This document shows positions 1-64,000 of a DNA stretch of 64,000 bases, piece after piece. Origin of the DNA: Clostridium sp. 'deep sea' (GTDB lineage: Bacteria; Bacillota; UBA994; PWPR01). The notes under the pieces are model-generated. The model saw nothing but the letters and a program-made list of their open reading frames with translations, was not told the DNA's origin and did no database searches. Position 1 is the stretch's first letter. Each line of letters begins with the position of its first letter. The stretch is taken from assembly GCF_014931565.1 (NCBI RefSeq), contig NZ_CP063353.1, positions 186,001-250,000 on the forward strand, read 5' to 3'. Position numbers and translations under genes: made by a program.

Positions 1-1
1 A

Positions 2-1087
2 CTAATCTCTACAGGATTATTGGTTTTTAGTAGAAGTATGGCAAATTTTGGGGTAGTGGCTCAGCTCGCTTTACCTGCTGGTAAAGAGGTTATGACAATA
101 AGCATTTTTAGCGCATTACATAACCAAAATCTTCAGCTGGTTTGCATTTTATCTTTGTTATTAATGTTTATTTCTTTAACTATTTATCACATAATGGAGC
201 ATATTGCTAACAATAAAAAATATATTTATGATTATGCCGAAAATGTTAAGCCAACTACTATTAGCTTGGGTAAACGTAAAATACCCATTCATTTATTAAT
301 TACAAGCTACTTTAGCTTAACAATTGTGATACCTTTAGTAACTATTTTAGTTTCATCTTTTACAAAAAGATGGGGTGTTGATTTAGTACTAAAAAACTTT
401 ACATTTAATAACTATCTCAAGGTATTTAGCGGTGAAGTAGCTTTAGGTAAGGCTTTGTTAAATAGCTTGAGTTATGGAATGATTGCAAGCTTATTAGCTG
501 TAATTTTAACTAGTTTTATACTATATATGTATAAAAACTATCAAAACAAAGCCATAAAGCTGAGCTTAACATTAGCTCAATTACCCATAGCTATTCCTAA
601 CATGATATTAGCTATAGCAGCTATTTTTGCCTGGAATAAATACCCCATAAAGTTCTATGGCACTAAGTGGATTATAATTATTACTTACACTGTACTGTTT
701 ATTCCAATTATCTTAAAACAAACCCAAGGTATAGTAAATAATATGGACAATAACTGTGAAAATTCAGCCAGAACATTAGGCATTACATTTTGGAAAAGAT
801 ACTGGTATTTATACATGCCACAGGTTAAAAATACCCTTATTGCTGGTTTTTTAGCTTGTTTATTAATATCCTTTAGAGAAATACCCATATCGTTATTATT
901 GCATACCAAAACAAGCAAAACTTTGGGGGTAATGTTGTTTAATATTCAGTCTAATTCATATGGCTTAGAAATGACCTCAACAGTTGCTGTTATAACAATT
1001 TTGTTAAGCATAATAACTAGTTTTATAGTGCAAAAACTTAATGCAAAGGTAAGTGAGAGACATGGAGTTATTAATAAAGAATCTTAA
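2..1087 (+). CDS. ABC transporter permease, Fe3+/FbpB-like (5' partial)
   Basis: The reading frame is open to the left edge, so the gene starts outside the window. The visible part is the C-terminal portion of a binding-protein-dependent inner-membrane permease. It has several hydrophobic segments and a clear EAA loop (E-N-S-A-R-T-L-G, then ...YMP) near residue 245, the contact site for the ATPase. The layout, with an upstream membrane region, a hydrophilic linker and a second permease core, resembles the double-domain permeases of Fe3+ (FbpB/AfuB) importers. The gene overlaps the next ATPase gene by 26 bases, so the two are co-translated. The substrate is inferred from family resemblance only. 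Spermidine- or thiosulfate-type permeases are alternatives. Confidence 0.8.
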   Translation, partial: LISTGLLVFSRSMANFGVVAQLALPAGKEVMTISIFSALHNQNLQLVCILSLLLMFISLTIYHIMEHIANNKKYIYDYAENVKPTTISLGKRKIPIHLLITSYFSLTIVIPLVTILVSSFTKRWGVDLVLKNFTFNNYLKVFSGEVALGKALLNSLSYGMIASLLAVILTSFILYMYKNYQNKAIKLSLTLAQLPIAIPNMILAIAAIFAWNKYPIKFYGTKWIIIITYTVLFIPIILKQTQGIVNNMDNNCENSARTLGITFWKRYWYLYMPQVKNTLIAGFLACLLISFREIPISLLLHTKTSKTLGVMLFNIQSNSYGLEMTSTVAVITILLSIITSFIVQKLNAKVSERHGVINKES

Positions 1088-2057
1088 AGTTAAATATGAT
1101 AAAACAGAGGTAATAAACAACCTTAGTCTTAGTTTAGATCGTAAAGAAATTTTGGCAGTAGTAGGTCCAAGTGGTTGTGGTAAAAGCACCTTATTATCTG
1201 CAATTGTTGGTTTAGTTAGACCAAATAGTGGTGAAATAAAAGTTAGAGATACTACGGTATTTTCAAGTAAGTTAGCAGTGAATATGGCTGTAGAAAAAAG
1301 AAACATTGGTTATGTATTTCAAAACTATGCTTTATGGCCTCATATGACGGTTTTTAATAATATTGCTTTTCCGTTGCGAGCAAATGGCTATAAAAAGACT
1401 GAAACCCTAACAAAAACAAATAATATTCTTAGTTTACTAAACCTAAATAAACATAAAAATAAATATCCCCATCAGTTAAGTGGGGGAGAAAAACAACGAG
1501 TTGCTTTAGGCAGGTCCTTAGTAGTTAATCCTCAATTATTATTATTAGATGAACCTTTAGCTAATATAGATGCTAATTTAAAGATTGAGTTACTAAAAGA
1601 ACTTAAAATGGTTCAGCAGAGCTTAGCAATTAGTATGATATATGTAACCCATGATCAAAATGAAGCATTTGAAATAGCAGATAAAATTGCAGTAATGAAC
1701 CAGGGAGAAATAAAACAAATTGATAGCCCAAAATCTCTTTATAATAAACCTAATAGCCTATTTGTGGCTAAATTTATAGGCAAAAACAATATTGTTTATA
1801 AGAATGACTATGAATCCTTAAGTATAGATTACCACTGTGAAACACCAGCTATAAGCATTAGGCCAGAAGACATACTAATTAAAGAAAACGGCAATTTGAG
1901 TGGTCGTATTACAAAAACAATTTATAGTTTAGATAGAGTTAAATACTTGGTTGATGTAAATAATACTAAATTATTAACCTATGGCAATAGTCAATATAAT
2001 TATCAGGTTGGAGACAAAATAAAGCTAAAAATCAATAGGTATAATTATCTTAACTAA
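1062..2057 (+). CDS. ABC transporter ATP-binding protein, FbpC/PotA-like
   Basis: Energy-coupling ATPase for the permease just upstream. It shows Walker A (GPSGCGKST), a Q-loop (VFQNYALWPHMTV), the signature LSGGEKQRV, Walker B (LLLLDEPLANID) and the H-loop (VTHDQ). The C-terminal ~90 residues look like a TOBE domain (SIRPEDI...), as in FbpC, PotA and CysA-type importers. ATG 1062 is preferred over the in-frame GTG at 1053 because GTGAG precedes it at good spacing. Both overlap the end of the permease gene. The 'LWPHMTVFNNIAFPL' segment is typical of the Fe3+/spermidine/sulfate group. The exact substrate is not determined. Confidence 0.88.
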   Translation: MELLIKNLKVKYDKTEVINNLSLSLDRKEILAVVGPSGCGKSTLLSAIVGLVRPNSGEIKVRDTTVFSSKLAVNMAVEKRNIGYVFQNYALWPHMTVFNNIAFPLRANGYKKTETLTKTNNILSLLNLNKHKNKYPHQLSGGEKQRVALGRSLVVNPQLLLLDEPLANIDANLKIELLKELKMVQQSLAISMIYVTHDQNEAFEIADKIAVMNQGEIKQIDSPKSLYNKPNSLFVAKFIGKNNIVYKNDYESLSIDYHCETPAISIRPEDILIKENGNLSGRITKTIYSLDRVKYLVDVNNTKLLTYGNSQYNYQVGDKIKLKINRYNYLN

Positions 2058-2147
2058 AAATATTTAAAGTAGCTAATCTAGAAAAGTTTAAAAATTAAAC
2101 TTAGTTTTGCTTCTACCAGAGACTCAGTTTTAAAGAATATTAAGCAC

Positions 2148-2183
2148 TAACCTGTAATAATGCCCTATCACAGGTTATGTTTT
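2148..2183 (+). terminator. Putative Rho-independent terminator after the Fe3+-type ABC operon
   Basis: TAACCTGT and ACAGGTTA form an 8-bp stem around a 13-nt loop, followed by a T-rich run. It lies about 90 bases after the ATPase stop. Confidence 0.5.
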
Positions 2184-2305
2184 TATGTTCTAAAAAGATT
2201 AAAGGTCAGAATATTGAATTGAAAACTTCTCAAGTCAATTAAATCTCTTCCTTAGCAGTGTCTTTAACATATTAAAATAATGCTATAAACCTTTATTAAC
2301 ATTAG

Positions 2306-2323
2306 TTATGTGTAATCACATAA
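2306..2323. promoter_or_regulatory. Operator-like palindrome upstream of the cortex-lytic enzyme
   Basis: TTATGTG-TAAT-CACATAA is an inverted repeat with 7-bp arms, 49 bases before the LysM/GH18 start. A sporulation sigma promoter probably lies here too, but I could not identify one convincingly. Confidence 0.3.
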
Positions 2324-2371
2324 TAATGTTATTTTGAATATGCTATATTAATATTCAAAAAGGAGTAGAAC

Positions 2372-3655
2372 ATGCAAATACATGTAGTTAGGCCCGGAGA
2401 TACGTTATTTAACATAGCTAGGGCATATAGTGTTAATTTAAATAAATTGATAACAGCTAACGAAATAGCAAACCCCGATACTTTAGTAGTTGGTCAAGCA
2501 CTTGTTGTACCCATTTGGGGATCATATTACTGGGTTAAACCGGGAGATAGCCTTTATAAAATAAGTAGAAAAGTTGGCATACCAGTAAAAGAAATTGCAG
2601 AGATCAATGGTATAAAAAGACCCAGAAAGTTGCCTGTAGGGTTACGCCTATATATACCACCCAAGCCAAAAATAGATAAAGAAGTTAGTGCCTACATAGA
2701 CCCAAAATTTACAGCTGAGAATACAGCCAATGAGGTTATTAAGGTTGGAGATCATTTAACTTATTTAACAGTTTTTAGCTATGCAATTAATAGAGATGGA
2801 ACCTTAACTGCAGTAAATGACGAGCCAGCTATAAACGCTGCGTATAGTAAAAATGTTGTTCCTTTAATGGTCATTACAAATTTTGAAGAAGGTACCTTTA
2901 GTAATGAGCTGGCTACCAAGTTTTTTAATGATGAAAATATGCAAAATGCCATACTTGATTTAGCAATAAAAATTATGGAAGAAAAAGGCTACTTAGGCTT
3001 AGATTTTGACTTAGAGTATCTTGGAGCTGAAAATAGAGAAAAGTACAATGAATTTTTAAAAAAAGCATCTGCTAAGTTAAAAGAAAAGAACTACTACTTA
3101 TCTACAGCTTTAGCTCCTAAAATAACAGGGGATCAAAAAGGTACCCTGTATGAAGGACATGATTATCAAGCCCAAGGAGAAATAGTAGATTTTATCTTCT
3201 TTATGACCTATGAATGGGGCTGGTCGGGAGGCCCTCCTTTAGCAGTCTCGCCTATAACTGAAGTTAAAAAGGTTATGGACTATGCCATATCTGTTGTACC
3301 AAAAGAAAAGATAATGATGGGTATACCATTATATGGTTACGATTGGACACTGCCCTATGTAAAAGGTGGTCAATGGGCTAAATCACTAAGCCCACAACAG
3401 GCAATTGAAACAGCAGCTAAATACAATGCCAGAATAGAATATGACAGAACTTCCCAGGCCCCTTACTTTAACTATTATGATGAAAATGGTAAAAAACATA
3501 TAGTTTGGTTTGAAGATGCCCGTAGTATTCAGGCTAAGTTCAACTTAGTAAAAGAGTTAGGTATTAGGGGATTCTTTTACTGGGTATTAGGATATGATTT
3601 TCCTCAAAATTGGCTATTAATAGAGGATAATTTTAATGTTAAAAAGAAAGTATAG
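2372..3655 (+). CDS. LysM-GH18 spore cortex-lytic / germination enzyme (SleL/YaaH-like)
   Basis: A peptidoglycan-active N-acetylglucosaminidase of the SleL/YaaH family, which digests cortex fragments during spore germination. It has two N-terminal LysM repeats (about residues 2-47 and 51-95) that bind peptidoglycan, then a glycoside hydrolase 18 barrel (about 105-420). The active-site motif D-F-D-L-E is at residues 211-215, with E215 as the expected general acid. There is no signal peptide, as in the Bacillus proteins, which reach the spore coat from the mother cell. The ATG follows an AAGGAG site. At 427 aa it has the normal family length. It is monocistronic. The role is inferred from domain architecture. 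Confidence 0.88.
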   Translation: MQIHVVRPGDTLFNIARAYSVNLNKLITANEIANPDTLVVGQALVVPIWGSYYWVKPGDSLYKISRKVGIPVKEIAEINGIKRPRKLPVGLRLYIPPKPKIDKEVSAYIDPKFTAENTANEVIKVGDHLTYLTVFSYAINRDGTLTAVNDEPAINAAYSKNVVPLMVITNFEEGTFSNELATKFFNDENMQNAILDLAIKIMEEKGYLGLDFDLEYLGAENREKYNEFLKKASAKLKEKNYYLSTALAPKITGDQKGTLYEGHDYQAQGEIVDFIFFMTYEWGWSGGPPLAVSPITEVKKVMDYAISVVPKEKIMMGIPLYGYDWTLPYVKGGQWAKSLSPQQAIETAAKYNARIEYDRTSQAPYFNYYDENGKKHIVWFEDARSIQAKFNLVKELGIRGFFYWVLGYDFPQNWLLIEDNFNVKKKV

Positions 3656-3708
3656 TAACAAAAAGAAGACCTAATCAAAACTAATATAAATATATAAAAG
3701 AACTACAG

Positions 3709-4217
3709 ATGAAGGTGCTGAGGCGTAAGGATTATCATAAACCTGCCACACCTTCATTTCACTTAGTGCACTTGATGGTTTCTAAAACATTAAATATTTA
3801 CCTTAAGCTTGATTTTAAAGCCTTACATATTGTTGTTCCATAAATTTTACTCTCCATTTAGTTAAAATATTCTAAACACTAAGTGCACAAAGGGCACAAA
3901 GAGATATTAGAATTTAACATAATTGGTGGTTTAAAGAATGAGACTTTACATAGTAATTAACTAAAAAAAACTTAGTTGTAAGGATTATTTAACTGTATTT
4001 CATTAAAGTCATTAATCATCTACAAATGTTTTGATAAAGCAATTAAAATTAGTAAATTACTTTGCTAGTTTATCGCTTAAAGTTTAAGATAAATTTTTGG
4101 ACTCTTAAAATTTGTATCTATAAGTTATTTAAATTTATAAGAAAACACAGTCATTTTTTATTGTCAATAGGCTGCTACATTGGCTTCTTTTTATTTCTGC
4201 TAATGCGACAGCCCCTT
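3709..4217. repeat. Degenerate interspersed repeat region (relative of the 9629-10022 element)
   Basis: This 738-base gap between genes has no credible ORF. It begins with a 9-bp perfect hairpin (3709-3717 with 3749-3757). It then carries a CACTTAGTGCACTT-type motif (3760-3780) and a roughly inverse copy, CACTAAGTGCACAAAGGGCA (3877-3896). The stretch after 3780 (GGTTTCTAAAA..., GATTTTAAAGC) resembles the one after 9898. It ends near 4217 with CTAATGCGACAGCCCCTT, matching the right terminus of the element at 10004-10021. No left terminus is visible, so I regard it as a decayed or rearranged family member. Confidence 0.4.
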
Positions 4218-4405
4218 TTTGTAAACAGATTTTAATGTAGTATTTTTATATTCTCTATTTTTCAAAGATTAATCAAATCATTTTGGTATAAGTTTTAGGG
4301 GCACTTTATAAGTGCCTTTATTTGTTTTCGATGTTGACCTGTTTCCATTATAACTAGTTTTATGGTATCTTTATCTTAATATATGTTTAATGTGTGGTGA
4401 CTAAT

Positions 4406-5077
4406 ATGAGCAAAATATTAATTGTTGAAGATGATAGAACAACTGCCATGGGAATAGAATACTCCTTACAGAGTGAAGGTTATAGTGTTGTCACTGCAAC
4501 TAATTGTAGATCAGCTTTTAAAGAAATAAATAATAACAGATTTAGCTTAATACTATTAGACTTGAATTTGCCAGATGGCTCAGGTTATGAAGTATGTAAA
4601 AAAGTACGAGAAAACAGCGATACTCCTGTTATCTTTTTAACTGCTGTTGATGAAGAAACAAATGTAGTTATGGGGTTAGATTTAGGTGCTGATGATTATA
4701 TTACTAAACCCTTTAGATTAAGAGAGCTTTTATCAAGAATAAAGGCCATATTACGAAGATCTCAGCGAGGTATAGAAAATAATATCAAAATTAATGATGT
4801 TGTAATTAGAGCAGATGAGGGACGAGTATTTAAAGGAGCTACGGAGATTTTTTTAACTGCTCTAGAGTATAGGCTATTATTAACAATGTTCTCCAACAAA
4901 AATAAGATATTTACCAGAGAAAATCTGTTGGCATCTATCTGGGATGTAGCAGGAAACTATGTTAACGACAATACGCTAACAGTATATATCAAGAGATTAA
5001 GAGAAAAAATAGAAGATAATCCCCATAATCCACAAATAATTAAAACTGTAAGGGGTATGGGCTACAGAGTTAACTAA
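4406..5077 (+). CDS. OmpR/PhoB-family response regulator
   Basis: DNA-binding response regulator of 223 aa. The receiver domain (about 1-118) has the acidic pair E8-D9-D10, phospho-acceptor D52 (LLDLNLPDG) and the conserved K in ITKPF. A winged-helix output domain follows (about 128-222), ending in the typical TVRGMGYR. ATG 4406 is preceded by GTGGTGA at correct spacing, so the upstream in-frame GTGs are not needed. A histidine kinase starts 25 bases downstream and an ABC exporter follows. The set resembles antibiotic- or envelope-stress modules in which the regulator controls the transporter genes. The signal is unknown. Confidence 0.92.
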   Translation: MSKILIVEDDRTTAMGIEYSLQSEGYSVVTATNCRSAFKEINNNRFSLILLDLNLPDGSGYEVCKKVRENSDTPVIFLTAVDEETNVVMGLDLGADDYITKPFRLRELLSRIKAILRRSQRGIENNIKINDVVIRADEGRVFKGATEIFLTALEYRLLLTMFSNKNKIFTRENLLASIWDVAGNYVNDNTLTVYIKRLREKIEDNPHNPQIIKTVRGMGYRVN

Positions 5078-5102
5078 GGTAAAGGTTGAAGGACAAGCAT
5101 AA

Positions 5103-6176
5103 ATGAACAACAAAAAAGAACAAAAATTAGTTTCTAAGATACTAAACAATATTGAGTTTTTAAATAACCCCAAGCTAATGAGAGCTTTATTAAGGGTAAT
5201 AATCATTGCTAGTATTTTTATCAGCATGATAATTGTAATAAATTTAGCTGGTTGGGAATACAGCTTTGAGCTAACAATAGTATTAGCAATAGCTTGCTTT
5301 TGCTTTATTACCTATTACGTTTTTAAGTCGTATAAAGAAATATATCAAGAGATTAGTATTCTTTCTGATTATACTAGAGAAATAATAAATAATAATTTAG
5401 ATTATGATATACGAGATAACGAAGAGGGTTATGTTAGTATCTTAAAAAATGACATCCTCAAATTATCGGGCATGTTAATTGAAAATAAAGAAAACGAAAA
5501 AAAAGAAAAAGAATATTTGGCGCAATCCTTAGCCGAGATATCACACCAGTTAAAAACACCCTTAAATTCAATGGGTATGATGGTTGACTTATTAAAGCAG
5601 GACATACCTAAAGAAAAAGAACAAGAGTTTTTATTAAACATGCAAAAGCAAGTAATAAGACTAACGTGGATTACCTCAGCCTTACTAAAAATAGCAAAGT
5701 TAGACTCTAATACTGTTGAACTAGATAAAAAAAATGTTAATGTAGCTACTTTAGTACAGAAAGCATTAGAGCCTTTGCGTATTATTATTGAGTTAAAACA
5801 ACAAACTATAACAGTAAATGGTGATAACACCATAAACTATAAAGGTGATTTAAACTGGAGTGTAGAAGCCTTAACAAATATTTTAAAGAACTGTATAGAA
5901 CACACCCCAAATAAAGGTAAAATTACAATTAAATTCATAAACACACCTTTGTATGTGCAAATTTTTATAGAGGACAATGGCTGTGGAATTGATAACGAAG
6001 ATTTAAGTAATATTTTTCAGCGGTTTTATAAAGGAAAAAACTCTAGTCCCGATAGTGTGGGTATAGGCTTAGCAATGACTAAATCAATTATTGAAAAGCA
6101 GAGTGGGTATATAACAGCAACCAGTACAGTAGGTAAAGGAACAAAGTTTGAAATAAGATTTTATGTAACCTACTAA
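5103..6176 (+). CDS. Sensor histidine kinase
   Basis: Partner kinase of the preceding regulator, 357 aa. Two membrane segments (about residues 30-49 and 55-74) are separated by only a few residues, so there is almost no extracellular sensor. This is typical of 'intramembrane-sensing' kinases. A linker and the dimerisation/phospho-acceptor helix follow, with H148 in EISHQLKTP. The ATPase domain shows the N-box (LKNCIEHTPNKG), G1 (EDNGCGID) and G2 (GIGLAMTKS). It probably senses through the adjacent FtsX-type transporter, as BceS-like kinases do. This is an inference from architecture and neighbourhood. Confidence 0.9.
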   Translation: MNNKKEQKLVSKILNNIEFLNNPKLMRALLRVIIIASIFISMIIVINLAGWEYSFELTIVLAIACFCFITYYVFKSYKEIYQEISILSDYTREIINNNLDYDIRDNEEGYVSILKNDILKLSGMLIENKENEKKEKEYLAQSLAEISHQLKTPLNSMGMMVDLLKQDIPKEKEQEFLLNMQKQVIRLTWITSALLKIAKLDSNTVELDKKNVNVATLVQKALEPLRIIIELKQQTITVNGDNTINYKGDLNWSVEALTNILKNCIEHTPNKGKITIKFINTPLYVQIFIEDNGCGIDNEDLSNIFQRFYKGKNSSPDSVGIGLAMTKSIIEKQSGYITATSTVGKGTKFEIRFYVTY

Positions 6177-6214
6177 AGGTTTTTTACACCTTTATGTAGG
6201 TTCTTTTTTTTTGC
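6167..6214 (+). terminator. Rho-independent terminator overlapping the kinase stop codon
   Basis: AACCTAC...AAAGGT pairs with ACCTTT...GTAGGTT around a short T loop and is followed by nine T residues. The left arm includes the last codons and the TAA of the kinase gene, so the two-component genes and the ABC genes are separate transcripts. Confidence 0.8.
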
Positions 6215-6224
6215 AAGACTTAAA

Positions 6225-6251
6225 TGACAAATTTGTCACTTAAGAGTCACT
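6225..6251 (+). promoter_or_regulatory. Putative response-regulator operator upstream of the ABC exporter
   Basis: A perfect 14-bp palindrome (TGACAAATTTGTCA, 6225-6238) merges into a direct repeat of GTCACT (6235-6240 and 6246-6251, 11-bp period). Direct repeats at this period are typical OmpR-family sites. It lies about 100 bases before the exporter ATPase start. Confidence 0.45.
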
Positions 6252-6352
6252 AGCTATTCATAAAATTTAACTACAATAATAACTGTTAAGAGATTGCAAG
6301 ACTTAAATTGAAATATAAAGTAGTTAATAATGAGAAAGATTGAGGTTTAGTC

Positions 6353-7030
6353 ATGGAGATATTACGTGTAGAAAATTTGTGTAAATATTACGGTAAAGGT
6401 CATACCCAAGTTAAGGCTGTAAACGATGTTAGCTTTTCTGTCAATAAAGGTGAGTTTATTGCTATAACAGGTATGTCAGGATCTGGCAAATCTACCCTAA
6501 TGCATATGTTAGGAGGGGTAGATATTCCAACTTCAGGCAAGGTTATTATAGATGGTACCGATATTTACTCTTTACCGGAGAGTAAGTTAGCAATATTTAG
6601 AAGAAGACAGGTTGGTTTAATTTATCAATTTTATAATTTAATACCTATCTTAAATGTAGAAGAAAATATTACTATGCCAGTTTTATTAGATGGCAGAAAG
6701 GTTGACCAAAAACGTTTAATTAATTTACTAGATATATTGGGTTTAACAGAACGTAAAAACCACTTACCTAATCAACTTTCGGGTGGTCAGCAACAGCGTG
6801 TGTCAATTGGCAGATCATTAATCTATGATCCAGCAATTATTTTAGCAGATGAACCAACAGGCAATTTAGACAGTAAAAACTCTCAAGAAATAATCGAACA
6901 CCTAAAATACTTAAATGCCAAGTATAAACAAACCCTCATTATCATAACCCATGATATGGAGATTGCTATGCAAGCAAAGAGAGTTATCACTGTACAAGAT
7001 GGACGTATTGTTAAGGATGAGGTGAGGTAA
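6353..7030 (+). CDS. ABC exporter ATP-binding protein (LolD/MacB/BceA-like)
   Basis: ATPase of 225 aa with Walker A (GMSGSGKST), Q-loop (YQFYNLIP), signature LSGGQQQRVSIGR, Walker B (IILADEPTGNLDS) and H-loop (ITHDM). The 'ADEPTGNLDS' wording is characteristic of the type VII (MacB/LolCDE/BceAB) class that works with FtsX-fold permeases. The permease gene starts 2 bases after its stop. Members extrude or remove peptide antibiotics from the envelope. The specific substrate here is unknown. Confidence 0.9.
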   Translation: MEILRVENLCKYYGKGHTQVKAVNDVSFSVNKGEFIAITGMSGSGKSTLMHMLGGVDIPTSGKVIIDGTDIYSLPESKLAIFRRRQVGLIYQFYNLIPILNVEENITMPVLLDGRKVDQKRLINLLDILGLTERKNHLPNQLSGGQQQRVSIGRSLIYDPAIILADEPTGNLDSKNSQEIIEHLKYLNAKYKQTLIIITHDMEIAMQAKRVITVQDGRIVKDEVR

Positions 7031-7032
7031 TA

Positions 7033-9600
7033 ATGTCTATCTTAAATAAATATACTTGGAATTCTCTTTTAAATAACAAAAAGAGAACAATAGTAACATT
7101 GGTGGGAGTGATATTGTCCTGCGCTTTAATATGTGGAACAGTAATCATAGGTGAGAGTGTTCAGCAAATGTTAATAAAAAGCTATATAGATGCCACTGGT
7201 AATTTTCATGTTGTTTTTGATGAAATTCCGTTAAGTAAGGCAGACAATATTGTTAACTCAAAAGATACCAAAAATGTTGCTATTACAAAGAGTGTTGGTT
7301 ATTCTAAACTCAGCAACTATGCCAATGACTATCGTCCCTACTTATTTGTAAATTCTTTTAATGAACAGGCATTCGATACGTTTGGAGTAAAGATAATAGA
7401 GGGTAGATTGCCCCAAAACTCAAATGAGCTAATAATCTCTGAGAATGTTATTAGTAATGGAAAAGTGGATTTTAGGGTAGGTCAAAAACTAACATTAAAT
7501 TTAGGTGTAAGAAAAAGAGAAAATGATGTATTGGGTCAGAATCACCTATACGGTAAAGATACTGAGGTGTTTGAGCAACTTCAGAGCAAAGAATATACTA
7601 TTGTAGGCATAATGGAGAAACTTGCAGCTAGTAATTCTATAGCTCCTGGCTACCCTGCATTAACAACCCTAAATATAGATGACACCAGCTATAGTGAAAA
7701 TGTTAGTGTATTTGCTTTAATGAAGAATCCACGAAAGGTATATAAAGTTAGTGAATCATTAGCAGAGTCAGCAAGAATAAGTAAAGGTCATATTAGTTAC
7801 AATAAGCAGTTATTAGCTGTGTTGGGTGTTAGCGGTAATGATGGTATGAAAAATGCTTTGATTATTATCATGGCTGTTCTTATTTCACTTATAATTGTTG
7901 CCAGTGTGGCTTTAATCTATAACTCTTTTGCTATATCTGTATCACAACGTAAAAAACAGTTTGGATTGTTAAAAAGCATAGGGGCTACTCCCAGACAACT
8001 GCGAAAAATAGTTTATAAAGAGGCTGCTTTAGTAGGTATGATTGCGATACCAATAGGAATATTATCTGGAATTTTTGCTATCTGGATAGTTTTAGCTATA
8101 TCTAATCATTTATTAGTAGATGTTCTTCCTGCAAGTTATCGCTTAAACCTAGTTGTTTCGCCTTTTGTAATTATCTCATCCATTGTATTTTTAGGTGTAA
8201 CCCTATTAATATCAGCATGGATACCAGCTAAAAGAGCCAGTAAAATATCACCTATAGATAATATCCGCCAAAATCAAGATATTAAAGTTAAAACAAAAAA
8301 AAGAGGCACAAAGAGTAAGCTACTAACAAAATTATTTGGTTTTGAAGCCGATTTAGCTAATAAAAGCATTAAAAGAAATAGAAAGCGTTATCGAACAACT
8401 GTATTTTCTTTAGCTATCTCAATCATCTTGTTTTTAGTATTTTCAACATTTATTAATTCATCTTTTAGAGCAATTGGTTCAGTATATGAGGTATCTGATG
8501 TTAAAGTAACTGTCTATAGTTCAGATTTAACTTACCAAAGGGCTGATTATATTCAGCAGGAATTACTTAAAGATGAAAACATAAATAGAGTTAGAATAAG
8601 TAAAACTTTAGCTATAGATAGCTATTTAGAGAAAGATAAAATCAATAACTTTATCTATGAAACCTTTGATTTTGATAATATTACCAAGGTTAATGGTTTA
8701 TACCATATGCCTATTAGAACAGTAGCTATTCCAGATCAAGATATGCGAGAGTATTTAAGAGAGCTTAATATAAGTCAGCAAGAGTACTTTAATGCTAATA
8801 AACCTATTGGTATTTATATTAAAAAGACTAGATTTATTGCAGGTAAAGTGTATGAGGTTCCTGTTTTGGAAATAAGCGAGGGAGACAAAATCATTAATTT
8901 ACACAATGAAGAGATTGATTTAGAGGTTGCTATAGGTAAAATTGTAGAAGAGCCACCTTTTGCAGTACCATACAGCGATGATACCCCAACTTTATTAGTT
9001 AGTAAAACAGTAGCAGACAAAATATTTACCGACTTTGCAGATAGAAAAGGAAGCTACTCTATACGTCTTGATGTTAAAGATAGCAAATCATTTGAAAATG
9101 ATTTTGTGGACTCAGAACTTGGTAAAGGCTTAGCTGTTATTAACCACTATGAAAGTGTTCAAGTTTCTAAACGAATGTCGATACTGTTATCAATATTATG
9201 TTATGGCTTTATTACCGTAATAACCTTAATTGGTTTAACAAATATCTTTAACTCCATAAATACAAGTATTATGTTAAGAAGAAGAGAGTTTGCTATGCTA
9301 AAATCTGTAGGTTTATCACAAAGAGGTTTTAACAAGATGCTTAATATGGAGTCTGTTTTCTACGGAGTAGGGGCTTTAATTTGGTCATTGCCGATCGGAA
9401 TGTTGTTATCTGCTATTCTTATAAAAAGCTTCCATAAGGTTATAACTACTAACCTAGGCTTATTTTATGCCTTACCATGGAAAGAGGTAGCATTTTGCTC
9501 AGTATTTATTGTATTTGTAGTAATAATAATTACTAAATATAGCACCTCAAAGATTAAAAATGACAATATAATTGAGGCTTTAAGAGCAGAGTCTATGTAA
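7033..9600 (+). CDS. FtsX-family ABC exporter permease (double FtsX domain)
   Basis: A large 855-aa permease. One N-terminal membrane helix (about 18-40) precedes an extracellular MacB-like domain (about 50-260). Three helices follow around residues 276-400, forming the first FtsX core. After a charged linker (KTKKRGTKSK) there is a second copy: a helix near 457, a second extracellular domain, and a C-terminal FtsX core (about 720-840). The 'KKQFGLLKSIGATPRQLRK' and 'RREFAMLKSVGLSQRGF' coupling segments match each other, showing the internal duplication. Together with the ATPase it forms a mechanotransmission-type transporter, presumably for peptide antibiotics or lipids. Confidence 0.85.
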   Translation: MSILNKYTWNSLLNNKKRTIVTLVGVILSCALICGTVIIGESVQQMLIKSYIDATGNFHVVFDEIPLSKADNIVNSKDTKNVAITKSVGYSKLSNYANDYRPYLFVNSFNEQAFDTFGVKIIEGRLPQNSNELIISENVISNGKVDFRVGQKLTLNLGVRKRENDVLGQNHLYGKDTEVFEQLQSKEYTIVGIMEKLAASNSIAPGYPALTTLNIDDTSYSENVSVFALMKNPRKVYKVSESLAESARISKGHISYNKQLLAVLGVSGNDGMKNALIIIMAVLISLIIVASVALIYNSFAISVSQRKKQFGLLKSIGATPRQLRKIVYKEAALVGMIAIPIGILSGIFAIWIVLAISNHLLVDVLPASYRLNLVVSPFVIISSIVFLGVTLLISAWIPAKRASKISPIDNIRQNQDIKVKTKKRGTKSKLLTKLFGFEADLANKSIKRNRKRYRTTVFSLAISIILFLVFSTFINSSFRAIGSVYEVSDVKVTVYSSDLTYQRADYIQQELLKDENINRVRISKTLAIDSYLEKDKINNFIYETFDFDNITKVNGLYHMPIRTVAIPDQDMREYLRELNISQQEYFNANKPIGIYIKKTRFIAGKVYEVPVLEISEGDKIINLHNEEIDLEVAIGKIVEEPPFAVPYSDDTPTLLVSKTVADKIFTDFADRKGSYSIRLDVKDSKSFENDFVDSELGKGLAVINHYESVQVSKRMSILLSILCYGFITVITLIGLTNIFNSINTSIMLRRREFAMLKSVGLSQRGFNKMLNMESVFYGVGALIWSLPIGMLLSAILIKSFHKVITTNLGLFYALPWKEVAFCSVFIVFVVIIITKYSTSKIKNDNIIEALRAESM

Positions 9601-9628
9601 AATAATTTATGTTAATGATAGTGATATT

Positions 9629-10022
9629 TAAGGGAACTGTCGCATTAAGATAATAGTTTATAGATAATAAATTTTTTACCACAAAGTACACTTAAGGACA
9701 CAAAGAGTCGGTATTGGATTTAGTTAAAGGAAGTTTAATGCCAGCATTTGTTTAGACTGATACTTCTATTGTAGTTTTCACTCAAAGTTTGTAATTTTGT
9801 TTTTATTAATTACAAAAAATATGGTAGAAGTAAATCAAGCAAAAATAATTATAGCAAGGCTTAAAGTTTTCATCTTTGTGTTCTTAGTGTGCTTAGTGGT
9901 TCTCTAAAAATATTATATTATTGATATGAAGTTTGATTTTTAAAGCTTTAACTAAATTTTTATAACTACTTATATTACTTAAGTTTAAGGTTAAAGAAAA
10001 TCACTAATGTGATAGCCCCTTA
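9629..10022. mobile_element. MITE-like non-autonomous element (394 bp)
   Basis: No gene lies between 9601 and 10052. The interval is bounded by imperfect terminal inverted repeats: TAAGGGAACTGTCGCATTA (9629-9647) and, at 10005-10022, the complement of TAAGGGGCTATCACATTA. Inside is a second imperfect inverted pair of about 30 bp (9678-9707 and 9873-9900) built on ACCACAAAG...ACACAAAGAG. There is no ORF, so any mobility would need a transposase in trans. A related right end and core occur at 3709-4217. A target-site duplication is not clear. Confidence 0.5.
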
Positions 10023-10052
10023 TATCTCTAGCCTATATTCCACAAAGTATTT

Positions 10053-10988
10053 CTACTTATACGGACAAACTTCATACTTTTGGTATTTTTCTTTATCAAA
10101 AGAACGGTATCGAACTGCTGTTGTCATACCACCTAAGGGTAGGGTTAAGTTATTACTGACATGGTGAGGTAAATGACAATGTAAGGGCCAAATACCCGGA
10201 TTATTAGCAATAAACTCAATATCCCAAGTCTCGCCCGAGGAAACTAAGATAGTGTTCTTTAATAATCTATTATTTTCACAAATAATATTACCATCGGTAG
10301 CAGTTACCTCGAATTGATGCCCATGTAGGTGAATGGGGTGATTTCCCATGCCAATATTACCAAATCTTATTCTTACTCGATCTCCTTCGTCAACTACTAA
10401 ATCTTTGGTATACGGAAAACAGCGGCCATTCATAGTAAAAAAGTTTTGATCCATAGCAAAGGGATTAATATCATAAACACCATTTACTAGGGTAAAAGGC
10501 GGCATGTTTTTGAGCTTAAAGGTTCCTAACATTATAAAGTAATCTTTATCTATATTATCTTCATTGGGGTCTGCAATAATAAAACCACCCTCTAAACCCA
10601 TCATATCTTGTTTAACAGTAAACATATGAGCATGATACATATGGGTTCCTGGAGGGTTTGTGATTTTAAACTTGTAATCGAAATAACAGCCAGTATTAAT
10701 TTGAGGTGAAGGCTCAATAGCAGGAACTCCGTCCATATTATTCGGAATATCTAAACCATGCCAATGTACGCTAGTAGCTTGAGGTAAAAGATTGTATACT
10801 CTAATACAGACATAGTCATTAGGATAAACAATAATAGTTGGCCCTGGGCTACAACCATTATAACCCCAAGCATTCATATAAATATTAGGCAAAATTTCAC
10901 GTTTTACTGGTTGAGCAATTAGCTTAAAATACTTAATCCTATTCTTTTGTACATAGGGCAATATTGGAACAGAAGGAGTTATAATCAT
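10053..10988 (-). CDS. Two-domain multicopper oxidase, no signal peptide
   Basis: Copper oxidase of 311 aa with two cupredoxin domains. All four copper-binding motifs are present: HWHG, YHAH, HPIHLHGH and HCHLPHH followed by VSNNL, which suggests leucine at the axial type-1 position. The protein starts at the ATG at 10988, preceded by GGAGG. The in-frame TTG upstream lies in the ribosome site. No export signal is visible, so it is either cytoplasmic or incorporated into the spore coat, as CotA of Bacillus is. CotA is much longer (three domains). The gene is single and points against its neighbours. Oxygen-dependent chemistry in a likely anaerobe is notable. Confidence 0.85.
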   Translation of the reverse strand: MIITPSVPILPYVQKNRIKYFKLIAQPVKREILPNIYMNAWGYNGCSPGPTIIVYPNDYVCIRVYNLLPQATSVHWHGLDIPNNMDGVPAIEPSPQINTGCYFDYKFKITNPPGTHMYHAHMFTVKQDMMGLEGGFIIADPNEDNIDKDYFIMLGTFKLKNMPPFTLVNGVYDINPFAMDQNFFTMNGRCFPYTKDLVVDEGDRVRIRFGNIGMGNHPIHLHGHQFEVTATDGNIICENNRLLKNTILVSSGETWDIEFIANNPGIWPLHCHLPHHVSNNLTLPLGGMTTAVRYRSFDKEKYQKYEVCPYK

Positions 10989-11113
10989 ATAAACCTCCAA
11001 ATAGCTTTTTAAATATATATGCCATAAAATAAATAACTAAACATATTTTAATTGAGAATTATCTATAAAAAGGTATAATTAAGTAAATAAAAAAATACTT
11101 TGAGGGTGATTAA

Positions 11114-11443
11114 ATGGTAACTTTCGATGATTTTGCAAAGATTGATATTAGAGTTGCTGAGGTTACAAAGGTAGAATCTTTTTCCAAAGCCAGAAAACCA
11201 GCATATAAGTTATGGCTTAATTTTGGAGAAGAGTTAGGAGTAAAAAAGTCTAGCGCTCAAATTACTGAGTATTATAATCCTTCCGATTTAATTGGCAAGC
11301 AGGTTTTAGCTGTTGTTAATTTCCCACCCAGACAAATTGCAGATTTTATGTCTGAGGTGCTTGTTTTGGGTGTATATGCACAACAAGGAGTAGTTTTAGT
11401 TCAGCCTGATTTTCCAGTTGAAAAAGGAGATAGATTAGGTTAA
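11114..11443 (+). CDS. csaA: CsaA-like tRNA-binding-domain protein (chaperone)
   Basis: Small 109-aa protein consisting only of an EMAP-II/tRNA-binding OB fold. It begins TFDDFAKIDIRVAEV and contains the diagnostic SAQIT and VNFPPRQIADFMSEVLVLG segments of CsaA, a homodimeric chaperone linked to protein secretion that also binds tRNA. The length is normal for the family. GAGGGTG precedes the ATG. It lies 37 bases before an ABC-2-type gene but has no obvious functional tie to it. Confidence 0.9.
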   Translation: MVTFDDFAKIDIRVAEVTKVESFSKARKPAYKLWLNFGEELGVKKSSAQITEYYNPSDLIGKQVLAVVNFPPRQIADFMSEVLVLGVYAQQGVVLVQPDFPVEKGDRLG

Positions 11444-11480
11444 TAACAATATGTTATAGTAGTTTATTGGAGGGTTTATT

Positions 11481-12197
11481 ATGGCATCAATAGTTTACAA
11501 GATTTATTTACTTACGATAAGAGAATTTAAACGCAATTTTAGAAATATGGCCTATATAATCACCATAATCATGCCTTTTATAATTACTATGGTATTCTTT
11601 GGAATTTTATCAGCCAAATCTGCTAGTAAAATTACCTCTTTTTCATTATTTGCAAACCTAAATATTCTTACTTTGTCAATAATCTCATTTTCATTGGCCA
11701 TACTTACTGAAACAGAGAATGATGTAGGGACTCACTTAATACATTCCGGAATAAAGGTATATCAACTTGTTATTTCTAAGTGTATAGCTACTACCATTTG
11801 TATAGTGTTATATCAAGTATTTTTGGGATTAATATATCAGCTTAGTATGATTACGATAGTTAAAGTAATTGTTATTAGTATTATAGTGGCAATAGTAGTA
11901 CAAGTATTAATAGCCTTAATAGGTTATAGGTGTAGTAATGAGAGCTTTATAGGCAATTCCATAACTATAATATATACCCTGTTTTTATTGGTACCAGAGT
12001 TTCAAGATTTTTACGGGATTATAAAATATACCGTAAAGATATTGCCAACATATTATAGTAAGTCTTTCATAGATTCAGCTATTGGTTTACCTGTAGAGAT
12101 GAATTTTATTCACTTGTTTTTAACACTACTAATATGGCTTATGATACCTATAATGATAATGAAGAAACACTACACTAAGGTAGGCAATGAAGCATAA
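11481..12197 (+). CDS. ABC-2-type membrane protein
   Basis: Integral membrane protein of 238 aa with about six hydrophobic helices, starting after a short basic N-terminus (REFKRNFRNM). The order (first helix, extracellular turn, 'SFSLFANLNILTLSIISFSLAILTE' region, then further helices) fits the ABC-2 permease fold used for drug or polysaccharide export. A GGAGGG site precedes the ATG. The next gene, 11 bases downstream, encodes an ABC-like domain fused to LytTR, so they probably form one operon. Because that ABC domain appears dead, the permease may depend on another ATPase or may act as a sensor partner. Confidence 0.65.
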   Translation: MASIVYKIYLLTIREFKRNFRNMAYIITIIMPFIITMVFFGILSAKSASKITSFSLFANLNILTLSIISFSLAILTETENDVGTHLIHSGIKVYQLVISKCIATTICIVLYQVFLGLIYQLSMITIVKVIVISIIVAIVVQVLIALIGYRCSNESFIGNSITIIYTLFLLVPEFQDFYGIIKYTVKILPTYYSKSFIDSAIGLPVEMNFIHLFLTLLIWLMIPIMIMKKHYTKVGNEA

Positions 12198-12208
12198 AGG
12201 GGTTAGTT

Positions 12209-13183
12209 ATGGTAGACTTAAGATTTAGTAATGTATATAAATATATAAATGATAATAATAAAATTGAAAATTTTACTTTTGAGATAAACAGAGCAGAAAC
12301 AGTAGCAATCCATTGCCATTTTAATGTTTCAGCTATTATGATTCAACTTATTTTAAAGGATTTAAAGCCTTCAAGTGGTAGTATAACAATAGCGGATAAT
12401 ACCAAAATATTAAGAGTATTTGCTGATACTGGTTATGACCCAAGAATGACAGTAAAAGAAATCATTCAATTTTATGCTAACATTAATGAAAAAACAATTT
12501 ACTATACCGAGGTAGTAGATATTTTTGGTTTAAAAGAATATGAAAAAGAGCGCTTTGCTAAGTTAGCTAATACCGTAAAAATTCTTTTAGGACTTGCTGC
12601 TGCTTATGTTCAGAATCCTAATATTATAATTGTACATGAACCTACCATAAACTGGCAAAAAGCAAACCCAAATATTATCAAACGTATTATTGATTTCATT
12701 AAGTCTAAGGGCATAGGGGTGCTGATACTAACCATGCTTAAAGACGACGCTATTTGGTTAGCAGAAAAATCTTATTATGTCGGCAAACAAGGTTTAATAG
12801 AGTTTGAGCTAGATAGTGATAAACAAGAACCCTCTAAAGCAAAACTTAAAATTATAAAAATACCAGTTAAATTAGATAATAAAATACTTTTATTTAATCC
12901 GTTTGAAATAGACTATGTTGAAGCGTTTAATAATAATACCTGTATTTACGTTAGTGGCAAAGGCTATACCTGTACACTTAATATATCAGAGCTAGAAAAC
13001 AGACTAGAGACCTATGGATTTTTTAGAAACCACAGATCATATTTAGTTAATTTGCAAAAAATAAAAGAGGTAGTAACATGGTCAAAAAGCTCAAACTCTT
13101 TAGTGCTTAATGATACCGTAAAAAGTACTGTTCCAATATCTAAAGCCAAGCTAGAGAGTTTAAAGCACATAATTAACATTTAA
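12209..13183 (+). CDS. Degenerate ABC ATPase domain fused to LytTR DNA-binding regulator
   Basis: A 324-aa fusion. Residues 1-210 follow an ABC ATPase plan, but the catalytic motifs are lost. The Walker A position reads AIHCHFNVSAIM with no GKS/T. The signature is replaced by KLANTVKIL. Walker B reads IIIVHEPT, with His for Asp and the Glu kept. The H-loop position lacks His (LILTM). Residues about 222-322 form a LytTR domain (FEIDYVEAFNNNTCIYV..., FFRNHRSYLVNLQKIKEV) that binds direct repeats in DNA. ABC-LytTR proteins with weak Walker A motifs occur in other Firmicutes. Function is probably transcriptional control of the upstream membrane gene, with the ABC part as a ligand or protein-binding module. 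Confidence 0.8.
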   Translation: MVDLRFSNVYKYINDNNKIENFTFEINRAETVAIHCHFNVSAIMIQLILKDLKPSSGSITIADNTKILRVFADTGYDPRMTVKEIIQFYANINEKTIYYTEVVDIFGLKEYEKERFAKLANTVKILLGLAAAYVQNPNIIIVHEPTINWQKANPNIIKRIIDFIKSKGIGVLILTMLKDDAIWLAEKSYYVGKQGLIEFELDSDKQEPSKAKLKIIKIPVKLDNKILLFNPFEIDYVEAFNNNTCIYVSGKGYTCTLNISELENRLETYGFFRNHRSYLVNLQKIKEVVTWSKSSNSLVLNDTVKSTVPISKAKLESLKHIINI

Positions 13184-13309
13184 TTGCCCATTTTACCCTA
13201 ATATAGTGATAGTTTGCCCTGATTTAACCCTTATTCACCAGCTTTTATAGATACTGATTGTAATATAGAGTTATGATAATTGTACATTTAAGTAATTGAG
13301 GTGTGCAAA

Positions 13310-14179
13310 ATGACAACAGGAGCATGGAAAAAGACAGTACTAAAATTTACATTAATAGCTATAGTATTTTCATGGCCATTTATGTTTTTAGTTGATGCCT
13401 GGCTAGTTTATAAATACTCTGCTTTAGGTAATCTTAAAATGGCCCTCTTAGTATTATTAGCTGGTCATAGCATAGCTATGTTAGGTCCCGCTATTGCTGG
13501 TTTTATAGTACAGTTTACAGATGTGAAAAAACCGTTTCCTAAGTGGCAATGGGGTAGAGTAAAACACTATTTATATGTAGTATTATTCTTTTTTACAGCT
13601 TGGTTAATACCTGCAATTGTAGGTATTATAATGGGTAAATTTAATCTACAACTAGGTCTTGAGTCTCATTATAAACTATATATGGTAATATATATATTTT
13701 TAGTACCATTTGCTGGTTTAGGTGAGGAATTAGGTTGGTGTAGTTTTTTGCTAACCTATCTAAAGCCATATATAGGCAAGTTCAGAGCAGTTGTTGTCTC
13801 TGGAATGATACGAGGTCTATGGCATTTACCAGTTTTATTAGGGCCACATATATATAAATATATAAAAGGAACTGAGTCATTAACAACAGTATTAATTATG
13901 ACTTTAGTGTTATCTTTGCAACTTATGATTTCAAATATATTTTTTGGAGCAGCCTTTAACTGGATTTGGTTTAAAACTAAAAGCTCACCACTGTTAGGGT
14001 GGAGTCATTTTGTGGTAGATTTAGCTCGCGACTTTATTACTATAGTTGTTGTAGGTTATGCCAGTAGTAATATAGCTATGTTAGCTGCTCAACTGCCTTT
14101 AATATTAATGGGAGCCTATTATTTAGAGAAACTAAAAAAAGAAGAGGGAATCAAAGGCTTAAAGGCTTATTTTAAGTAG
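13310..14179 (+). CDS. CPBP-family intramembrane metalloprotease (CAAX/Abi)
   Basis: Membrane protein of 289 aa with about eight hydrophobic segments and the CPBP motifs: the E-E pair at residues 139-140 (GEELGW), a conserved His in RGLWHLP, and a late His (GWSHFVVD). The usual EExxWR motif here reads EELGWCS, so the Arg is replaced. Family members include eukaryotic CAAX proteases and bacterial proteins for bacteriocin self-immunity or peptide maturation. Start at ATG 13310, preceded by GAGG; the upstream GTG in frame is rejected. Single gene. The substrate is unknown. Confidence 0.82.
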   Translation: MTTGAWKKTVLKFTLIAIVFSWPFMFLVDAWLVYKYSALGNLKMALLVLLAGHSIAMLGPAIAGFIVQFTDVKKPFPKWQWGRVKHYLYVVLFFFTAWLIPAIVGIIMGKFNLQLGLESHYKLYMVIYIFLVPFAGLGEELGWCSFLLTYLKPYIGKFRAVVVSGMIRGLWHLPVLLGPHIYKYIKGTESLTTVLIMTLVLSLQLMISNIFFGAAFNWIWFKTKSSPLLGWSHFVVDLARDFITIVVVGYASSNIAMLAAQLPLILMGAYYLEKLKKEEGIKGLKAYFK

Positions 14180-14180
14180 T

Positions 14181-14240
14181 AAAAATAACAAAAAGGATTT
14201 TCAACTGATTTGGCTGAGAATCCTTTTTATTGTTATTTTT
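14181..14240. terminator. Bidirectional terminator between convergent genes
   Basis: AAAAATAACAAAAAGGATTTTC pairs (with one small bulge) with the mirror-image arm ending in GTTATTTTT. A/T-rich tracts on both sides allow it to end both the CPBP gene and the glutaminase gene. Confidence 0.8.
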
Positions 14241-14255
14241 ATAAACCTGCCTCAA

Positions 14256-15173
14256 TTAAAAAATACTTAAATCAAGCTCTTTAGATAAATACTCAAGTAC
14301 CTTTACTCCTGCTGTACTATTTCCCTTTTCATCTAAGGCAGGGCTAAATACTCCAATACCCATTCTACCAGGTACTGCAGCCAAAATACCTCCACCTACA
14401 CCTGATTTTGCAGGAATACCTACTTTAACAGCAAACTCTCCTGAGGCATCATACATACCACAGGTAACCATAAAGGTTTTTACTAAATTAGCTATATGTT
14501 TATTAACAATTTTTTCATTGTTGAGGGGGTTTAGCCCATCGGCAGCTAAAACAGCCCCTATTGTTGCTATATCCTCACAATTCACTTCAATAGAACACTG
14601 TTTAAAATAAAGCTCTAAAACTTCTTCAACATGACCCTCTAAAATACCGTTATCTTTCATAAAATTAGCTAGTGCTCTATTTCGATAGCCTGTTTCATTT
14701 TCTGATTTATATATATCGTGATTATACCACAAGCTATCATTGCCAGAAATTTTTCTAAAAAACTGAATCAATCTTTTAAATCTTTCATGAACATTGTTTC
14801 CTAAAATAAAAGAATCTATAGCTATAGCACCAGCATTAATCATAGGATTTAAGGGTTTAGATGGCTTTATTGTTTCTAGCTTAATTATAGAATTAAAAGC
14901 ATCACCAGTAGGTTCCATCCCTACTTTATTAAATACAAAGTCTTCACCTCGATCTTTAATCGCTAACATTAATGCCACAGGTTTAGAAACACTTTGCATA
15001 GAAAAAGTGCTAGTATAATCTCCGCTACAATAAACGTTTCCATCCAATGTAACAATAACAGCACCTAACTGATTAGCATTTACTTTGCTAAGCTCAGGAA
15101 TATAAATAGCAGGTTTACCAGATGAAATAAAGTGTTTTCCAAATTGAATTGCATCATCTAAAATCTTTTGCAT
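14256..15173 (-). CDS. glsA: Glutaminase A
   Basis: Serine-dependent glutaminase (glutamine to glutamate plus ammonia), 305 aa, the normal length for the bacterial GlsA/YbaS family. The beta-lactamase-like fold is recognisable from S61-V-S-K64 (FSMQSVSKP) with the catalytic Ser and Lys. Other typical segments are NPMINAGAIA, the NE..YRNRAL region, and VGIPAKSGVGGGI near the C-terminus. GAGGG precedes the ATG. It is cytoplasmic, with no signal peptide. It is a single gene on the minus strand, in a neighbourhood with other amino-acid and peptide-handling genes. Confidence 0.95.
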   Translation of the reverse strand: MQKILDDAIQFGKHFISSGKPAIYIPELSKVNANQLGAVIVTLDGNVYCSGDYTSTFSMQSVSKPVALMLAIKDRGEDFVFNKVGMEPTGDAFNSIIKLETIKPSKPLNPMINAGAIAIDSFILGNNVHERFKRLIQFFRKISGNDSLWYNHDIYKSENETGYRNRALANFMKDNGILEGHVEEVLELYFKQCSIEVNCEDIATIGAVLAADGLNPLNNEKIVNKHIANLVKTFMVTCGMYDASGEFAVKVGIPAKSGVGGGILAAVPGRMGIGVFSPALDEKGNSTAGVKVLEYLSKELDLSIF

Positions 15174-15282
15174 GTTTTTCCCTCACAAATAAATGAAATT
15201 ACGACAAATTTCTACCTAATTATTATACCATAATTTAAATTAACAATTGCACACTAAAAAATTGCTAATTATTAAATAGGAC

Positions 15283-15313
15283 TTGACTCTCCAGCTAAGG
15301 GTTAGGTTATTAT
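15283..15313 (+). promoter_or_regulatory. MerR-type promoter (19-bp spacer) upstream of the MerR gene
   Basis: TTGACT (15283-15288) and TATTAT (15308-15313) are separated by 19 bases, the overlong spacing typical of MerR-controlled promoters. The spacer (CTCTCCAGCTAAGGGTTAGG) has weak dyad symmetry. A perfect palindrome, TAGAAGCGCTTCTA, follows at 15319-15332 near the expected transcript start. Confidence 0.5.
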
Positions 15314-15353
15314 AGTTATAGAAGCGCTTCTAAAAAACTCATGGGGTGGTATT

Positions 15354-16157
15354 GTGTTTAAAATTGGTCAGTTTGCTAATTTAAGTCAGGTGTCGGTAAA
15401 AACCCTTAGATATTATGATGACATTGGAATATTAAGCCCAGTTAAAATTGATAAACATACAGGGTACAGATATTATGCTGCCAAACAATTATATCAGCTA
15501 AATAAAATCTTTGCCTTTAAAGATATGGGATTTTCACTGAGTGAAATTACTGACTTACTTAATAACAATGTTAATGAACCAGAAATCACAGCTATTTTAC
15601 ACCTAAAAAAGGCACAACTTAAGTCTGAAATACGCAATGCCAATACTAAACTTAAAAGAGTTGAAGATTTAATAAAACAATTTAAAGAGGAGCGCAATAT
15701 TATGTATGATGTTTCAGTAAAAAAAGTAGAGAGCTTTAAAGTGGCTTCATATAAAGAATTGAGAAAAAACTATAGTGATCAAGGTGAGATGTGGCAGGTT
15801 TTAACAGACTATATTACAGAACACGGTGCTAAAATAGGAGCAGGCTGTTTTGTGAGTTACTATAATACTAGTCAAAATGCGGTGGAGATAGAGGTCTTTG
15901 AGCCTATCGATAAAGCTATTACCTCATCAAATTTAATTACTGTTAAAGACATGCCAGAGGTAACAGTTGCTTCTGTAATTCATAAAGGTTCTTTTACAAA
16001 GCTAAAACATGCCTATGCTTATTTAGCTGAATGGATTGAAAAAAATGATTATGAGATAATAGATGTAGCAAGAGAAATTTATCTTGCAGGTGAGTGGAAT
16101 TGTGATAGTGAAGATGAGTATATTTCTGAGATTCAAATGCCTGTGAAGAAGTGTTAG
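15354..16157 (+). CDS. MerR-family regulator with GyrI-like effector domain
   Basis: Regulator of 267 aa. An N-terminal MerR winged helix (FKIGQFANLSQVSVKTLRYYDDIGIL..., about 1-70) is followed by a dimerisation coiled coil (about 75-112) and a C-terminal GyrI/BmrR-like small-molecule-binding domain (about 117-265). The start is GTG 15354 after GGGGTGG. Relatives such as BmrR bind cationic drugs and twist a 19-bp-spaced promoter into activity, and this gene has such a promoter immediately upstream, which implies autoregulation. The serine hydrolase gene 12 bases downstream is probably in the same transcript. Confidence 0.9.
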   Translation: MFKIGQFANLSQVSVKTLRYYDDIGILSPVKIDKHTGYRYYAAKQLYQLNKIFAFKDMGFSLSEITDLLNNNVNEPEITAILHLKKAQLKSEIRNANTKLKRVEDLIKQFKEERNIMYDVSVKKVESFKVASYKELRKNYSDQGEMWQVLTDYITEHGAKIGAGCFVSYYNTSQNAVEIEVFEPIDKAITSSNLITVKDMPEVTVASVIHKGSFTKLKHAYAYLAEWIEKNDYEIIDVAREIYLAGEWNCDSEDEYISEIQMPVKKC

Positions 16158-16169
16158 TAAGAAGATATA

Positions 16170-17243
16170 ATGATGAGTTTAGATATACAATTAGTCAATA
16201 AAATAAAAGATAAGTTTAAACAATCTCAGGTGCCCGGAATGAGTGTTAATGTTTTTAATAAAGACACTAATAAACTTCATTTATGTTTAGGTAAAGCAGA
16301 TGTAACAGCAAATAAACTAGTAACAAAAAGTACAATATTTCATGCTTGTTCGATGAGCAAGATGGTGACAGCTATGGCAGTACTAAGACTAGTTCAACAG
16401 GGTTTGTTAAATTTAGAGACAAATGTTAATGAATATCTTAAAGCCTATGAAATTAAAAATTCAGATTATACCAAAATGAAAAAAGTAACATTAAGAAATC
16501 TTTTAGCACATCAAGCTGGCTTTGAAGATACAGTGGGTAGTTTTGCTGCATATAATCCACAAGATGTATTACCAACTATAGATGATTTGTTAAAAGGTAA
16601 CAAATACGCTGGACAATCATTTAACATAAAATATGTTCCTGAAAGTAAATTTTCATATTCTGATGCAGGTTACTGTGTTGTAGAAAAAATTATTGAATCA
16701 GTAACGAATAAAAGTATTTCAGTTGCAATACAGGACCTAGTAATACAACCTTTAGGTTTAAAAAAGACTTTTATTTTAACATATGATCAGCTTAAAAAGT
16801 ATCCACTTACCTATGAAATGGCGGTAGGTCATGATAAGTTTGGTAATGTTATTGCACATAAAAGAGCATATTATCCCTACTTAGCAAGTGCAGGATTATG
16901 GACTACCACATATGAGATGTCTGTAATATCACAGCAAATTATCAAAGCATGGAACAATGATAAAACAGCAATTTTAGATAGCAAGTTAGCAAAGCTTATG
17001 CTTAACAGTTTAGGTGAGGGGTGCAATCCTTATGTTGGGTTAGGGGTATTTTTATATGGTGAAGAGGTTAAAATGTTTCAGTCCCAGGGCTGGGGTATAG
17101 GTTTTCAATGTATGCTTTTAGCAGATGCCAATAAGGAATGTGGTGTTGTAGTTATGATTAATTGTGACCCAGGAACTGAGCAAAATCATTCCTTAGTGGG
17201 TGAAGTAATTAAAGTAATAAAACATGACTACCTTAAAATCTAA
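16170..17243 (+). CDS. Serine hydrolase, class C beta-lactamase/PBP-like
   Basis: A 357-aa protein of the beta-lactamase-related (COG1680) fold. The nucleophile motif is S61-M-S-K64 (HACSMSKMV). The second motif is YSDAGY, a Y-S/A-N variant with Asp for Asn. Segments such as LRNLLAHQAGF and VVEKIIESVTNKS are typical of family esterases and D-aminopeptidase-like proteins. There is no signal peptide, so it is probably cytoplasmic, which argues against a true beta-lactamase. It is co-transcribed with the MerR regulator. The physiological substrate (ester, amide or D-peptide) cannot be told from sequence. Confidence 0.85.
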   Translation: MMSLDIQLVNKIKDKFKQSQVPGMSVNVFNKDTNKLHLCLGKADVTANKLVTKSTIFHACSMSKMVTAMAVLRLVQQGLLNLETNVNEYLKAYEIKNSDYTKMKKVTLRNLLAHQAGFEDTVGSFAAYNPQDVLPTIDDLLKGNKYAGQSFNIKYVPESKFSYSDAGYCVVEKIIESVTNKSISVAIQDLVIQPLGLKKTFILTYDQLKKYPLTYEMAVGHDKFGNVIAHKRAYYPYLASAGLWTTTYEMSVISQQIIKAWNNDKTAILDSKLAKLMLNSLGEGCNPYVGLGVFLYGEEVKMFQSQGWGIGFQCMLLADANKECGVVVMINCDPGTEQNHSLVGEVIKVIKHDYLKI

Positions 17244-17296
17244 GGTTAGCTATTTAAAAATAATAACTCTTTTTACTAATATTAAAAATGCATTAA

Positions 17297-17345
17297 ATAA
17301 GCTAGCGTAAGTACCATAACTCTAGCTTATTTTCTTTTTGTTAGT
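17297..17345 (+). terminator. Rho-independent terminator after the serine hydrolase
   Basis: AATAAGCTAG pairs with CTAGCTTATT across a 25-nt loop and is followed by a TTCTTTTT tract. Confidence 0.65.
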
Positions 17346-17382
17346 TAAAATTAAAGTTAACTAACAAATATAGAGGTTTAAC

Positions 17383-18138
17383 ATGAAGATAATAGCAGCA
17401 ATTGTGCTGGCGTTAATTATTGTATTAATGTGTCATAAAAGAATAAAGTCCTATTTTATAGGAAGGCTAGGAGAGTATAGAGTAAGTAAACAGCTCAAAA
17501 AATTAAATAAACGTAAATATAAGGTGTTAAATAATATCTTATTAAAAACCAAAAGAGGAACTGTAGAAATAGACCATCTTGTTATCTCTTCCAAAGGAAT
17601 ATATGTTATAGAAACAAAGAATCGTAAGGGCATAATTTATGGTGCTGAAAACTGGGATTATTGGACTCAAAAGCTATATACCAAGCAGCATAAGTTTTAT
17701 AGCCCCATAAAGCAAAATAATTCTCATATTGAGGCATTACGCACTATCTTAAGAGAACATCAAACTAAATACTATTCGCTAATAGTATTTATTAAAACTG
17801 CAAATATCAAAAAAGTTAATACAATGACCATGATAATAAATGATGACGAGCTTTTAACAACAGTAAAAAGGCATAAAGGTGAGTGTTACATAAACGAACA
17901 CCAAATTAAAGACATTGTTAACACCATTAATAAATACAGAGTTACCTCACTAATTGAGAGAAATAAACATAAAAGAAGCGTCAAAAATAAAGCAAAAATA
18001 AGAAGAAGAAAAATAAAATTAGAAATTTGTCCGCGGTGTGGTAAAAAACTAGTTAAATATAAAAATAAAAGTGGGATAGGACTGCGCTGTATTGATTACC
18101 CAAATTGTAAAGTTGTAATAGTTAAAAACTGCAAATAA
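17383..18138 (+). CDS. NERD-domain protein with C-terminal topoisomerase-type zinc finger
   Basis: A 251-aa protein. One N-terminal transmembrane helix (about 3-20) is followed by a nuclease-related NERD domain (about 32-150) with the nuclease-like core I-D-H-L-V-I...V-I-E-T-K-N. After a very basic linker, the C-terminus carries a four-cysteine zinc ribbon (CPRCGKKL...GLRCIDYPNC) like the repeats at the end of DNA topoisomerase I. It is probably membrane-anchored and acts on or binds DNA. NERD proteins are implicated in DNA processing, but no defined role is known. It is a single gene between two terminators. Confidence 0.85.
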   Translation: MKIIAAIVLALIIVLMCHKRIKSYFIGRLGEYRVSKQLKKLNKRKYKVLNNILLKTKRGTVEIDHLVISSKGIYVIETKNRKGIIYGAENWDYWTQKLYTKQHKFYSPIKQNNSHIEALRTILREHQTKYYSLIVFIKTANIKKVNTMTMIINDDELLTTVKRHKGECYINEHQIKDIVNTINKYRVTSLIERNKHKRSVKNKAKIRRRKIKLEICPRCGKKLVKYKNKSGIGLRCIDYPNCKVVIVKNCK

Positions 18139-18148
18139 GATAAATAAT

Positions 18149-18182
18149 GACCCCATGCTAAGGATATGCATGGGGTTAAATT
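18149..18182 (+). terminator. Hairpin terminator after the NERD gene
   Basis: ACCCCATGC (18150-18158) pairs perfectly with GCATGGGGT (18168-18176) around a 9-nt loop. The following tract is only moderately T-rich (TAAATTTAT). Confidence 0.55.
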
Positions 18183-18234
18183 TATGCTATTATCACAATA
18201 ATGTAATGCATGTAAGGTAAAAGGAGTTGTAATA

Positions 18235-19548
18235 ATGATTCAACGATTCAATAAACAACTAAATAATAAACTAATAAACTATAGAAGAGATTTTCATAAA
18301 TATGCAGAGGTAAAATGGACAGAGTTTAGAACTGCCTCTTTAGTAGCTAAAGAGCTGGTGAACATGGGTTATAAAATAAAGCTTGGTGAGGATATGTTTG
18401 TAAAAGGCGTGCAAATTAGTTATCCAAGTGAGCAGATAATTCAACAGAATATTAAAAGAGCTATAGAACAAGGCGGAGATAGTGATCTAATAAAACAGAT
18501 GCAGGGTCTACCTGGAGTAGTTGCTGAGTTAGATACAGATAAACAAGGTCCCGTTATCGCAATGCGTTTTGATATTGATGCCTTAGAGATGCAGGAGGTA
18601 CATAAAAAAGGGCACTATCCTTATGATAATGGTTTTGCTTCTGTTAATAAGGGCTTTTGTCATTCCTGTGGTCACGATGCTCATACAGCTATTGGCCTAG
18701 GGGTTGCTGAAATAGTTATGCAAGTTAAACAAAAACTCACAGGAAAAATAAAACTTATTTTTCAGCCCGCCGAAGAGGGCGGTGGTGGTGCTATAGGAAT
18801 TGTTAATAAAGGAATACTTGATGATGTAAATTATTTTTTTGCACCTCATATGGGATTGATAAAACCCAATGGAAAGCCTCTTTTATCTCATGGAATTATC
18901 TGTGGAGTAAACGATTTTTTAGATGTTAGAAGAATAAATGCCGAGTATCAAGGACAATCAGCTCACTCTTGTGGAGACCCTCATAATGGCAAAAACGCTT
19001 TACTGGCTGCCTGTAATGCAACAATAAACATCCATGCTATAGCACCCCATAGTGAGGGAATGTTGCGAGTTAATGTAGGTATGTTAGCAGGTGGAGTATC
19101 TCGCAATACTATTGCACCTAATGCTAACCTAATTATTGAGGTGCGTGGAGAATATAAAACAGTAGCAGACTATGGTGAAAAGCGAGTCAATGCAGTGTTA
19201 AATAGTGCTGCTACAATGTATGATGTTGAGGTAAGTATAAATAAAATTGGCAGTACTTGTTCGGCAAAAAGCGATAATGAGGCTCGTAAATTAGTATTTG
19301 AAATTGCAAATGATATAGCTTGGTTTACAGAATATTATGACTTAGGCAGTGTTGGTGGTAGTGATGATGCCTCTGAAATGATATCAAAGGTACAGAGTAA
19401 CGGTGGTTTAGCAACCTATATAGGTGTGGGAGCAGATATCGCAGCTGGCTATCACAATGAATTGTTCGATTTTGATGAAAACGCAATGTTACCTGCGGTA
19501 GAATTATTTATAAAACTAATACTGAAAATACAAAAGGATAACATATGA
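18235..19548 (+). CDS. M20-family amidohydrolase, AbgA-like
   Basis: Metal-dependent amidohydrolase of 437 aa. It matches the AbgA subunit of p-aminobenzoyl-glutamate hydrolase along its length: RRDFHKYAEVKWTEFRTA at the start, RFDIDAL, the metal site HSCGHDAHTAIG, QPAEEGGGGA with the catalytic Glu, HAIAPHSEG in the dimerisation domain, and AGYHNELFDFDE near the end. AbgA pairs with AbgB in E. coli. No second subunit is adjacent here, so a homodimeric M20D aminoacylase or folate-catabolite hydrolase is also possible. An AAGGAG site precedes the ATG. It overlaps the next gene by 4 bases (ATGA), indicating translational coupling to two unknown small proteins. Confidence 0.85.
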   Translation: MIQRFNKQLNNKLINYRRDFHKYAEVKWTEFRTASLVAKELVNMGYKIKLGEDMFVKGVQISYPSEQIIQQNIKRAIEQGGDSDLIKQMQGLPGVVAELDTDKQGPVIAMRFDIDALEMQEVHKKGHYPYDNGFASVNKGFCHSCGHDAHTAIGLGVAEIVMQVKQKLTGKIKLIFQPAEEGGGGAIGIVNKGILDDVNYFFAPHMGLIKPNGKPLLSHGIICGVNDFLDVRRINAEYQGQSAHSCGDPHNGKNALLAACNATINIHAIAPHSEGMLRVNVGMLAGGVSRNTIAPNANLIIEVRGEYKTVADYGEKRVNAVLNSAATMYDVEVSINKIGSTCSAKSDNEARKLVFEIANDIAWFTEYYDLGSVGGSDDASEMISKVQSNGGLATYIGVGADIAAGYHNELFDFDENAMLPAVELFIKLILKIQKDNI

Positions 19549-19904
19549 AACAAAAAGAATTTTACTACGTAAAAATAAACGAACAAACAAATATGATTTA
19601 CTCAATAGGATTAAGTTTTGCTGAGTTTATAGAATCCGTATCTGATAAACCTCAAAATGTCTTATTACTAAAGGGTAACTTTATTAATAGTAGCTTTAGT
19701 TTACACACTAGATTTGAGTATGTAACAAGTGATCATCTCCACGAACTTTATTGTGATAACGTTTATAACTATGGAGATTTTTGCTGGCTAGACTATGAAG
19801 ATTATAGTTGTATTGAAAGTCTTACTGAGCTAGAGATAGCAAAGCTTTTATATGCAGCTCATAAGTTTAAAATAATAAGGAAGTCCTTTTTTCTTGAAAC
19901 TTAA
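19545..19904 (+). CDS. Hypothetical protein coupled to the AbgA-like gene
   Basis: A 119-aa soluble protein that I do not recognise. It is rich in aromatic and acidic residues, with a Tyr/Asp cluster (DFCWLDYEDYSCIESL) near residue 85. There is no signal, membrane segment or metal motif. Its ATG overlaps the TGA of the amidohydrolase (ATGA), so it is made from the same message by re-initiation. Its own 3' end overlaps the next small gene. The strict coupling suggests a partner, regulator or small subunit of the amidohydrolase, but this is inference only. Confidence 0.75.
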   Translation: MKQKEFYYVKINEQTNMIYSIGLSFAEFIESVSDKPQNVLLLKGNFINSSFSLHTRFEYVTSDHLHELYCDNVYNYGDFCWLDYEDYSCIESLTELEIAKLLYAAHKFKIIRKSFFLET

Positions 19905-20268
19905 AAATAAGTATTTATATTTAGCACATGATGATGAATATAATACTAGGATATATATGCAAGACTTAAAAGACTATAGAAATGTAATAACAGCTAAGCT
20001 ATGCGCAGAATTAAAAGGGCGTCGTAGACATATGGAAGATATTTCTCAGGAAATAAACAATGAGCTATATCAGCTAGCTATGACAGGTATGTTGATAGAC
20101 TTTACCAACATTTCCAGAGATAGAAATTATGTAAGAGTACAAATATATCAGTTAGGTGATTTATGTGGTTATGATGCTGTAGAACAAACGCTATATAGAA
20201 AAAAACAGTGTTTAGGAGCCTATAAGACCCTGGAGTACAAAAGAGGAAAGTGGAAATTAATGAGCTAA
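19894..20268 (+). CDS. Hypothetical protein, second gene coupled to the AbgA-like gene
   Basis: A 124-aa protein starting at TTG 19894, overlapping the previous stop by 11 bases. It is mostly hydrophilic, with a basic cluster (AELKGRRRHMEDISQEINNELYQ) predicted as helical, followed by a strand-rich part (NYVRVQIYQLGDLCGYDAVEQTLYRKK). I do not recognise the family, and see no catalytic motif. The start codon is uncertain because no clear ribosome site lies at ideal spacing. Translational coupling to the upstream gene would explain this. It may form a two-protein unit with the preceding gene. Confidence 0.65.
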   Translation: MKLKNKYLYLAHDDEYNTRIYMQDLKDYRNVITAKLCAELKGRRRHMEDISQEINNELYQLAMTGMLIDFTNISRDRNYVRVQIYQLGDLCGYDAVEQTLYRKKQCLGAYKTLEYKRGKWKLMS

Positions 20269-20353
20269 AATGAAGCATAGCTATTTAGGTTTAACAAATA
20301 CTAATTAATAGTGGCTATAATTAAAGAGCTAAAAACATTAAGTTGGTGAAGAA

Positions 20354-21091
20354 ATGAGTAATTACGCAAAACATGCCTCTATTTGGGATTGGTCAGGTTA
20401 TGATAGAAGCCCAGAGTTTGAGTTTTGGTATAAGCTGGCAAAAAGCTATGGTGATTCAGTATTATCGGTGATGTCTGCAATTGGCGAAGTTGGTGCCTAT
20501 TTGGCTGAAAGAGGTCTAAGTGTAACGGCGCTCGATTATACAGCAGAGATGATAATCGAAGGTCAAAAAAGGTTTTCTCATTTACAAAACCTAAACTTTA
20601 TACAAGCAGATGCACGTAATTATAACCTACATTGTAGTTATGATTTTGCCTTTATAGGATCCACAGACTTACATCATATGTTAAATATGGCAGACGTTAA
20701 AAGCGTTTTACAAACAATAAAAAAACACTTAAGAGATAAAGGTGGTTTGGGTCTAGAGCTATGGTATGCTAGTGATAAGTCTTGGCAATTCCAAAAAAGA
20801 AGATTTGAGCCACTAGTAATAAATGAAAAACAAAAGGTTTGGAAACAAGGCTCTACCTCTTATAACGCTAATACAAGGCTAGTTAAAATATGTCAAGAAG
20901 TTTTTATAGAAAAGCATAATAAAACCGAGTGCTTTACACATGATTTTGAAATGCAGCTGTATAGTAGAGAGTTATTAATTCAAACACTTATAGAATGTGG
21001 CTTTAAAATAACAGCCGAGTATGGCAACTATAATTTTGAACAGTGGAGTGAAAACTCGAATAAATGGCTTTTAGAGCTTAAGTCAATTTAA
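20354..21091 (+). CDS. SAM-dependent methyltransferase-like protein
   Basis: A 245-aa class I methyltransferase fold. Motif I reads VLSVMSAIGEVGAYLAERG, where the usual E-x-G-x-G-x-G is reduced to one Gly. Motif II (VTALDYTAEMI) with its acidic residue, and motif III (FIQADARNY), are intact. FAFIGSTDLHHM matches motif IV. The C-terminal strands (FEMQLYSRELLIQTLIECGFKI) are as in small-molecule methyltransferases. The altered glycine loop makes SAM binding uncertain. Single gene ending at a terminator. The substrate is unknown. Confidence 0.75.
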   Translation: MSNYAKHASIWDWSGYDRSPEFEFWYKLAKSYGDSVLSVMSAIGEVGAYLAERGLSVTALDYTAEMIIEGQKRFSHLQNLNFIQADARNYNLHCSYDFAFIGSTDLHHMLNMADVKSVLQTIKKHLRDKGGLGLELWYASDKSWQFQKRRFEPLVINEKQKVWKQGSTSYNANTRLVKICQEVFIEKHNKTECFTHDFEMQLYSRELLIQTLIECGFKITAEYGNYNFEQWSENSNKWLLELKSI

Positions 21092-21110
21092 ATATAATCT
21101 CAATAGCTTG

Positions 21111-21147
21111 GGCAATAGTTAAATTAATAACTATAGCCTCTTTTTTT
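21111..21147 (+). terminator. Rho-independent terminator after the methyltransferase
   Basis: GGCAATAGTTA pairs with TAACTATAGCC (one mismatch) around a 6-nt loop, followed by TCTTTTTTT. Confidence 0.75.
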
Positions 21148-21223
21148 AATTAAGCCATTGTTAACTATATAATTATCAGGTACACTCAAATAAAGAAGCA
21201 GAATAATAAGGGGTAGATATGAA

Positions 21224-21919
21224 ATGAAAACAATTGGTTTAATAGGCGGTATGAGTTGGCAGTCGTCGATAGAGTATTACCGAATAATAAATGAAGCAAG
21301 TAATAAGCTACTTGGAGATTTTCACACCTGTGAAAGCATAATGTACTCAGTAGATATAGATTCAGTACTTAAAAATCAACACGCTAATGAGTGGCAATTA
21401 CTAAATGAACACATGACAAATACAGCCCTTAAGTTGCAAAAAGCAGGCGCAGATTTTGTACTTATTTGTACCAACACCATGCATAAAACAGCAGAATACG
21501 TAGAGCAAAATATTAACATTCCTTTATTACATATTGCAGATACAGTGGCAGAAGAAATAAAAAAGAAGGGATTTAATAAAGTAGGCTTAATAGGAACCCC
21601 ATTCACTATGCAAGAGGATTTTTACAAAGGTAGGTTAAGTCGTAAACACAATATTGAAGTAATAATACCTAATGAACAGAGCGATGTAGACTATATATAC
21701 AAAGTAATTAATAATGAGTTAACCTTTGGAAAATTCTTAAAAAGCTCCAGAGAAGAGTACCTAAAAATAATGCAAAAACTAGTAAACAGAGGAGCAGAAG
21801 GTATAATATTAGGCTGTACAGAGATACCACTACTAATAAAACAAGAGCATACAAATATACCTGTATTTGATACAGCAAGATTACACGCTGTAGCAGCTGT
21901 AAGTAAATCTCTAGAATAA
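21224..21919 (+). CDS. Aspartate/glutamate racemase-family amino-acid racemase
   Basis: PLP-independent racemase of 231 aa from the Asp/Glu racemase superfamily (RacX/YgeA type). The two catalytic cysteines sit in CTNTMHK (first half) and GCTEIPLLI (second half). The start, MKTIGLIGGMSWQSSIEYY, is the hallmark of the group. It interconverts L- and D-amino acids, often Asp, Glu or broad-range substrates, supplying D-residues for peptidoglycan or spores. It is cytoplasmic and monocistronic. The exact amino acid cannot be assigned, because YgeA-like enzymes act on several other amino acids. Confidence 0.9.
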   Translation: MKTIGLIGGMSWQSSIEYYRIINEASNKLLGDFHTCESIMYSVDIDSVLKNQHANEWQLLNEHMTNTALKLQKAGADFVLICTNTMHKTAEYVEQNINIPLLHIADTVAEEIKKKGFNKVGLIGTPFTMQEDFYKGRLSRKHNIEVIIPNEQSDVDYIYKVINNELTFGKFLKSSREEYLKIMQKLVNRGAEGIILGCTEIPLLIKQEHTNIPVFDTARLHAVAAVSKSLE

Positions 21920-22017
21920 GACCTCTGGCAACTATATTTTTAACTAGTCAATAATATATGGAGCAATTAGTAAAAATAATTTCATTTTAATACTTAAGCT
22001 TAATAAATTTGGGTAGT

Positions 22018-22075
22018 CAATTGTCAACCATTGTTTACTATAGTGGTTGACAATTGTTTTTTTAAACACTATAAT
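22018..22075 (+). promoter_or_regulatory. BirA operator overlapping a sigma-A promoter
   Basis: A perfect inverted repeat, CAATTGTCAACC (22018-22029) and GGTTGACAATTG (22045-22056), is separated by 15 bases and matches the Firmicute BirA box. The right arm contains the -35 element TTGACA (22047-22052). TATAAT lies at 22070-22075 after an exact 17-bp spacer. Biotinyl-AMP-bound BirA would therefore block RNA polymerase directly and shut off the whole birA-bio operon. Confidence 0.92.
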
Positions 22076-22103
22076 ACCACTTGTACTGAGGAGGTGGCTT
22101 AAG

Positions 22104-23081
22104 ATAAAAAATAAAATTTTAGCTATTTTAGAAGAACATAAAGGAAGTCACGTATCTGGCAGTTATCTAGGTGATGCTTTAGGGGTCTCCAGATCAGCAA
22201 TATGGAAAAGTATTAAATCCCTTAAAGATGAGGGTTACAACATAAGCAGTAAAACTAATAAAGGCTATATATTGAGTAGAGATACTGATGTTTTAAGTCT
22301 CACAAAAATTAAAAAAAACCTTAATACTCAATTTTTAGGTAAAGATGTGCAATATTTTAAAACTATTACTTCAACGAATAAAGTTCTAAGAGATCTTGCT
22401 CATGAAGGTGCTAAAGAAGGTTTAGTTTTAATAGCAGAGCAACAAACAGCTGGGCGTGGCAGAAATAAGAAGTCTTTTTATTCACCTAATAAAAATGGTA
22501 TCTATATGAGCCTTTTATTAAAACCAAATATTGCAGTGAGTAATATTAACCTAATTACATTTATTACTGCTGTTTGTGTTGCCGAAGCTATCGAAAAGGT
22601 TTGTGGCATTAGTCTAGAGATTAAATGGGTTAATGATTTGCTGTATCAATATAAAAAAGTATGTGGAATTTTAACTGAGGCTTCCATAGAAGGGGAAAGT
22701 GGTATTGTTGATTTTTTAGTTGTAGGTATAGGTATTAATATAGATAACACACTTAATTTTCCTGAAGAATTTAAACATAATTCTATTGCCCTTAAACAAA
22801 TTAAACAAGGATTTTCACAATCTAGGTTAGTTGCTGAGATATTAAATGTATTTGAGAAGCAATATAATTACTACTTACAATCTGGTGATGTTAATGATAT
22901 TTTGGTACGTTATCGTGAGCGTTTATGTGTAATAGGTAAAAAAATTGAAGTTATAACTCGTCAAGATAATTACCTAGCAGAGGTTATAAAGTTTAATAAT
23001 GCTGGGCAGCTAATTGTTAAAAAAAGTAGCAATGGAGATATTGTTAATTTAGTATCTGGTGAAATTTCAATAAAATTATAG
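22104..23081 (+). CDS. birA: Bifunctional biotin protein ligase / biotin operon repressor
   Basis: BirA attaches biotin to carboxylase carrier domains and, as holorepressor, binds the operator upstream. The N-terminal winged helix (about 1-60: SGSYLGDALGVSRSAIWKSIKSLKDEGY) marks the regulatory, group II type. The ligase centre is GRGRNKKSFYSP, followed by KWVNDLLY, and the C-terminal SH3-like domain ends the protein. No ATG, GTG or TTG occurs in frame between the predicted transcript start (~22082) and the conserved N-terminus. AGGAGG (22089-22094) points to ATA at 22104 (CTT at 22098 is too close). The TTG at 22047 lies inside the -35 element and cannot serve this transcript. The start is therefore atypical or a base is misread. 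Confidence 0.88.
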   Translation: MKNKILAILEEHKGSHVSGSYLGDALGVSRSAIWKSIKSLKDEGYNISSKTNKGYILSRDTDVLSLTKIKKNLNTQFLGKDVQYFKTITSTNKVLRDLAHEGAKEGLVLIAEQQTAGRGRNKKSFYSPNKNGIYMSLLLKPNIAVSNINLITFITAVCVAEAIEKVCGISLEIKWVNDLLYQYKKVCGILTEASIEGESGIVDFLVVGIGINIDNTLNFPEEFKHNSIALKQIKQGFSQSRLVAEILNVFEKQYNYYLQSGDVNDILVRYRERLCVIGKKIEVITRQDNYLAEVIKFNNAGQLIVKKSSNGDIVNLVSGEISIKL

Positions 23082-23097
23082 TGGAGACTTAAGTACT

Positions 23098-23673
23098 ATG
23101 ACATTCAGAAAAAACAAGTTAAAGATCTATGATTATATAATATGTTCGTTATTTGCTGCTTTAACTGCTGTAGGGGCATTTATTAAAATACCCTTACCAC
23201 CTCCTCTGGTGGATTTTACTTTGCAATTTTTATTTGCTGCTTTGGCTGGTTTAATTTTAGGTAGTAAAAAAGGTGCAATATCTCAAATGGTATACATTGC
23301 AGTAGGGTTAGCAGGTGTTCCTGTGTTTACAAAAGGTGGGGGCATACGTTATATATTTCAGCCTAGCTTTGGATATTTATTAGGATTTATTTTATGTGCT
23401 TATATCACAGGAAAAATTAGAGAGACTGGCAAATTAACATTTACAAGATCTTTAAGCGCCTGTTTATTAGGTTTATTAGTGATATATGGCTTAGGAGTTC
23501 CTTATATGTACCTGATTTTCAACTTTTATATGGGTCAGGCTTATGGTATATGGACTTTAATATGGGGCGGTGCAATTATCTGTGCCCCTGGAGATTTATT
23601 GCTGTGTATTGTTGCTACATTAGCTAGTCTAAGAGTAATTCCAGCGCTTCAAAAACAAGGATATATAACATAA
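23098..23673 (+). CDS. bioY: Biotin transporter substrate-binding S component
   Basis: BioY is the membrane S-component of the ECF-type biotin importer, 191 aa with six hydrophobic helices. Family marks are the IPLPPPLVDFTLQFLFAALAGLILG opening, KGGGIRYIFQPSFGYLLGF and GQAYGIWTLIWGGAIICAPGDL. The general ECF module (EcfA/EcfA'/EcfT) is not adjacent and must be encoded elsewhere. It lies 16 bases after birA, under the BirA operator, so import and synthesis are repressed together. Confidence 0.92.
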   Translation: MTFRKNKLKIYDYIICSLFAALTAVGAFIKIPLPPPLVDFTLQFLFAALAGLILGSKKGAISQMVYIAVGLAGVPVFTKGGGIRYIFQPSFGYLLGFILCAYITGKIRETGKLTFTRSLSACLLGLLVIYGLGVPYMYLIFNFYMGQAYGIWTLIWGGAIICAPGDLLLCIVATLASLRVIPALQKQGYIT

Positions 23674-23684
23674 GAGGTTAAAAT

Positions 23685-24644
23685 ATGATACAACTTAATG
23701 ATTTAGCAAGTAAAATTAAAAATAACTACTTAATAAATAGAGCAGAAGCTAATATGCTACTTAACTACAGCTATTTTGAGTTAAAAGAGTATGCTAATGA
23801 AATAAGGCTACACTTTTGTGGAAATGCCTTTGATATGTGTACAATCGTAAATGGAAAAAATGGTAAATGTAGCGAAGATTGCAAATACTGCGCACAGTCG
23901 GCTCATTATAATACTAATATAAAAATTTATAAGTTACTAAATAAAAAAACTATTATTCAAGATGCTTTAAGTAATTTTAATCAGGGAGTAAGTAGGTACT
24001 CTGTGGTAACTTCGGGTAAAAAGCTGAGTGAAAATGAGTTAAACAGTTTGTGTGAAACCTTTAACTATTTAAATAGTAAAACAGAAATTAAGTTATGTGC
24101 CTCTTTAGGTTTACTGGATTATAAGGACTTTGTAAAGCTAAAACAGGCAGGTGTAGTACGTTACCATAATAACCTAGAGACATCAAGAAAATATTTTACT
24201 AGTATTTGCACAAGCCATACTTATGATCAAAAAATAAAAACAATTAAAGAAGCACAGCGTGCTGGACTTGAGGTTTGTAGTGGAGGAATTATTGGTATGG
24301 GAGAGAGTTTTAGTGATAGGATTGATTTAGCCTTTGAGTTAAGAAAGCTTGGCATAATGTCTATACCAATAAATCTCTTAAATCCCATAGAAGGTACTCC
24401 ATTAGCCAATATAAATCCAATAGATGAAGAGCAATTTTTAAAAACTGCTGCTATTTTTAGATTTATTAATCCTACAGCAACTATAAGGCTTGCTGGAGGC
24501 AGAAATTTATTAACTAGGCATGGGCAGTTAGCATTTAAATATGGTGTAAATGGTACTATATCTGGTAATTTACTAACCACCTATGGTAATAGTACATTTA
24601 AAGATATAGCATTAATAAAAGAGTTAGGTTATGAGGTGAAGTAG
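23685..24644 (+). CDS. bioB: Biotin synthase
   Basis: Radical-SAM enzyme inserting sulfur into dethiobiotin, 319 aa. The [4Fe-4S]/SAM motif is C62-SED-C66-KY-C69. Further typical segments are YSVVTSGKKLS, RYHNNLETS and the [2Fe-2S]/substrate region with CSGGIIGMGES. AGGRNLL near the C-terminus is also standard. It begins 11 bases after bioY and its last base overlaps the GTG of bioD. It needs a reductant and an iron-sulfur supply. It is oxygen-labile, consistent with an anaerobic host. Confidence 0.95.
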   Translation: MIQLNDLASKIKNNYLINRAEANMLLNYSYFELKEYANEIRLHFCGNAFDMCTIVNGKNGKCSEDCKYCAQSAHYNTNIKIYKLLNKKTIIQDALSNFNQGVSRYSVVTSGKKLSENELNSLCETFNYLNSKTEIKLCASLGLLDYKDFVKLKQAGVVRYHNNLETSRKYFTSICTSHTYDQKIKTIKEAQRAGLEVCSGGIIGMGESFSDRIDLAFELRKLGIMSIPINLLNPIEGTPLANINPIDEEQFLKTAAIFRFINPTATIRLAGGRNLLTRHGQLAFKYGVNGTISGNLLTTYGNSTFKDIALIKELGYEVK

Positions 24645-25354
24645 TGGCTAAAGCATTATATGTAATTGGAACAAACACAGATATAGGCAAAACCTATATA
24701 AGTGCATTAATTGTTAAGGCTTTAAGACAGCGTAACTTTAAGATAGGCTATTACAAACCAGTATTGAGTGGTGCAATTAAAACTAATAGTGGTTTAATTC
24801 CTGGTGATGTTAAGCAGGTTTATGAAGCCGGTGGTTTACATGGAGACTATCAGCAAGCTGTGAGTTATATGTTTGAGCCAGCTGTATCTCCTCACTTGGC
24901 ATTTAAAATGCAAAATAAAGCGGTTGATTTATCTTGTATTCTTAAGGATTTTTATAAATACCAAAATCAATATGACTATGTATTGGTAGAGGGATGTGGT
25001 GGGCTAATTTGCCCTATATCCATAACAGAAAAAAATATTGTTTTGCAAGAAGATATTATAAAGCTCTTGAACCTACAAACAATTTTAGTAATTGATGCAG
25101 GTTTAGGAACTATTAATCATAGCCTGTTAACAGTTTATTATGCTGAGCAAAAAAAAATAATTATAAATGGAATTATAATAAATAACTACGATAGTAGTAA
25201 TTTAGTTCATCAAGATAATAAAAAGGTAATAGAGGAATTAACAGGTATTAAGGTGATTGCCTGTGTTCCAACTCAAGGAAACAACAATGAACCAAACAGT
25301 ATAAAAGCCCTAACAATAGATAAGTACTTTCATGAAATAGGAGATGTGTACTAA
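24644..25354 (+). CDS. bioD: Dethiobiotin synthetase
   Basis: ATP-dependent ureido-ring closure converting DAPA plus CO2 to dethiobiotin, 236 aa. The P-loop GTNTDIGKT (residues 9-17) is the classical BioD form, followed by YYKPVLSG and the VLVEGCGGLICPI segment. The start is GTG, overlapping the TAG of bioB by one base. Its TAA overlaps the ATG of bioA by one base, so bioB-bioD-bioA are tightly coupled. Confidence 0.95.
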   Translation: MAKALYVIGTNTDIGKTYISALIVKALRQRNFKIGYYKPVLSGAIKTNSGLIPGDVKQVYEAGGLHGDYQQAVSYMFEPAVSPHLAFKMQNKAVDLSCILKDFYKYQNQYDYVLVEGCGGLICPISITEKNIVLQEDIIKLLNLQTILVIDAGLGTINHSLLTVYYAEQKKIIINGIIINNYDSSNLVHQDNKKVIEELTGIKVIACVPTQGNNNEPNSIKALTIDKYFHEIGDVY

Positions 25355-26694
25355 TGACTTTAGTTGATAAGGATTTAAAATATATTTGGCATCCATGTTC
25401 ACAAATGAAAGATTATGAAGAGTTTAAACCAATTATTATTAAACGGGGGCAAGGTATATACCTATATGATATTAATGGAAAAAGTTATGCAGACGCTGTT
25501 AGTTCATGGTGGTGTAACCTTTTAGGACACTCAAACAAGCGTATTAATAAAGCTCTAGCTGAGCAGGTAAATAAAATTGAACATGTTATTTTTTCTAACT
25601 TCTCAAATGTTCCTGCCATTGAATTATGTGAAAAACTGGACAAGCTTTTGCCAGCTGGCTTAGAAAAGTTTTTCTTTACTGATAATGGCTCAGCTGCAGT
25701 TGAGGCTTGTTTAAAAATGAGTTTTCATTACCATATGTTATCAGGTAACAAAACTAAAACAAAATTTATGGCATTAACAAATGCCTATCATGGTGAAACA
25801 ATTGGGGCACTTTCTGTAACTGATTTAGATATATACTCAAAAATGTATAAACCTTTAATGGTAGACGTCATTAGAGTGCAGGGGCCTGACTGTTATAGAT
25901 GTAAATACCATAAAAAGCGAGAAAGCTGTCAGGCAGAATGTTTTGAACATGTAGAGAAAGCTATAGCTGAACATGGAACTGAAGTTGCCTCTTTTATTGT
26001 AGAGCCACTAGTGCAGGCAGCTGCGGGTATGAAAATATATCCACCATGTTATTTAAAAAAATTACGTACAATATGTACCAATAATAATATTCACCTAATA
26101 GCTGATGAAATTGCTGTTGGTTATGGTAGAACAGGTAAAATGTTTGCCTGTGACCATGCTGGCATAAGCCCTGATATGATGTGTTTATCTAAGGGTTTAT
26201 CTGGAGGATACATGCCCTTAGCGTTGGCGGTAACCACAAAGGAAATATATAATATGTTTTATGGTGATTATAGCGAAGGCAGAGCCTTTTTACACAGCCA
26301 TACGTATAGTGGTAATGCTATGGGTTGTGCTGTTGCTGTAGAAGTACTAAAAATACTTGAAGAGGACAATATAATTGAACAATGCCAAGAAAAAGCAAAA
26401 TTATTTAATAGCATGATTGTTGATGCTTTACAAAATCATAAATATGTGGGCGAAATAAGATCCATAGGGTTAATAAATGCTATAGAGCTGGTTAAAGATA
26501 AACAAACAAAAATACCCTTTAACTATCAACAGAGAATAGGTTATCAAATTTATCGTAAGGCAGTTGAGAAAGGGTTATTATTAAGGCCATTAGGAGATGT
26601 TTTATATTTTAACCCTCCCTTAATTACAACTACAGATGACATGAAATTTATGATAGATGTATGTGTACAAAGTATTAATGAAGTATTAAAATAG
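25354..26694 (+). CDS. bioA: Adenosylmethionine-8-amino-7-oxononanoate aminotransferase
   Basis: PLP enzyme that aminates KAPA to DAPA, 446 aa, fold-type I class III aminotransferase. Recognisable parts are IWHPCSQMKDYE (BioA-specific N-terminus), SSWWCNLLGHS, NGSAAVEACLKM, DEIAVGYGRTGKMFACDH and the PLP lysine in CLSKGLSGGYMP. A Cys-rich insert (CYRCKYHKKRESCQAEC) around residue 185 could bind a metal. Similar inserts occur in some Firmicute BioA. It is last in the operon and followed by a terminator. No bioF, bioW or bioC/bioH is present in the window. Confidence 0.95.
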   Translation: MTLVDKDLKYIWHPCSQMKDYEEFKPIIIKRGQGIYLYDINGKSYADAVSSWWCNLLGHSNKRINKALAEQVNKIEHVIFSNFSNVPAIELCEKLDKLLPAGLEKFFFTDNGSAAVEACLKMSFHYHMLSGNKTKTKFMALTNAYHGETIGALSVTDLDIYSKMYKPLMVDVIRVQGPDCYRCKYHKKRESCQAECFEHVEKAIAEHGTEVASFIVEPLVQAAAGMKIYPPCYLKKLRTICTNNNIHLIADEIAVGYGRTGKMFACDHAGISPDMMCLSKGLSGGYMPLALAVTTKEIYNMFYGDYSEGRAFLHSHTYSGNAMGCAVAVEVLKILEEDNIIEQCQEKAKLFNSMIVDALQNHKYVGEIRSIGLINAIELVKDKQTKIPFNYQQRIGYQIYRKAVEKGLLLRPLGDVLYFNPPLITTTDDMKFMIDVCVQSINEVLK

Positions 26695-26705
26695 TATATA
26701 AGTAT

Positions 26706-26737
26706 TGGGTTGCTATTACTCTTGCAACCCTTTTTTA
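26706..26737 (+). terminator. Rho-independent terminator of the biotin operon
   Basis: GGGTTGC (26707-26713) pairs with GCAACCC (26724-26730) and is followed by TTTTTTA. Confidence 0.85.
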
Positions 26738-26765
26738 CTAGCTATGATAAATATAGAGGTGTATT

Positions 26766-27335
26766 ATGAATATTCGAAAGTACCAACAAGAAGATGAACA
26801 ACAATGGTTGCAATGTAGGGTGTTGTCTTTTTTAAATACTTCATATTTTGATAATGTATATAATAAAAAAGAGCAGTATAAAAATCCAAACATTGAGCTT
26901 GTGGCAGAAATAGCTAATAAAGTAGTTGCTTTATTAGATATTGAAATACTCAAAAACAATAATAACGTTCAATTTGCTATGTTATGGCATTTAGCTGTTT
27001 TGCCTAGTTATCAAAAACAAGGTATAGCTACTGCATTACTTCAAAAAGCAGAGCGATTGCTCAAACATGAAAATATTAGCTTAATTGAAGCCTGGACACG
27101 AGATGATAAGTTTGTTAACGAATGGTACTTAAAAAGGGGATTCAAACTTACTTCAAGCTATTTGCATGTTTACTTAGAGGGTACCGAATGTTGTGATGTT
27201 AAGTTTGTTGATAAACCAAAGATGAAAGCCCAAGCAGTATTCGCTCATTACGTAGGAAAAAACAAAACTGAGATAAAACAAAAGTATAAAAGAGTACATG
27301 ACTGTAACTGTTATCAAAAGAATTTATTATTTTAA
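26766..27335 (+). CDS. GNAT-family N-acetyltransferase
   Basis: A 189-aa protein of the GCN5-related acetyltransferase superfamily. The fold's acetyl-CoA motif A is visible as HLAVLPSYQKQGIATALLQKAE (about residues 76-100), preceded by the beta-4 strand and followed by EWYLKRGF (motif B). The last ~45 residues are a basic tail. The acceptor (small molecule or protein) cannot be predicted. It is a single gene lying between the biotin terminator and the hydrogenase-like gene. Confidence 0.85.
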   Translation: MNIRKYQQEDEQQWLQCRVLSFLNTSYFDNVYNKKEQYKNPNIELVAEIANKVVALLDIEILKNNNNVQFAMLWHLAVLPSYQKQGIATALLQKAERLLKHENISLIEAWTRDDKFVNEWYLKRGFKLTSSYLHVYLEGTECCDVKFVDKPKMKAQAVFAHYVGKNKTEIKQKYKRVHDCNCYQKNLLF

Positions 27336-27451
27336 TTTATTATGATTTATAATCAACATTGAGAATAGCTTCGTTCATAAAAGTAAACAATAACCATAAA
27401 CCCTGTTACGTAATAGTATTAAATATATAAGTCATGGTAAAGGAGCAAACA

Positions 27452-28846
27452 ATGGTTAATAAGTTTAAGAATTTTAAAGAAAAAAGAATGGCAATATTCT
27501 CAGAGTTAGTATCAAAGTATTGGAATAATGAACTACATAATTCTATGGATTTAAAAGAACTAGCTAATGATATTAAACATAAGTATAACTTTGGCGAAGA
27601 GGATATGCCTTTTATAAGAGATCACATTAGAGTAGCTATGGGCCTTAATCCTACTAATGAAAATAGTGAATTTACAGATGAGTTAAATCTCATTAAGATG
27701 AATAAAGTAGAAAAGCCAATCATTACAAAAATAGAGGGAGCCTGTCAGTATTGTGATAACACAGATTGTACATGCCAAGAAGCATGTAAATATGAGGCTC
27801 ATGTGTATAGAAAAAGTAATGGACCAGAAATTATGAATGATAAATGTTTAACGTGTGGTCAGTGCATAAGTAATTGTGATTTTGGAGCTTTGGCAGATAA
27901 AATAGAGTTTTTGCCACTAATAGATTTATTAAAAGATAAAAAAACTAAGGTGTTTGCTACTGTAGCACCTGCTATAGTAGGTCAATTTGGTGACGAAGTT
28001 TCTATGGGACAGTTAAGAACAGCACTAAAACTAATGGGCTTCGAAGATATGATAGAGGTAGCGTTATTTGCGGATATACTTACAATTAAAGAAGCGTATG
28101 AATTTAATGAATTAGTTACTAGTGATGAGGATTTCTTTTTAACAAGTTGCTGTTGTCCTGTGTGGTTTAATTTAACAAAGCGCAGTTATCCTAAAATATT
28201 TGAACATATGTCACCCTCTATCTCTCCAATGATAGCCTCAGGTAGATTTTTAAAAGAACTTTATCCAGACTGCAAAGTAGTTTTTATTGGTCCATGTGTT
28301 GCCAAAAAAGCAGAAGCCAAAGCACCTGAGTTAGTAGGTGCCATTGATAATGTTTTAACATTTAGAGAGTTAAGTGAAATCTTTAAATCTTTAAATAAAG
28401 ACTTGGCAGAATTACCAAGTGAAGAGAAAGATCAAGCATCTTTTGGAGGCAGGGTATATGCTCGAACTGGTGGTGTAAGTTTTGCAGTAAAAACTGTAGT
28501 TAATCGAATAGCTCCAAGCAGGTTAATTAAGCTTAAAGCAAAAAAGTTTGACGGAGTAAAAGCATGCAAAGCTATCTTAGATAAACTTGCAGCTGGTGAA
28601 AAAATAGATTTTAATTTTATTGAAGGTATGGGCTGTATTGGTGGTTGTGTTGGTGGTCCACGAACCAATATAGATAAACAAAAGGGTAAAGATTTTGTAA
28701 ATGAATTTGCAGAAGACTCTCTTATATTAACTCCCTTCGATAACCTTAATGTAATGAAAATATTAAAACAGTTAGGGCTTAATGAAATATCAGAAATAAC
28801 TGAATCTAACTACCTAAAAAAAATATTAACAAGAGAGAGTAAATAA
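27452..28846 (+). CDS. [FeFe] hydrogenase-like protein, group D type
   Basis: A 464-aa protein. The N-terminal helical part (about 1-90) is followed by a ferredoxin-type cysteine region (CQYCDNTDCTCQEAC and CLTCGQCISNC), which can hold two [4Fe-4S] clusters. The H-cluster domain shows TSCCCPVW (L1), IGPCVAKKAEA (L2) and IEGMGCIGGCVGG (L3). L2 has Gly where catalytic enzymes have Met (MPCxxK), and L3 lacks the usual ACxxGCxxGGG wording, which fits the poorly characterised group D rather than prototypical H2-evolving enzymes. ATG 27452 follows AAAGGAG; an upstream ATG overlaps that site. The gene is single. H2 turnover or sensing is possible; neither is shown. Confidence 0.82.
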   Translation: MVNKFKNFKEKRMAIFSELVSKYWNNELHNSMDLKELANDIKHKYNFGEEDMPFIRDHIRVAMGLNPTNENSEFTDELNLIKMNKVEKPIITKIEGACQYCDNTDCTCQEACKYEAHVYRKSNGPEIMNDKCLTCGQCISNCDFGALADKIEFLPLIDLLKDKKTKVFATVAPAIVGQFGDEVSMGQLRTALKLMGFEDMIEVALFADILTIKEAYEFNELVTSDEDFFLTSCCCPVWFNLTKRSYPKIFEHMSPSISPMIASGRFLKELYPDCKVVFIGPCVAKKAEAKAPELVGAIDNVLTFRELSEIFKSLNKDLAELPSEEKDQASFGGRVYARTGGVSFAVKTVVNRIAPSRLIKLKAKKFDGVKACKAILDKLAAGEKIDFNFIEGMGCIGGCVGGPRTNIDKQKGKDFVNEFAEDSLILTPFDNLNVMKILKQLGLNEISEITESNYLKKILTRESK

Positions 28847-29110
28847 AAAAGTATTATTAAGAGATAGGGGTGTTTAATATATATTTCCTTTATTATTTAT
28901 AACATGTTAATAATTGATATACTATTTATTTTTATTATCATAAGAATAATAAAATACATAGGCACATAATAATCAAGTAACAGAAGCAAAGAAGTACATA
29001 TTTTGATCAATTGTTAAAAAACAGTTTACAAATGTAATAAAGGTTGCTATATTGAAAGAGGCATATGTTATTTATATAAAAACTTTTCATGATAGTGAAA
29101 GGATAATTTT

Positions 29111-29635
29111 ATGGATAATCAACATTGTGTAATTAAATTTTCTACATATCATAAGGCGTTTTTGTTTTTACTGTTACTAGCTCTTATAATATCTTGTACT
29201 GTTGTTTTAAAACATTACTGTAGGGGGCAAGTAATTGTATCTCTATTTAGGCTAAAGAAATGTGTTTATGAAGAAAGCTATAACTCAAAAATAGTAAACA
29301 TTGTTTCTATAATTAGAGGTGATAAAAAAGCTCATCTTAAACTACTAAATATAGAGCCCGTGGGATATAAAGATATGGAACTGATGCAAACCTATTTTTA
29401 TAGGGGTCAAAGAAAAGATATTCCTTTGTTTGGTGATATACCTAACAATGTAAAACAAAAATTACAACCTATACACGGGGCCTTACTTAAACAAAATACA
29501 AAAACAGAGTTCGATTACGTAGTTTGGGTGTTTAAAGTAACAGGGTCAAAACCAAAAGGACCAACTGATAACATATGTGAGTTTAGGTGGCTGTGTATAA
29601 ATATCAAAAATGTAGCAAGTAAAATAAATAAATAG
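29111..29635 (+). CDS. Hypothetical membrane-anchored protein
   Basis: A 174-aa protein with one N-terminal hydrophobic segment (about 16-36: AFLFLLLLALIISCTVVL) and a mixed hydrophilic remainder, so probably anchored with its C-terminal domain outside. I do not recognise a family. It ends 65 bases before the PadR gene, whose promoter begins right after its stop. It has only a weak ribosome site (AAAGGATAATTTT). It is transcribed separately from the hydrogenase-like gene upstream; the 264-base gap between them holds only AT-rich sequence and a weak hairpin. Confidence 0.6.
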   Translation: MDNQHCVIKFSTYHKAFLFLLLLALIISCTVVLKHYCRGQVIVSLFRLKKCVYEESYNSKIVNIVSIIRGDKKAHLKLLNIEPVGYKDMELMQTYFYRGQRKDIPLFGDIPNNVKQKLQPIHGALLKQNTKTEFDYVVWVFKVTGSKPKGPTDNICEFRWLCINIKNVASKINK

Positions 29636-29638
29636 TTC

Positions 29639-29684
29639 TTGACATTATCCAAATTTATATATAATATATATACAATATTGGATA
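29639..29684 (+). promoter_or_regulatory. Promoter and putative PadR operator of the padR-like gene
   Basis: TTGACA (29639-29644) precedes TAATAT (29662-29667) at 17 bp. The inverted pair TATCCAA (29646-29652) and TTGGATA (29678-29684) brackets the -10 region. The same half-sites appear as one compact palindrome before the flavoprotein gene at 30448. Confidence 0.6.
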
Positions 29685-29699
29685 TGGTGAGGTGAGAAT

Positions 29700-30404
29700 A
29701 TGATAAAGGCTTTAATACTCTACTTTTTAAGTATAAAACCAACACATGGTTATGAAATACAAAAGTATATACAATTAAATGATTTAGATGACTGGACTAG
29801 AATTCAATCTGGTTCTATTTATTATGCCTTAGCTAAGTTAAATAAAGATCAATTAATTGAACTACAAAATGAAGTAGAGGTTGAATCAAGAACACGAAAA
29901 ATATATAACATAACAGATAAGGGTAAAGAAGAACTTAAAAAATTGTTACTTAAGCAGTTTAAAAAACCAATTTACTTTGTTGGGTCAGACAAGTTTTTAG
30001 CATACCCTTTCATAAATGAAATAAATAAAAATAAGCTTGTAAACACTGTAAATACACACATAACAGAACTACAAACTAAGCTTAAACAATTGCATAAATG
30101 GCAAAAACATAAAGTAGACGAAAAAAGCTTAGGAATTGAAAAGCTGAGCTTTGAAATGATGATAACAAATGTTAAAATGCAAATAAAGTGGCATGAAGCC
30201 TTGGTAAATGAAATTGATCAATGTATAGAGCTTAGCAATAGAGTTAGAGATTTAATAAAATCTGTAGATTTCTCTCAAGTAGAAATGAGCGATTATCAAA
30301 ATCCTAAGCAAAATACAAGTATTACAGAGTTAAAAGATCAAATTTTAAATAATCCAGATCAAGCAGAACAATTATTAAAGCAATATATTAGTAAACTAAA
30401 ATAA
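29700..30404 (+). CDS. PadR-family transcriptional regulator
   Basis: A 234-aa regulator. The N-terminal winged helix (about 1-85) has the PadR hallmarks THGYEIQKYI and SIYYALAKLNKDQLIE. The C-terminal Vir-like part is long and helical (coiled coil about 112-185, effector and dimerisation region). PadR proteins repress detoxification or transport genes and release DNA when a ligand binds. Matching TATCCAA/TTGGATA half-sites lie at its own promoter and at the next gene, so autorepression plus control of the flavoprotein is likely. Confidence 0.88.
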   Translation: MIKALILYFLSIKPTHGYEIQKYIQLNDLDDWTRIQSGSIYYALAKLNKDQLIELQNEVEVESRTRKIYNITDKGKEELKKLLLKQFKKPIYFVGSDKFLAYPFINEINKNKLVNTVNTHITELQTKLKQLHKWQKHKVDEKSLGIEKLSFEMMITNVKMQIKWHEALVNEIDQCIELSNRVRDLIKSVDFSQVEMSDYQNPKQNTSITELKDQILNNPDQAEQLLKQYISKLK

Positions 30405-30447
30405 GTAAAATTGCATATCTAAGGATATGCAAAAAAAATAAGTTATA

Positions 30448-30461
30448 ATCCAAATTTGGAT
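30448..30461. promoter_or_regulatory. PadR operator-like palindrome upstream of the flavoprotein gene
   Basis: ATCCAAATTTGGAT is a perfect 14-bp palindrome directly before a TATAAT (30463-30468). It shares the ATCCAAATTT core with the padR promoter. A repressor here would block polymerase. Confidence 0.55.
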
Positions 30462-30481
30462 ATATAATAAAGGAGTATAAA

Positions 30482-31270
30482 ATGAATATTGTTGTTTTGA
30501 GTGGTAGTCCAAGAAAAAGAGATAGCTATAGTATTGTAAAAACTATTGAAACTATAATGAGTGAAAAAAGTAAAGTTACTTTTGATTATGTAAAGATTTA
30601 TGACTACAATATTAAAGAATGTACTGGATGTATGAAGTGTTTTAATAGTGGAGAGCAGTATTGCCCTTTAAAAGACGATGTAAAACTATTAGCAACTAAA
30701 CTAGTAAAAGCAGATGGTATTATATTTGCCTCTCCAGTCTATGCTATTAGTATTTCAGCAACTATGAAAAAGGTTATTGATAGATTAGCTTATATATTTC
30801 ACCGACCTGAATTAATTGCTAAGCCAGCAATTTCGGTGGTAACTACATTTGGAGGAGGACTTAAGCCAACTCAAAAATACTTAAAAATGGTTGCAAAAGG
30901 TTGGGGTTGTACTTACATTGGTGATGTGTCAGTTATGTCACCAATATACTTTGATAACAGTAAATTCTATAATGAAAAATATGCTACTAAAATAAATAAA
31001 AAGTTAAGTGATATAACAAATAAATTTTACCAGCATATTGCTCAACAAATTAAACCACAACCAACGTTTTATGACTTATATATGTTTCAAGGATTTAAAA
31101 GTAAAACCTATATATCGAAAGCCGACTATAAATTTTGGCTAGATCGTAACTGGTTAAACAGCAATTTTTATTATAGTGTAAAGCTCAATCCTATTAAAAA
31201 GATATTCGCTAGTAGCTTAAATATGATAATAAAAATAGCTTATAAAAAAATATATTCTCAAATTTCCTAA
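30482..31270 (+). CDS. Flavodoxin-fold NADPH-dependent FMN reductase family protein
   Basis: A 262-aa flavoprotein. The opening VVLSGSPRKRDSYS is the FMN phosphate loop of the NADPH-dependent FMN reductase/iron-sulfur flavoprotein family. A cysteine cluster, ECTGCMKCFNSGEQYC, follows around residue 50 as in iron-sulfur flavoproteins. ASPVYAISISATMKKVIDR is the second flavin-contact segment. A C-terminal extension of ~90 residues is basic and helical. It probably reduces quinones, nitro or other toxic compounds. Control by the neighbouring PadR protein is inferred from shared operators. Confidence 0.82.
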   Translation: MNIVVLSGSPRKRDSYSIVKTIETIMSEKSKVTFDYVKIYDYNIKECTGCMKCFNSGEQYCPLKDDVKLLATKLVKADGIIFASPVYAISISATMKKVIDRLAYIFHRPELIAKPAISVVTTFGGGLKPTQKYLKMVAKGWGCTYIGDVSVMSPIYFDNSKFYNEKYATKINKKLSDITNKFYQHIAQQIKPQPTFYDLYMFQGFKSKTYISKADYKFWLDRNWLNSNFYYSVKLNPIKKIFASSLNMIIKIAYKKIYSQIS

Positions 31271-31292
31271 TAAACTAATAACAGCTTAAGTG

Positions 31293-31320
31293 GTGGCAGA
31301 TTCAATATCTGCCGCTTTTT
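31293..31320 (+). terminator. Rho-independent terminator after the flavoprotein gene
   Basis: GTGGCAGAT pairs with ATCTGCCGC (one G-T pair) around a 5-nt loop and is followed by TTTTT. Confidence 0.8.
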
Positions 31321-31389
31321 GCTAACTAGTAATTTAAACTGTTATAAACTTTGATATAATTAAATAAACTGGACTTGAGTGAGGTAAAA

Positions 31390-32148
31390 ATGAAAATAGA
31401 TTATGAAAGCATAAAAAACAATAAAGACTATTTTAAACCTAATGAAGATTTGTTTTTTGTTGATGAGCATAATAAATTATTTATGGTACTAGATGGGGTA
31501 TCAAGAGACATTGTTAATGGCAGTTATCCAAAGCCAAGCCCTGCTGCCCAAGCTACTAAAATAATGGCTGACACAGTTCATCAATATCTAACTCATAACT
31601 ATGAGCAACTACAAGTTAATACTACGTTAGTATTACAAGAGGCTATAAAGATGGGAAACTTAGCAGTTGAAAGCTTTAACAAAAAATTAAATCACAGCTT
31701 TTTAGCTGGAACAGTAGCAGTATTAGTTTATATTCAGCAAAAGAGGCTTTTTTATTGTTATATAGGAGATTGTGTTGCAGCAATAATTCGTCATAACAGC
31801 TTGTTAGAATTCACAAAGCAACAGACAGAATTAATTAGAATACATAAAGATAAATACACAAAAGAGCAAGTACGTAATGATATCTGCAATAATAGTAGAC
31901 ATAAGTATTGTTATGGCGTATTAAATGGTCAGGAATCAGCTTTGCAATTACTTAAATTTGGGCATATAGATTTACAAGATAATGATACAATTATTTTGGC
32001 AACAGATGGCTTAGAGAAGATACTTAATAGCAACTACATTACTCAATTACAGTCGTTATCATGTAGAGAACTAATACATTTAGTTACTGAACTAGAAGAA
32101 AAATATAACTTTACAGATGATAAAACAATTATTAAAATTAAATTTTAA
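31390..32148 (+). CDS. PP2C-family protein phosphatase
   Basis: Metal-dependent Ser/Thr phosphatase-like protein of 252 aa. PP2C motifs visible are NEDLFFVDEHNKLFMVLDGVS (metal Asp residues), LAGTVAVLVYI and YCYIGDCVAAI in the core strands, LATDGLEKIL with its metal Asp, and the final FTDDKTIIKIKF. ATG 31390 follows GAGG at 5 bases, so the upstream TTG is not used. It has no membrane segment. In Firmicutes such phosphatases oppose PASTA or other Hanks kinases, or act in SpoIIE/Rsb-type stress circuits. No kinase gene is adjacent. A GNAT-like gene 12 bases downstream is co-transcribed. Confidence 0.85.
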   Translation: MKIDYESIKNNKDYFKPNEDLFFVDEHNKLFMVLDGVSRDIVNGSYPKPSPAAQATKIMADTVHQYLTHNYEQLQVNTTLVLQEAIKMGNLAVESFNKKLNHSFLAGTVAVLVYIQQKRLFYCYIGDCVAAIIRHNSLLEFTKQQTELIRIHKDKYTKEQVRNDICNNSRHKYCYGVLNGQESALQLLKFGHIDLQDNDTIILATDGLEKILNSNYITQLQSLSCRELIHLVTELEEKYNFTDDKTIIKIKF

Positions 32149-32160
32149 ATAGGTGAGATA

Positions 32161-32787
32161 ATGAGCGAGTATTTAAATATAAATCAAATTGCTGATTTAA
32201 TGGCTGATAACTTTTATAATGACCCTTTATATCAGTACCTTTTAGTTGAAGATAAACATAAATTATGTACCATGAAAAAGTTCTTTAAAGCCTATGTTGG
32301 CTGGTTAAAGTTGTTTTCCCATATAAATAGCCTTGAAAATAATAAGGCTGTAATAGTAGTGTATAATCCCAAAATTAAATATAGCAAGATAAGCAAAATA
32401 ATTAATAACCTAAAATTTAGAGCAGGTAATCTACTTAATTTTAGGTTTTATATGCCTAGTTATAAGTACAAAAATATTAAAAAAATGAGTAATATGCTGA
32501 CCTCTTCTTGGGTACGAGAGTATGTAAATAAAGATGAATATTTACATATTGATTTAGTGGTAGTAGACAAAACTATTAGGGGAAAAGGCTATTTTAAAAA
32601 GCTAGTTACTCCTGTTTTAAAACAGGCACATAAACAAAATATACCTGTAACAATCGAAACTCATAATAAAAACAATGTAGCAATTTATGAAAAGTATGGT
32701 TTCAAATTGGTAAAAGTAATAGATAGTGTGTATCATGACTTAAAACAGTATTGTCTTGTGTTACCACCTAACCAAATTGATTATTAA
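32161..32787 (+). CDS. GNAT-family acetyltransferase
   Basis: A 208-aa protein with a C-terminal GCN5-type domain: LHIDLVVVDKTIRGKGYFKKLVTPVLKQA (acetyl-CoA loop, about residues 128-158) and ETHNKNNVAIYEKYGFKLV. The N-terminal half (NINQIADLMADNFYNDPLYQYLL) is typical of the larger GNAT proteins that begin by locating active-site helices. It lies 12 bases after the PP2C phosphatase gene. Target unknown; a protein substrate linked to the phosphatase is possible but not shown. The 320 bases that follow hold only a short hairpin (GGCTATC-CT-GATAGCC, 32898-32913). Confidence 0.82.
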   Translation: MSEYLNINQIADLMADNFYNDPLYQYLLVEDKHKLCTMKKFFKAYVGWLKLFSHINSLENNKAVIVVYNPKIKYSKISKIINNLKFRAGNLLNFRFYMPSYKYKNIKKMSNMLTSSWVREYVNKDEYLHIDLVVVDKTIRGKGYFKKLVTPVLKQAHKQNIPVTIETHNKNNVAIYEKYGFKLVKVIDSVYHDLKQYCLVLPPNQIDY

Positions 32788-33107
32788 TATTATCTAAAAC
32801 TTCTGAGTATTGCTATTTTGCTTTATAACCACTTCTTAGTGAAACTTTCTTACTGAGTTACATCTTCATTTCTAACTATATGACCCTCATAGTTGGCTAT
32901 CCTGATAGCCAGTATTAAATTTAAACGTCTTAAGACTATACTTTATATGTTAGCAACATAAACCTACCTTTACTTATAAATACTCTCCTCCTCAAAAGCA
33001 AATACACTTATTCAAATCATATTAGCAAAATGTCTATTATGTTTCTAAAAGTTTTTGACATTAACGCTACGTTATAACTTAAGCTAGTACACAAGGAGGT
33101 AATAAAT

Positions 33108-34016
33108 ATGAAAATAAATAATATAAGAACCTATGAAATGTATAAAAAAATGTACAGTTTACCACTAAATAAAAGAGATAATTATTTTAAATATGAAATC
33201 ATGAAACCATTTCAAGTAATGTGGCAAACATTAAATGTACCTTTTACAGCAAATTCAAGTGGTTACGATGTAGTGATGGCATCAAGTATGACTGGTATGA
33301 TCCAACCAAGTTTAATTAGTGAAAAAGACATTACAAAAGTAGAGATATTAAAACAGCATAATTCTTGGCAAACAGCAGAACAAATTATTAAAGAGTGTAT
33401 AGCAGAGTTTCCAAACATTAATTTTACCATGAGTAACATTACAGAGCTTACTTTTGGTTTATTTATAGCTGATTCTAATAATGCTCAAATTAAAATAAAT
33501 AAAGGTTATACTGGTTTTGGTGGTATACCTGGCTATTTTATGGTGTTAATAGACCCAAATGAGTATACCTTAATGAGATTACCATTAGCTATTGCCCATG
33601 AATTTAACCACCAAATTAGGCTATGTTATGAACCATGGAAAATGAATATTAACTTGGGAGAGTATATTATTTTAGAGGGCTTAGCTGAAAGCTTTGCCGC
33701 CTCAATGTATGGGGAAGAACTTATTGGTCCATGGGTAAAAAACATTAATGTAAACAATCTTAATGAAATAAAAAAGGTATTTAAAAATTCACTTAATATT
33801 AGTGACTTTACTGAAGTAGCTAGTTATATGTTTGGTGATGAATTAGCACTTATGCAGGGATATGAGCCTGTATCTGTACCTTACTGTGCTGGTTATGCAG
33901 TTGGCTATCATTTAGTAAAATACTATCTTAAAAAAACAGGTAAAAGTATTGTAGAAGCAACTTTAACACCAACAAGTGAAATACTAAAAGCCTGTACTGA
34001 CTTTTGGTTTAACTAG
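33108..34016 (+). CDS. DUF2268 putative zinc-dependent protease
   Basis: A 302-aa protein matching the DUF2268 (Bacillus YjaZ-like) predicted peptidases. The zinc motif is H164-E165-F-N-H168 (LAIAHEFNHQIR), followed by ILEGLAESFA with E190 and E194 as candidates for the third ligand. No signal peptide is present, so the protein is cytoplasmic or needs another export route. AGGAGG precedes the ATG. It is transcribed alone. The substrate is unknown. Confidence 0.82.
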   Translation: MKINNIRTYEMYKKMYSLPLNKRDNYFKYEIMKPFQVMWQTLNVPFTANSSGYDVVMASSMTGMIQPSLISEKDITKVEILKQHNSWQTAEQIIKECIAEFPNINFTMSNITELTFGLFIADSNNAQIKINKGYTGFGGIPGYFMVLIDPNEYTLMRLPLAIAHEFNHQIRLCYEPWKMNINLGEYIILEGLAESFAASMYGEELIGPWVKNINVNNLNEIKKVFKNSLNISDFTEVASYMFGDELALMQGYEPVSVPYCAGYAVGYHLVKYYLKKTGKSIVEATLTPTSEILKACTDFWFN

Positions 34017-34044
34017 CGTGATTTTACCATTATAAAAACTTTAA

Positions 34045-34080
34045 TAGTGCCTACAGCTATTTCTTTTGCTGTAGGCACTA
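34045..34080. terminator. Strong hairpin between the DUF2268 and TrmB genes
   Basis: TAGTGCCTACAGC (34045-34057) pairs perfectly with GCTGTAGGCACTA (34068-34080). No T-tract follows, so termination by the intrinsic mechanism is doubtful. It could act as a transcript-stabilising end or an operator next to the promoter at 34091. Confidence 0.5.
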
Positions 34081-34090
34081 GATATTATAA

Positions 34091-34143
34091 TTGACATATT
34101 AGATTTTGATTACTATACTTAAGGTAGTTGTTAAAGCAACTAC
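34091..34143 (+). promoter_or_regulatory. Sigma-A promoter and operator-like repeat of the TrmB-MFS operon
   Basis: TTGACA (34091-34096) and TATACT (34114-34119) are separated by 17 bp. GTAGTTG (34124-34130) and CAACTAC (34137-34143) form a perfect inverted repeat at the predicted transcript start, a likely binding site for the TrmB-like regulator. Confidence 0.7.
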
Positions 34144-34161
34144 CAATACAGGAGTGATGAA

Positions 34162-34950
34162 ATGAATAAAAACATTGGTTTTTTAAAGCAATTGGGTTTA
34201 ACTGAGTATGAAAGCAAAGTTTATATATGTCTTGTTCAGTTTGGAGCAGTAACCGGTTATAAAGCATCTAAGCTTTCAGCAGTTCCAAAGGCAAACTGTT
34301 ATGCTGCACTAAATAGCTTAGTACAAAAAGGTTATGTTTATAAAATAGAAGGAGATAGTGTTTTATTTTCAGCCCGTGATTTTAGCGAACTTAAACAACA
34401 ACTTCAAAGAGAACTAGAGCTAAAGTTAAGCTATTTAAGTAGTAACTTAAAACAGCTAAATAGTGAAAGTAAACAGTTTATTAATGTTGAAGGTAGTAAA
34501 AATATCAAAAACAAAATAATTAGCCTCATAAATAGTGCTCAACGTACAGTCTATTTAGATATTTGGCAGCAGGATTTAGGTGATATTACTCCATTTTTGC
34601 TAAAGGCTAAATTAAGGTCAGTAAACTGTGTATTGATTTGCCTTGGAAACTCAACTAAAAGAGAGAAAGAAGCTGTCAATTACATCTTAGAACATGATGT
34701 TGATAAACAATGGAATAGTGAAAAACAGCGTGATTTTAACCTAATAGTTGACAATAAACTAGCTTTTAGTGGCGATATTGAAAACAGTGTTGCTAATGCT
34801 GTTTTTTCGGCAAATGTTAGCTTTGTAAATTTAGCAACTGAAGCGTTTATTCATGATTTGTATACAGAAAAAATGAAAGAAGTGTTAGAGCAAAATAGTT
34901 TGGTATTAGAGCAAGTAAAAAAACAACTTAATAATATCTTAAAGGAGTAA
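34162..34950 (+). CDS. TrmB-family transcriptional regulator
   Basis: A 262-aa regulator. The N-terminal winged helix (GLTEYESKVYICLVQFGAVTGYKASKLSAVPKANCYAALNSLVQKGYV, about 11-60) is the TrmB signature. A coiled linker (about 75-105) and a phospholipase-D-like effector domain follow, often used to bind sugars or other ligands. It lies 4 bases before an MFS transporter gene and behind an inverted repeat, so it probably controls its own operon, including the transporter. The ligand is unknown. Confidence 0.88.
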   Translation: MNKNIGFLKQLGLTEYESKVYICLVQFGAVTGYKASKLSAVPKANCYAALNSLVQKGYVYKIEGDSVLFSARDFSELKQQLQRELELKLSYLSSNLKQLNSESKQFINVEGSKNIKNKIISLINSAQRTVYLDIWQQDLGDITPFLLKAKLRSVNCVLICLGNSTKREKEAVNYILEHDVDKQWNSEKQRDFNLIVDNKLAFSGDIENSVANAVFSANVSFVNLATEAFIHDLYTEKMKEVLEQNSLVLEQVKKQLNNILKE

Positions 34951-34954
34951 TAAA

Positions 34955-36211
34955 ATGATACGTAAAATAAAAAAACTACTTTTTTCAGATTTACCTCAAG
35001 AGGTTCATGTTTACCCAGTGATTAAGTTTCTATGTAGTTTAAGTGGAGGATTAATCTTACCTTTGTTAATTATTTATTATCGAGTTCTAGGATTAACGCT
35101 TTTACAAATTGGTATTGTCTCAATGATATTTGAGCTAAGTATGGCAATTTTTGAAATACCTACAGGATTCATAGCAGATAAGTTTGGTAGAAGAAAATCT
35201 ATTATAGCAAGCTTAAGTTTTTTTGTTTTAACAGGCTTTATCTATTTACTTGCTAAAGACCTAAAATTAATATTAGTAGCAGTTATATTAAGAGGTATAG
35301 GTTATACCTTAATGTCTGGAGCTTTTGAAGCCTGGGCATATGATAAATTAAAACATCTTGGTAAAGAGCAACACTCCCAAGATATGTTTGTTATAAGCAG
35401 TAGACTAAGAAGATTAGCTATTGTAATAGGAAGCTTAGCAGGTAGTGCACTAGGCTTACAAAAAATAAAAACTGTGTGGTTTATTTTCATTTTCATTAAT
35501 GTTATTTCATTGTTGATAGTATTAATGAGCATGAAAGAAAGCTATATCAAAAAACTAAACAAACAAACTCATAAACATAGTTTAAATACGATTGTTAACA
35601 GTAACATAAATAATGCAGTAATCCTTGTTGTTTTAATGTTTTTGATTGCTGCAATTTATGAATTTGCTTTATCTCCAATAAGTGAATATTGGAGTGTATT
35701 TTTAATAGAGAATAAACACTTATCTGAGAACTATTTAGGTTCTATTATTGTTATCTCTAATATACTAATAGTTTTTGTACTTAAACCAGTACACAAAATT
35801 ATAAAAATTATAGACAACAGCTTAACGTCACTTGTAATTTTACATTTATTTATTATAATATCAATTGTTAGTTTGGCAATAACCAATAGTGTTTTATTTG
35901 CTGTTATATCTTATATTTGTTATACCTTTTTTGTAGGTGTAAGTGAGCCACTTACTAGAGACTATTTAAATTGTTTAATCAGCAGTGAATACAGAGCTAC
36001 ACTATTATCAATTTACGCAATGGCAGGCTCAATTGGAGAAGTAATAAGTGCAGTAGCTGTTGGTTTAATTGCTGAACTATATGGCATTAGTATTGCCTTT
36101 ATAACAAGTTCTGTGGCAATATCTTTAGTTGTTATTTTATTTTTTGTAATGAAAGCTAAAAGTAAAAATAATGGTGTACAAAAAATACAATTGACAAATC
36201 ATGAGATTTAA
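34955..36211 (+). CDS. MFS transporter
   Basis: A 418-aa integral membrane protein with about 12 hydrophobic helices. The MFS motif A between helices 2 and 3 reads GFIADKFGRRKS. The charged central loop (SYIKKLNKQTHKH) separates the two six-helix halves. The family resembles drug or metabolite exporters that start with a conserved FEIPTGFIAD segment. The TrmB regulator immediately upstream suggests inducible expression. The promoter of the riboflavin operon lies in the 3' end of this gene. Confidence 0.88.
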   Translation: MIRKIKKLLFSDLPQEVHVYPVIKFLCSLSGGLILPLLIIYYRVLGLTLLQIGIVSMIFELSMAIFEIPTGFIADKFGRRKSIIASLSFFVLTGFIYLLAKDLKLILVAVILRGIGYTLMSGAFEAWAYDKLKHLGKEQHSQDMFVISSRLRRLAIVIGSLAGSALGLQKIKTVWFIFIFINVISLLIVLMSMKESYIKKLNKQTHKHSLNTIVNSNINNAVILVVLMFLIAAIYEFALSPISEYWSVFLIENKHLSENYLGSIIVISNILIVFVLKPVHKIIKIIDNSLTSLVILHLFIIISIVSLAITNSVLFAVISYICYTFFVGVSEPLTRDYLNCLISSEYRATLLSIYAMAGSIGEVISAVAVGLIAELYGISIAFITSSVAISLVVILFFVMKAKSKNNGVQKIQLTNHEI

Positions 36212-36219
36212 GTTATCTT
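36191..36219 (+). promoter_or_regulatory. Sigma-A promoter of the riboflavin operon
   Basis: TTGACA (36191-36196) and TATCTT (36214-36219) with a 17-bp spacer. It overlaps the last codons of the MFS gene and starts the transcript just before the FMN aptamer. Confidence 0.7.
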
Positions 36220-36233
36220 ATAGTTAATTAAAT

Positions 36234-36342
36234 AATTTCAGGGCAGGGTTAGTTTCCCGACCGGTGGTTAAAGTCCACGAGCCTTATGGCTGACTTGGTG
36301 AAATTCCAAGACCGACAGTAAAGTCTGGATGAAAGAAATTTA
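36234..36342 (+). ncRNA. FMN riboswitch (RFN element)
   Basis: The conserved RFN core is plain to see: GGGCAGGG, TTCCCGACCGGTGG, AGTCCACGAGCC, a variable arm, TTGGTGAAATTCCAAGACCG, ACAGTAAAGTCTGGATGAAAGAA. It stands between a sigma-A promoter and two terminators ahead of ribD. FMN binding should favour termination and so switch off riboflavin synthesis. Confidence 0.96.
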
Positions 36343-36381
36343 TATTGCTTAAATATGTTTATTAATCATATTTTTTAAACA

Positions 36382-36420
36382 ATAAAATCCTGAAAGTATA
36401 TTTAAGGATTTTATTTTTTT
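36382..36420 (+). terminator. Riboswitch-controlled terminator 1 of the rib leader
   Basis: ATAAAATCCT (36382-36391) pairs perfectly with AGGATTTTAT (36405-36414) and runs into a T tract. It is the likely expression platform of the FMN riboswitch. Confidence 0.8.
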
Positions 36421-36490
36421 GCCTAAATATACTTTTGATAAAATTGTGATTGATATTAGTAGTTTAAGTAGATACTTTTAGAAGTATTTA

Positions 36491-36526
36491 AAGCCCTGTA
36501 AAGCGTTTGCTTAAGGGTTTTTTTTT
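36491..36526 (+). terminator. Second leader terminator before ribD
   Basis: CCCT...AAGC-GTTT-GCTT...AGGG forms a two-part stem followed by nine T residues, only about 60 bases before ribD. Confidence 0.65.
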
Positions 36527-36584
36527 ATTAATAAATTTATTAGGTAACACTTTGCTTTAGCAAAATTGTTAAATGGGAGGTAAT

Positions 36585-37667
36585 ATGTTGAATCATGAGT
36601 TATACATGAAGAGAGCATTTGAATTAGCTGAACTGGGTGCTGGTTTTGTAAGTCCCAATCCTTTAGTCGGGGCTGTAATTGTTAAAAATGATAGCATAAT
36701 TGGCGAAGGATACCATCAAAAATATGGGGGTTTACATGCTGAGATAAATGCCTTGAATAGTGCTGTAAAGCCTACTAAGGGAGCTACTTTGTATGTTACG
36801 GTTGAGCCCTGTACTCATTATGGCAAAACCCCACCGTGTTGTGAGGCAATCATTAACGCTGGTATAAAGCAGGTATATATAGGAATAATCGACCCTAATC
36901 CACTAACAAGTGGTAAAGGTATACAGCAATTACAAAAAGCTGGAGTAAAAGTAAGCTTAGGGTTATTAGAGACTGAAATAATGCAGCAAAATGAAGTTTT
37001 TTTAAAATATATTGTTAGTAAACAACCCTTTTGCACAATTAAATATGCCATGACAATAGATGGAAAAATTGCTTCATCAACAGGTGATTCAAAGTGGATT
37101 TCTAGTGAGGAAGCAAGGCAGTATGCTCATGAGTTAAGGCATAAAAATGATGCTATTTTAATTGGAATAGGTACTGTTAAGACAGATAATCCAAAATTAA
37201 CAACGAGGCTAAAAAATAAAAAGGCAGCACAATGTAAACGAGTTATTGTTGATACAAAAGCGAGTATACCTTTAGATTCACAGGTATTAGCAGACTCAAA
37301 TTGTATAATTGCTACAACTGTAATGGCAGATAAATTAAAACTAGAGTTATTAAAATCTAAAGGAGTAAGAGTAATAATTTGCCCTAGTTGTCTTGGAGGT
37401 ATTGATCTGAAATTCTTATTTAGTAAGTTAGGTAAATTAGGTATTGCGAGCATTTTAGTTGAGGGAGGATCTCGTATTATTACATCTGTAATTAAAAACA
37501 AGCTCTGTGATAAACTTATTGCTTTTATATCACCTAAAATCATTGGTGGATGTTATAGTCCAATTAAAGATCTAGGTATAAGTAATATGCAGCAATCTAT
37601 AAACCTAAAATCAGTTAAATACCAATTTTTCAATAATAATATAGCTGTTATTGGTTATTTAAAGTGA
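36585..37667 (+). CDS. ribD: Bifunctional riboflavin deaminase/reductase
   Basis: RibD converts the pyrimidine intermediate of GTP cyclohydrolase II by deamination, then side-chain reduction. At 360 aa it has both domains: the N-terminal cytidine-deaminase-like zinc domain (H51-A-E53, P-C76-THYGKTPP-C85) and the C-terminal NADPH-dependent reductase (from about 150: PFCTIKYAMTIDGKIASSTGDSKWIS, later ILVEGGSRI). ATG 36585 follows GGAGG directly; an earlier in-frame ATG at 36573 overlaps the ribosome site. It is first in the FMN-riboswitch operon. Confidence 0.96.
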   Translation: MLNHELYMKRAFELAELGAGFVSPNPLVGAVIVKNDSIIGEGYHQKYGGLHAEINALNSAVKPTKGATLYVTVEPCTHYGKTPPCCEAIINAGIKQVYIGIIDPNPLTSGKGIQQLQKAGVKVSLGLLETEIMQQNEVFLKYIVSKQPFCTIKYAMTIDGKIASSTGDSKWISSEEARQYAHELRHKNDAILIGIGTVKTDNPKLTTRLKNKKAAQCKRVIVDTKASIPLDSQVLADSNCIIATTVMADKLKLELLKSKGVRVIICPSCLGGIDLKFLFSKLGKLGIASILVEGGSRIITSVIKNKLCDKLIAFISPKIIGGCYSPIKDLGISNMQQSINLKSVKYQFFNNNIAVIGYLK

Positions 37668-37677
37668 GGTAATGTAT

Positions 37678-38313
37678 ATGTTCACAGGAATAGTTGAAGA
37701 AATTGCTACAATTAGAGCAGTTACAAAAAAGGGTTCTAGCTTAAGTCTAGTAGTAAATGCTAATGAAGTTCTGAATGGTACAAAAATAGGAGATAGCATT
37801 AGTGTTAATGGTGTGTGTTTAACAGTATCAGCGTTAGAGAATTGCGCATTTTGTACAGATGTTATGCCTGAGACATTTTGGTTAACTAACTTGAATAGTT
37901 TAAAGATCAACAGTGTAGTAAATTTAGAGCGTGCTGCCAAAGTTGGAGATCGAATTGGTGGTTATATAATATCTGGTCATATAGATGGAACAGTAACTAA
38001 GTCAAGTCAATATTGGCAGGACAATGCCATTATTATAAAATATACAGCTTCAAACAGTATTATAAAATATCTTGTTAAAAAAGGATCTGTAGCAATCGAT
38101 GGTGTTAGTTTAACTATAACTGAGGTTAATAGGTATGATTTTAGTGTATCAATAATCCCAACAACTCAATATAGTACTACTTTATGTCAAAAGAAACTGG
38201 GTGATAAAGCGAATATTGAGTGTGATATATTGGGGAAATACATTGAGAGAATTTTGCAATTTAACAAAAAAGAAATAAACATGCAGTTTTTAAAAGAAAA
38301 TAATTTTTATTAG
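37678..38313 (+). CDS. ribE: Riboflavin synthase alpha subunit
   Basis: Dismutates two 6,7-dimethyl-8-ribityllumazine molecules to riboflavin, 211 aa. It has the two lumazine-binding repeats (MFTGIVEE..., SISVNGVCLTV; and SVAIDGVSLTI in the second half) and the SGHIDGT segment. ATG 37678 lies 7 bases after GAGGT, a better start than the ATG at 37672. It begins 10 bases after ribD. Confidence 0.95.
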   Translation: MFTGIVEEIATIRAVTKKGSSLSLVVNANEVLNGTKIGDSISVNGVCLTVSALENCAFCTDVMPETFWLTNLNSLKINSVVNLERAAKVGDRIGGYIISGHIDGTVTKSSQYWQDNAIIIKYTASNSIIKYLVKKGSVAIDGVSLTITEVNRYDFSVSIIPTTQYSTTLCQKKLGDKANIECDILGKYIERILQFNKKEINMQFLKENNFY

Positions 38314-38324
38314 GAGGTAAAATT

Positions 38325-39521
38325 ATGGTTTTTGATACTATTGAACAAGCAATCGTGGCCTTAAAACATGGAAAAATAATTATTGTAGTAGATGATGAAA
38401 ACAGAGAAAATGAAGGCGATTTTTTAATGGTAGCAGAAAAAGTAACAACTGAGTCAATTAATTTTATGACCAAATATGGTAGAGGTATAGTATGTGTACC
38501 AACTACAGCTGAGAGGTTAAAAAAACTGGATATTCACCCTATGGTAGTTAAGAACTCTGACCCTAAAAAAACTGCTTTTACAGTGTCAGTAGATTGTATA
38601 AGTAACGCCACTGGTGTTTCAGCTAAAGATAGAGCTGATACTATTAAGTGCTTAGTTAGTGATAATGCAACCAGTAAAAGTTTTACTAAACCGGGTCATA
38701 TTTTTCCTTTAATAAGTAGACAAGGTGGAGTTTTAGTTCGTGAAGGACATACCGAGGCAGCAGTTGATTTAGCTAAACTAGCAGGTTTTAAACCAGTAGG
38801 TGTAGTTTGCGAAATAATGAATGAAGACGGATCAATGGCTAGAGTCAAAGATTTAGAGAAGATAAAAAGAAAACATAACTTATTGTTAATCACCATTGCT
38901 GACCTAATTAAATATCGTAAACAGCATGAGAGCTTTGTTGAAAGAGTTACCTCTGCAAAAATGCCGACTAAGTTCGGTGAGTTTACTATACATGGTTACA
39001 TAAATACCTTAAATAGTGAGCACCATGTTGCCTTAGTCAAAGGAGATATTAAGGGTAAAGAACCTGTTTTAGTTAGGGTTCATTCCGAATGTTTAACTGG
39101 AGATGCATTAGGCTCAATTAGATGTGACTGTGGTAGCCAATATTATGAGGCAATGAAAAGAATTGCAAAAGAGGGAAGAGGGGTACTTGTATATATGCGT
39201 CAAGAGGGGAGAGGTATCGGTTTAATAAATAAATTAAAGGCATACAATCTTCAGGATCAGGGTCTAGATACTGTAGATGCAAACTTAAAATTAGGTTTTC
39301 CAGCAGAACTACGAGAATACAGTATTAGTGCTCAAATACTTAAAGATTTAGGATTAAGTAAAATAAAACTAATGACCAATAATCCTAAAAAAGTATCAGG
39401 TTTATGTGATTATGGTTTGAAAATAACAAAAAGAGTACCGCTAGAAGCAGGCTTTAACAAGAATAATTTAAGTTATTTAACAACTAAAAAGCAAAGAATG
39501 GGTCACATTTTACATTTATAG
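38325..39521 (+). CDS. ribBA: 3,4-dihydroxy-2-butanone-4-phosphate synthase / GTP cyclohydrolase II
   Basis: Fusion enzyme of 398 aa making both riboflavin precursors. The N-terminal DHBP synthase (about 1-200) shows [11 protein letters not shown] and [22 protein letters not shown]. The C-terminal GTP cyclohydrolase II (about 205-395) has the zinc triad in [18 protein letters not shown] and the catalytic RQEGRGIGL. The length equals that of other Firmicute RibBA proteins. It lies 11 bases after ribE with an AGGAGG site. Confidence 0.97.
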
Positions 39522-39532
39522 AGGTAATAATT

Positions 39533-39997
39533 ATGAAAGAATATCAAGGAACATTAGTATCAAAAGGTAAACGTTATGCTATTATCGTTGCTCGTTTTAA
39601 TGAGTTTATTGGTAGCAAACTGCTTTCAGGAGCAATTGATGCATTAAAAAGGCATGGTGTTAATGATGAAGAAATAACAAAAGTTTGGGTTCCAGGGGCA
39701 TTTGAAATTCCCCTAATTGCTAAAAAAATTGCCCTAAAAAAAGATTACGATGCTGTAATTTGTTTAGGTGCTGTAATTAGAGGAGCTACCTCACACTATG
39801 ACTTGGTAGCGAGTGAGGTGTCGAAAGGAATAGCCCAGGTTTCATTGCAAACTCAAAAACCAATAATTTTTGGTGTTTTAACCACTGATACACTTGAACA
39901 AGCTATTGAAAGAGTAGGTGCAAAAGCAGGTAATAAAGGTTTTGAGGCAGCTACAACTGCCATTGAAATGGCTAATTTGGTAAATCATTTAACTTAG
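39533..39997 (+). CDS. ribH: 6,7-dimethyl-8-ribityllumazine synthase
   Basis: Last enzyme gene of the operon, 154 aa. It condenses the pyrimidine with dihydroxybutanone phosphate, forming an icosahedral shell in many bacteria. Typical segments are [48 protein letters not shown] and [15 protein letters not shown]. It lies 11 bases after ribBA and before a terminator. Confidence 0.97.
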
Positions 39998-40025
39998 ATG
40001 ATAATTTATATTCGATACTAATTCT

Positions 40026-40066
40026 GGAGGTGGTTTTGCAAAAGCAAAATCACCTTTATGCTTTTG
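40026..40066 (+). terminator. Rho-independent terminator of the riboflavin operon
   Basis: AGGTGGTTTTGC (40028-40039) and GCAAAATCACCT (40044-40055) form a 12-bp stem (one G-T pair) around an AAAA loop, followed by TTTATGCTTTTG. Confidence 0.75.
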
Positions 40067-40119
40067 TTTAATGGCATCATCTAATATAATTATGTATATA
40101 GAAACTAGTAGGTGATAAA

Positions 40120-40812
40120 ATGAGTAAAATTTTATTAATAGAAGACGATATAGCTTTAGTTAAGAATTTAAGCTATCATTTAGAGCAATCTGGCTATTTT
40201 GTGTACAAGATAGATGATTTTTCTAACGTAGAAAATTGCCTTAAACAGCTTGATTACAATTTAGCAATAATTGACCTTAATTTACCTTATACCGATGGCT
40301 TTTACTTATGTAAAATGATAAGGCAACAGTCTCATGTTCCTATCATAATTCTTTCTGCCCGTAATAAAGAAATGGAACAGGTATTGGGTATTGAGCTTGG
40401 GGCAGATGATTATATTACTAAACCTTTTAGTATTAGCATATTGTTGGCAAAAATAAAATCTCTATTGAGAAGATCAAATAGCTATAATACTAAAGTTAAA
40501 AACGATTATAGAGTTAACGGTCTGGGGCTTGACCTAAACAATTTTTGTATTTCATATCTAGGAAAAGAGCTGGAACTAGCTAAAAATGAGCTAAAACTAT
40601 TAAAAAATTTTTTTGAGAATAAAAATAAGGTGATAACTCGGGAAGAGCTTTTAGAATGTTTATGGGATACAGATGTATTTGTAGATGATAATACCTTAAC
40701 TGTAAACGTAACTAGAGTTAAGAAGAAATTGAAAAAGCTTGGTTTAGAGGATGTAATTAAAACAAAGTGGGGTGTTGGTTATGTGTTTAACACTAATGCA
40801 ATACCTAAATAA
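40120..40812 (+). CDS. OmpR-family response regulator (BceR-like)
   Basis: A 230-aa regulator with a receiver domain (E8-D9-D10, phospho-acceptor D52 in IIDLNLP, K in ITKPF) and a winged helix ending TKWGVGYVF. The order regulator-kinase-ATPase-permease is the Bce-type peptide-antibiotic detoxification module. The kinase gene overlaps its 3' end, so translation is coupled. The signal is expected to be a cell-wall-active antibiotic or bacteriocin relayed by the transporter. Confidence 0.92.
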   Translation: MSKILLIEDDIALVKNLSYHLEQSGYFVYKIDDFSNVENCLKQLDYNLAIIDLNLPYTDGFYLCKMIRQQSHVPIIILSARNKEMEQVLGIELGADDYITKPFSISILLAKIKSLLRRSNSYNTKVKNDYRVNGLGLDLNNFCISYLGKELELAKNELKLLKNFFENKNKVITREELLECLWDTDVFVDDNTLTVNVTRVKKKLKKLGLEDVIKTKWGVGYVFNTNAIPK

Positions 40813-41782
40813 AAGAAAGTTAATAATAATAGCATGGTTTATAAATACTTTACTTAGTATGCTTTTTTTTGCCTTAGTTTTAGATAGTAACACTCTATAT
40901 TTATACCCTTGTTTAATATCAGCATTTATACTAACCCTAGTAATAATTATAGACTACTTACAGTTTAAATCATTTAAAAATAATGTTACCAAAGCTTGTG
41001 AAAATCCTTTGTATGAAGCAGCAGAAAATTTACGCTTTAATAACGAAGTATTAAATAGTATTTCAAATATTCACATAAAATACATCGGTCAGATATCAGA
41101 AATTAATGAAAAAAACAAAGAGAAGAACATCTTTTTTTCTAAATGGGTTCACGAAATGAAAACACCTATTACAGTAATAAATCTAATCCTTGAAAAGTTA
41201 AATAACAAGTCAAACATAGTTAGTGAAGTAAATGAAATAGCTATGGAAAACAATAAGTTACTTAAATATGTTAATGATAGCCTCAACTTTATTAGATTAG
41301 ATGATTTTGCCACAGACTATAAACCCCAAAAAGTAGCACTAGATAAACTAGTAAAAGAGATTATAAACGATAATAAAAAATCATTTATTTATAGTGGTAT
41401 TTTTCCAAAAATCGAAATATCAACTCATAATTGTGTTGTATTAACGGATTATAAATGGAGCAAGTTTATTATTAATCAAGTAGTATCTAATGCCCTTAAG
41501 TACACCAAGTTATCAAGTAATACTAACAATACTATCCTGTTTAGGATAACTAGTCGCAATAATACTACTGAGCTGAAAATTAAAGACTTTGGTATAGGCA
41601 TTGCCAAACATGACTTGCATCGTGTATTTAATCCTTTTTTTACCGGTGAGATAGGAAAACAACAAAAAAGAGCCACTGGTATGGGATTATATCTATGCAA
41701 AAGTATTGCAGAAAAGCTAAACCATCACTTAAATATAGAATCTCAAGAAAACATAGGAACAGAAGTAACCATTATATTTTAA
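40781..41782 (+). CDS. Sensor histidine kinase (BceS-like)
   Basis: An intramembrane-sensing kinase of about 333 aa. Two hydrophobic helices near the N-terminus (IIIAWFINTLLSMLFFALVL; YPCLISAFILTLVIII) are joined by a very short loop. Then follow the H-box (KWVHEMKTPITV), N-box (NQVVSNALKYTK), G1 (KDFGIGIAKHD) and G2 (GMGLYLCKSIAEKL). The start is uncertain: ATG 40781, ATG 40796 and an upstream GTG are in frame, all inside the regulator gene. The lack of an extracellular sensor suggests that it reads the flux of the BceAB-like transporter downstream. Confidence 0.9.
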   Translation: MCLTLMQYLNKRKLIIIAWFINTLLSMLFFALVLDSNTLYLYPCLISAFILTLVIIIDYLQFKSFKNNVTKACENPLYEAAENLRFNNEVLNSISNIHIKYIGQISEINEKNKEKNIFFSKWVHEMKTPITVINLILEKLNNKSNIVSEVNEIAMENNKLLKYVNDSLNFIRLDDFATDYKPQKVALDKLVKEIINDNKKSFIYSGIFPKIEISTHNCVVLTDYKWSKFIINQVVSNALKYTKLSSNTNNTILFRITSRNNTTELKIKDFGIGIAKHDLHRVFNPFFTGEIGKQQKRATGMGLYLCKSIAEKLNHHLNIESQENIGTEVTIIF

Positions 41783-41907
41783 CAAAAATTGCTGTAATCC
41801 TTTCAAAAGTGTAAGTTTTATGAAAGAGTAATCAATTTTATTAAAGTAATAATGATACTAAAATTTAACTGTAATATTAAAACCCCAAGAATAAAGGAGT
41901 AACATAA

Positions 41908-42687
41908 ATGATTTTAGAAGCTAAAAAGCTAGTAAAAGTGTATGGTGGCAAATATGGTACATCATCAGTGAAGGCTTTAAACGGCGTTTCATTTACAGTT
42001 AATAAAGGAGAATTTGTAGGAATAATGGGTGCATCTGGCAGTGGAAAATCTACCCTACTTAAAATTATAGGAGGCATGGATTTAGCAACATCTGGGTTAG
42101 TTATATTAGATAATGAAAAGATAAGTAGCTTAAGAAAAAGTAAACTAGCACTTATAAGAAGAAGAAAGTTAGGCTTTGTATTTCAAGACTATAATTTACT
42201 AGATAGCTTAACTGTACTAGAGAATATTATGTTGCCTCTAATTATTGATAAAGTGGGTAGCAACTTAGTAGAATCTAAAGCAAAAAAATTAGCATATACC
42301 TTTGGTATAAACAGCATTATAAATAAATATCCATTTCAAATATCGGGAGGTCAAAAGCAAAAAACGGCTATTGCTCGTGCGGTGATTAATAATCCAGCAA
42401 TTATTTTAGCAGATGAGCCAACTGGTAATCTTGATTCAAAGTCATCAAATGTTGTAATGAGTTGTTTTAGAGAGTTAATAGATAAACATAATGACACAAT
42501 TTTAATGGTTTCTCATGATCCTTTTGCTACTAGCTATTGTGATAGAGTAATATTTTTAAGCGATGGGAAAATACTATTTGAGATTGTTAAAGAGGGTAAC
42601 AATGATAGTTTTTTTGAAAAAATCTTAAATTGCCAAGAAATACTCAAAAAACAAGTAGAGAGTAGAGATATTAATTATGAGATTTAG
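41908..42687 (+). CDS. Bce-type ABC transporter ATP-binding protein
   Basis: A 259-aa ATPase with Walker A (GASGSGKST), Q-loop (FQDYNLLD), ISGGQKQKTAIARA signature (Ile for the usual Leu), Walker B (IILADEPTGNLDS) and H-loop (VSHDP). AAAGGAG precedes the ATG. It overlaps the permease gene by 11 bases. Together they form a BceAB-like complex that frees lipid II-cycle targets from peptide antibiotics such as bacitracin. Confidence 0.9.
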   Translation: MILEAKKLVKVYGGKYGTSSVKALNGVSFTVNKGEFVGIMGASGSGKSTLLKIIGGMDLATSGLVILDNEKISSLRKSKLALIRRRKLGFVFQDYNLLDSLTVLENIMLPLIIDKVGSNLVESKAKKLAYTFGINSIINKYPFQISGGQKQKTAIARAVINNPAIILADEPTGNLDSKSSNVVMSCFRELIDKHNDTILMVSHDPFATSYCDRVIFLSDGKILFEIVKEGNNDSFFEKILNCQEILKKQVESRDINYEI

Positions 42688-44629
42688 TACAATTACATTT
42701 AAAAATATTAGGTTTAACATAAAGCGCTATAAAGCGATATTTTTAAGTATCTCATTTGGTATCTGTTTATTATTTATGTTTTGTAGCTTTTATTTTAATA
42801 ATGAGTTATTACTTTGTGTAAAAAGCAAAGTGGATTTAGGCACTATTAATATGTCTTTTATGGTTTTAATTGTATTTTTAGTTGTGTTTTTTAGTTATGC
42901 TTACAAGGAGTTTATTAACAGTAGAAGAAAAGAGTTTGCTTTATATATAAGCCTTGGCATGACAGTAAAAAATATAATTAAAATAATTGTTGTGGAAAAT
43001 ATTATTATCATGCTGTTTGCATGGCTTTTAGGTGTAGTAACAGGTAGTGTATTCGCAAATCTATATCATTTAATAATTACAAAATTATTAGCTATTACCA
43101 ACATAGCCTTTAGCCTAAATATAACTTCTTTTTTAATAACCTTAGCATTATTAGCTGGATCGTTTATTTTAGTTTTACTAGTTAGTATGTTTAGTATTAA
43201 AAAATTAAGTATATCAGAGCTTAAAACAGCAGATCAATCTATAAATAAACTAAGTAAACCACAGCCTCTATTAGCTTTTATAAGTCTGCTTTTTATCGTA
43301 GTACCAATAATAATACTGTCTTTAACTGTTAGAAACATCCTAAAACTTAAACCCTACACTGCATTTATAGATGTACTATTGAGTTTAGGTGGTTTGTTCT
43401 TTTTTATTGCCTATGGAGGAGATTTGGTTATAAGATTAATAAGTAAAAACAAGGCTTATTTTTATAAACACTTAGTAGCTTTAAAAGAGGTAAATAAACG
43501 TTTTTTTCAGTTGCGAAAGGTTTTGTTTGTATTGTCAATTGGTGCTTTAGCTGTTATTTTTTTAGTTGGTTTAAGTGTGGGTACAGCAGTTACCATAGAT
43601 GATGTTGCTAATAATAGGTACCCTTATCATATATCTTATAACCTTGATGAACGTGATAAAGCAGAGTTTGAACAGCAGTTGTATTCACTTGCTACGCCAA
43701 GTGAAATAAAGCTGCAGCAATATAAAAGCTGTGAGGCTATTAAGCTATATGAATTAGCAAATCGTAAAGGTAAAAAATTACAATTACGCAATATTAACAT
43801 AATTAAACGTAGTAGTGCAAACAAATACTTTAATCAAAACTTTCAATTACAAAATAATGAAGTTATTTGTATTATTAACATTGAGGAAACTGAAGATTAT
43901 TACGTTATAGAAAATTTATCAATCACAACCAAAGACAAATCAATAACCTATGTAACCCTAATAAAGCAAGTTTATATTGGTAACCTAAGCAATATAGGAA
44001 GATGTACAATTGTTGTTACAGATGATTTTTATAATAAAATTATAGAAGAAACTAATGCAGATCTTGTTACCTATTATACCTATAATTATTATAACTTAGA
44101 AGAAACAATTAAAATTCAAAATAATCTCATGCAGAAATTTGAACAGATTAAGACAACAAGCTTAAAAGGAAAATTTCAATCAAAAGCAGCTAAAAACTTT
44201 GGTTACCCTATATGCAAACAACAGTACATAAAAAACTCTAGAGTGGCTAGTAAATTCACTATATTTATTATGTTTTACATTGCCCTTATCTTTTTTGTGA
44301 TTAGTGGAGTAGTACTCTATTTAAGAGTTATAAACAGCTTAGAGCATAGTAGAAAAAGATTTAGAACATTAAATGAATTAGGTATGAATAATGAAGCCTT
44401 AAAGAAAATCATAAGCAAAGAGTTGATTTTAGTGTTTTTATTGCCAGTATTTTTAGGTGGAATAATGGCTATAGCATTTACTTTCGCTACATATCATAGC
44501 TTTTTATATATGACTAAAATACTACTATGTTTAACAATTAGCATGATATTTTACTTATTACTACAAGTAATGTTTTTTACTCAGGCAAAAAGAAAATTTA
44601 TTAATGAAGTATTAAAAAGCACCTTTTAA
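42677..44629 (+). CDS. Bce-type ABC transporter permease
   Basis: A 650-aa FtsX-fold permease with the BceB layout of ten helices: an N-terminal helix, clusters near 50-190 and 200-310, a large extracellular domain (about 310-530) that binds drug and signals to the kinase, and three final helices with the coupling sequence HSRKRFRTLNELGMNNEAL. The KEFALYISLGMTVKNIIK segment is the equivalent in the first half. This is the sensory and transport subunit for the two-component system 900 bases upstream. Confidence 0.9.
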   Translation: MRFSTITFKNIRFNIKRYKAIFLSISFGICLLFMFCSFYFNNELLLCVKSKVDLGTINMSFMVLIVFLVVFFSYAYKEFINSRRKEFALYISLGMTVKNIIKIIVVENIIIMLFAWLLGVVTGSVFANLYHLIITKLLAITNIAFSLNITSFLITLALLAGSFILVLLVSMFSIKKLSISELKTADQSINKLSKPQPLLAFISLLFIVVPIIILSLTVRNILKLKPYTAFIDVLLSLGGLFFFIAYGGDLVIRLISKNKAYFYKHLVALKEVNKRFFQLRKVLFVLSIGALAVIFLVGLSVGTAVTIDDVANNRYPYHISYNLDERDKAEFEQQLYSLATPSEIKLQQYKSCEAIKLYELANRKGKKLQLRNINIIKRSSANKYFNQNFQLQNNEVICIINIEETEDYYVIENLSITTKDKSITYVTLIKQVYIGNLSNIGRCTIVVTDDFYNKIIEETNADLVTYYTYNYYNLEETIKIQNNLMQKFEQIKTTSLKGKFQSKAAKNFGYPICKQQYIKNSRVASKFTIFIMFYIALIFFVISGVVLYLRVINSLEHSRKRFRTLNELGMNNEALKKIISKELILVFLLPVFLGGIMAIAFTFATYHSFLYMTKILLCLTISMIFYLLLQVMFFTQAKRKFINEVLKSTF

Positions 44630-44651
44630 AACAAGTACAAAATATAACAAT

Positions 44652-44686
44652 TGCCGTAATGCTACACTATGGCATTAAGGTTTAAT
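44652..44686 (+). terminator. Probable terminator after the Bce-like operon
   Basis: CC(G)TAATGC pairs with GCATTA(A)GG around an 8-nt loop and is followed by TTTAAT. The T tract is weak. Confidence 0.45.
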
Positions 44687-44702
44687 ATATTACAAATAAA
44701 CA

Positions 44703-44731
44703 TTTACATTAACTAACTACTGTGTTATATT
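44703..44731 (+). promoter_or_regulatory. Sigma-A promoter of thiC
   Basis: TTTACA (44703-44708) and TATATT (44726-44731) with a 17-bp spacer, placed just upstream of the TPP aptamer. Confidence 0.55.
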
Positions 44732-44752
44732 GTGTTTGAAAACTAAATATGT

Positions 44753-44841
44753 AACTAGGGGAGTAATTGTGTGATTGCTGAGAGGAAACCTTGAGTTTCG
44801 ACCCTTTACCTGATCTAGGTCATGCTAGCGTAGGGAAGTAT
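44753..44841 (+). ncRNA. TPP riboswitch (THI element)
   Basis: The conserved parts are TAGGGGAGT, the CTGAGAGG pyrimidine-sensing loop, GACCCTTTACCTGATCTAGG and GCTAGCGTAGGGAAGT. A terminator follows within 25 bases and thiC after that, so thiamine pyrophosphate should cause premature termination. Confidence 0.97.
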
Positions 44842-44861
44842 GTATTATTATTGTATTACTT

Positions 44862-44891
44862 AAAGCATAAACCTAGGTTATGCTTTTTTTG
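44862..44891 (+). terminator. TPP-riboswitch terminator
   Basis: AAAGCATAA (44862-44870) pairs with TTATGCTTT around ACCTAGG and runs into a T tract. It is the expression platform of the TPP element. Confidence 0.85.
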
Positions 44892-44923
44892 TTTTTAAAT
44901 GTTTAATAGAGAAAGGGAAAGAT

Positions 44924-46237
44924 ATGAAAAAATATTCTACACAAATGCAGGCAGCCAAATTAGGAATTAATACTGCTCAAATGTTAGAGGTTGCTAAAAA
45001 AGAACAAATGGATGTTAATGTTTTACGTAAAAAAGTAGCAGAGGGTTCAATTGTAATACCAGCAAATATAAATCATACAAGTCTAAGAGCAGAGGGTGTT
45101 GGCGAGGGATTAAAAACTAAGATTAATGTAAACCTCGGTGTAAGTAAAGACGCTTTTTGTTATGATGGCGAAATGGATAAGGCCTTAACTGCTATTAATA
45201 TGGGTGCAGAAGCAATAATGGATTTATCTAATTATGGTAAAACCCATGATTTTAGAAAAGAACTTATTAATAATAGTACAGCCATGATAGGAACTGTACC
45301 AGTTTATGATGCCTTAGGGTTTTATGAAAAAGAATTATCTGAGATTAAAGCCGAAGAGTTTTTAAAAGTAGTAGAAGAACACGGTAAGGATGGAGTAGAT
45401 TTTGTTACTATTCATGCTGGAATTAATCAGTATACAGCCAAAGTTTTTGATAGAAACCCACGCTTAATGAACATAGTATCACGTGGTGGATCATTAATGT
45501 ATGCTTGGATGAAACTTAATAATAAAGAAAATCCATTTTACGAACACTTTGATGAATTACTAGAAATTTGTCGTAAATATGATATAACTTTAAGCTTAGG
45601 AGATGCTATGCGACCAGGTGGATTACATGACTCTACTGATGCTAGCCAAATTCAAGAACTTTTAATTTTAGGTGAGTTAACCAAAAGAGCATGGCAAAAA
45701 GATGTTCAGGTTATGATTGAAGGACCAGGACACATGAGCATTAGTGATATTGCAGCAAACGTAATGATTGAGAAAAAGCTGTGTCATAATGCTCCATTTT
45801 ATGTACTTGGACCGTTAGTAACTGATATAGCTCCCGGTTATGATCATATAACAGGTGCTATTGGTGGTGCTATTGCAGCCGCTAATGGCGCAGACTTTTT
45901 ATGTTATGTAACACCAGCTGAACATTTAAGGTTACCTACTATAGATGATATGAAAGAGGGCATAATTGCTACAAAAATAGCTGCCCATGCTGCTGACATT
46001 GCTAAAGGCATTAAAGGAGCTAAAGAGTGGGATTATCGTATGAGCGAAGCTCGTCGAGATTTAGACTGGGACACCATGTTTAAAGAAGCAATTGATCCTG
46101 AAAAGGCTCGTAGCTATCGCGAGTCTGTTAAAACAGAGGTAGAAAACTCTTGCAGTATGTGTGGAAAAATGTGTGCAGTAAGAACCATGAATAAACTGCA
46201 AAAAGGTGAAGATGTAAATATATTAAGAAAAGAATAG
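44924..46237 (+). CDS. thiC: Phosphomethylpyrimidine synthase
   Basis: Radical-SAM enzyme rearranging aminoimidazole ribotide to the HMP-P pyrimidine of thiamine, 437 aa. Diagnostic pieces are the start ([13 protein letters not shown]), [53 protein letters not shown] and the C-terminal cluster motif [10 protein letters not shown] near residue 418. It has the short N-terminus usual in Clostridia. The gene stands alone under the TPP riboswitch; no other thi genes are in the window. Confidence 0.97.
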
Positions 46238-46245
46238 TAACACAT

Positions 46246-46276
46246 AAAAAACAGATAGAGATATCTGTTTTTTATT
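46246..46276 (+). terminator. Rho-independent terminator of thiC
   Basis: AAAAACAGATA pairs with TATCTGTTTTT around a 3-nt loop and the right arm ends in a T run. Confidence 0.85.
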
Positions 46277-46343
46277 AAATATTGACTTTAGATGGGAAAA
46301 TAGTATGTTCAATAGGTGATTCTAAGAGTATAGGTACTATTTA

Positions 46344-46404
46344 GAACGCTGGGGACGGGTGATTTTGTTCGTTTTCCGAACAAAATCACCCGTCCCCAGC
46401 GTTC
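46344..46404. repeat. Perfect GC-rich palindromic repeat
   Basis: Left arm 46344-46371 and right arm 46377-46404 are exact reverse complements over 28 bp with a TTTTC loop. The arms contain GCTGGGGACGGGTGATTTTG and are far richer in G+C than the flanks. Similar 'GGGGACGG' hairpins recur in many clostridial genomes and look like mobile REP-type elements. The rest of the 378-base gap before glnS holds only a 12-bp direct repeat (TGATAATATATT at 46410 and 46429) and no T-box. Confidence 0.85.
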
Positions 46405-46615
46405 GGTATTGATAATATATTATTCAAGTGATAATATATTCTCTAATATGTTTGTGCATATTAATAAGAGTAATGTATTTTACTCAAATCACATATTTTT
46501 AGGGGATGATTCAATTGGGGCAGGGTATATTTATATTCTAGATGTCACTATAGTACTGCAGATTTATCAACAATCATAATAATTAAACTTAATACTAAAA
46601 ACAAGGAGGATTATT

Positions 46616-48280
46616 ATGAATAATAATGTTGATAACAGAAGCTATATTGAAAAAATAATAAGCAAAGAAGTTAAAGCTGGTAAACATAACAAAATAATAA
46701 CTCGATTTCCACCCGAGCCTAATGGACATTTGCATATTGGTAGTATCTTTGCTATTAATATTAGCTACTCTATGGCCCAAAAGTTTGGCGGTAAGTTTAA
46801 TCTGCGTTTTGATGATACAAACCCTTTAAAAGAGGATATGCAGTATGTAAATTCAATTATTGAGGACATGAATTGGCTTGGCATAGACTATGGTAATAAA
46901 CCATTATTTGGTTCAGATTATTCTCAGCAAATTTATGATTATGCCTTATATTTAATTAGCAAAGGTAAAGCATTTGTGTGTGATTTATCACCTGATGAAA
47001 TAAGAGAATATAGAGGTACTCTAACTGAGGTAGGTAAAAATAGTCCTTATCGTGATAGAACAATAGCAGAAAATATCAGGCTGTTTAAGGCTATGAAAAA
47101 TGGTGAGTTTGCTACTGGAGAAAAGGTTTTAAGAGCAAAAATCAGTATGAGTAGTGCAAATATTAATCTAAGAGACCCCATAATCTACAGAATTATACAT
47201 GAAAGTCACTACAGAACAAAAGATGCTTGGTGTATTTACCCTATGTATGACTACGCTCACCCTATACAGGATTACATTGAAGGTGTTACTCATTCATTAT
47301 GTTCAAACGAGTTTGTTAATAATCGTCCACTATATGAATGGGTATTAACTAATTTAGACTTGCCAAATAACCTACCACGCCAAATAGAGTTTGGAAGGCT
47401 TAACTTAACAGGGGTAGTAACCAGTAAGCGTTATCTACGTAAGCTAGTGACAGATAAATATGTAAATGGCTGGGATGACCCTCGTTTACCAACAATTAAA
47501 GGTTTAAGAAGAAGAGGTATTCCTAAAGAGGCTATCTTTAATTTTTTAAACGAGATAGGTATTCCTAAAAATCAAAGCACTGTTGACTACAAAATGTTAG
47601 AACATTTTGCACGTCAAGAGTTAAAACAGGTTTCACCCTGTGTAATGGCTGTTTTAAAACCCTTAAAAGTAGTAATTACTAATTTAAATAACGAAATAGA
47701 ATTAACAGCAAATAATCATTTTGCTAATGAAGAGATGGGCTCCAGAGAGCTTACCTTTACTAGAGAATTATATATTGAAAGAGATGATTTTAGTGATAAT
47801 CCACCAGCAAAATATAAAAGACTAGTACTGGGTGGAGAAGTAAGGTTAAAAAATGCCTATTTTATTAAATGTAATGAAATTATTAAAGATGAAACTGGCA
47901 AAATAATTGAGTTACATTGTACCTATGATCCCCAAACTAAAAGTGGTAGTGGTTTTACTGGCAGAAAAGTTAAAGGAACTATTCAGTGGGTAAGTGTTAG
48001 TAATGCAGTTAAGATAAAGGCGCGGATATTTAACGATTTATTTAAACAAGAGGTCAATACCGATAACATTTTTGAATCGTTAAATGAAAACTCTTTAAAA
48101 GAGTATGAATCAGCTTATATTGAACCATCAATTACCACTTTTATTAATAAAGGTATTAGTAAATTTCAGTTTATAAGGCTTGGATTTTTTTCTTATGATA
48201 TAGAATTATCACAAGATAAAAATATAACATTTAATAGAATAGTTGCCCTTAAAAGCGCCTACCGTAAAACTCTAAAGTAA
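46616..48280 (+). CDS. glnS: Glutaminyl-tRNA synthetase
   Basis: Class I synthetase charging tRNA-Gln, 554 aa, the normal length. The ATP site reads PEPNGHLHIGS (residues 33-43), with the GlnRS-type RFPPEPNG lead. The second class I motif is VTSKRYLRKLV. The catalytic core has FDDTNP, and the C-terminal two-barrel anticodon domain (about 335-545) is characteristic of GlnRS. The large AGGAGG leader lacks a T-box. Bacillus uses the Glu-tRNA amidotransferase route instead, so direct GlnRS marks a clostridial-type lineage or a transferred gene. Confidence 0.95.
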   Translation: MNNNVDNRSYIEKIISKEVKAGKHNKIITRFPPEPNGHLHIGSIFAINISYSMAQKFGGKFNLRFDDTNPLKEDMQYVNSIIEDMNWLGIDYGNKPLFGSDYSQQIYDYALYLISKGKAFVCDLSPDEIREYRGTLTEVGKNSPYRDRTIAENIRLFKAMKNGEFATGEKVLRAKISMSSANINLRDPIIYRIIHESHYRTKDAWCIYPMYDYAHPIQDYIEGVTHSLCSNEFVNNRPLYEWVLTNLDLPNNLPRQIEFGRLNLTGVVTSKRYLRKLVTDKYVNGWDDPRLPTIKGLRRRGIPKEAIFNFLNEIGIPKNQSTVDYKMLEHFARQELKQVSPCVMAVLKPLKVVITNLNNEIELTANNHFANEEMGSRELTFTRELYIERDDFSDNPPAKYKRLVLGGEVRLKNAYFIKCNEIIKDETGKIIELHCTYDPQTKSGSGFTGRKVKGTIQWVSVSNAVKIKARIFNDLFKQEVNTDNIFESLNENSLKEYESAYIEPSITTFINKGISKFQFIRLGFFSYDIELSQDKNITFNRIVALKSAYRKTLK

Positions 48281-48286
48281 ATATTT

Positions 48287-48312
48287 AAACCACCAATTTT
48301 GGTGGTTTTTTT
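48287..48312 (+). terminator. Rho-independent terminator of glnS
   Basis: AAACCACC pairs with GGTGGTTT around AATTTT, followed by a run of T. Confidence 0.88.
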
Positions 48313-48387
48313 GACTAAAAACTAATTCAATGTTAATTTATTTATAGTATAATTAGCTTTATAAAATTAACTACATTGGAGAAATTT

Positions 48388-48960
48388 ATGGTACTAAGTA
48401 ATGAACATGAACAGGTAAACAATGCTATTCTAAAAGTTTTTGATGCAAAACCAACAATAGCAAGATATAGTGATAATAAAAAAGAAAGCACTATAGATAT
48501 ACTAAGCTGTAAAGATCGACCTATTAAGGGCTTAGTAGCATGCTCAACAATTGGATTGTTTAATTATAATATTGGCTACAAAGTTCATGATTTAGATTTA
48601 AGAATAGAAATACTAGGGGTAGCTAACAATGGTGTAATTAAAAATATTTTGGCTTCTTGTGCCTTTAACATAATAAACTCAGGCTATTCTTGTAGTCCCG
48701 ACAACATTTTTCAAAATGTTATTTCACCCTTTGTTTCTAATACTGATATGAAGCATGTTTTATTTGTTTCCCCATTTATATTTAATAATAAAATACAAAC
48801 TCTTACCTTAAAATCAAAAATGGTTACTTGGTTACATATTATCCCCATTTCTCATAATGAATTTTTGTATGCTGAAAAAAATGGAGTTGAAAGTTTAGAG
48901 CTCTTATTTGATCAACAAAAAATTGACATAGCTAATTTAAAACGAAAATCAATTCTGTAA
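48388..48960 (+). CDS. Suppressor-of-fused (SUFU) domain protein
   Basis: A 190-aa soluble protein of the SUFU superfamily. The hallmark is IDILSCKDRPIKGLVACSTIGLFNYN near the N-terminus, followed by strands and the late FVSPFIF...TWLHIIPISHNEFLYAEKNG segment with its E. Bacterial SUFU proteins are often immunity proteins for polymorphic toxins, but stand-alone copies of unknown role are common. ATG 48388 has TTGGAG at good spacing; the track's upstream TTG lies in the ribosome site. It sits 13 bases before an interrupted kinase gene, with which it may be co-transcribed. No toxin gene is visible nearby. Confidence 0.82.
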   Translation: MVLSNEHEQVNNAILKVFDAKPTIARYSDNKKESTIDILSCKDRPIKGLVACSTIGLFNYNIGYKVHDLDLRIEILGVANNGVIKNILASCAFNIINSGYSCSPDNIFQNVISPFVSNTDMKHVLFVSPFIFNNKIQTLTLKSKMVTWLHIIPISHNEFLYAEKNGVESLELLFDQQKIDIANLKRKSIL

Positions 48961-48973
48961 AAGGAGTTATTAA

Positions 48974-49453
48974 ATGCAAAAACTAATAATGATAGCTGGA
49001 GAAGCATGAACTGGTAAATCAACCTGTGCCAAATTGCTATATAAACACTTCCATAATGCTGCTTGGTTAGATGGTGATGATGTTTGGCGTGTTAATCCCT
49101 TTGATGTAAACGATAAACGACTCAGAAACAGTGATTTAAACATGGCTTTTGTGGTAGAAAATTATTTAAAAAGTGGCTTTGAATATGTGTTTTTTTCATC
49201 AATAGTACTGTGTGATAAAACAATACGAGAGCGAATACTAGACTTAATAAAATACAAAGAGTATGAGCTAATATTTATTACATTGTATGCTAATGAAGAC
49301 ACCCTAAAACAGCGTGCTAAAGAGAGAGATAATAACAATGATCCAAAATTTTTGTTATTAAATAGGTCGTTAGCACAAGAGAGTATCTTCATTAATACAG
49401 CAACAAATAGTCTCCAAGAAACTGTAAAACAGATTGTTGAAATAGTTAGCTAA
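48974..49453 (+). pseudogene. P-loop kinase (AAA/adenylylate-type) interrupted by an in-frame TGA
   Basis: Reading from ATG 48974 (AAGGAG upstream) gives MQKLIMIAGEA, then TGA (49007-49009), then TGKSTCAKLLYKHF and an open frame to 49453. The stop falls inside the Walker A loop (G-E-A-stop-T-G-K-S-T), where Gly is the usual residue. GGA to TGA is one base change. The rest looks intact, with LDGDDVWRVNPFDVND (nucleotide-kinase acceptor region) and YANEDTLKQRAKERD (LID-type helix). Internal start TTG 49034 would lack the P-loop. TGA normally ends genes here. A recent nonsense mutation is the simplest reading. Selenocysteine, readthrough or a sequencing error are alternatives. Confidence 0.8.
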
Positions 49454-49524
49454 TAATTTAATTTAGGAACATATAACTATAATTGATGTCTAATAAATAA
49501 TTACTATACAGAGAGGTTAATTAT

Positions 49525-50412
49525 ATGTTTAAAAATAAAATAGCTATTTTAACTGTTTCAATATTAGTTGTCTTAAGTTTAGTAGGATTTAAAAATCTAC
49601 CAATAGATAATAGTAAAGTTGATAAGATTGAACTTTTTTTTAAGGGAAATCCGGTAGCTAATTATAGCTGTGTTTTAACTACACCAGCTAATATTAAAGA
49701 AAGCCTTAGTATCTTTCAACAGCTTAAAACCTACGAATCACCCAGTGTGTTGACCTGGTATGAAGAGGTTACTTATAAGATTACCTATAAAAATGGTAAG
49801 ATAAAGCAAACAACGTATAATAAAATTAGACCAGTAACAGATATTTTTGAGAAAGTATTTAGTTCTCTTGAGGTACGTAAACAGTGGCAGAGTGTTTTTA
49901 CTGTTAACAATAGTGATGTTAAATCACTTAAGCTTAATTCTTGCCAAAAGAAAGCAGAAATAACTATAACAGAAAAAGATGATATTAATAAAATTATGAA
50001 TTCTGTAAGGCTTTTTGAGGAAAAACCTAATGTTCTTGCTAATACTTACTCACTTTGTGAAATGGTATTTATAGATGATAATGGTGTAGAGTTAGGTTCA
50101 TATTATATTAAAAGAGAAGATATAGCTACTAATCTTTTATTAAAAGAGTATAAGATATTAAATATTTTAAAAGTTGAGCCCAAGGATATTTTAAAAATAA
50201 CTATTACTAATAGAAAAACTAATAAAGAGATTGAAGTAGTTGATTTAGATGTAACTAATCTTATTTTAGACACTTATTTTAGGGGAGCAACAAGTGATTC
50301 AGTGGTAGACGTAGCAATAAAACTTAAAAACGACAATAGAACTCATATGTATGGAAGTTATACAAAAGAGCATTTGCCATTTGAAATAGCTAAACTGTTA
50401 AATATAGAGTAA
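49525..50412 (+). CDS. Exported protein, paralogue of the following lipoprotein
   Basis: A 295-aa protein of unknown function. An N-terminal hydrophobic segment (about 5-22) looks like a signal peptide whose lipobox Cys has become Phe at position 22. Residues about 30-120 (KIELFFKGNPVANYSCVL..., YKITYKNGKIKQ, KIRPVTDIFEKVF, RKQW) are clearly homologous to the next gene. Residues about 125-295 form an extra domain. It is probably secreted or held by an uncleaved signal anchor. Single ORF after the kinase pseudogene. Confidence 0.7.
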   Translation: MFKNKIAILTVSILVVLSLVGFKNLPIDNSKVDKIELFFKGNPVANYSCVLTTPANIKESLSIFQQLKTYESPSVLTWYEEVTYKITYKNGKIKQTTYNKIRPVTDIFEKVFSSLEVRKQWQSVFTVNNSDVKSLKLNSCQKKAEITITEKDDINKIMNSVRLFEEKPNVLANTYSLCEMVFIDDNGVELGSYYIKREDIATNLLLKEYKILNILKVEPKDILKITITNRKTNKEIEVVDLDVTNLILDTYFRGATSDSVVDVAIKLKNDNRTHMYGSYTKEHLPFEIAKLLNIE

Positions 50413-50532
50413 GTTTTATTACATAGTTTTTACTTTTTCTTCAGTAAATGATGTTAAATTCTTAACAGAATAGTAATATTATTTTAATGCTACTTGTTGT
50501 AGAATTATTAAAGTAGCAAAAAGGAGAAAGCA

Positions 50533-50904
50533 ATGAAAAAGAAATCAATATTAACTATTTTAGTTTTAATGGTAGGGGTCTTACTTATAACAGCATGTAG
50601 TGATTCTAGTATAAAAGGTATAGAAAAAATTGAGTTAAGTTTTTCGGGTGAGGGTGTAGATGAATATAAATGTACTCTAATTGAAAAAGATAACCTTAAA
50701 GAAGCTATTAATCTTTTTGAAACTTTGGAAAAATATAAGTCTCCTGAAGACTCGAAGTCAAAACCTGAGGATGTAAATTATAAAATTACCTACACAGACG
50801 GTAAAGTAAAAGAGCGAGTGTATGTTAAAGTCAAACCAGTAACAACTTTATTTGAAAAAGTTTTTAAATCTAAAGAAGTAATAAAACAGTGGACAACTAA
50901 ATAA
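50533..50904 (+). CDS. Small lipoprotein, paralogue of the preceding gene
   Basis: A 123-aa lipoprotein. The signal peptide MKKKSILTILVLMVGVLLITAC ends in a lipobox with C22. The mature domain matches residues 33-120 of the preceding protein (IELSFSGEGVDEYKCTL, YKITYTDGKVKERVYVKVKPVTTLFEKVFKSKE, KQW). It is therefore the shorter copy of a tandem duplication. It is expected to be tethered to the outer face of the membrane. Function unknown. AAGGAG precedes the ATG. Confidence 0.8.
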   Translation: MKKKSILTILVLMVGVLLITACSDSSIKGIEKIELSFSGEGVDEYKCTLIEKDNLKEAINLFETLEKYKSPEDSKSKPEDVNYKITYTDGKVKERVYVKVKPVTTLFEKVFKSKEVIKQWTTK

Positions 50905-51003
50905 TAATGTTAAATCCCTTTGTACTATTTTTATTTATTAAAACATAGCTTTAGTTTGTTATTTTTAGATATAATGGTATTACAAATATTAAGGGGTTTT
51001 TTT

Positions 51004-51882
51004 ATGTTTAAAAATATAAAACTTTTTTACTATTCAGGTACTGGAAATACAAAATATGTTACGGAAATGATAGCTAGCGAGTTTAGTAAAAAACAAGTAC
51101 ATACTGAGCTAATTAATATAGAAGACATTGTTAATAAAGATCTAAAAATAGAATTTAAAGAAACAGACTTAATAGGAATTAGTCACCCTGTTATAGCATT
51201 TGCTACGCCTAAAATAATGATAAGATTTATTAATAAGATGCCTAAAGCTTTAAACAAAGTTTTTATTTATAAAACAGCAGCTGACCCTAGTAAGCTAAAC
51301 AATTATGCATCAGAGTTTTTAATTAATCATCTTAATTTTAAAGGATATACAATAACATGTGATGAACTATTTGTAATGCCCTGTAATTTTATAATAGAGT
51401 ATAAAGCAAGCTTAATAAAGCAGTTGATAGTTAAAGCAGAAAATAAAGCGAAGGTTTTAGTGAGTAATTTAATACAACATAAAACCCAATACAGTAAAGA
51501 TAATAAGTGGTATAAGAGTTTAATACTTAAAGTTAATAAGCTAGAACAAGAAAAAGGTGCTCTTAGATTTAGTAAAAGCCTTAAAGTAAATAGTAACTGC
51601 AATCTTTGCCAAAAGTGTGTTTCTAGTTGTCCAACCCAAAACATAGTATTAAGTAATAATAAAATTGCTTTTTTAGATAAATGCGAAATGTGTATGAGAT
51701 GTTTATACAGTTGCAATCAAAAAGCTATCACTACTAAGTACAAGTTTATGGTTTTAAAAAATGGCTACAGTATTAATACCATTAAAGCTATCAAAAAAAA
51801 TGATGTTATAGAGGCTAATTATATTCATAGTAAAACAAAAGGTTATTATAAACACTTTAAAAAATATCTTTTGGATAGTTAA
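51004..51882 (+). CDS. EFR1-type flavodoxin/ferredoxin fusion protein
   Basis: A 292-aa electron-transfer protein. The N-terminal flavodoxin-like domain starts KLFYYSGTGNTKYVTEMI, the FMN phosphate loop. The C-terminal ferredoxin domain (about 195-240) has two 4Fe-4S motifs, CNLCQKCVSSCP and CEMCMRCLYSCN. ATG 51004 follows AAGGGG; the longer upstream frame lacks coding sense. EFR1-type proteins are common in Clostridia and probably act in reductive chemistry or sporulation. It lies 26 bases before a kinase-like gene and near a polyferredoxin-type membrane protein, a possible redox group. Confidence 0.85.
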   Translation: MFKNIKLFYYSGTGNTKYVTEMIASEFSKKQVHTELINIEDIVNKDLKIEFKETDLIGISHPVIAFATPKIMIRFINKMPKALNKVFIYKTAADPSKLNNYASEFLINHLNFKGYTITCDELFVMPCNFIIEYKASLIKQLIVKAENKAKVLVSNLIQHKTQYSKDNKWYKSLILKVNKLEQEKGALRFSKSLKVNSNCNLCQKCVSSCPTQNIVLSNNKIAFLDKCEMCMRCLYSCNQKAITTKYKFMVLKNGYSINTIKAIKKNDVIEANYIHSKTKGYYKHFKKYLLDS

Positions 51883-51908
51883 TTGAAAAATTACAATTAG
51901 GAGAATCT

Positions 51909-52859
51909 ATGATAGACGTTGAAATATTTAAAGACTTAAACGATAAGTTTGATTTAGCGGTATATAAAGTGCAGGAATTAACAGGTGGCTACTTAAATAA
52001 AAAGTATAACTTACTTACTAATAAAGGAAGTTTTCTTTTAAAAGTATACAGTAATAAAAGATATAACAAAAATAAAATTTTATTTGTTGAAAGTGGTTTA
52101 TATCGCCAGCATGAACTACATAAATTAGGAATAAAATGCCCAAAATTGCATGTGTATAACACGATAATTCAGCATGTTAAAAGCTACAACTATGTCTTAA
52201 TGGACTTTATTAAAGGAACCCATAAAGATTATGAAAGTATTACAGAGCAAGAGCTTTATGACTTAGGAGAACTTACTGGCTTAATGCACCATTATTTTAA
52301 ACGGTTCCCCAAAGCTGGAGAGAAGTTTGATATTTTTGCTAATTTTCAAAGGCTTAAAGAAGCTAATAAAGCACTATTAGGTGAGTTAGATAACAGAAAA
52401 GTCAATGAGCAATATAGAACTATTGTTTATCAACAGCATGAAATTATTAATAACATAACACCAAATTTTTTAGCTAAAGTTCCAATAGGTTTTAGTCATG
52501 CAGACTATGCAAGCGATAATGTAATTTTTAATAAAAGAAAAGTAAGTGCAATTATTGATTTTGATAGATGTAGGTACACAAGTAAATGGCAAGACATTGG
52601 TAGAGCTTTATTATCGTACACGCTAAAAGACAAACATCTTAACAATACTTTTATTAGTAGTTTTATAAATGGCTATAACAAACATAATTGCTTAAGTTTC
52701 CAAGATGCCCTCAATAGCTTAAGATATACATTTATTCATGAGTCTGATTGGTGGATAAAAGAACAAAATTTTAACACTAAGCCCAATGATAAGGTTAGTA
52801 GATTTGTTTATGAAATGCAGTTTTTAGCTGATAACTTTTTTAACTTGAGCAAAAATTAA
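51909..52859 (+). CDS. Aminoglycoside phosphotransferase/homoserine-kinase-type protein
   Basis: A 316-aa kinase of the APH/ChoK fold. Signatures are GGYLNKKYNLLTNKGSFLLKVYS (nucleotide-binding strands with Lys), FSHADYASDNVIFN (Brenner-type catalytic loop H-x-D-x4-N) and AIIDFDRCRYTSKWQDIGRAL (metal-binding Asp). Family members phosphorylate homoserine, choline, methylthioribose or spore-coat or aminoglycoside substrates. The local context (EFR1 protein upstream, polyferredoxin-like membrane protein downstream) does not identify the substrate. It starts at ATG 51909 after TTAGGAG. Confidence 0.82.
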   Translation: MIDVEIFKDLNDKFDLAVYKVQELTGGYLNKKYNLLTNKGSFLLKVYSNKRYNKNKILFVESGLYRQHELHKLGIKCPKLHVYNTIIQHVKSYNYVLMDFIKGTHKDYESITEQELYDLGELTGLMHHYFKRFPKAGEKFDIFANFQRLKEANKALLGELDNRKVNEQYRTIVYQQHEIINNITPNFLAKVPIGFSHADYASDNVIFNKRKVSAIIDFDRCRYTSKWQDIGRALLSYTLKDKHLNNTFISSFINGYNKHNCLSFQDALNSLRYTFIHESDWWIKEQNFNTKPNDKVSRFVYEMQFLADNFFNLSKN

Positions 52860-52968
52860 CATTATTAATATTTAAATAATGAAATATTTAAATAAATAGA
52901 TATGCAAAATAGATCTTTAATGTTATACTGTTAATCCATCATGTTTTTTGTTGAGGAGGAGCAAAGTA

Positions 52969-53562
52969 ATGTTAAAAAAAATATTAAAAACTAAGTTTAG
53001 AGAGCTTTTATTTTTTGGTACAATCTTATTTTTTTTGCTTAGTATAATTAATATTTCGTTTTCTTTCTTAGGAATGATCTGTATGATATTGCCATTTGTT
53101 TTATACTATAGGTATAAAGAGAAGCTATGGTGCAAATATTATTGTCCTAGGTCTAAACTATTTACCAAATTATTAAGTAAAATATCTTTAGGCAAAAAAT
53201 TGCCTAAATCACTAACATCTAAAAGAGCTAAATATATTGTACTGAGTTATTTTGGAATAAATATGTTTTTTATGTTTATGTCTACTTATGCTGTTTTAAC
53301 TAGTAAAATAGAGCCAGCGAATTTTGTAAAAATGTTTGTGTTTTTTAAGGCTCCTTTTACTTTACCACAACTAACAAATTGGGCATTACATTCAGCATTA
53401 TTACACTTAAGTTATAGAGTGTTTTCAATGTTTTTTTCATCTATATTATTAGGTTTAGTTTTAGGATTTATCTATAGACCCAGAACTTGGTGTGTAGTTT
53501 GTCCTATATCTACTTTAACCACAAAATCAAAAAAGATAGTAAGGGTCAACAATGTTACTTAA
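52969..53562 (+). CDS. Polyferredoxin-like membrane protein (NapH/Fer4_5 type)
   Basis: A 197-aa membrane protein with about four hydrophobic helices and two conserved cytosolic cysteine motifs, LWCKYYCPRSKLF and RTWCVVCPISTLTTK, as in the repeats of NapH/CcoG-type electron-transfer proteins (C-x3-CP and C-x2-CP). Only two cysteines occur per site, so a shared cluster or redox-active thiols are possible. ATG 52969 is behind GAGGAGG. It resembles membrane modules that pass electrons from ferredoxin- or flavodoxin-type donors. The EFR1 protein 1 kb upstream might be such a donor. Not proven. Confidence 0.7.
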   Translation: MLKKILKTKFRELLFFGTILFFLLSIINISFSFLGMICMILPFVLYYRYKEKLWCKYYCPRSKLFTKLLSKISLGKKLPKSLTSKRAKYIVLSYFGINMFFMFMSTYAVLTSKIEPANFVKMFVFFKAPFTLPQLTNWALHSALLHLSYRVFSMFFSSILLGLVLGFIYRPRTWCVVCPISTLTTKSKKIVRVNNVT

Positions 53563-53583
53563 TAATTAAATGTTTTTTGAGTG

Positions 53584-53618
53584 AGAGCTAGCATGGTAAC
53601 AGTGTTGGCTCTTTTTTA
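53584..53618 (+). terminator. Rho-independent terminator after the membrane protein
   Basis: GAGCTAGCA pairs with TGTTGGCTC (allowing G-T pairs) around an approximately 12-nt loop, followed by a T run. Confidence 0.65.
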
Positions 53619-53869
53619 TGCTGTTTATAGCATTTAGCTTTTGTTAGTTTAAGTCTTTATTTAAAATAAATTACATATGAAAGCTATTAACTTACGAAAT
53701 ATGATCTTTGAATTTTGGATAATAACTTAATTTTACTCTAGCTTAACTCTAGCTTAATATACTGTTGAGAAAAACACGGTAAAATTTAATTGTAGTTTTA
53801 ACTACATGATTTTATTTAAAGCGCGCATGTTGTATTAGTATACCCTTTATTATGAGTGAGATTTTGTTG

Positions 53870-53957
53870 TTATAATAGTGTTTTTCACATACTGTGTAAT
53901 GTTAAAATAATTAACGTAAGATAGACTACATATAAGTGAAAAACTAGTGAAAACTAA
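53870..53957 (+). promoter_or_regulatory. Operator-like repeats upstream of the RpiR gene
   Basis: In a gene-free gap of about 440 bases, GTTTTTCAC (53880-53888) is inverted as GTGAAAAAC (53936-53944) and again as GTGAAAAC (53947-53954). The last two form a tandem repeat of 11-bp period. A TATAAT occurs at 53871. RpiR proteins bind such short inverted or direct repeats, so these are candidate sites. The rest of the gap holds no gene I can see. Confidence 0.4.
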
Positions 53958-54058
53958 TAATAAAAAAATAACTATTATTATGGTATGATAGCTGTGTAAG
54001 TTTCATATTCTTGTGTTGCTTCAACACTAGTCTTTAAACTATCATGGGAGGTGGCTTA

Positions 54059-54904
54059 GTGATTCACAACAGAATTAAAAAGAATTTTGATGGGCTTACT
54101 CCTGCTCAAAAAAAAGCAGCTCATTATATTCGCAACAACATAGTTGAGTCATCATCGTTAACCGCTAAAGAAATTGGCGAGAGATGTGGCTGTAGTGAAC
54201 CCACAATACATCGCTTAGCTAAGGTATTAGGCTATGCAAATTACCTAGAGATGAGTAAAAGCATTAAAGAAGTTGCTTTTGAAAAACGGGTTATGAGGCG
54301 CTTTAATAATTTAGTCACTAGTAATGATAGTAGACAAGAATCATGGCTAAATGAACACTTTGCAGGCGAGGTAGATAACCTTAATGAAACAATGATGTTA
54401 CTTAATAAAGCTAAAATTGCAGAAGCAGTAAACATGATTTTAAATAGTAAGAGAATTTATTTTGCTGGCTGGCGTGCAGGTTTAGGGGTCACAAGTTATA
54501 TGAGTTACGTATTAAACTACCTACTTGGAAACTCAAAACTAATACCGCAGGGGGAGGCAGCAGAGTATAGTAATTATTTTACAGAACATGATTTGTTAAT
54601 AGTAGCAGGGTTTCCTCGTTATTGTAAAACAACTCTTAAAGTATGTGAAAAAGTAAAAGAAAAAAATAGTAAAATATTGTGTTTAACAGACTCCGAGATA
54701 TCTCCTTTTTATGTTATAGCAGATTTAGCTTTTATTGCCAAAACAAAAACAAAAGGAATGATAGACTCATACGTAGCTCCGTTGTCGATAGCTCATTTAA
54801 TAATAAATGAAGTAGCCTATCAAAAACCAGAGTTCGTAAGGACCAATATTAATAGTATGGAACAAAGTTTAAAAAGTTTTGATTTAGAATATAACTGGAA
54901 ATAG
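54059..54904 (+). CDS. MurR/RpiR-family transcriptional regulator
   Basis: A 281-aa regulator. An N-terminal HTH_6 domain (about 1-75: LTPAQKKAAHYIRNNIVESSSLTAKEIGERCGCSEPTIHRLAKVLGY) is followed by a SIS sugar-phosphate-binding domain (about 110-250). The start is GTG 54059 behind GGAGGTGG; the ATG at 54044 lies in the ribosome site. RpiR proteins sense sugar phosphates or aminosugar derivatives. Here the regulator heads a transcription unit with an MBL hydrolase and a peptide ABC importer, which suggests a role in recycling cell-wall or amino-sugar peptides. Confidence 0.9.
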   Translation: MIHNRIKKNFDGLTPAQKKAAHYIRNNIVESSSLTAKEIGERCGCSEPTIHRLAKVLGYANYLEMSKSIKEVAFEKRVMRRFNNLVTSNDSRQESWLNEHFAGEVDNLNETMMLLNKAKIAEAVNMILNSKRIYFAGWRAGLGVTSYMSYVLNYLLGNSKLIPQGEAAEYSNYFTEHDLLIVAGFPRYCKTTLKVCEKVKEKNSKILCLTDSEISPFYVIADLAFIAKTKTKGMIDSYVAPLSIAHLIINEVAYQKPEFVRTNINSMEQSLKSFDLEYNWK

Positions 54905-54912
54905 GTGAGGTA

Positions 54913-55644
54913 ATGAAACTAAAAATAATAGGATTTTGGGGGGCTTACCCTAAAGCTTCGCAAGCATCATCATGTTACTTAATAAGTACCGATACAACAA
55001 ATGTGCTTTTAGATTTAGGATCAGGTAGTTTGGCTATAATGCAAAAGTACCTGAGTTTAGCAGATATTGACGCAGTAATTATATCTCATTTTCATGGAGA
55101 CCATTTTGCTGATGCTTTTTGTTTACAACATGCAGTTTTAATGGATACCCAGTTAGGTAAAAGATCAAAAACTTTAGATTTTTATGCTCCCTTAAATGAA
55201 ACATATTTTAAAGAGCTAAATTTTAGGGACTGTACAAAAGCTACAGCCATTAATGAGAACTCTAAAATCCAAATTGGTGATTTGAGTATTCAGTTTGCTA
55301 AAACAGTACACCCTATTTATGGACTATCTATGAGAGTTAAACATGGGGATAAAGTTTTGGTTTATTCAGCAGACACCGAGTTAAATGAAGATTTGCAAAA
55401 ACTAAGTCAGGGCTGTGATTTACTTTTATCAGAATGTAGTATTTATAAAAAGTATGAAGGCTTAATTAAGGGTCACATGAGTGGCAAAGACGTAGCTGAA
55501 TTAGCCAGCAAAGGTAATGTAAAACAGGTAGTAGTTACTCATTTGCCAAATTATGATGATAATAATGAATTAATTAAAGATATAAAGCAAGGTTTTAGTG
55601 GAAAAGTTTCATTAGCTCGAGAGGGCTTAGAATTTATTATATAG
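54913..55644 (+). CDS. MBL-fold metallohydrolase
   Basis: A 243-aa zinc hydrolase. The metal motif is H-F-H-G-D-H (SHFHGDHFADAF), with additional ligands in TVHPIYG, YSADTELNED and VVTHLPNY. It is RNase-Z/ElaC-like in order. It lies 8 bases after the RpiR regulator and 43 bases before the substrate-binding lipoprotein, so it belongs to the importer unit. A role in hydrolysing the imported compound, for example a lactone or phosphodiester, is plausible. No signal peptide: it acts in the cytoplasm. Confidence 0.85.
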   Translation: MKLKIIGFWGAYPKASQASSCYLISTDTTNVLLDLGSGSLAIMQKYLSLADIDAVIISHFHGDHFADAFCLQHAVLMDTQLGKRSKTLDFYAPLNETYFKELNFRDCTKATAINENSKIQIGDLSIQFAKTVHPIYGLSMRVKHGDKVLVYSADTELNEDLQKLSQGCDLLLSECSIYKKYEGLIKGHMSGKDVAELASKGNVKQVVVTHLPNYDDNNELIKDIKQGFSGKVSLAREGLEFII

Positions 55645-55687
55645 CTTAACTGAGTTGCAAAATGCGTTATAGCTAGGAGGACGAGTT

Positions 55688-57184
55688 GTGAAAAAACTAT
55701 GTAGTGTTTTGTTATTGATATCAGTAATTTTCACCCTAACAGCATGTCAGAATGCGGGTGATTCAAATAAACTTGTGGTTGCTGTACCACAAGATCCAGA
55801 TTCTTTAGACCCCCATAAAGCAGCAGCTTCAGGTACTGAGGAAATGATGTTTAATGTGTTTGAGGGATTGTTAAAGCCTAATAGTAAGGGTGAATTAGAA
55901 AAAGCTATTGCAGAAAGTTTCAATATTTCTGAAGATGGTTTAGTATATACTTTTACTATCAAAGATAATGTGAAATTTCACAATGCTCAAACTGTTACTA
56001 TTGAGGATGTTGAGTATAGCTATAAGAGATTGCGTGGAGATTTTACAGATAAACCCCTTAACTCTAATTTAGCTAAAGCTGAAATTAAAGTAGTTAATAA
56101 TAATACAATTAAATTTACCTTAAAAGAAGTTAATACTTCTTTTATAGGTAGCTTAACAGAGGCTGTTATTCCTGCTAATATGAGTGATGCTCAACATGGC
56201 TCTAATCCTGTAGGTACAGGTCCGTATAAATTTGTAGAGTATGTTCCTTCGCAAAAAATAGTTTTAGCTAAATTTGATGACTACTGGATTAAGAATATAC
56301 CTGCAATAAAAACTGTAGAGTTTAGAATATTTGCTGATGACCAAACTGCCTTAATGAGTTTGCAATCTGGTGCAGTAGATATATATCCTAGAATAAATAG
56401 TGAAAATCTTGATTTAATTCCTGATAACTATACCTATGTTGAGGGTGCTCAAAATTTAGTACAGATTATGGCAATGAATAATAAGGTAAAACCATTTAAT
56501 AGTGTAAAGGTTCGCAAAGCAATCAACTATGCTGTAGATGTAGATGCCATTATAAATTCAGTGGCCAATGGTAAAGGTATTAAACTGGGCTCAAATATGT
56601 CTCCTGCAATGGAGCTTTATTATCAACAGGGTTTAGAAAACAAATATAATATTAATATAGAAAAAGCTAAACAACTATTAAAAGAGGCTGGCTATGAAAA
56701 TGGTTTTAAAACAACACTAGTAGTACCCTCTAATTATCAATTTCATGTTGATACAGCTCAAGTAATTGCTAGTCAGTTAGGTAAAGTTGGCATTGAAGTA
56801 GAAATAAAAAAAGTAGAGTGGAATAATTGGTTACAAGAGGTTTATAGTAACAGAAACTATGAAATGACTATTATAGCCTTTACTGGCAAGCTTGATCCAC
56901 ATCCTGTCTTAAACAGATATGCATCAGATTATCGAAAGAATTTTATTAACTTTGCCAATGACCGCTATGATGAGCTTATGAAGCAAGCTGTAACAACTAA
57001 AGATCAATCACAGAGAGCAGAGATTTACAAAGAGGCCCAAAGAATTTTAGCAGAAGAAGTACCATGTGTGTATATTATGGATCCAAATCTCCTTGTAGCA
57101 CTAAATAAAAATATTGAAGGCTACGAAATGTATCCAATTTATGTTCAAGATATGTCCATTCTTAAACTCAAGAATGAGCAGTAA
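55688..57184 (+). CDS. Peptide ABC transporter substrate-binding lipoprotein
   Basis: A 498-aa extracytoplasmic binding protein of family 5 (OppA/DppA). The signal peptide MKKLCSVLLLISVIFTLTAC gives a lipobox with C20, so it is anchored by a diacylglycerol. SBP_bac_5 marks include VVAVPQDPDSLDPHKAA, VFEGLLKPN, GTGPYKFVEY and VRKAINYAVD. Binding likely covers di- or oligopeptides, but nickel or glycopeptide binding is also known for the family. The start is GTG, preceded by AGGAGG. A terminator follows before the permease genes. Confidence 0.92.
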   Translation: MKKLCSVLLLISVIFTLTACQNAGDSNKLVVAVPQDPDSLDPHKAAASGTEEMMFNVFEGLLKPNSKGELEKAIAESFNISEDGLVYTFTIKDNVKFHNAQTVTIEDVEYSYKRLRGDFTDKPLNSNLAKAEIKVVNNNTIKFTLKEVNTSFIGSLTEAVIPANMSDAQHGSNPVGTGPYKFVEYVPSQKIVLAKFDDYWIKNIPAIKTVEFRIFADDQTALMSLQSGAVDIYPRINSENLDLIPDNYTYVEGAQNLVQIMAMNNKVKPFNSVKVRKAINYAVDVDAIINSVANGKGIKLGSNMSPAMELYYQQGLENKYNINIEKAKQLLKEAGYENGFKTTLVVPSNYQFHVDTAQVIASQLGKVGIEVEIKKVEWNNWLQEVYSNRNYEMTIIAFTGKLDPHPVLNRYASDYRKNFINFANDRYDELMKQAVTTKDQSQRAEIYKEAQRILAEEVPCVYIMDPNLLVALNKNIEGYEMYPIYVQDMSILKLKNEQ

Positions 57185-57195
57185 TTAGGCTTTAT

Positions 57196-57229
57196 AAAAG
57201 AGAGGATATCTTACCTCTCTTTTATTTTT
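57196..57229 (+). terminator. Intra-operon hairpin between binding protein and permease genes
   Basis: AAAAGAGAGG (57196-57205) pairs perfectly with CCTCTCTTTT (57214-57223), followed by ATTTTT. It would lower permease and ATPase expression relative to the lipoprotein. Confidence 0.85.
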
Positions 57230-57271
57230 GGTGTTAGTATAATATTAAAAATTTTGGATAGGGTAAAAAAA

Positions 57272-58210
57272 ATGAACTATATCTTAAAACGCAGTTTGTC
57301 CATAGTTTTTATTTTGTTATTTGTATCAATAATAACCTTTTTAGTTTTTGAGGTTATTCCAGGCGATCCTGTTTTATCTAAGTTAGGCATAGATGCCGAT
57401 GAAGCTCAAGTGGAGGCGTTAAGAAAAGAGTTAGGCTTAGATAGGCCATTAACTATAAGGTATGTAGAATGGATTACAAAAGCAATTAAAGGAGATTTAG
57501 GTACTTCAATAAGGTTTGAAAGACCAGTGATGGAGCTAATTAAAAATAGATTAGGTTTAACTGCTTTAATTACTGCTATGTCTTTATTTTTTATTATTAT
57601 TATTGGCTTTCCTTTAGGTATATTAATAACTAAAAATGAAAATAAATTTGGATTCGCTATGTCTTTATTATCACAGATAGGAATGGCAATACCCTCATTT
57701 TGGTTAGGTATCATAATAACGTATATTTTTGGATTAGTACTTAAGTTATTTATACCAGGTCAATATGTTTCATTTGCAGAAGACCCTACTGCTGCTTTTA
57801 CTTACTTGTTTTTTGCGGTATTAGCCATTGCTATACCTAAAATATCAGTAATTATAAGGTATTTAAGAGACTCAATTTTAGAGCAAAAAAACCAAGATTA
57901 TATTAGAACAGCGCGATCAAAGGGTGCAAATAATAACTATATTATGTATATTCATGTTTTAAGAAATGCGCTATTGCCTGTTATAACTGTATTAGGCATG
58001 TTAACGGCTAGTGTTTTAGGTGGCAGTTTAATTGTTGAAAAGGTATTTAATATACCCGGAATTGGTCGACTGTTAATTTTAGCAGTTGCTAATAGAGATT
58101 TACCTTTAGTAGAAGGTATAGTGTTATATATTGCGGCAATTGTAGTGTTATTAAACTTTGTAGTTGATTTATTATATAGAGTTATTGACCCAAGAATTAA
58201 GCTTAGTTAG
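57272..58210 (+). CDS. Peptide ABC transporter permease (DppB-like)
   Basis: A 312-aa permease with six helices. The N-terminal segment (LKRSLSIVFILLFVSIITFLVFEVIPGDPV) and the EAA-type loop (DYIRTARSKGANNNYIMYIHVLRNALLPVI) are typical of DppB/OppB. ATG 57272 is chosen over the TTG at 57254. It pairs with the DppC-like gene 12 bases downstream. Confidence 0.92.
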   Translation: MNYILKRSLSIVFILLFVSIITFLVFEVIPGDPVLSKLGIDADEAQVEALRKELGLDRPLTIRYVEWITKAIKGDLGTSIRFERPVMELIKNRLGLTALITAMSLFFIIIIGFPLGILITKNENKFGFAMSLLSQIGMAIPSFWLGIIITYIFGLVLKLFIPGQYVSFAEDPTAAFTYLFFAVLAIAIPKISVIIRYLRDSILEQKNQDYIRTARSKGANNNYIMYIHVLRNALLPVITVLGMLTASVLGGSLIVEKVFNIPGIGRLLILAVANRDLPLVEGIVLYIAAIVVLLNFVVDLLYRVIDPRIKLS

Positions 58211-58222
58211 GCTGGTATCAAT

Positions 58223-59035
58223 ATGAAAAGAGAATATTCCATATATTTTAAATGTGGTGTTGTTATTATTGTTTTTATGTTAGTTATAATGCTTTTAAGC
58301 TTTATTTATACACCTTATAATTCAGAAGATATTAATGGTGATAATAAGCTGCAAAATCCTAGCTTTAAACACTGGTTAGGTACAGATAATTTTGGTAGAG
58401 ATATTTTAAGCAGGGTTATGAAGGGTTCGCAAATTGCCTTTTTAGTTGGTATAGTTGCGGTATCAATTGGGCTCATTTTTGGAACTTTAATTGGGGCGAT
58501 TGCGGGTTATTTCGGTGGATGGATAGATAATGTATTAATGCGAATAATGGATGCTATGATTGCTTTTCCTGGCATAATTATCGCCTTAATGTTTGTGGCT
58601 ATTTGGGGTTATGGAATAATTAACACTATGATTGCGTTGGGTATAATGGCAATACCTAATTTTGCTCGAATTGCATACAGTGGTTTTTTACAAGCTAAAG
58701 AGTTAATGTATGTAAAAATGGCTAAATCTATAGGGGTATCTCATTTTAGAATAATGTTTGTTCATATACTGCCTAATATTATTTCACCATTAATTGTGGC
58801 AGCTTCACTTGGCTTTGCAAGTGCAGTTTTAGCAGAGGCTGGCTTAAGTTATTTAGGTTTAGGAGTACAACCACCTGACCCAAGTTGGGGAACAATGTTG
58901 CATGAATCTCAGAGTTATTTTTATAAAGTGCCAATGTTTTCTTTGGCGCCAGGAATAATGATTACCTTACTAGTTTTTGGCTTTAATTTATTGGGTGATG
59001 GTTTGCGTGATTTAAATGATCCGAGAAAGAGGTAA
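58223..59035 (+). CDS. Peptide ABC transporter permease (DppC-like)
   Basis: A 270-aa permease. The HWLGTDNFGRDILSRVMKGSQIAFLVGI opening is diagnostic of DppC/OppC. The coupling loop is YVKMAKSIGVSHFRIMFVHILPNIISPLI, and the C-terminus GDGLRDLNDPRKR is conserved. It forms a heterodimer with the preceding permease. Its end is followed by the DppD-like ATPase 4 bases later. Confidence 0.93.
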   Translation: MKREYSIYFKCGVVIIVFMLVIMLLSFIYTPYNSEDINGDNKLQNPSFKHWLGTDNFGRDILSRVMKGSQIAFLVGIVAVSIGLIFGTLIGAIAGYFGGWIDNVLMRIMDAMIAFPGIIIALMFVAIWGYGIINTMIALGIMAIPNFARIAYSGFLQAKELMYVKMAKSIGVSHFRIMFVHILPNIISPLIVAASLGFASAVLAEAGLSYLGLGVQPPDPSWGTMLHESQSYFYKVPMFSLAPGIMITLLVFGFNLLGDGLRDLNDPRKR

Positions 59036-59039
59036 AATT

Positions 59040-59999
59040 ATGACTTTATTAAACATTCAAAACTTAAATATCTCTTTTTTAATTAATAAACAGCAATATA
59101 AAGCGGTAGATAATATCTCTTTTTCTCTTGTTAAAGGCGAAATATTAGGTATTGTTGGTGAGTCTGGCTGTGGAAAAAGTTTAACTGCTTTATCTATTAT
59201 TAAATTATTGCCTAAAAAAGCAATATTAAGTGCTACTGAAATGCAATTTAATGATATAGATATATTACATGCAACCGAAAAAGAGATGAGAGATTTAAGA
59301 GGTGATGACATATCTATGATATTTCAAGAACCTATGACCTCACTTAATCCTTTATTAAAAGTTGGCAAACAAATTGCTGAAACTGTAAATCTTCATACTA
59401 ATGCTAAAGACTCAAAACAACAGGCTTTGCAAATAATGAAACAAGTAGGGTTACCAAATGCAGAGGTTATGTATAATCAATATCCTCACGAGTTATCTGG
59501 CGGCATGAGACAACGCATTATGATTGCCATGGCAATGGTAATGAAGCCCCTTTTATTAATTGCTGATGAGCCTACAACTGCTTTAGATGTAACCATACAG
59601 GCCCAAATACTTGATTTAATGAAATACTTAAACAGTAAATTTGGTACAACAATAATTTTAATATCTCATGACTTGGGAGTTATTAAAAGAATGTGTGATA
59701 GAGTTTTAGTGATGTATATGGGTAATATTGTAGAAGAGGCAAGAGTAACAGAGCTTTTTAATAATGCAAAACACCCGTATACTAAAGGTTTATTGGCTGC
59801 TATACCTAACCCTAAAGTTAAGAGAAGTAAATTATATACAATACCAGGCAGAGTGCCTAGTATAACTAATAGACCAACTGGTTGTGCTTTTGCAGCTAGG
59901 TGTAGTTATGTTACCAAAGAGTGTAAAAAACAGAATCCTTTAATGTTTTACGAAAATGACCATGGCATAAGTTGTTTTAATTACAAGCAGGTGAAATGA
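59040..59999 (+). CDS. Peptide ABC transporter ATP-binding protein (DppD-like)
   Basis: A 319-aa ATPase: Walker [10 protein letters not shown]-loop [15 protein letters not shown], signature LSGGMRQR, Walker [15 protein letters not shown]-loop ISHDL. The C-terminus has the oligopeptide domain with cysteines ([20 protein letters not shown]...GISCF) that binds a 4Fe-4S cluster in DppD/F. ATG 59040 follows AGAGG; the track's earlier ATG at 59016 overlaps dppC. Its TGA overlaps the next gene's possible ATG. Confidence 0.93.
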
Positions 60000-60001
60000 A
60001 A

Positions 60002-60961
60002 ATGAGTAAACAAATATTAGAAGTAAAAAACATAAAAAAATACTTTGCTTTGCCAAAAAGTAGTCCTTTTGCTAAACCTAAATATGTAAAAGCAGTTAAT
60101 GGCGTGTCTTTTTATATTAATAAAGGTGAAACCTTTGGTTTAGTTGGAGAATCAGGCTGTGGTAAATCTACCATTGCCTATTTAGTAGGTGGTTTATTAT
60201 CACCTGATTCAGGTGAAATATTGCTTAATGGAGTTAATTTAGATAATAGCAATAAACAGGTACAACAAAATGTGCAAATTGTATTTCAAGATCCCTATAG
60301 CTCTTTAAATCCACGTAAAAAAATAGGTTGGATTTTAGGTGAGCCACTAAGGGTTCATAAAAAAGGCAACAAACAGCAAATAAAAAAAAGAGTAATAGAA
60401 ATGCTGTTAGAGGCTGGTTTTAATGAGAGTGATTATGGTAGGTATCCCCATGAATTGTCGGGTGGTCAACGGCAACGTGTTGGAATTATGTGTGCCTTGA
60501 TGTTAAATCCACAATTAGTAATTGCAGATGAGCCAGTATCTGCACTAGATGTTTCTATACAAGCGTCATTACTTAACTTTATGGAAAGTCTACAGCAACA
60601 GTATGGCTTGACTTATTTATTTATTTCTCATGATCTTAATGTAGTACAACACTTTAGTGATAGAGTTGGGGTCATGTACCTTGGTAAAATTGTGGAAATA
60701 GCGACTGCAAATCAAATATATAATAATCCAATTCATCCCTATACCAAGGCTTTATTATCGGCAATTCCCACTGTGTTTGAGGAAAATAATAAAAGAATTA
60801 TGCTAAAAGGTGATGTGCCAAACCCAGCAAATGTTCCACAGGGCTGTAGCTTTCATACGAGGTGTAAGCAGTGTATGGATAAATGCTGTAGGGGAGATTC
60901 ACCGGAGTTTATTGAGGTAGAAAAAGGTCACCATGTAGCATGTCACTTAATAGTTAAGTAA
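60002..60961 (+). CDS. Peptide ABC transporter ATP-binding protein (DppF-like)
   Basis: A 319-aa ATPase forming a heterodimer with the DppD-like subunit: Walker [11 protein letters not shown]-loop FQDPYSSLNPRKKIG, LSGGQRQR, Walker B LVIADEPVSALDV. The C-terminal cysteine set (GCSFHTRCKQCMDKC...VACH) matches the oligopeptide-ATPase tail. ATG 60002 lies 7 bases after AGGTGA. It is the last gene of the RpiR-Dpp unit. Confidence 0.93.
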   Translation: MSKQILEVKNIKKYFALPKSSPFAKPKYVKAVNGVSFYINKGETFGLVGESGCGKSTIAYLVGGLLSPDSGEILLNGVNLDNSNKQVQQNVQIVFQDPYSSLNPRKKIGWILGEPLRVHKKGNKQQIKKRVIEMLLEAGFNESDYGRYPHELSGGQRQRVGIMCALMLNPQLVIADEPVSALDVSIQASLLNFMESLQQQYGLTYLFISHDLNVVQHFSDRVGVMYLGKIVEIATANQIYNNPIHPYTKALLSAIPTVFEENNKRIMLKGDVPNPANVPQGCSFHTRCKQCMDKCCRGDSPEFIEVEKGHHVACHLIVK

Positions 60962-61129
60962 AAACCTGTAGAGCAGGGGTTGAGCCTTCTGAAATATTTT
61001 AAAACACCATTATTCCTCAAGTAAAAGAAGTTTTAAACTTAACAAGTCTAGTTAAAATTACGAATATGAGATTAGTATTATTTATTAAGTGGTAGAAAAC
61101 TTTATTATCAAGTTAGGTTAATCTGCTTA

Positions 61130-61549
61130 TTACTCAAAAAACCTTAACTCAAGTCGGTGCTGTTTGTAAAAATTTATTCTATCTTCTTTTGTTTTGGTGT
61201 GAAGCTCAAATAAGTGTCCATCGGGATCTCTAAAGTAAATAGACTTGCCTTCATTATCATGGCGGACTCTACTTTCAATTATGTTAATTCTTAAATCTTG
61301 CAATTTCTTTAACATAATAGGGTATTCTTGCTCAGTAATAGAAAAGCTAATATGAGTATATGATTGATATATTTCATTACGTGGTATATCTTGTTCAAGG
61401 TTTAAAGCTAGCCAAATACCATTTAGGTCAAAATAAGCAAGTTTATCTCCTAAAACTAAAAGTTTTGCGTTAAAAACATTTTGATAAAAGTTAACAGCCA
61501 GCTGTAGATTACTAACGGAAAAGGTAAGGTGATTAATACTAAGTTCCAT
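61130..61549 (-). CDS. fosB: FosB-like fosfomycin thiol transferase
   Basis: A 139-aa VOC-fold enzyme closely resembling Bacillus FosB along its whole length. Metal ligands fall at the canonical places: H7 (INHLTF), H66 (SYTHISFSI) and E115 (GHLFELHT). KLAYFDLNGIWLALN, EQDIPRNEI and SIYFRDPDG are nearly family consensus. FosB opens the epoxide of fosfomycin with a low-molecular-weight thiol such as bacillithiol or cysteine. It is a single gene on the minus strand, behind an AAGGAG site (complement CTCCTT at 61558-61563). Confidence 0.92.
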   Translation of the reverse strand: MELSINHLTFSVSNLQLAVNFYQNVFNAKLLVLGDKLAYFDLNGIWLALNLEQDIPRNEIYQSYTHISFSITEQEYPIMLKKLQDLRINIIESRVRHDNEGKSIYFRDPDGHLFELHTKTKEDRINFYKQHRLELRFFE

Positions 61550-61658
61550 AATTATTTCTCCTTAACATTTTACACTCTATATTATAATATAACATAATAT
61601 GGTATTGTTAAGAGGTTGAAAATACTAATAAAATAGGTAATTGTTAAATAATATAATC

Positions 61659-61688
61659 ATAAAAAAAACACCTGAGAGGTGTTTTTTA
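61659..61688 (-). terminator. Rho-independent terminator of yjdF (symmetrical)
   Basis: AAAAACACCT-GAG-AGGTGTTTTT forms a perfect stem with A and T tracts on both sides. Reading on the minus strand it follows the yjdF stop codon. Confidence 0.85.
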
Positions 61689-62093
61689 GTGTCCTTTTTT
61701 CTTTTGTTTCTTTTTTTGTTGTTTCTGTAAAAACTTTTTTTCTTTAAGCAATTCTTGTTTGGCTTTTAGGTTTTGTTTATGTTCTTGTTTTCTAAAATCT
61801 CGATCAAGTTTAAGAGCTTGCTGAGCTTTAGTGCCAATACCTTTTTCTTGGGTAGCTTTTTTAGCCTCCCTTTGCTGTCGTTTAAAGCTCGGTTTTTTTA
61901 GATTTTTTTGCTCAATATTTAATGCAGTACTAAATCTTAGTTTATTTGATTCTGTTAAAATATAGTTATAAACTGTGTCATCATTTGGTTCAGCTCCAAA
62001 AGTGACCTTGGCAGTAAATAACTTATTTTTTACAGTACGCTCAAAAACTCCAACCCAAAATGGTCCTTCAAAGAACACTGTAAACGAAATCAT
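61686..62093 (-). CDS. yjdF: YjdF-family protein (DUF2992)
   Basis: A 135-aa protein of the YjdF family. The conserved N-terminal domain reads SFTVFFEGPFWVGVFER..., FTAKVTFGAEPND. The C-terminal half is an extremely Lys/Gln-rich helix (KQEHKQNLKAKQELL...QQKKKQKKKGH). Function is unknown in any species; its expression is linked to azaaromatic compounds through the yjdF riboswitch. The start is taken at ATG 62091-62093 because CAGGGGG lies 7 bases upstream. The longer frame starting at 62138 would run through the riboswitch. Confidence 0.9.
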   Translation of the reverse strand: MISFTVFFEGPFWVGVFERTVKNKLFTAKVTFGAEPNDDTVYNYILTESNKLRFSTALNIEQKNLKKPSFKRQQREAKKATQEKGIGTKAQQALKLDRDFRKQEHKQNLKAKQELLKEKKFLQKQQKKKQKKKGH

Positions 62094-62225
62094 ATCAATA
62101 CCCCCTGAACTAAAAATGCTGATATCGAGAATGGACAACCCAGGGGCAGGTTACTGACAGTTTTTAAGCTGTATTCGGACTACCAACCGAATAGTGTTTT
62201 AATCTCTTAGCTATTAATCATTATA
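62094..62225 (-). ncRNA. yjdF riboswitch (azaaromatic sensor)
   Basis: Upstream of yjdF on the minus strand lie a TATTCGG/CCGAATA hairpin, an ACAG/CTGT hairpin and an AACC/GGTT hairpin whose loop contains CCCCTG. This loop can pair with CAGGGG, part of the yjdF ribosome site (62101-62107). The arrangement and the gene context match the known yjdF motif, in which ligand binding alters translation. Assignment is from gene identity, conserved segments and the sequestering pair. Confidence 0.75.
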
Positions 62226-62397
62226 TCATGTTATTAAAATCTTTATTAGCTTTGTTTAAAAATATTAATGGAAATGGTTAGCTTAGTAACAACTTATGTA
62301 TTTCCAGATAAGCATAAACAGTAACTTGAAGTTTTATGGTATAAATATGACAATACATTGTCTTATTTTAGGGGTATAATAAACTTAGGTGATAATT

Positions 62398-63312
62398 ATG
62401 AAAATCAATAGGTTGTTTGAAATTGTTGTTATCTTATTAAATAAAAATGTTGTAACGGCTAAAGAGCTAGCTGACCGTTTTGCTGTTTCTACCAGAACAA
62501 TATATCGAGATATTGATGTTCTTTCAACTGCTGGTGTACCTGTATATACCAATAAAGGTAGTGGCGGAGGCATATCACTATTAGATAATTACGTGCTTAA
62601 CAAAACTATGGTATCCGAAAAAGACGTTGAGAATATTTTAATGACTTTGCAAACCCTAAAAGCTGCTAGTTATACAGATGTAGATAATGTAGTGCAAAAA
62701 CTAGCTTCTTTGTTTAAGAATATTCAAATTCAAGACTGGATAGAGGTAGATATAAGTGAGTGGGGTAGTTCTTCAAATAACAAAGAAAAATTTAATAGCA
62801 TTAAAAAAGCAATAATTAGCCAAAATTGTCTAAAATTTAAGTACTATAATAGCGAAGGCCTTAAATCAGAAAGAGAGGTTGAGCCGCTAAAATTAATATT
62901 TAAAGGACAATCATGGTATGTATGGAGCTTTTGTAAACACAAAAATAATTTTAGAATTTTTAAAATAAACAGAATGAAGGATTTTAAGGTTTTAGAAAAA
63001 ACATTTAATAGAGAGAACCATATAAATAAAATAGGGTATAAATATGAAATTAGTAAAAATTATAAAGTAAAACCTATTAAACTTAAAATGAGATTTCATG
63101 AAAAACTTTTATATACCTTATATGATTATTTTAATGAAGAGGATATTGTATATAATAGTAGTGGTACAGTAGAAGTGCAGTTTGTCTTTCCCCATACTGA
63201 TTGGATTTATAATTTTATACTTTCATTTGGAGCAGATGTTGAAGTTCTTGAACCTCAGCATGTTAGAGAAGAAGTGAAAAAGAGGTTATTAAAAATGCTT
63301 TTATTGTACTAA
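62398..63312 (+). CDS. HTH-11/WYL-domain transcriptional regulator
   Basis: A 304-aa regulator. The N-terminal DeoR-like helix-turn-helix (about 1-60: FEIVVILLNKNVVTAKELADRFAVSTRTIYRDIDVLSTAGVPVYTNKGSGGGISL) is followed by a WYL ligand-binding domain (about 130-215: EREVEPLKLIFKGQSWYVWSFCKHKNNFRIFKINRM) and a WCX-type C-terminal part. ATG 62398 follows GGTGA. An inverted repeat GACAATACATTGTC (62349-62362) with TATAAT at 62375-62380 is a candidate autoregulatory site. Such YafY-type regulators may sense nucleotides or DNA damage products. The target is unknown. Confidence 0.88.
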   Translation: MKINRLFEIVVILLNKNVVTAKELADRFAVSTRTIYRDIDVLSTAGVPVYTNKGSGGGISLLDNYVLNKTMVSEKDVENILMTLQTLKAASYTDVDNVVQKLASLFKNIQIQDWIEVDISEWGSSSNNKEKFNSIKKAIISQNCLKFKYYNSEGLKSEREVEPLKLIFKGQSWYVWSFCKHKNNFRIFKINRMKDFKVLEKTFNRENHINKIGYKYEISKNYKVKPIKLKMRFHEKLLYTLYDYFNEEDIVYNSSGTVEVQFVFPHTDWIYNFILSFGADVEVLEPQHVREEVKKRLLKMLLLY

Positions 63313-63428
63313 ACACTTTAGTTAAAAACATAATGTTAAAGTTTTATATAGATTTCATATAAATTAGTGGATTAGAATTTTAAATGTTACAATATACTAA
63401 CTAAGCTCTATGATGAGGAGGAATACTA

Positions 63429-64000
63429 TTGAACGAATATATTGTTATGGATCAATGGGACGGTAAAATTAAAATTGAAGTCAATAATAATCTAACATCA
63501 TCTAAAATAGTATTTGAACAGTTTATTACAAAGTTAAAAGATAAAATAGAATGTGTTTTTTTTGATGAAGATGAAATTAGACGTTATTCACCAGAAAATA
63601 ATGAGTTAAATATAACCTATTTAGGTTCAAGTTTTGCTGTTCAAGATTTAAAACAAAAAATAATAAATGAGCAAAATGATAGTATTAAAGTTGAGTTTGT
63701 AAATGAGTTTAAATCGTTAGGAAAAGTTAAAATGCCTCTTAATGATAAAATTTTATTTGATGGTTGGCTAAAAGTTTATCAACGAAAAGTATCTAGTAGA
63801 GAATATAACATTCTCAAAAACTATAGTGCGGTAACTTCCTTAATTGTAAATGAAGACAGTGAGGTTTTATTAGTTAAGCAATTTAGACCAGCAGTTATGA
63901 CTATTACATATGAGCTGCCAGCAGGTTGTTTGGATGTTGAGAACGAAGATCCTTTAGATACAATGGTAAGAGAGTTAAGAGAAGAGACTAATTTAACTAT
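63429..64000 (+). CDS. NUDIX hydrolase, ADP-ribose pyrophosphatase-like (3' partial)
   Basis: Open from TTG 63429 (behind GAGGAGG) to the right edge, at least 190 aa. The first ~112 residues are a non-catalytic extension. From about residue 113, FDGWLKVYQRKVSSREYNILKNYSAVTSLIVNED matches ADP-ribose/ADP-sugar NUDIX enzymes. LLVKQFRPAV, ELPAGC and MVRELREET show the Nudix box. The extended N-terminus is longer than in the typical ADP-ribose pyrophosphatase. The gene continues beyond the window. Confidence 0.85.
   Translation, partial: MNEYIVMDQWDGKIKIEVNNNLTSSKIVFEQFITKLKDKIECVFFDEDEIRRYSPENNELNITYLGSSFAVQDLKQKIINEQNDSIKVEFVNEFKSLGKVKMPLNDKILFDGWLKVYQRKVSSREYNILKNYSAVTSLIVNEDSEVLLVKQFRPAVMTITYELPAGCLDVENEDPLDTMVRELREETNLT

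Follow-up and report, generated by a model that had tools for sequence, protein, structure and literature searches.

The biotin repressor gene birA of Clostridium sp. 'deep sea' appears to start at AUA behind a strong ribosome-binding site

Where does translation of a biotin repressor begin when its gene offers no usual start codon behind its own promoter? The question is raised by birA of Clostridium sp. 'deep sea', which occupies positions 22104..23081 (+) of the window, that is, of the whole 64,000-nucleotide stretch of DNA analysed here. The 325-aa product carries an N-terminal winged helix-turn-helix (HTH) domain (PF08279, HTH_11, residues 3-56) fused to a biotin protein ligase domain (PF03099, BPL, residues 85-212), the architecture of a Group II biotin protein ligase/repressor, and BirA is predicted to belong to this group, its DNA-binding and ligase activities being putative. 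Between the predicted transcript start near 22082 and the TTG of residue 57 (22272..22274, +), the first in-frame canonical codon downstream and one that would yield a ligase without the HTH domain, the birA frame contains neither ATG nor GTG nor TTG. The only other canonical start codon in frame before residue 57 is the TTG at 22047, which forms part of the -35 element. Both observations had been made in a first-pass annotation of this DNA and are confirmed here, and its description of 22040-22110 is accurate as well, with the promoter and the Shine-Dalgarno (SD) sequence in place and with the three codons CTG (22086), CTT (22098) and ATA (22104) in frame with BirA. A frameshift from another start was ruled out, since every frame is free of ATG between 22047 and 22173 and GTG at 22094 runs into a stop after two codons.

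The codon best served by the ribosome site is ATA at 22104..22106 (+). The AGGAGG at 22089-22094 that had been taken as the ribosome site is present, but the site is in fact longer and comprises the extended SD AGGAGGTG at 22089..22096 (+). The ATA follows AGGAGGTG by 7 nt and AGGAGG by 9 nt, a spacing from AGGAGG also found in 36 of the 307 strong-SD genes with canonical starts in this genome, where the mode is 7; the other in-frame codons near the site are the CTG, the CTT and an AAG at 22101. Thus, a near-cognate codon stands properly spaced behind a strong SD, with no canonical start near the conserved N-terminus. The HTH_11 match covers profile positions 3-55 of 55 and begins at BirA residue 3, and the protein must therefore begin at or next to the ATA. 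In addition, identity to 16 homologues is about 50% in the HTH and 38% in the remainder, with the HTH higher in all 16 comparisons; given this difference, codons 2-56 are evidently translated, and the stretch just behind the ATA is evidently under constraint at the protein level. Reassignment of AUA to methionine was ruled out, as internal ATA codons fall at conserved isoleucine positions (33, 47). No unusual degree of structure is predicted for the leader RNA near the start (z -0.83). Given the extended SD and the alignment of the HTH from residue 3, the proposal that birA is initiated at 22104 gains support, and AUA is probably the best start for the gene. It appears, then, that birA starts at a very weak codon and not at AUG, GUG or UUG.

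The promoter in front of this start leaves little to be desired. Its -35 element TTGACA (22047..22052, +) and its -10 element TATAAT (22070..22075, +) match the consensus in 12 of 12 bases and are separated by a 17-nt spacer, which supports the earlier view that birA stands behind its own promoter; the transcript start near 22082 is predicted from the usual distance to the -10 element. A perfect BirA-type operator, TTGTCAACC-N15-GGTTGACAA (22021..22053, no strand assigned), overlaps the -35 element, which is supplied by its right half. The exact operator occurs once in the whole 3.83-Mb genome, and looser matches elsewhere in the genome are at chance level (29 vs 26 with a reversed-pattern control). 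As the site lies over the -35 element of a biotin promoter and equivalent sites precede birA in relatives, autoregulation of birA, which had been assumed in the first-pass annotation, is strongly implied. The same DNA can be read in a second way: the palindrome CAATTGTCAACCA...TGGTTGACAATTG followed by T7 (22018..22056, +) would form a hairpin of 17 pairs with a loop of 5 (dG -22.6 kcal/mol, z -5.85) with seven U after it, so that 22018-22056, besides holding the BirA operator, resembles a terminator hairpin placed after the Asp/Glu racemase gene upstream. This hairpin may also end transcripts arriving from the racemase gene.

Downstream, birA is followed by bioY, a biotin transporter gene with an ATG start (PF02632; 23098..23673, +), by bioB for biotin synthase, also with ATG (PF04055 and PF06968; 23685..24644, +), and by two genes assigned by domain and operon context, namely a bioD-like dethiobiotin synthetase gene whose GTG start overlaps bioB (PF13500; 24644..25354, +) and a bioA-like gene for a class-III aminotransferase (PF00202; 25354..26694, +). 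The genes are closely spaced or overlapping, the downstream starts are ATG or GTG, and birA is thus the apparent first gene of a birA-bioY-bioB-bioD-bioA operon. Elsewhere in the genome (C1:2966770) lies the gene for another biotin ligase, which lacks an HTH domain.

Taken together, we favour with some confidence an autoregulated five-gene operon in which the repressor comes first and is weakly translated from AUA. From the elements above we infer the use of AUA, its low efficiency, a single polycistronic transcript and the regulatory effect. Once charged with biotinyl-AMP, BirA would occupy the operator across the -35 element, and the consensus promoter would be switched off. Under biotin shortage, this strong promoter would yield abundant five-gene mRNA, to which the strong AGGAGGTG would recruit ribosomes, with initiation at AUA 22104 being inefficient. 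Little BirA would thus be made per transcript in comparison with the transporter and the enzymes, giving a low repressor-to-enzyme ratio with the operon itself not weakened. Protein biotinylation would be carried by the second, HTH-less ligase, and low BirA might be tolerable because that ligase can take over this task. If this is real, a biotin repressor is held down by its start codon, an example of which the papers found give no description, and the weak start sits where it is most sensible, since the gene leads an operon with a strong promoter and encodes the repressor of that operon.

Weak starts of this kind are rare but known for other regulators, and birA belongs to this known, rare class. 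In ccpN, which encodes an HTH-type metabolic repressor, an AUA start with an extended SD is conserved in S. aureus and B. subtilis, and in S. aureus it is supported by ribosome profiling and reporters (PMC13009471). Both genes have AUA behind an extended SD on a metabolic transcriptional repressor, whereas the ccpN codon is conserved across species and experimentally supported and that of birA is known from the sequence of one genome; birA differs further in being autoregulated, as the operator implies, and first in its own operon. The low-repressor function suggested for birA would have its precedent in ccpN. Likewise, rsbW of L. monocytogenes is a regulator gene for which ATG-to-ATA mutants show reduced expression, as we would expect for birA, and in Listeria rsbW reporters the order was ATG > ATA > ATT, with ATA weaker than ATG yet working; the ATA of rsbW, in contrast, is the outcome of selection in the laboratory within a strain (PMC13068326). 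A third parallel is infC, the gene for IF3 with AUU, AUC or AUA starts, which shares with birA a near-cognate start behind AGGAGGTG; there, however, the near-cognate start serves translational feedback by IF3. To our knowledge, BirA has no role in translation. With the Group II BirA proteins of B. subtilis (PMC4016012) and L. lactis (PMC4861984), the protein shares the HTH and ligase domains and a palindromic operator at the promoter, and the pairing of a regulatory BirA with an HTH-less second ligase recalls BirA1 and BirA2 of L. lactis (PMC4861984). The parts of these papers drawn on here describe no non-canonical start (PMC4016012, PMC4861984), and a further difference is that in the present case birA leads the very operon under control.

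Homologues bear on whether the AUA is old. The best ones found are only about 43% identical to BirA; a hunt for closer ones gave nothing above 36-40% in genome contigs and nothing in viral contigs, all plasmid matches were below 60% (best about 40%), and the same-genus genome (G001) has no birA of the HTH type. At nearly all of about 65 birA loci inspected, ATG, GTG or TTG coincides with the aligned position or lies only a few codons away from it, and none of them has a clear AUA start, one locus (L027, in G031) being ambiguous. One homologue (L012) has TTG exactly at the position aligned with the ATA, followed by the same AAAAATAAAATTTTA stretch, and the birA of a same-family genome (G002) has an ATG that precedes the aligned ATA by one codon, in a control region of the same operator and promoter layout (TTGACA, 17 nt, TAGAAT, then GGGGTGA and ATG; promoter read by eye). 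The first-pass annotation had held that a relative with a canonical start at the position of 22104 would speak against its reading, and these two genes go part of the way. With relatives about 37% identical, the comparison shows the AUA to be lineage-specific and does not refute it here; among the homologues inspected it is not conserved, and it is not an old trait of the family. The related suggestion that AUA adds a translational layer to autoregulation holds only in part: a poor start codon would shift the set-point of BirA downwards and by itself makes no feedback loop, and an evolved regulatory layer is no more than a possibility.

The same comparison feeds the rival account that survives best, in which the ATA stems from an ATG by the alteration of one base, through an error in assembly or sequencing or through a recent mutation that is specific to the strain and reduces BirA, with no evolved role. 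We consider this unlikely, though worth serious attention, given that canonical starts stand at or beside the ATA codon in almost every homologue, the same-family one included, that ATA is one transition from ATG, and that such changes occur, as in the selected ATG-to-ATA change of Listeria rsbW (PMC13068326) and in the AUA of citZ, which only one lineage of S. aureus carries (PMC13009471). Against it, the genome is a single contig and birA is intact apart from its start codon, and other AUA, AUU or AUC starts stand behind strong SDs in this genome, some of them matched in the same-genus genome.

These other starts emerged from a census of 1.26 Mb of the genome in stretches, one of which was chosen for containing infC. 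It returned 303 strong-SD ORFs with a properly spaced ATG, GTG or TTG and seven with a near-cognate codon only. One of the seven, recA (L047), was a false AUA candidate, as the gene has an ATG further downstream, served by a CGGAGG of its own, leaving six real candidates: birA, infC (AUC), a BCCT transporter gene (AUA), a GNAT gene (AUU or AUA), an AgrB-like gene (AUU) and a gene for a small membrane-anchored protein (AUA). It is therefore uncommon in this genome for a strong SD to lack a canonical start, but birA is not the only case, and AUA, AUU and AUC starts make up roughly 1-2% of its strong-SD genes. Annotation that allows ATG, GTG and TTG only would misplace or truncate genes of this kind, and from birA it would remove the DNA-binding domain. 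In a control genome of similar GC content (35% GC) one near-cognate case stood beside 115 canonical ones, which gives no support to a lineage unusually rich in AUA starts (6 beside 303 vs 1 beside 115; Fisher P 0.68); relative to chance, near-cognate codons at strong-SD sites show a modest excess (P about 0.04). Near-cognate starts behind strong SDs thus form a rare, ordinary class, of which the AT-rich control genome likewise has one.

Several cases can be followed into the same-genus genome. The infC gene starts at AUC here (L086, C1 around 411939, +) and at AUA in that genome (L181), in both behind AGGAGGTG. The BCCT transporter gene (L072/L092, C1 around 1438211, -) has AAGGAGG with AUA and without an SD-served canonical start, and its homologue (L152) has only ATC/ATT/ATC behind AAGGAGGT, so that a non-canonical start seems to be kept in the genus. 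The GNAT gene has ATT where its homologue has ATG, and the homologue of the membrane-anchored protein gene also has ATG. Because several AUA, AUU and AUC starts stand behind strong SDs, weak starts seem to be tolerated in this genome, and the suspicion of a sequencing error, raised in the first-pass annotation, is weakened by them but retains some force. The AUA may have evolved as a regulatory feature or may be of recent origin.

Initiation elsewhere fares worse. The HTH part might be left untranslated, with a start at the internal TTG at 22272, which is in frame and has a weak AAAGG 7 nt upstream, and in B. subtilis removal of the N-terminal domain can turn BirA into a Group I ligase (PMC4016012). 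This is very improbable here, as the HTH is the best-conserved part and a full Pfam match, the strong SD sits just before the ATA, the perfect operator needs a DNA-binding BirA, and an HTH-less ligase is already encoded in the genome. Least probable is the use of another codon: the TTG at 22047 is in frame but would require a read-through transcript from upstream, lies inside the -35 element with no SD, and is made less likely because the strong hairpin and U-run may end upstream transcripts, and on the birA transcript itself CTG 22086 precedes the SD, CTT 22098 is too close to it, and AAG 22101, well spaced (6 nt) and aligned with the Met of several homologues, is among the poorest of initiators, with homologues starting near the ATA.

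Returning to initiation at AUA 22104, a broader proposal is possible but doubtful. The AUA would be fixed in the species, would keep the repressor scarce in comparison with the bioYBDA products of the same mRNA, and would tie BirA synthesis to IF3 activity, because IF3 is here itself made from a near-cognate AUC start; birA would then join BCCT, GNAT, T2SSF, AgrB and SOD genes in a weak-start set of the lineage that is missed when annotation is limited to ATG, GTG and TTG.

Some further loci were noted along the way. Genes for GNAT, AgrB-like, small membrane-anchored and T2SSF-domain proteins (L138, L044, L058 and L144) have AUA or AUU behind strong SDs with no canonical start there. An Fe/Mn superoxide dismutase gene (L076, C1 around 2352430, -) encodes an N-terminal extension for which the sole good start is AGGAGGTGgagttaATA. 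In the control genome (G131, L209:3082-5155), a 691-codon ORF has AGGAGG with ATA alone at the proper distance. Finally, back in the birA genome, a 315-codon ORF on the minus strand (L146, 12613-13558) has an SD after which a short peptide opens with ATG in another frame and runs across seven consecutive A, and is a candidate for a frameshift, phase variation or a pseudogene.
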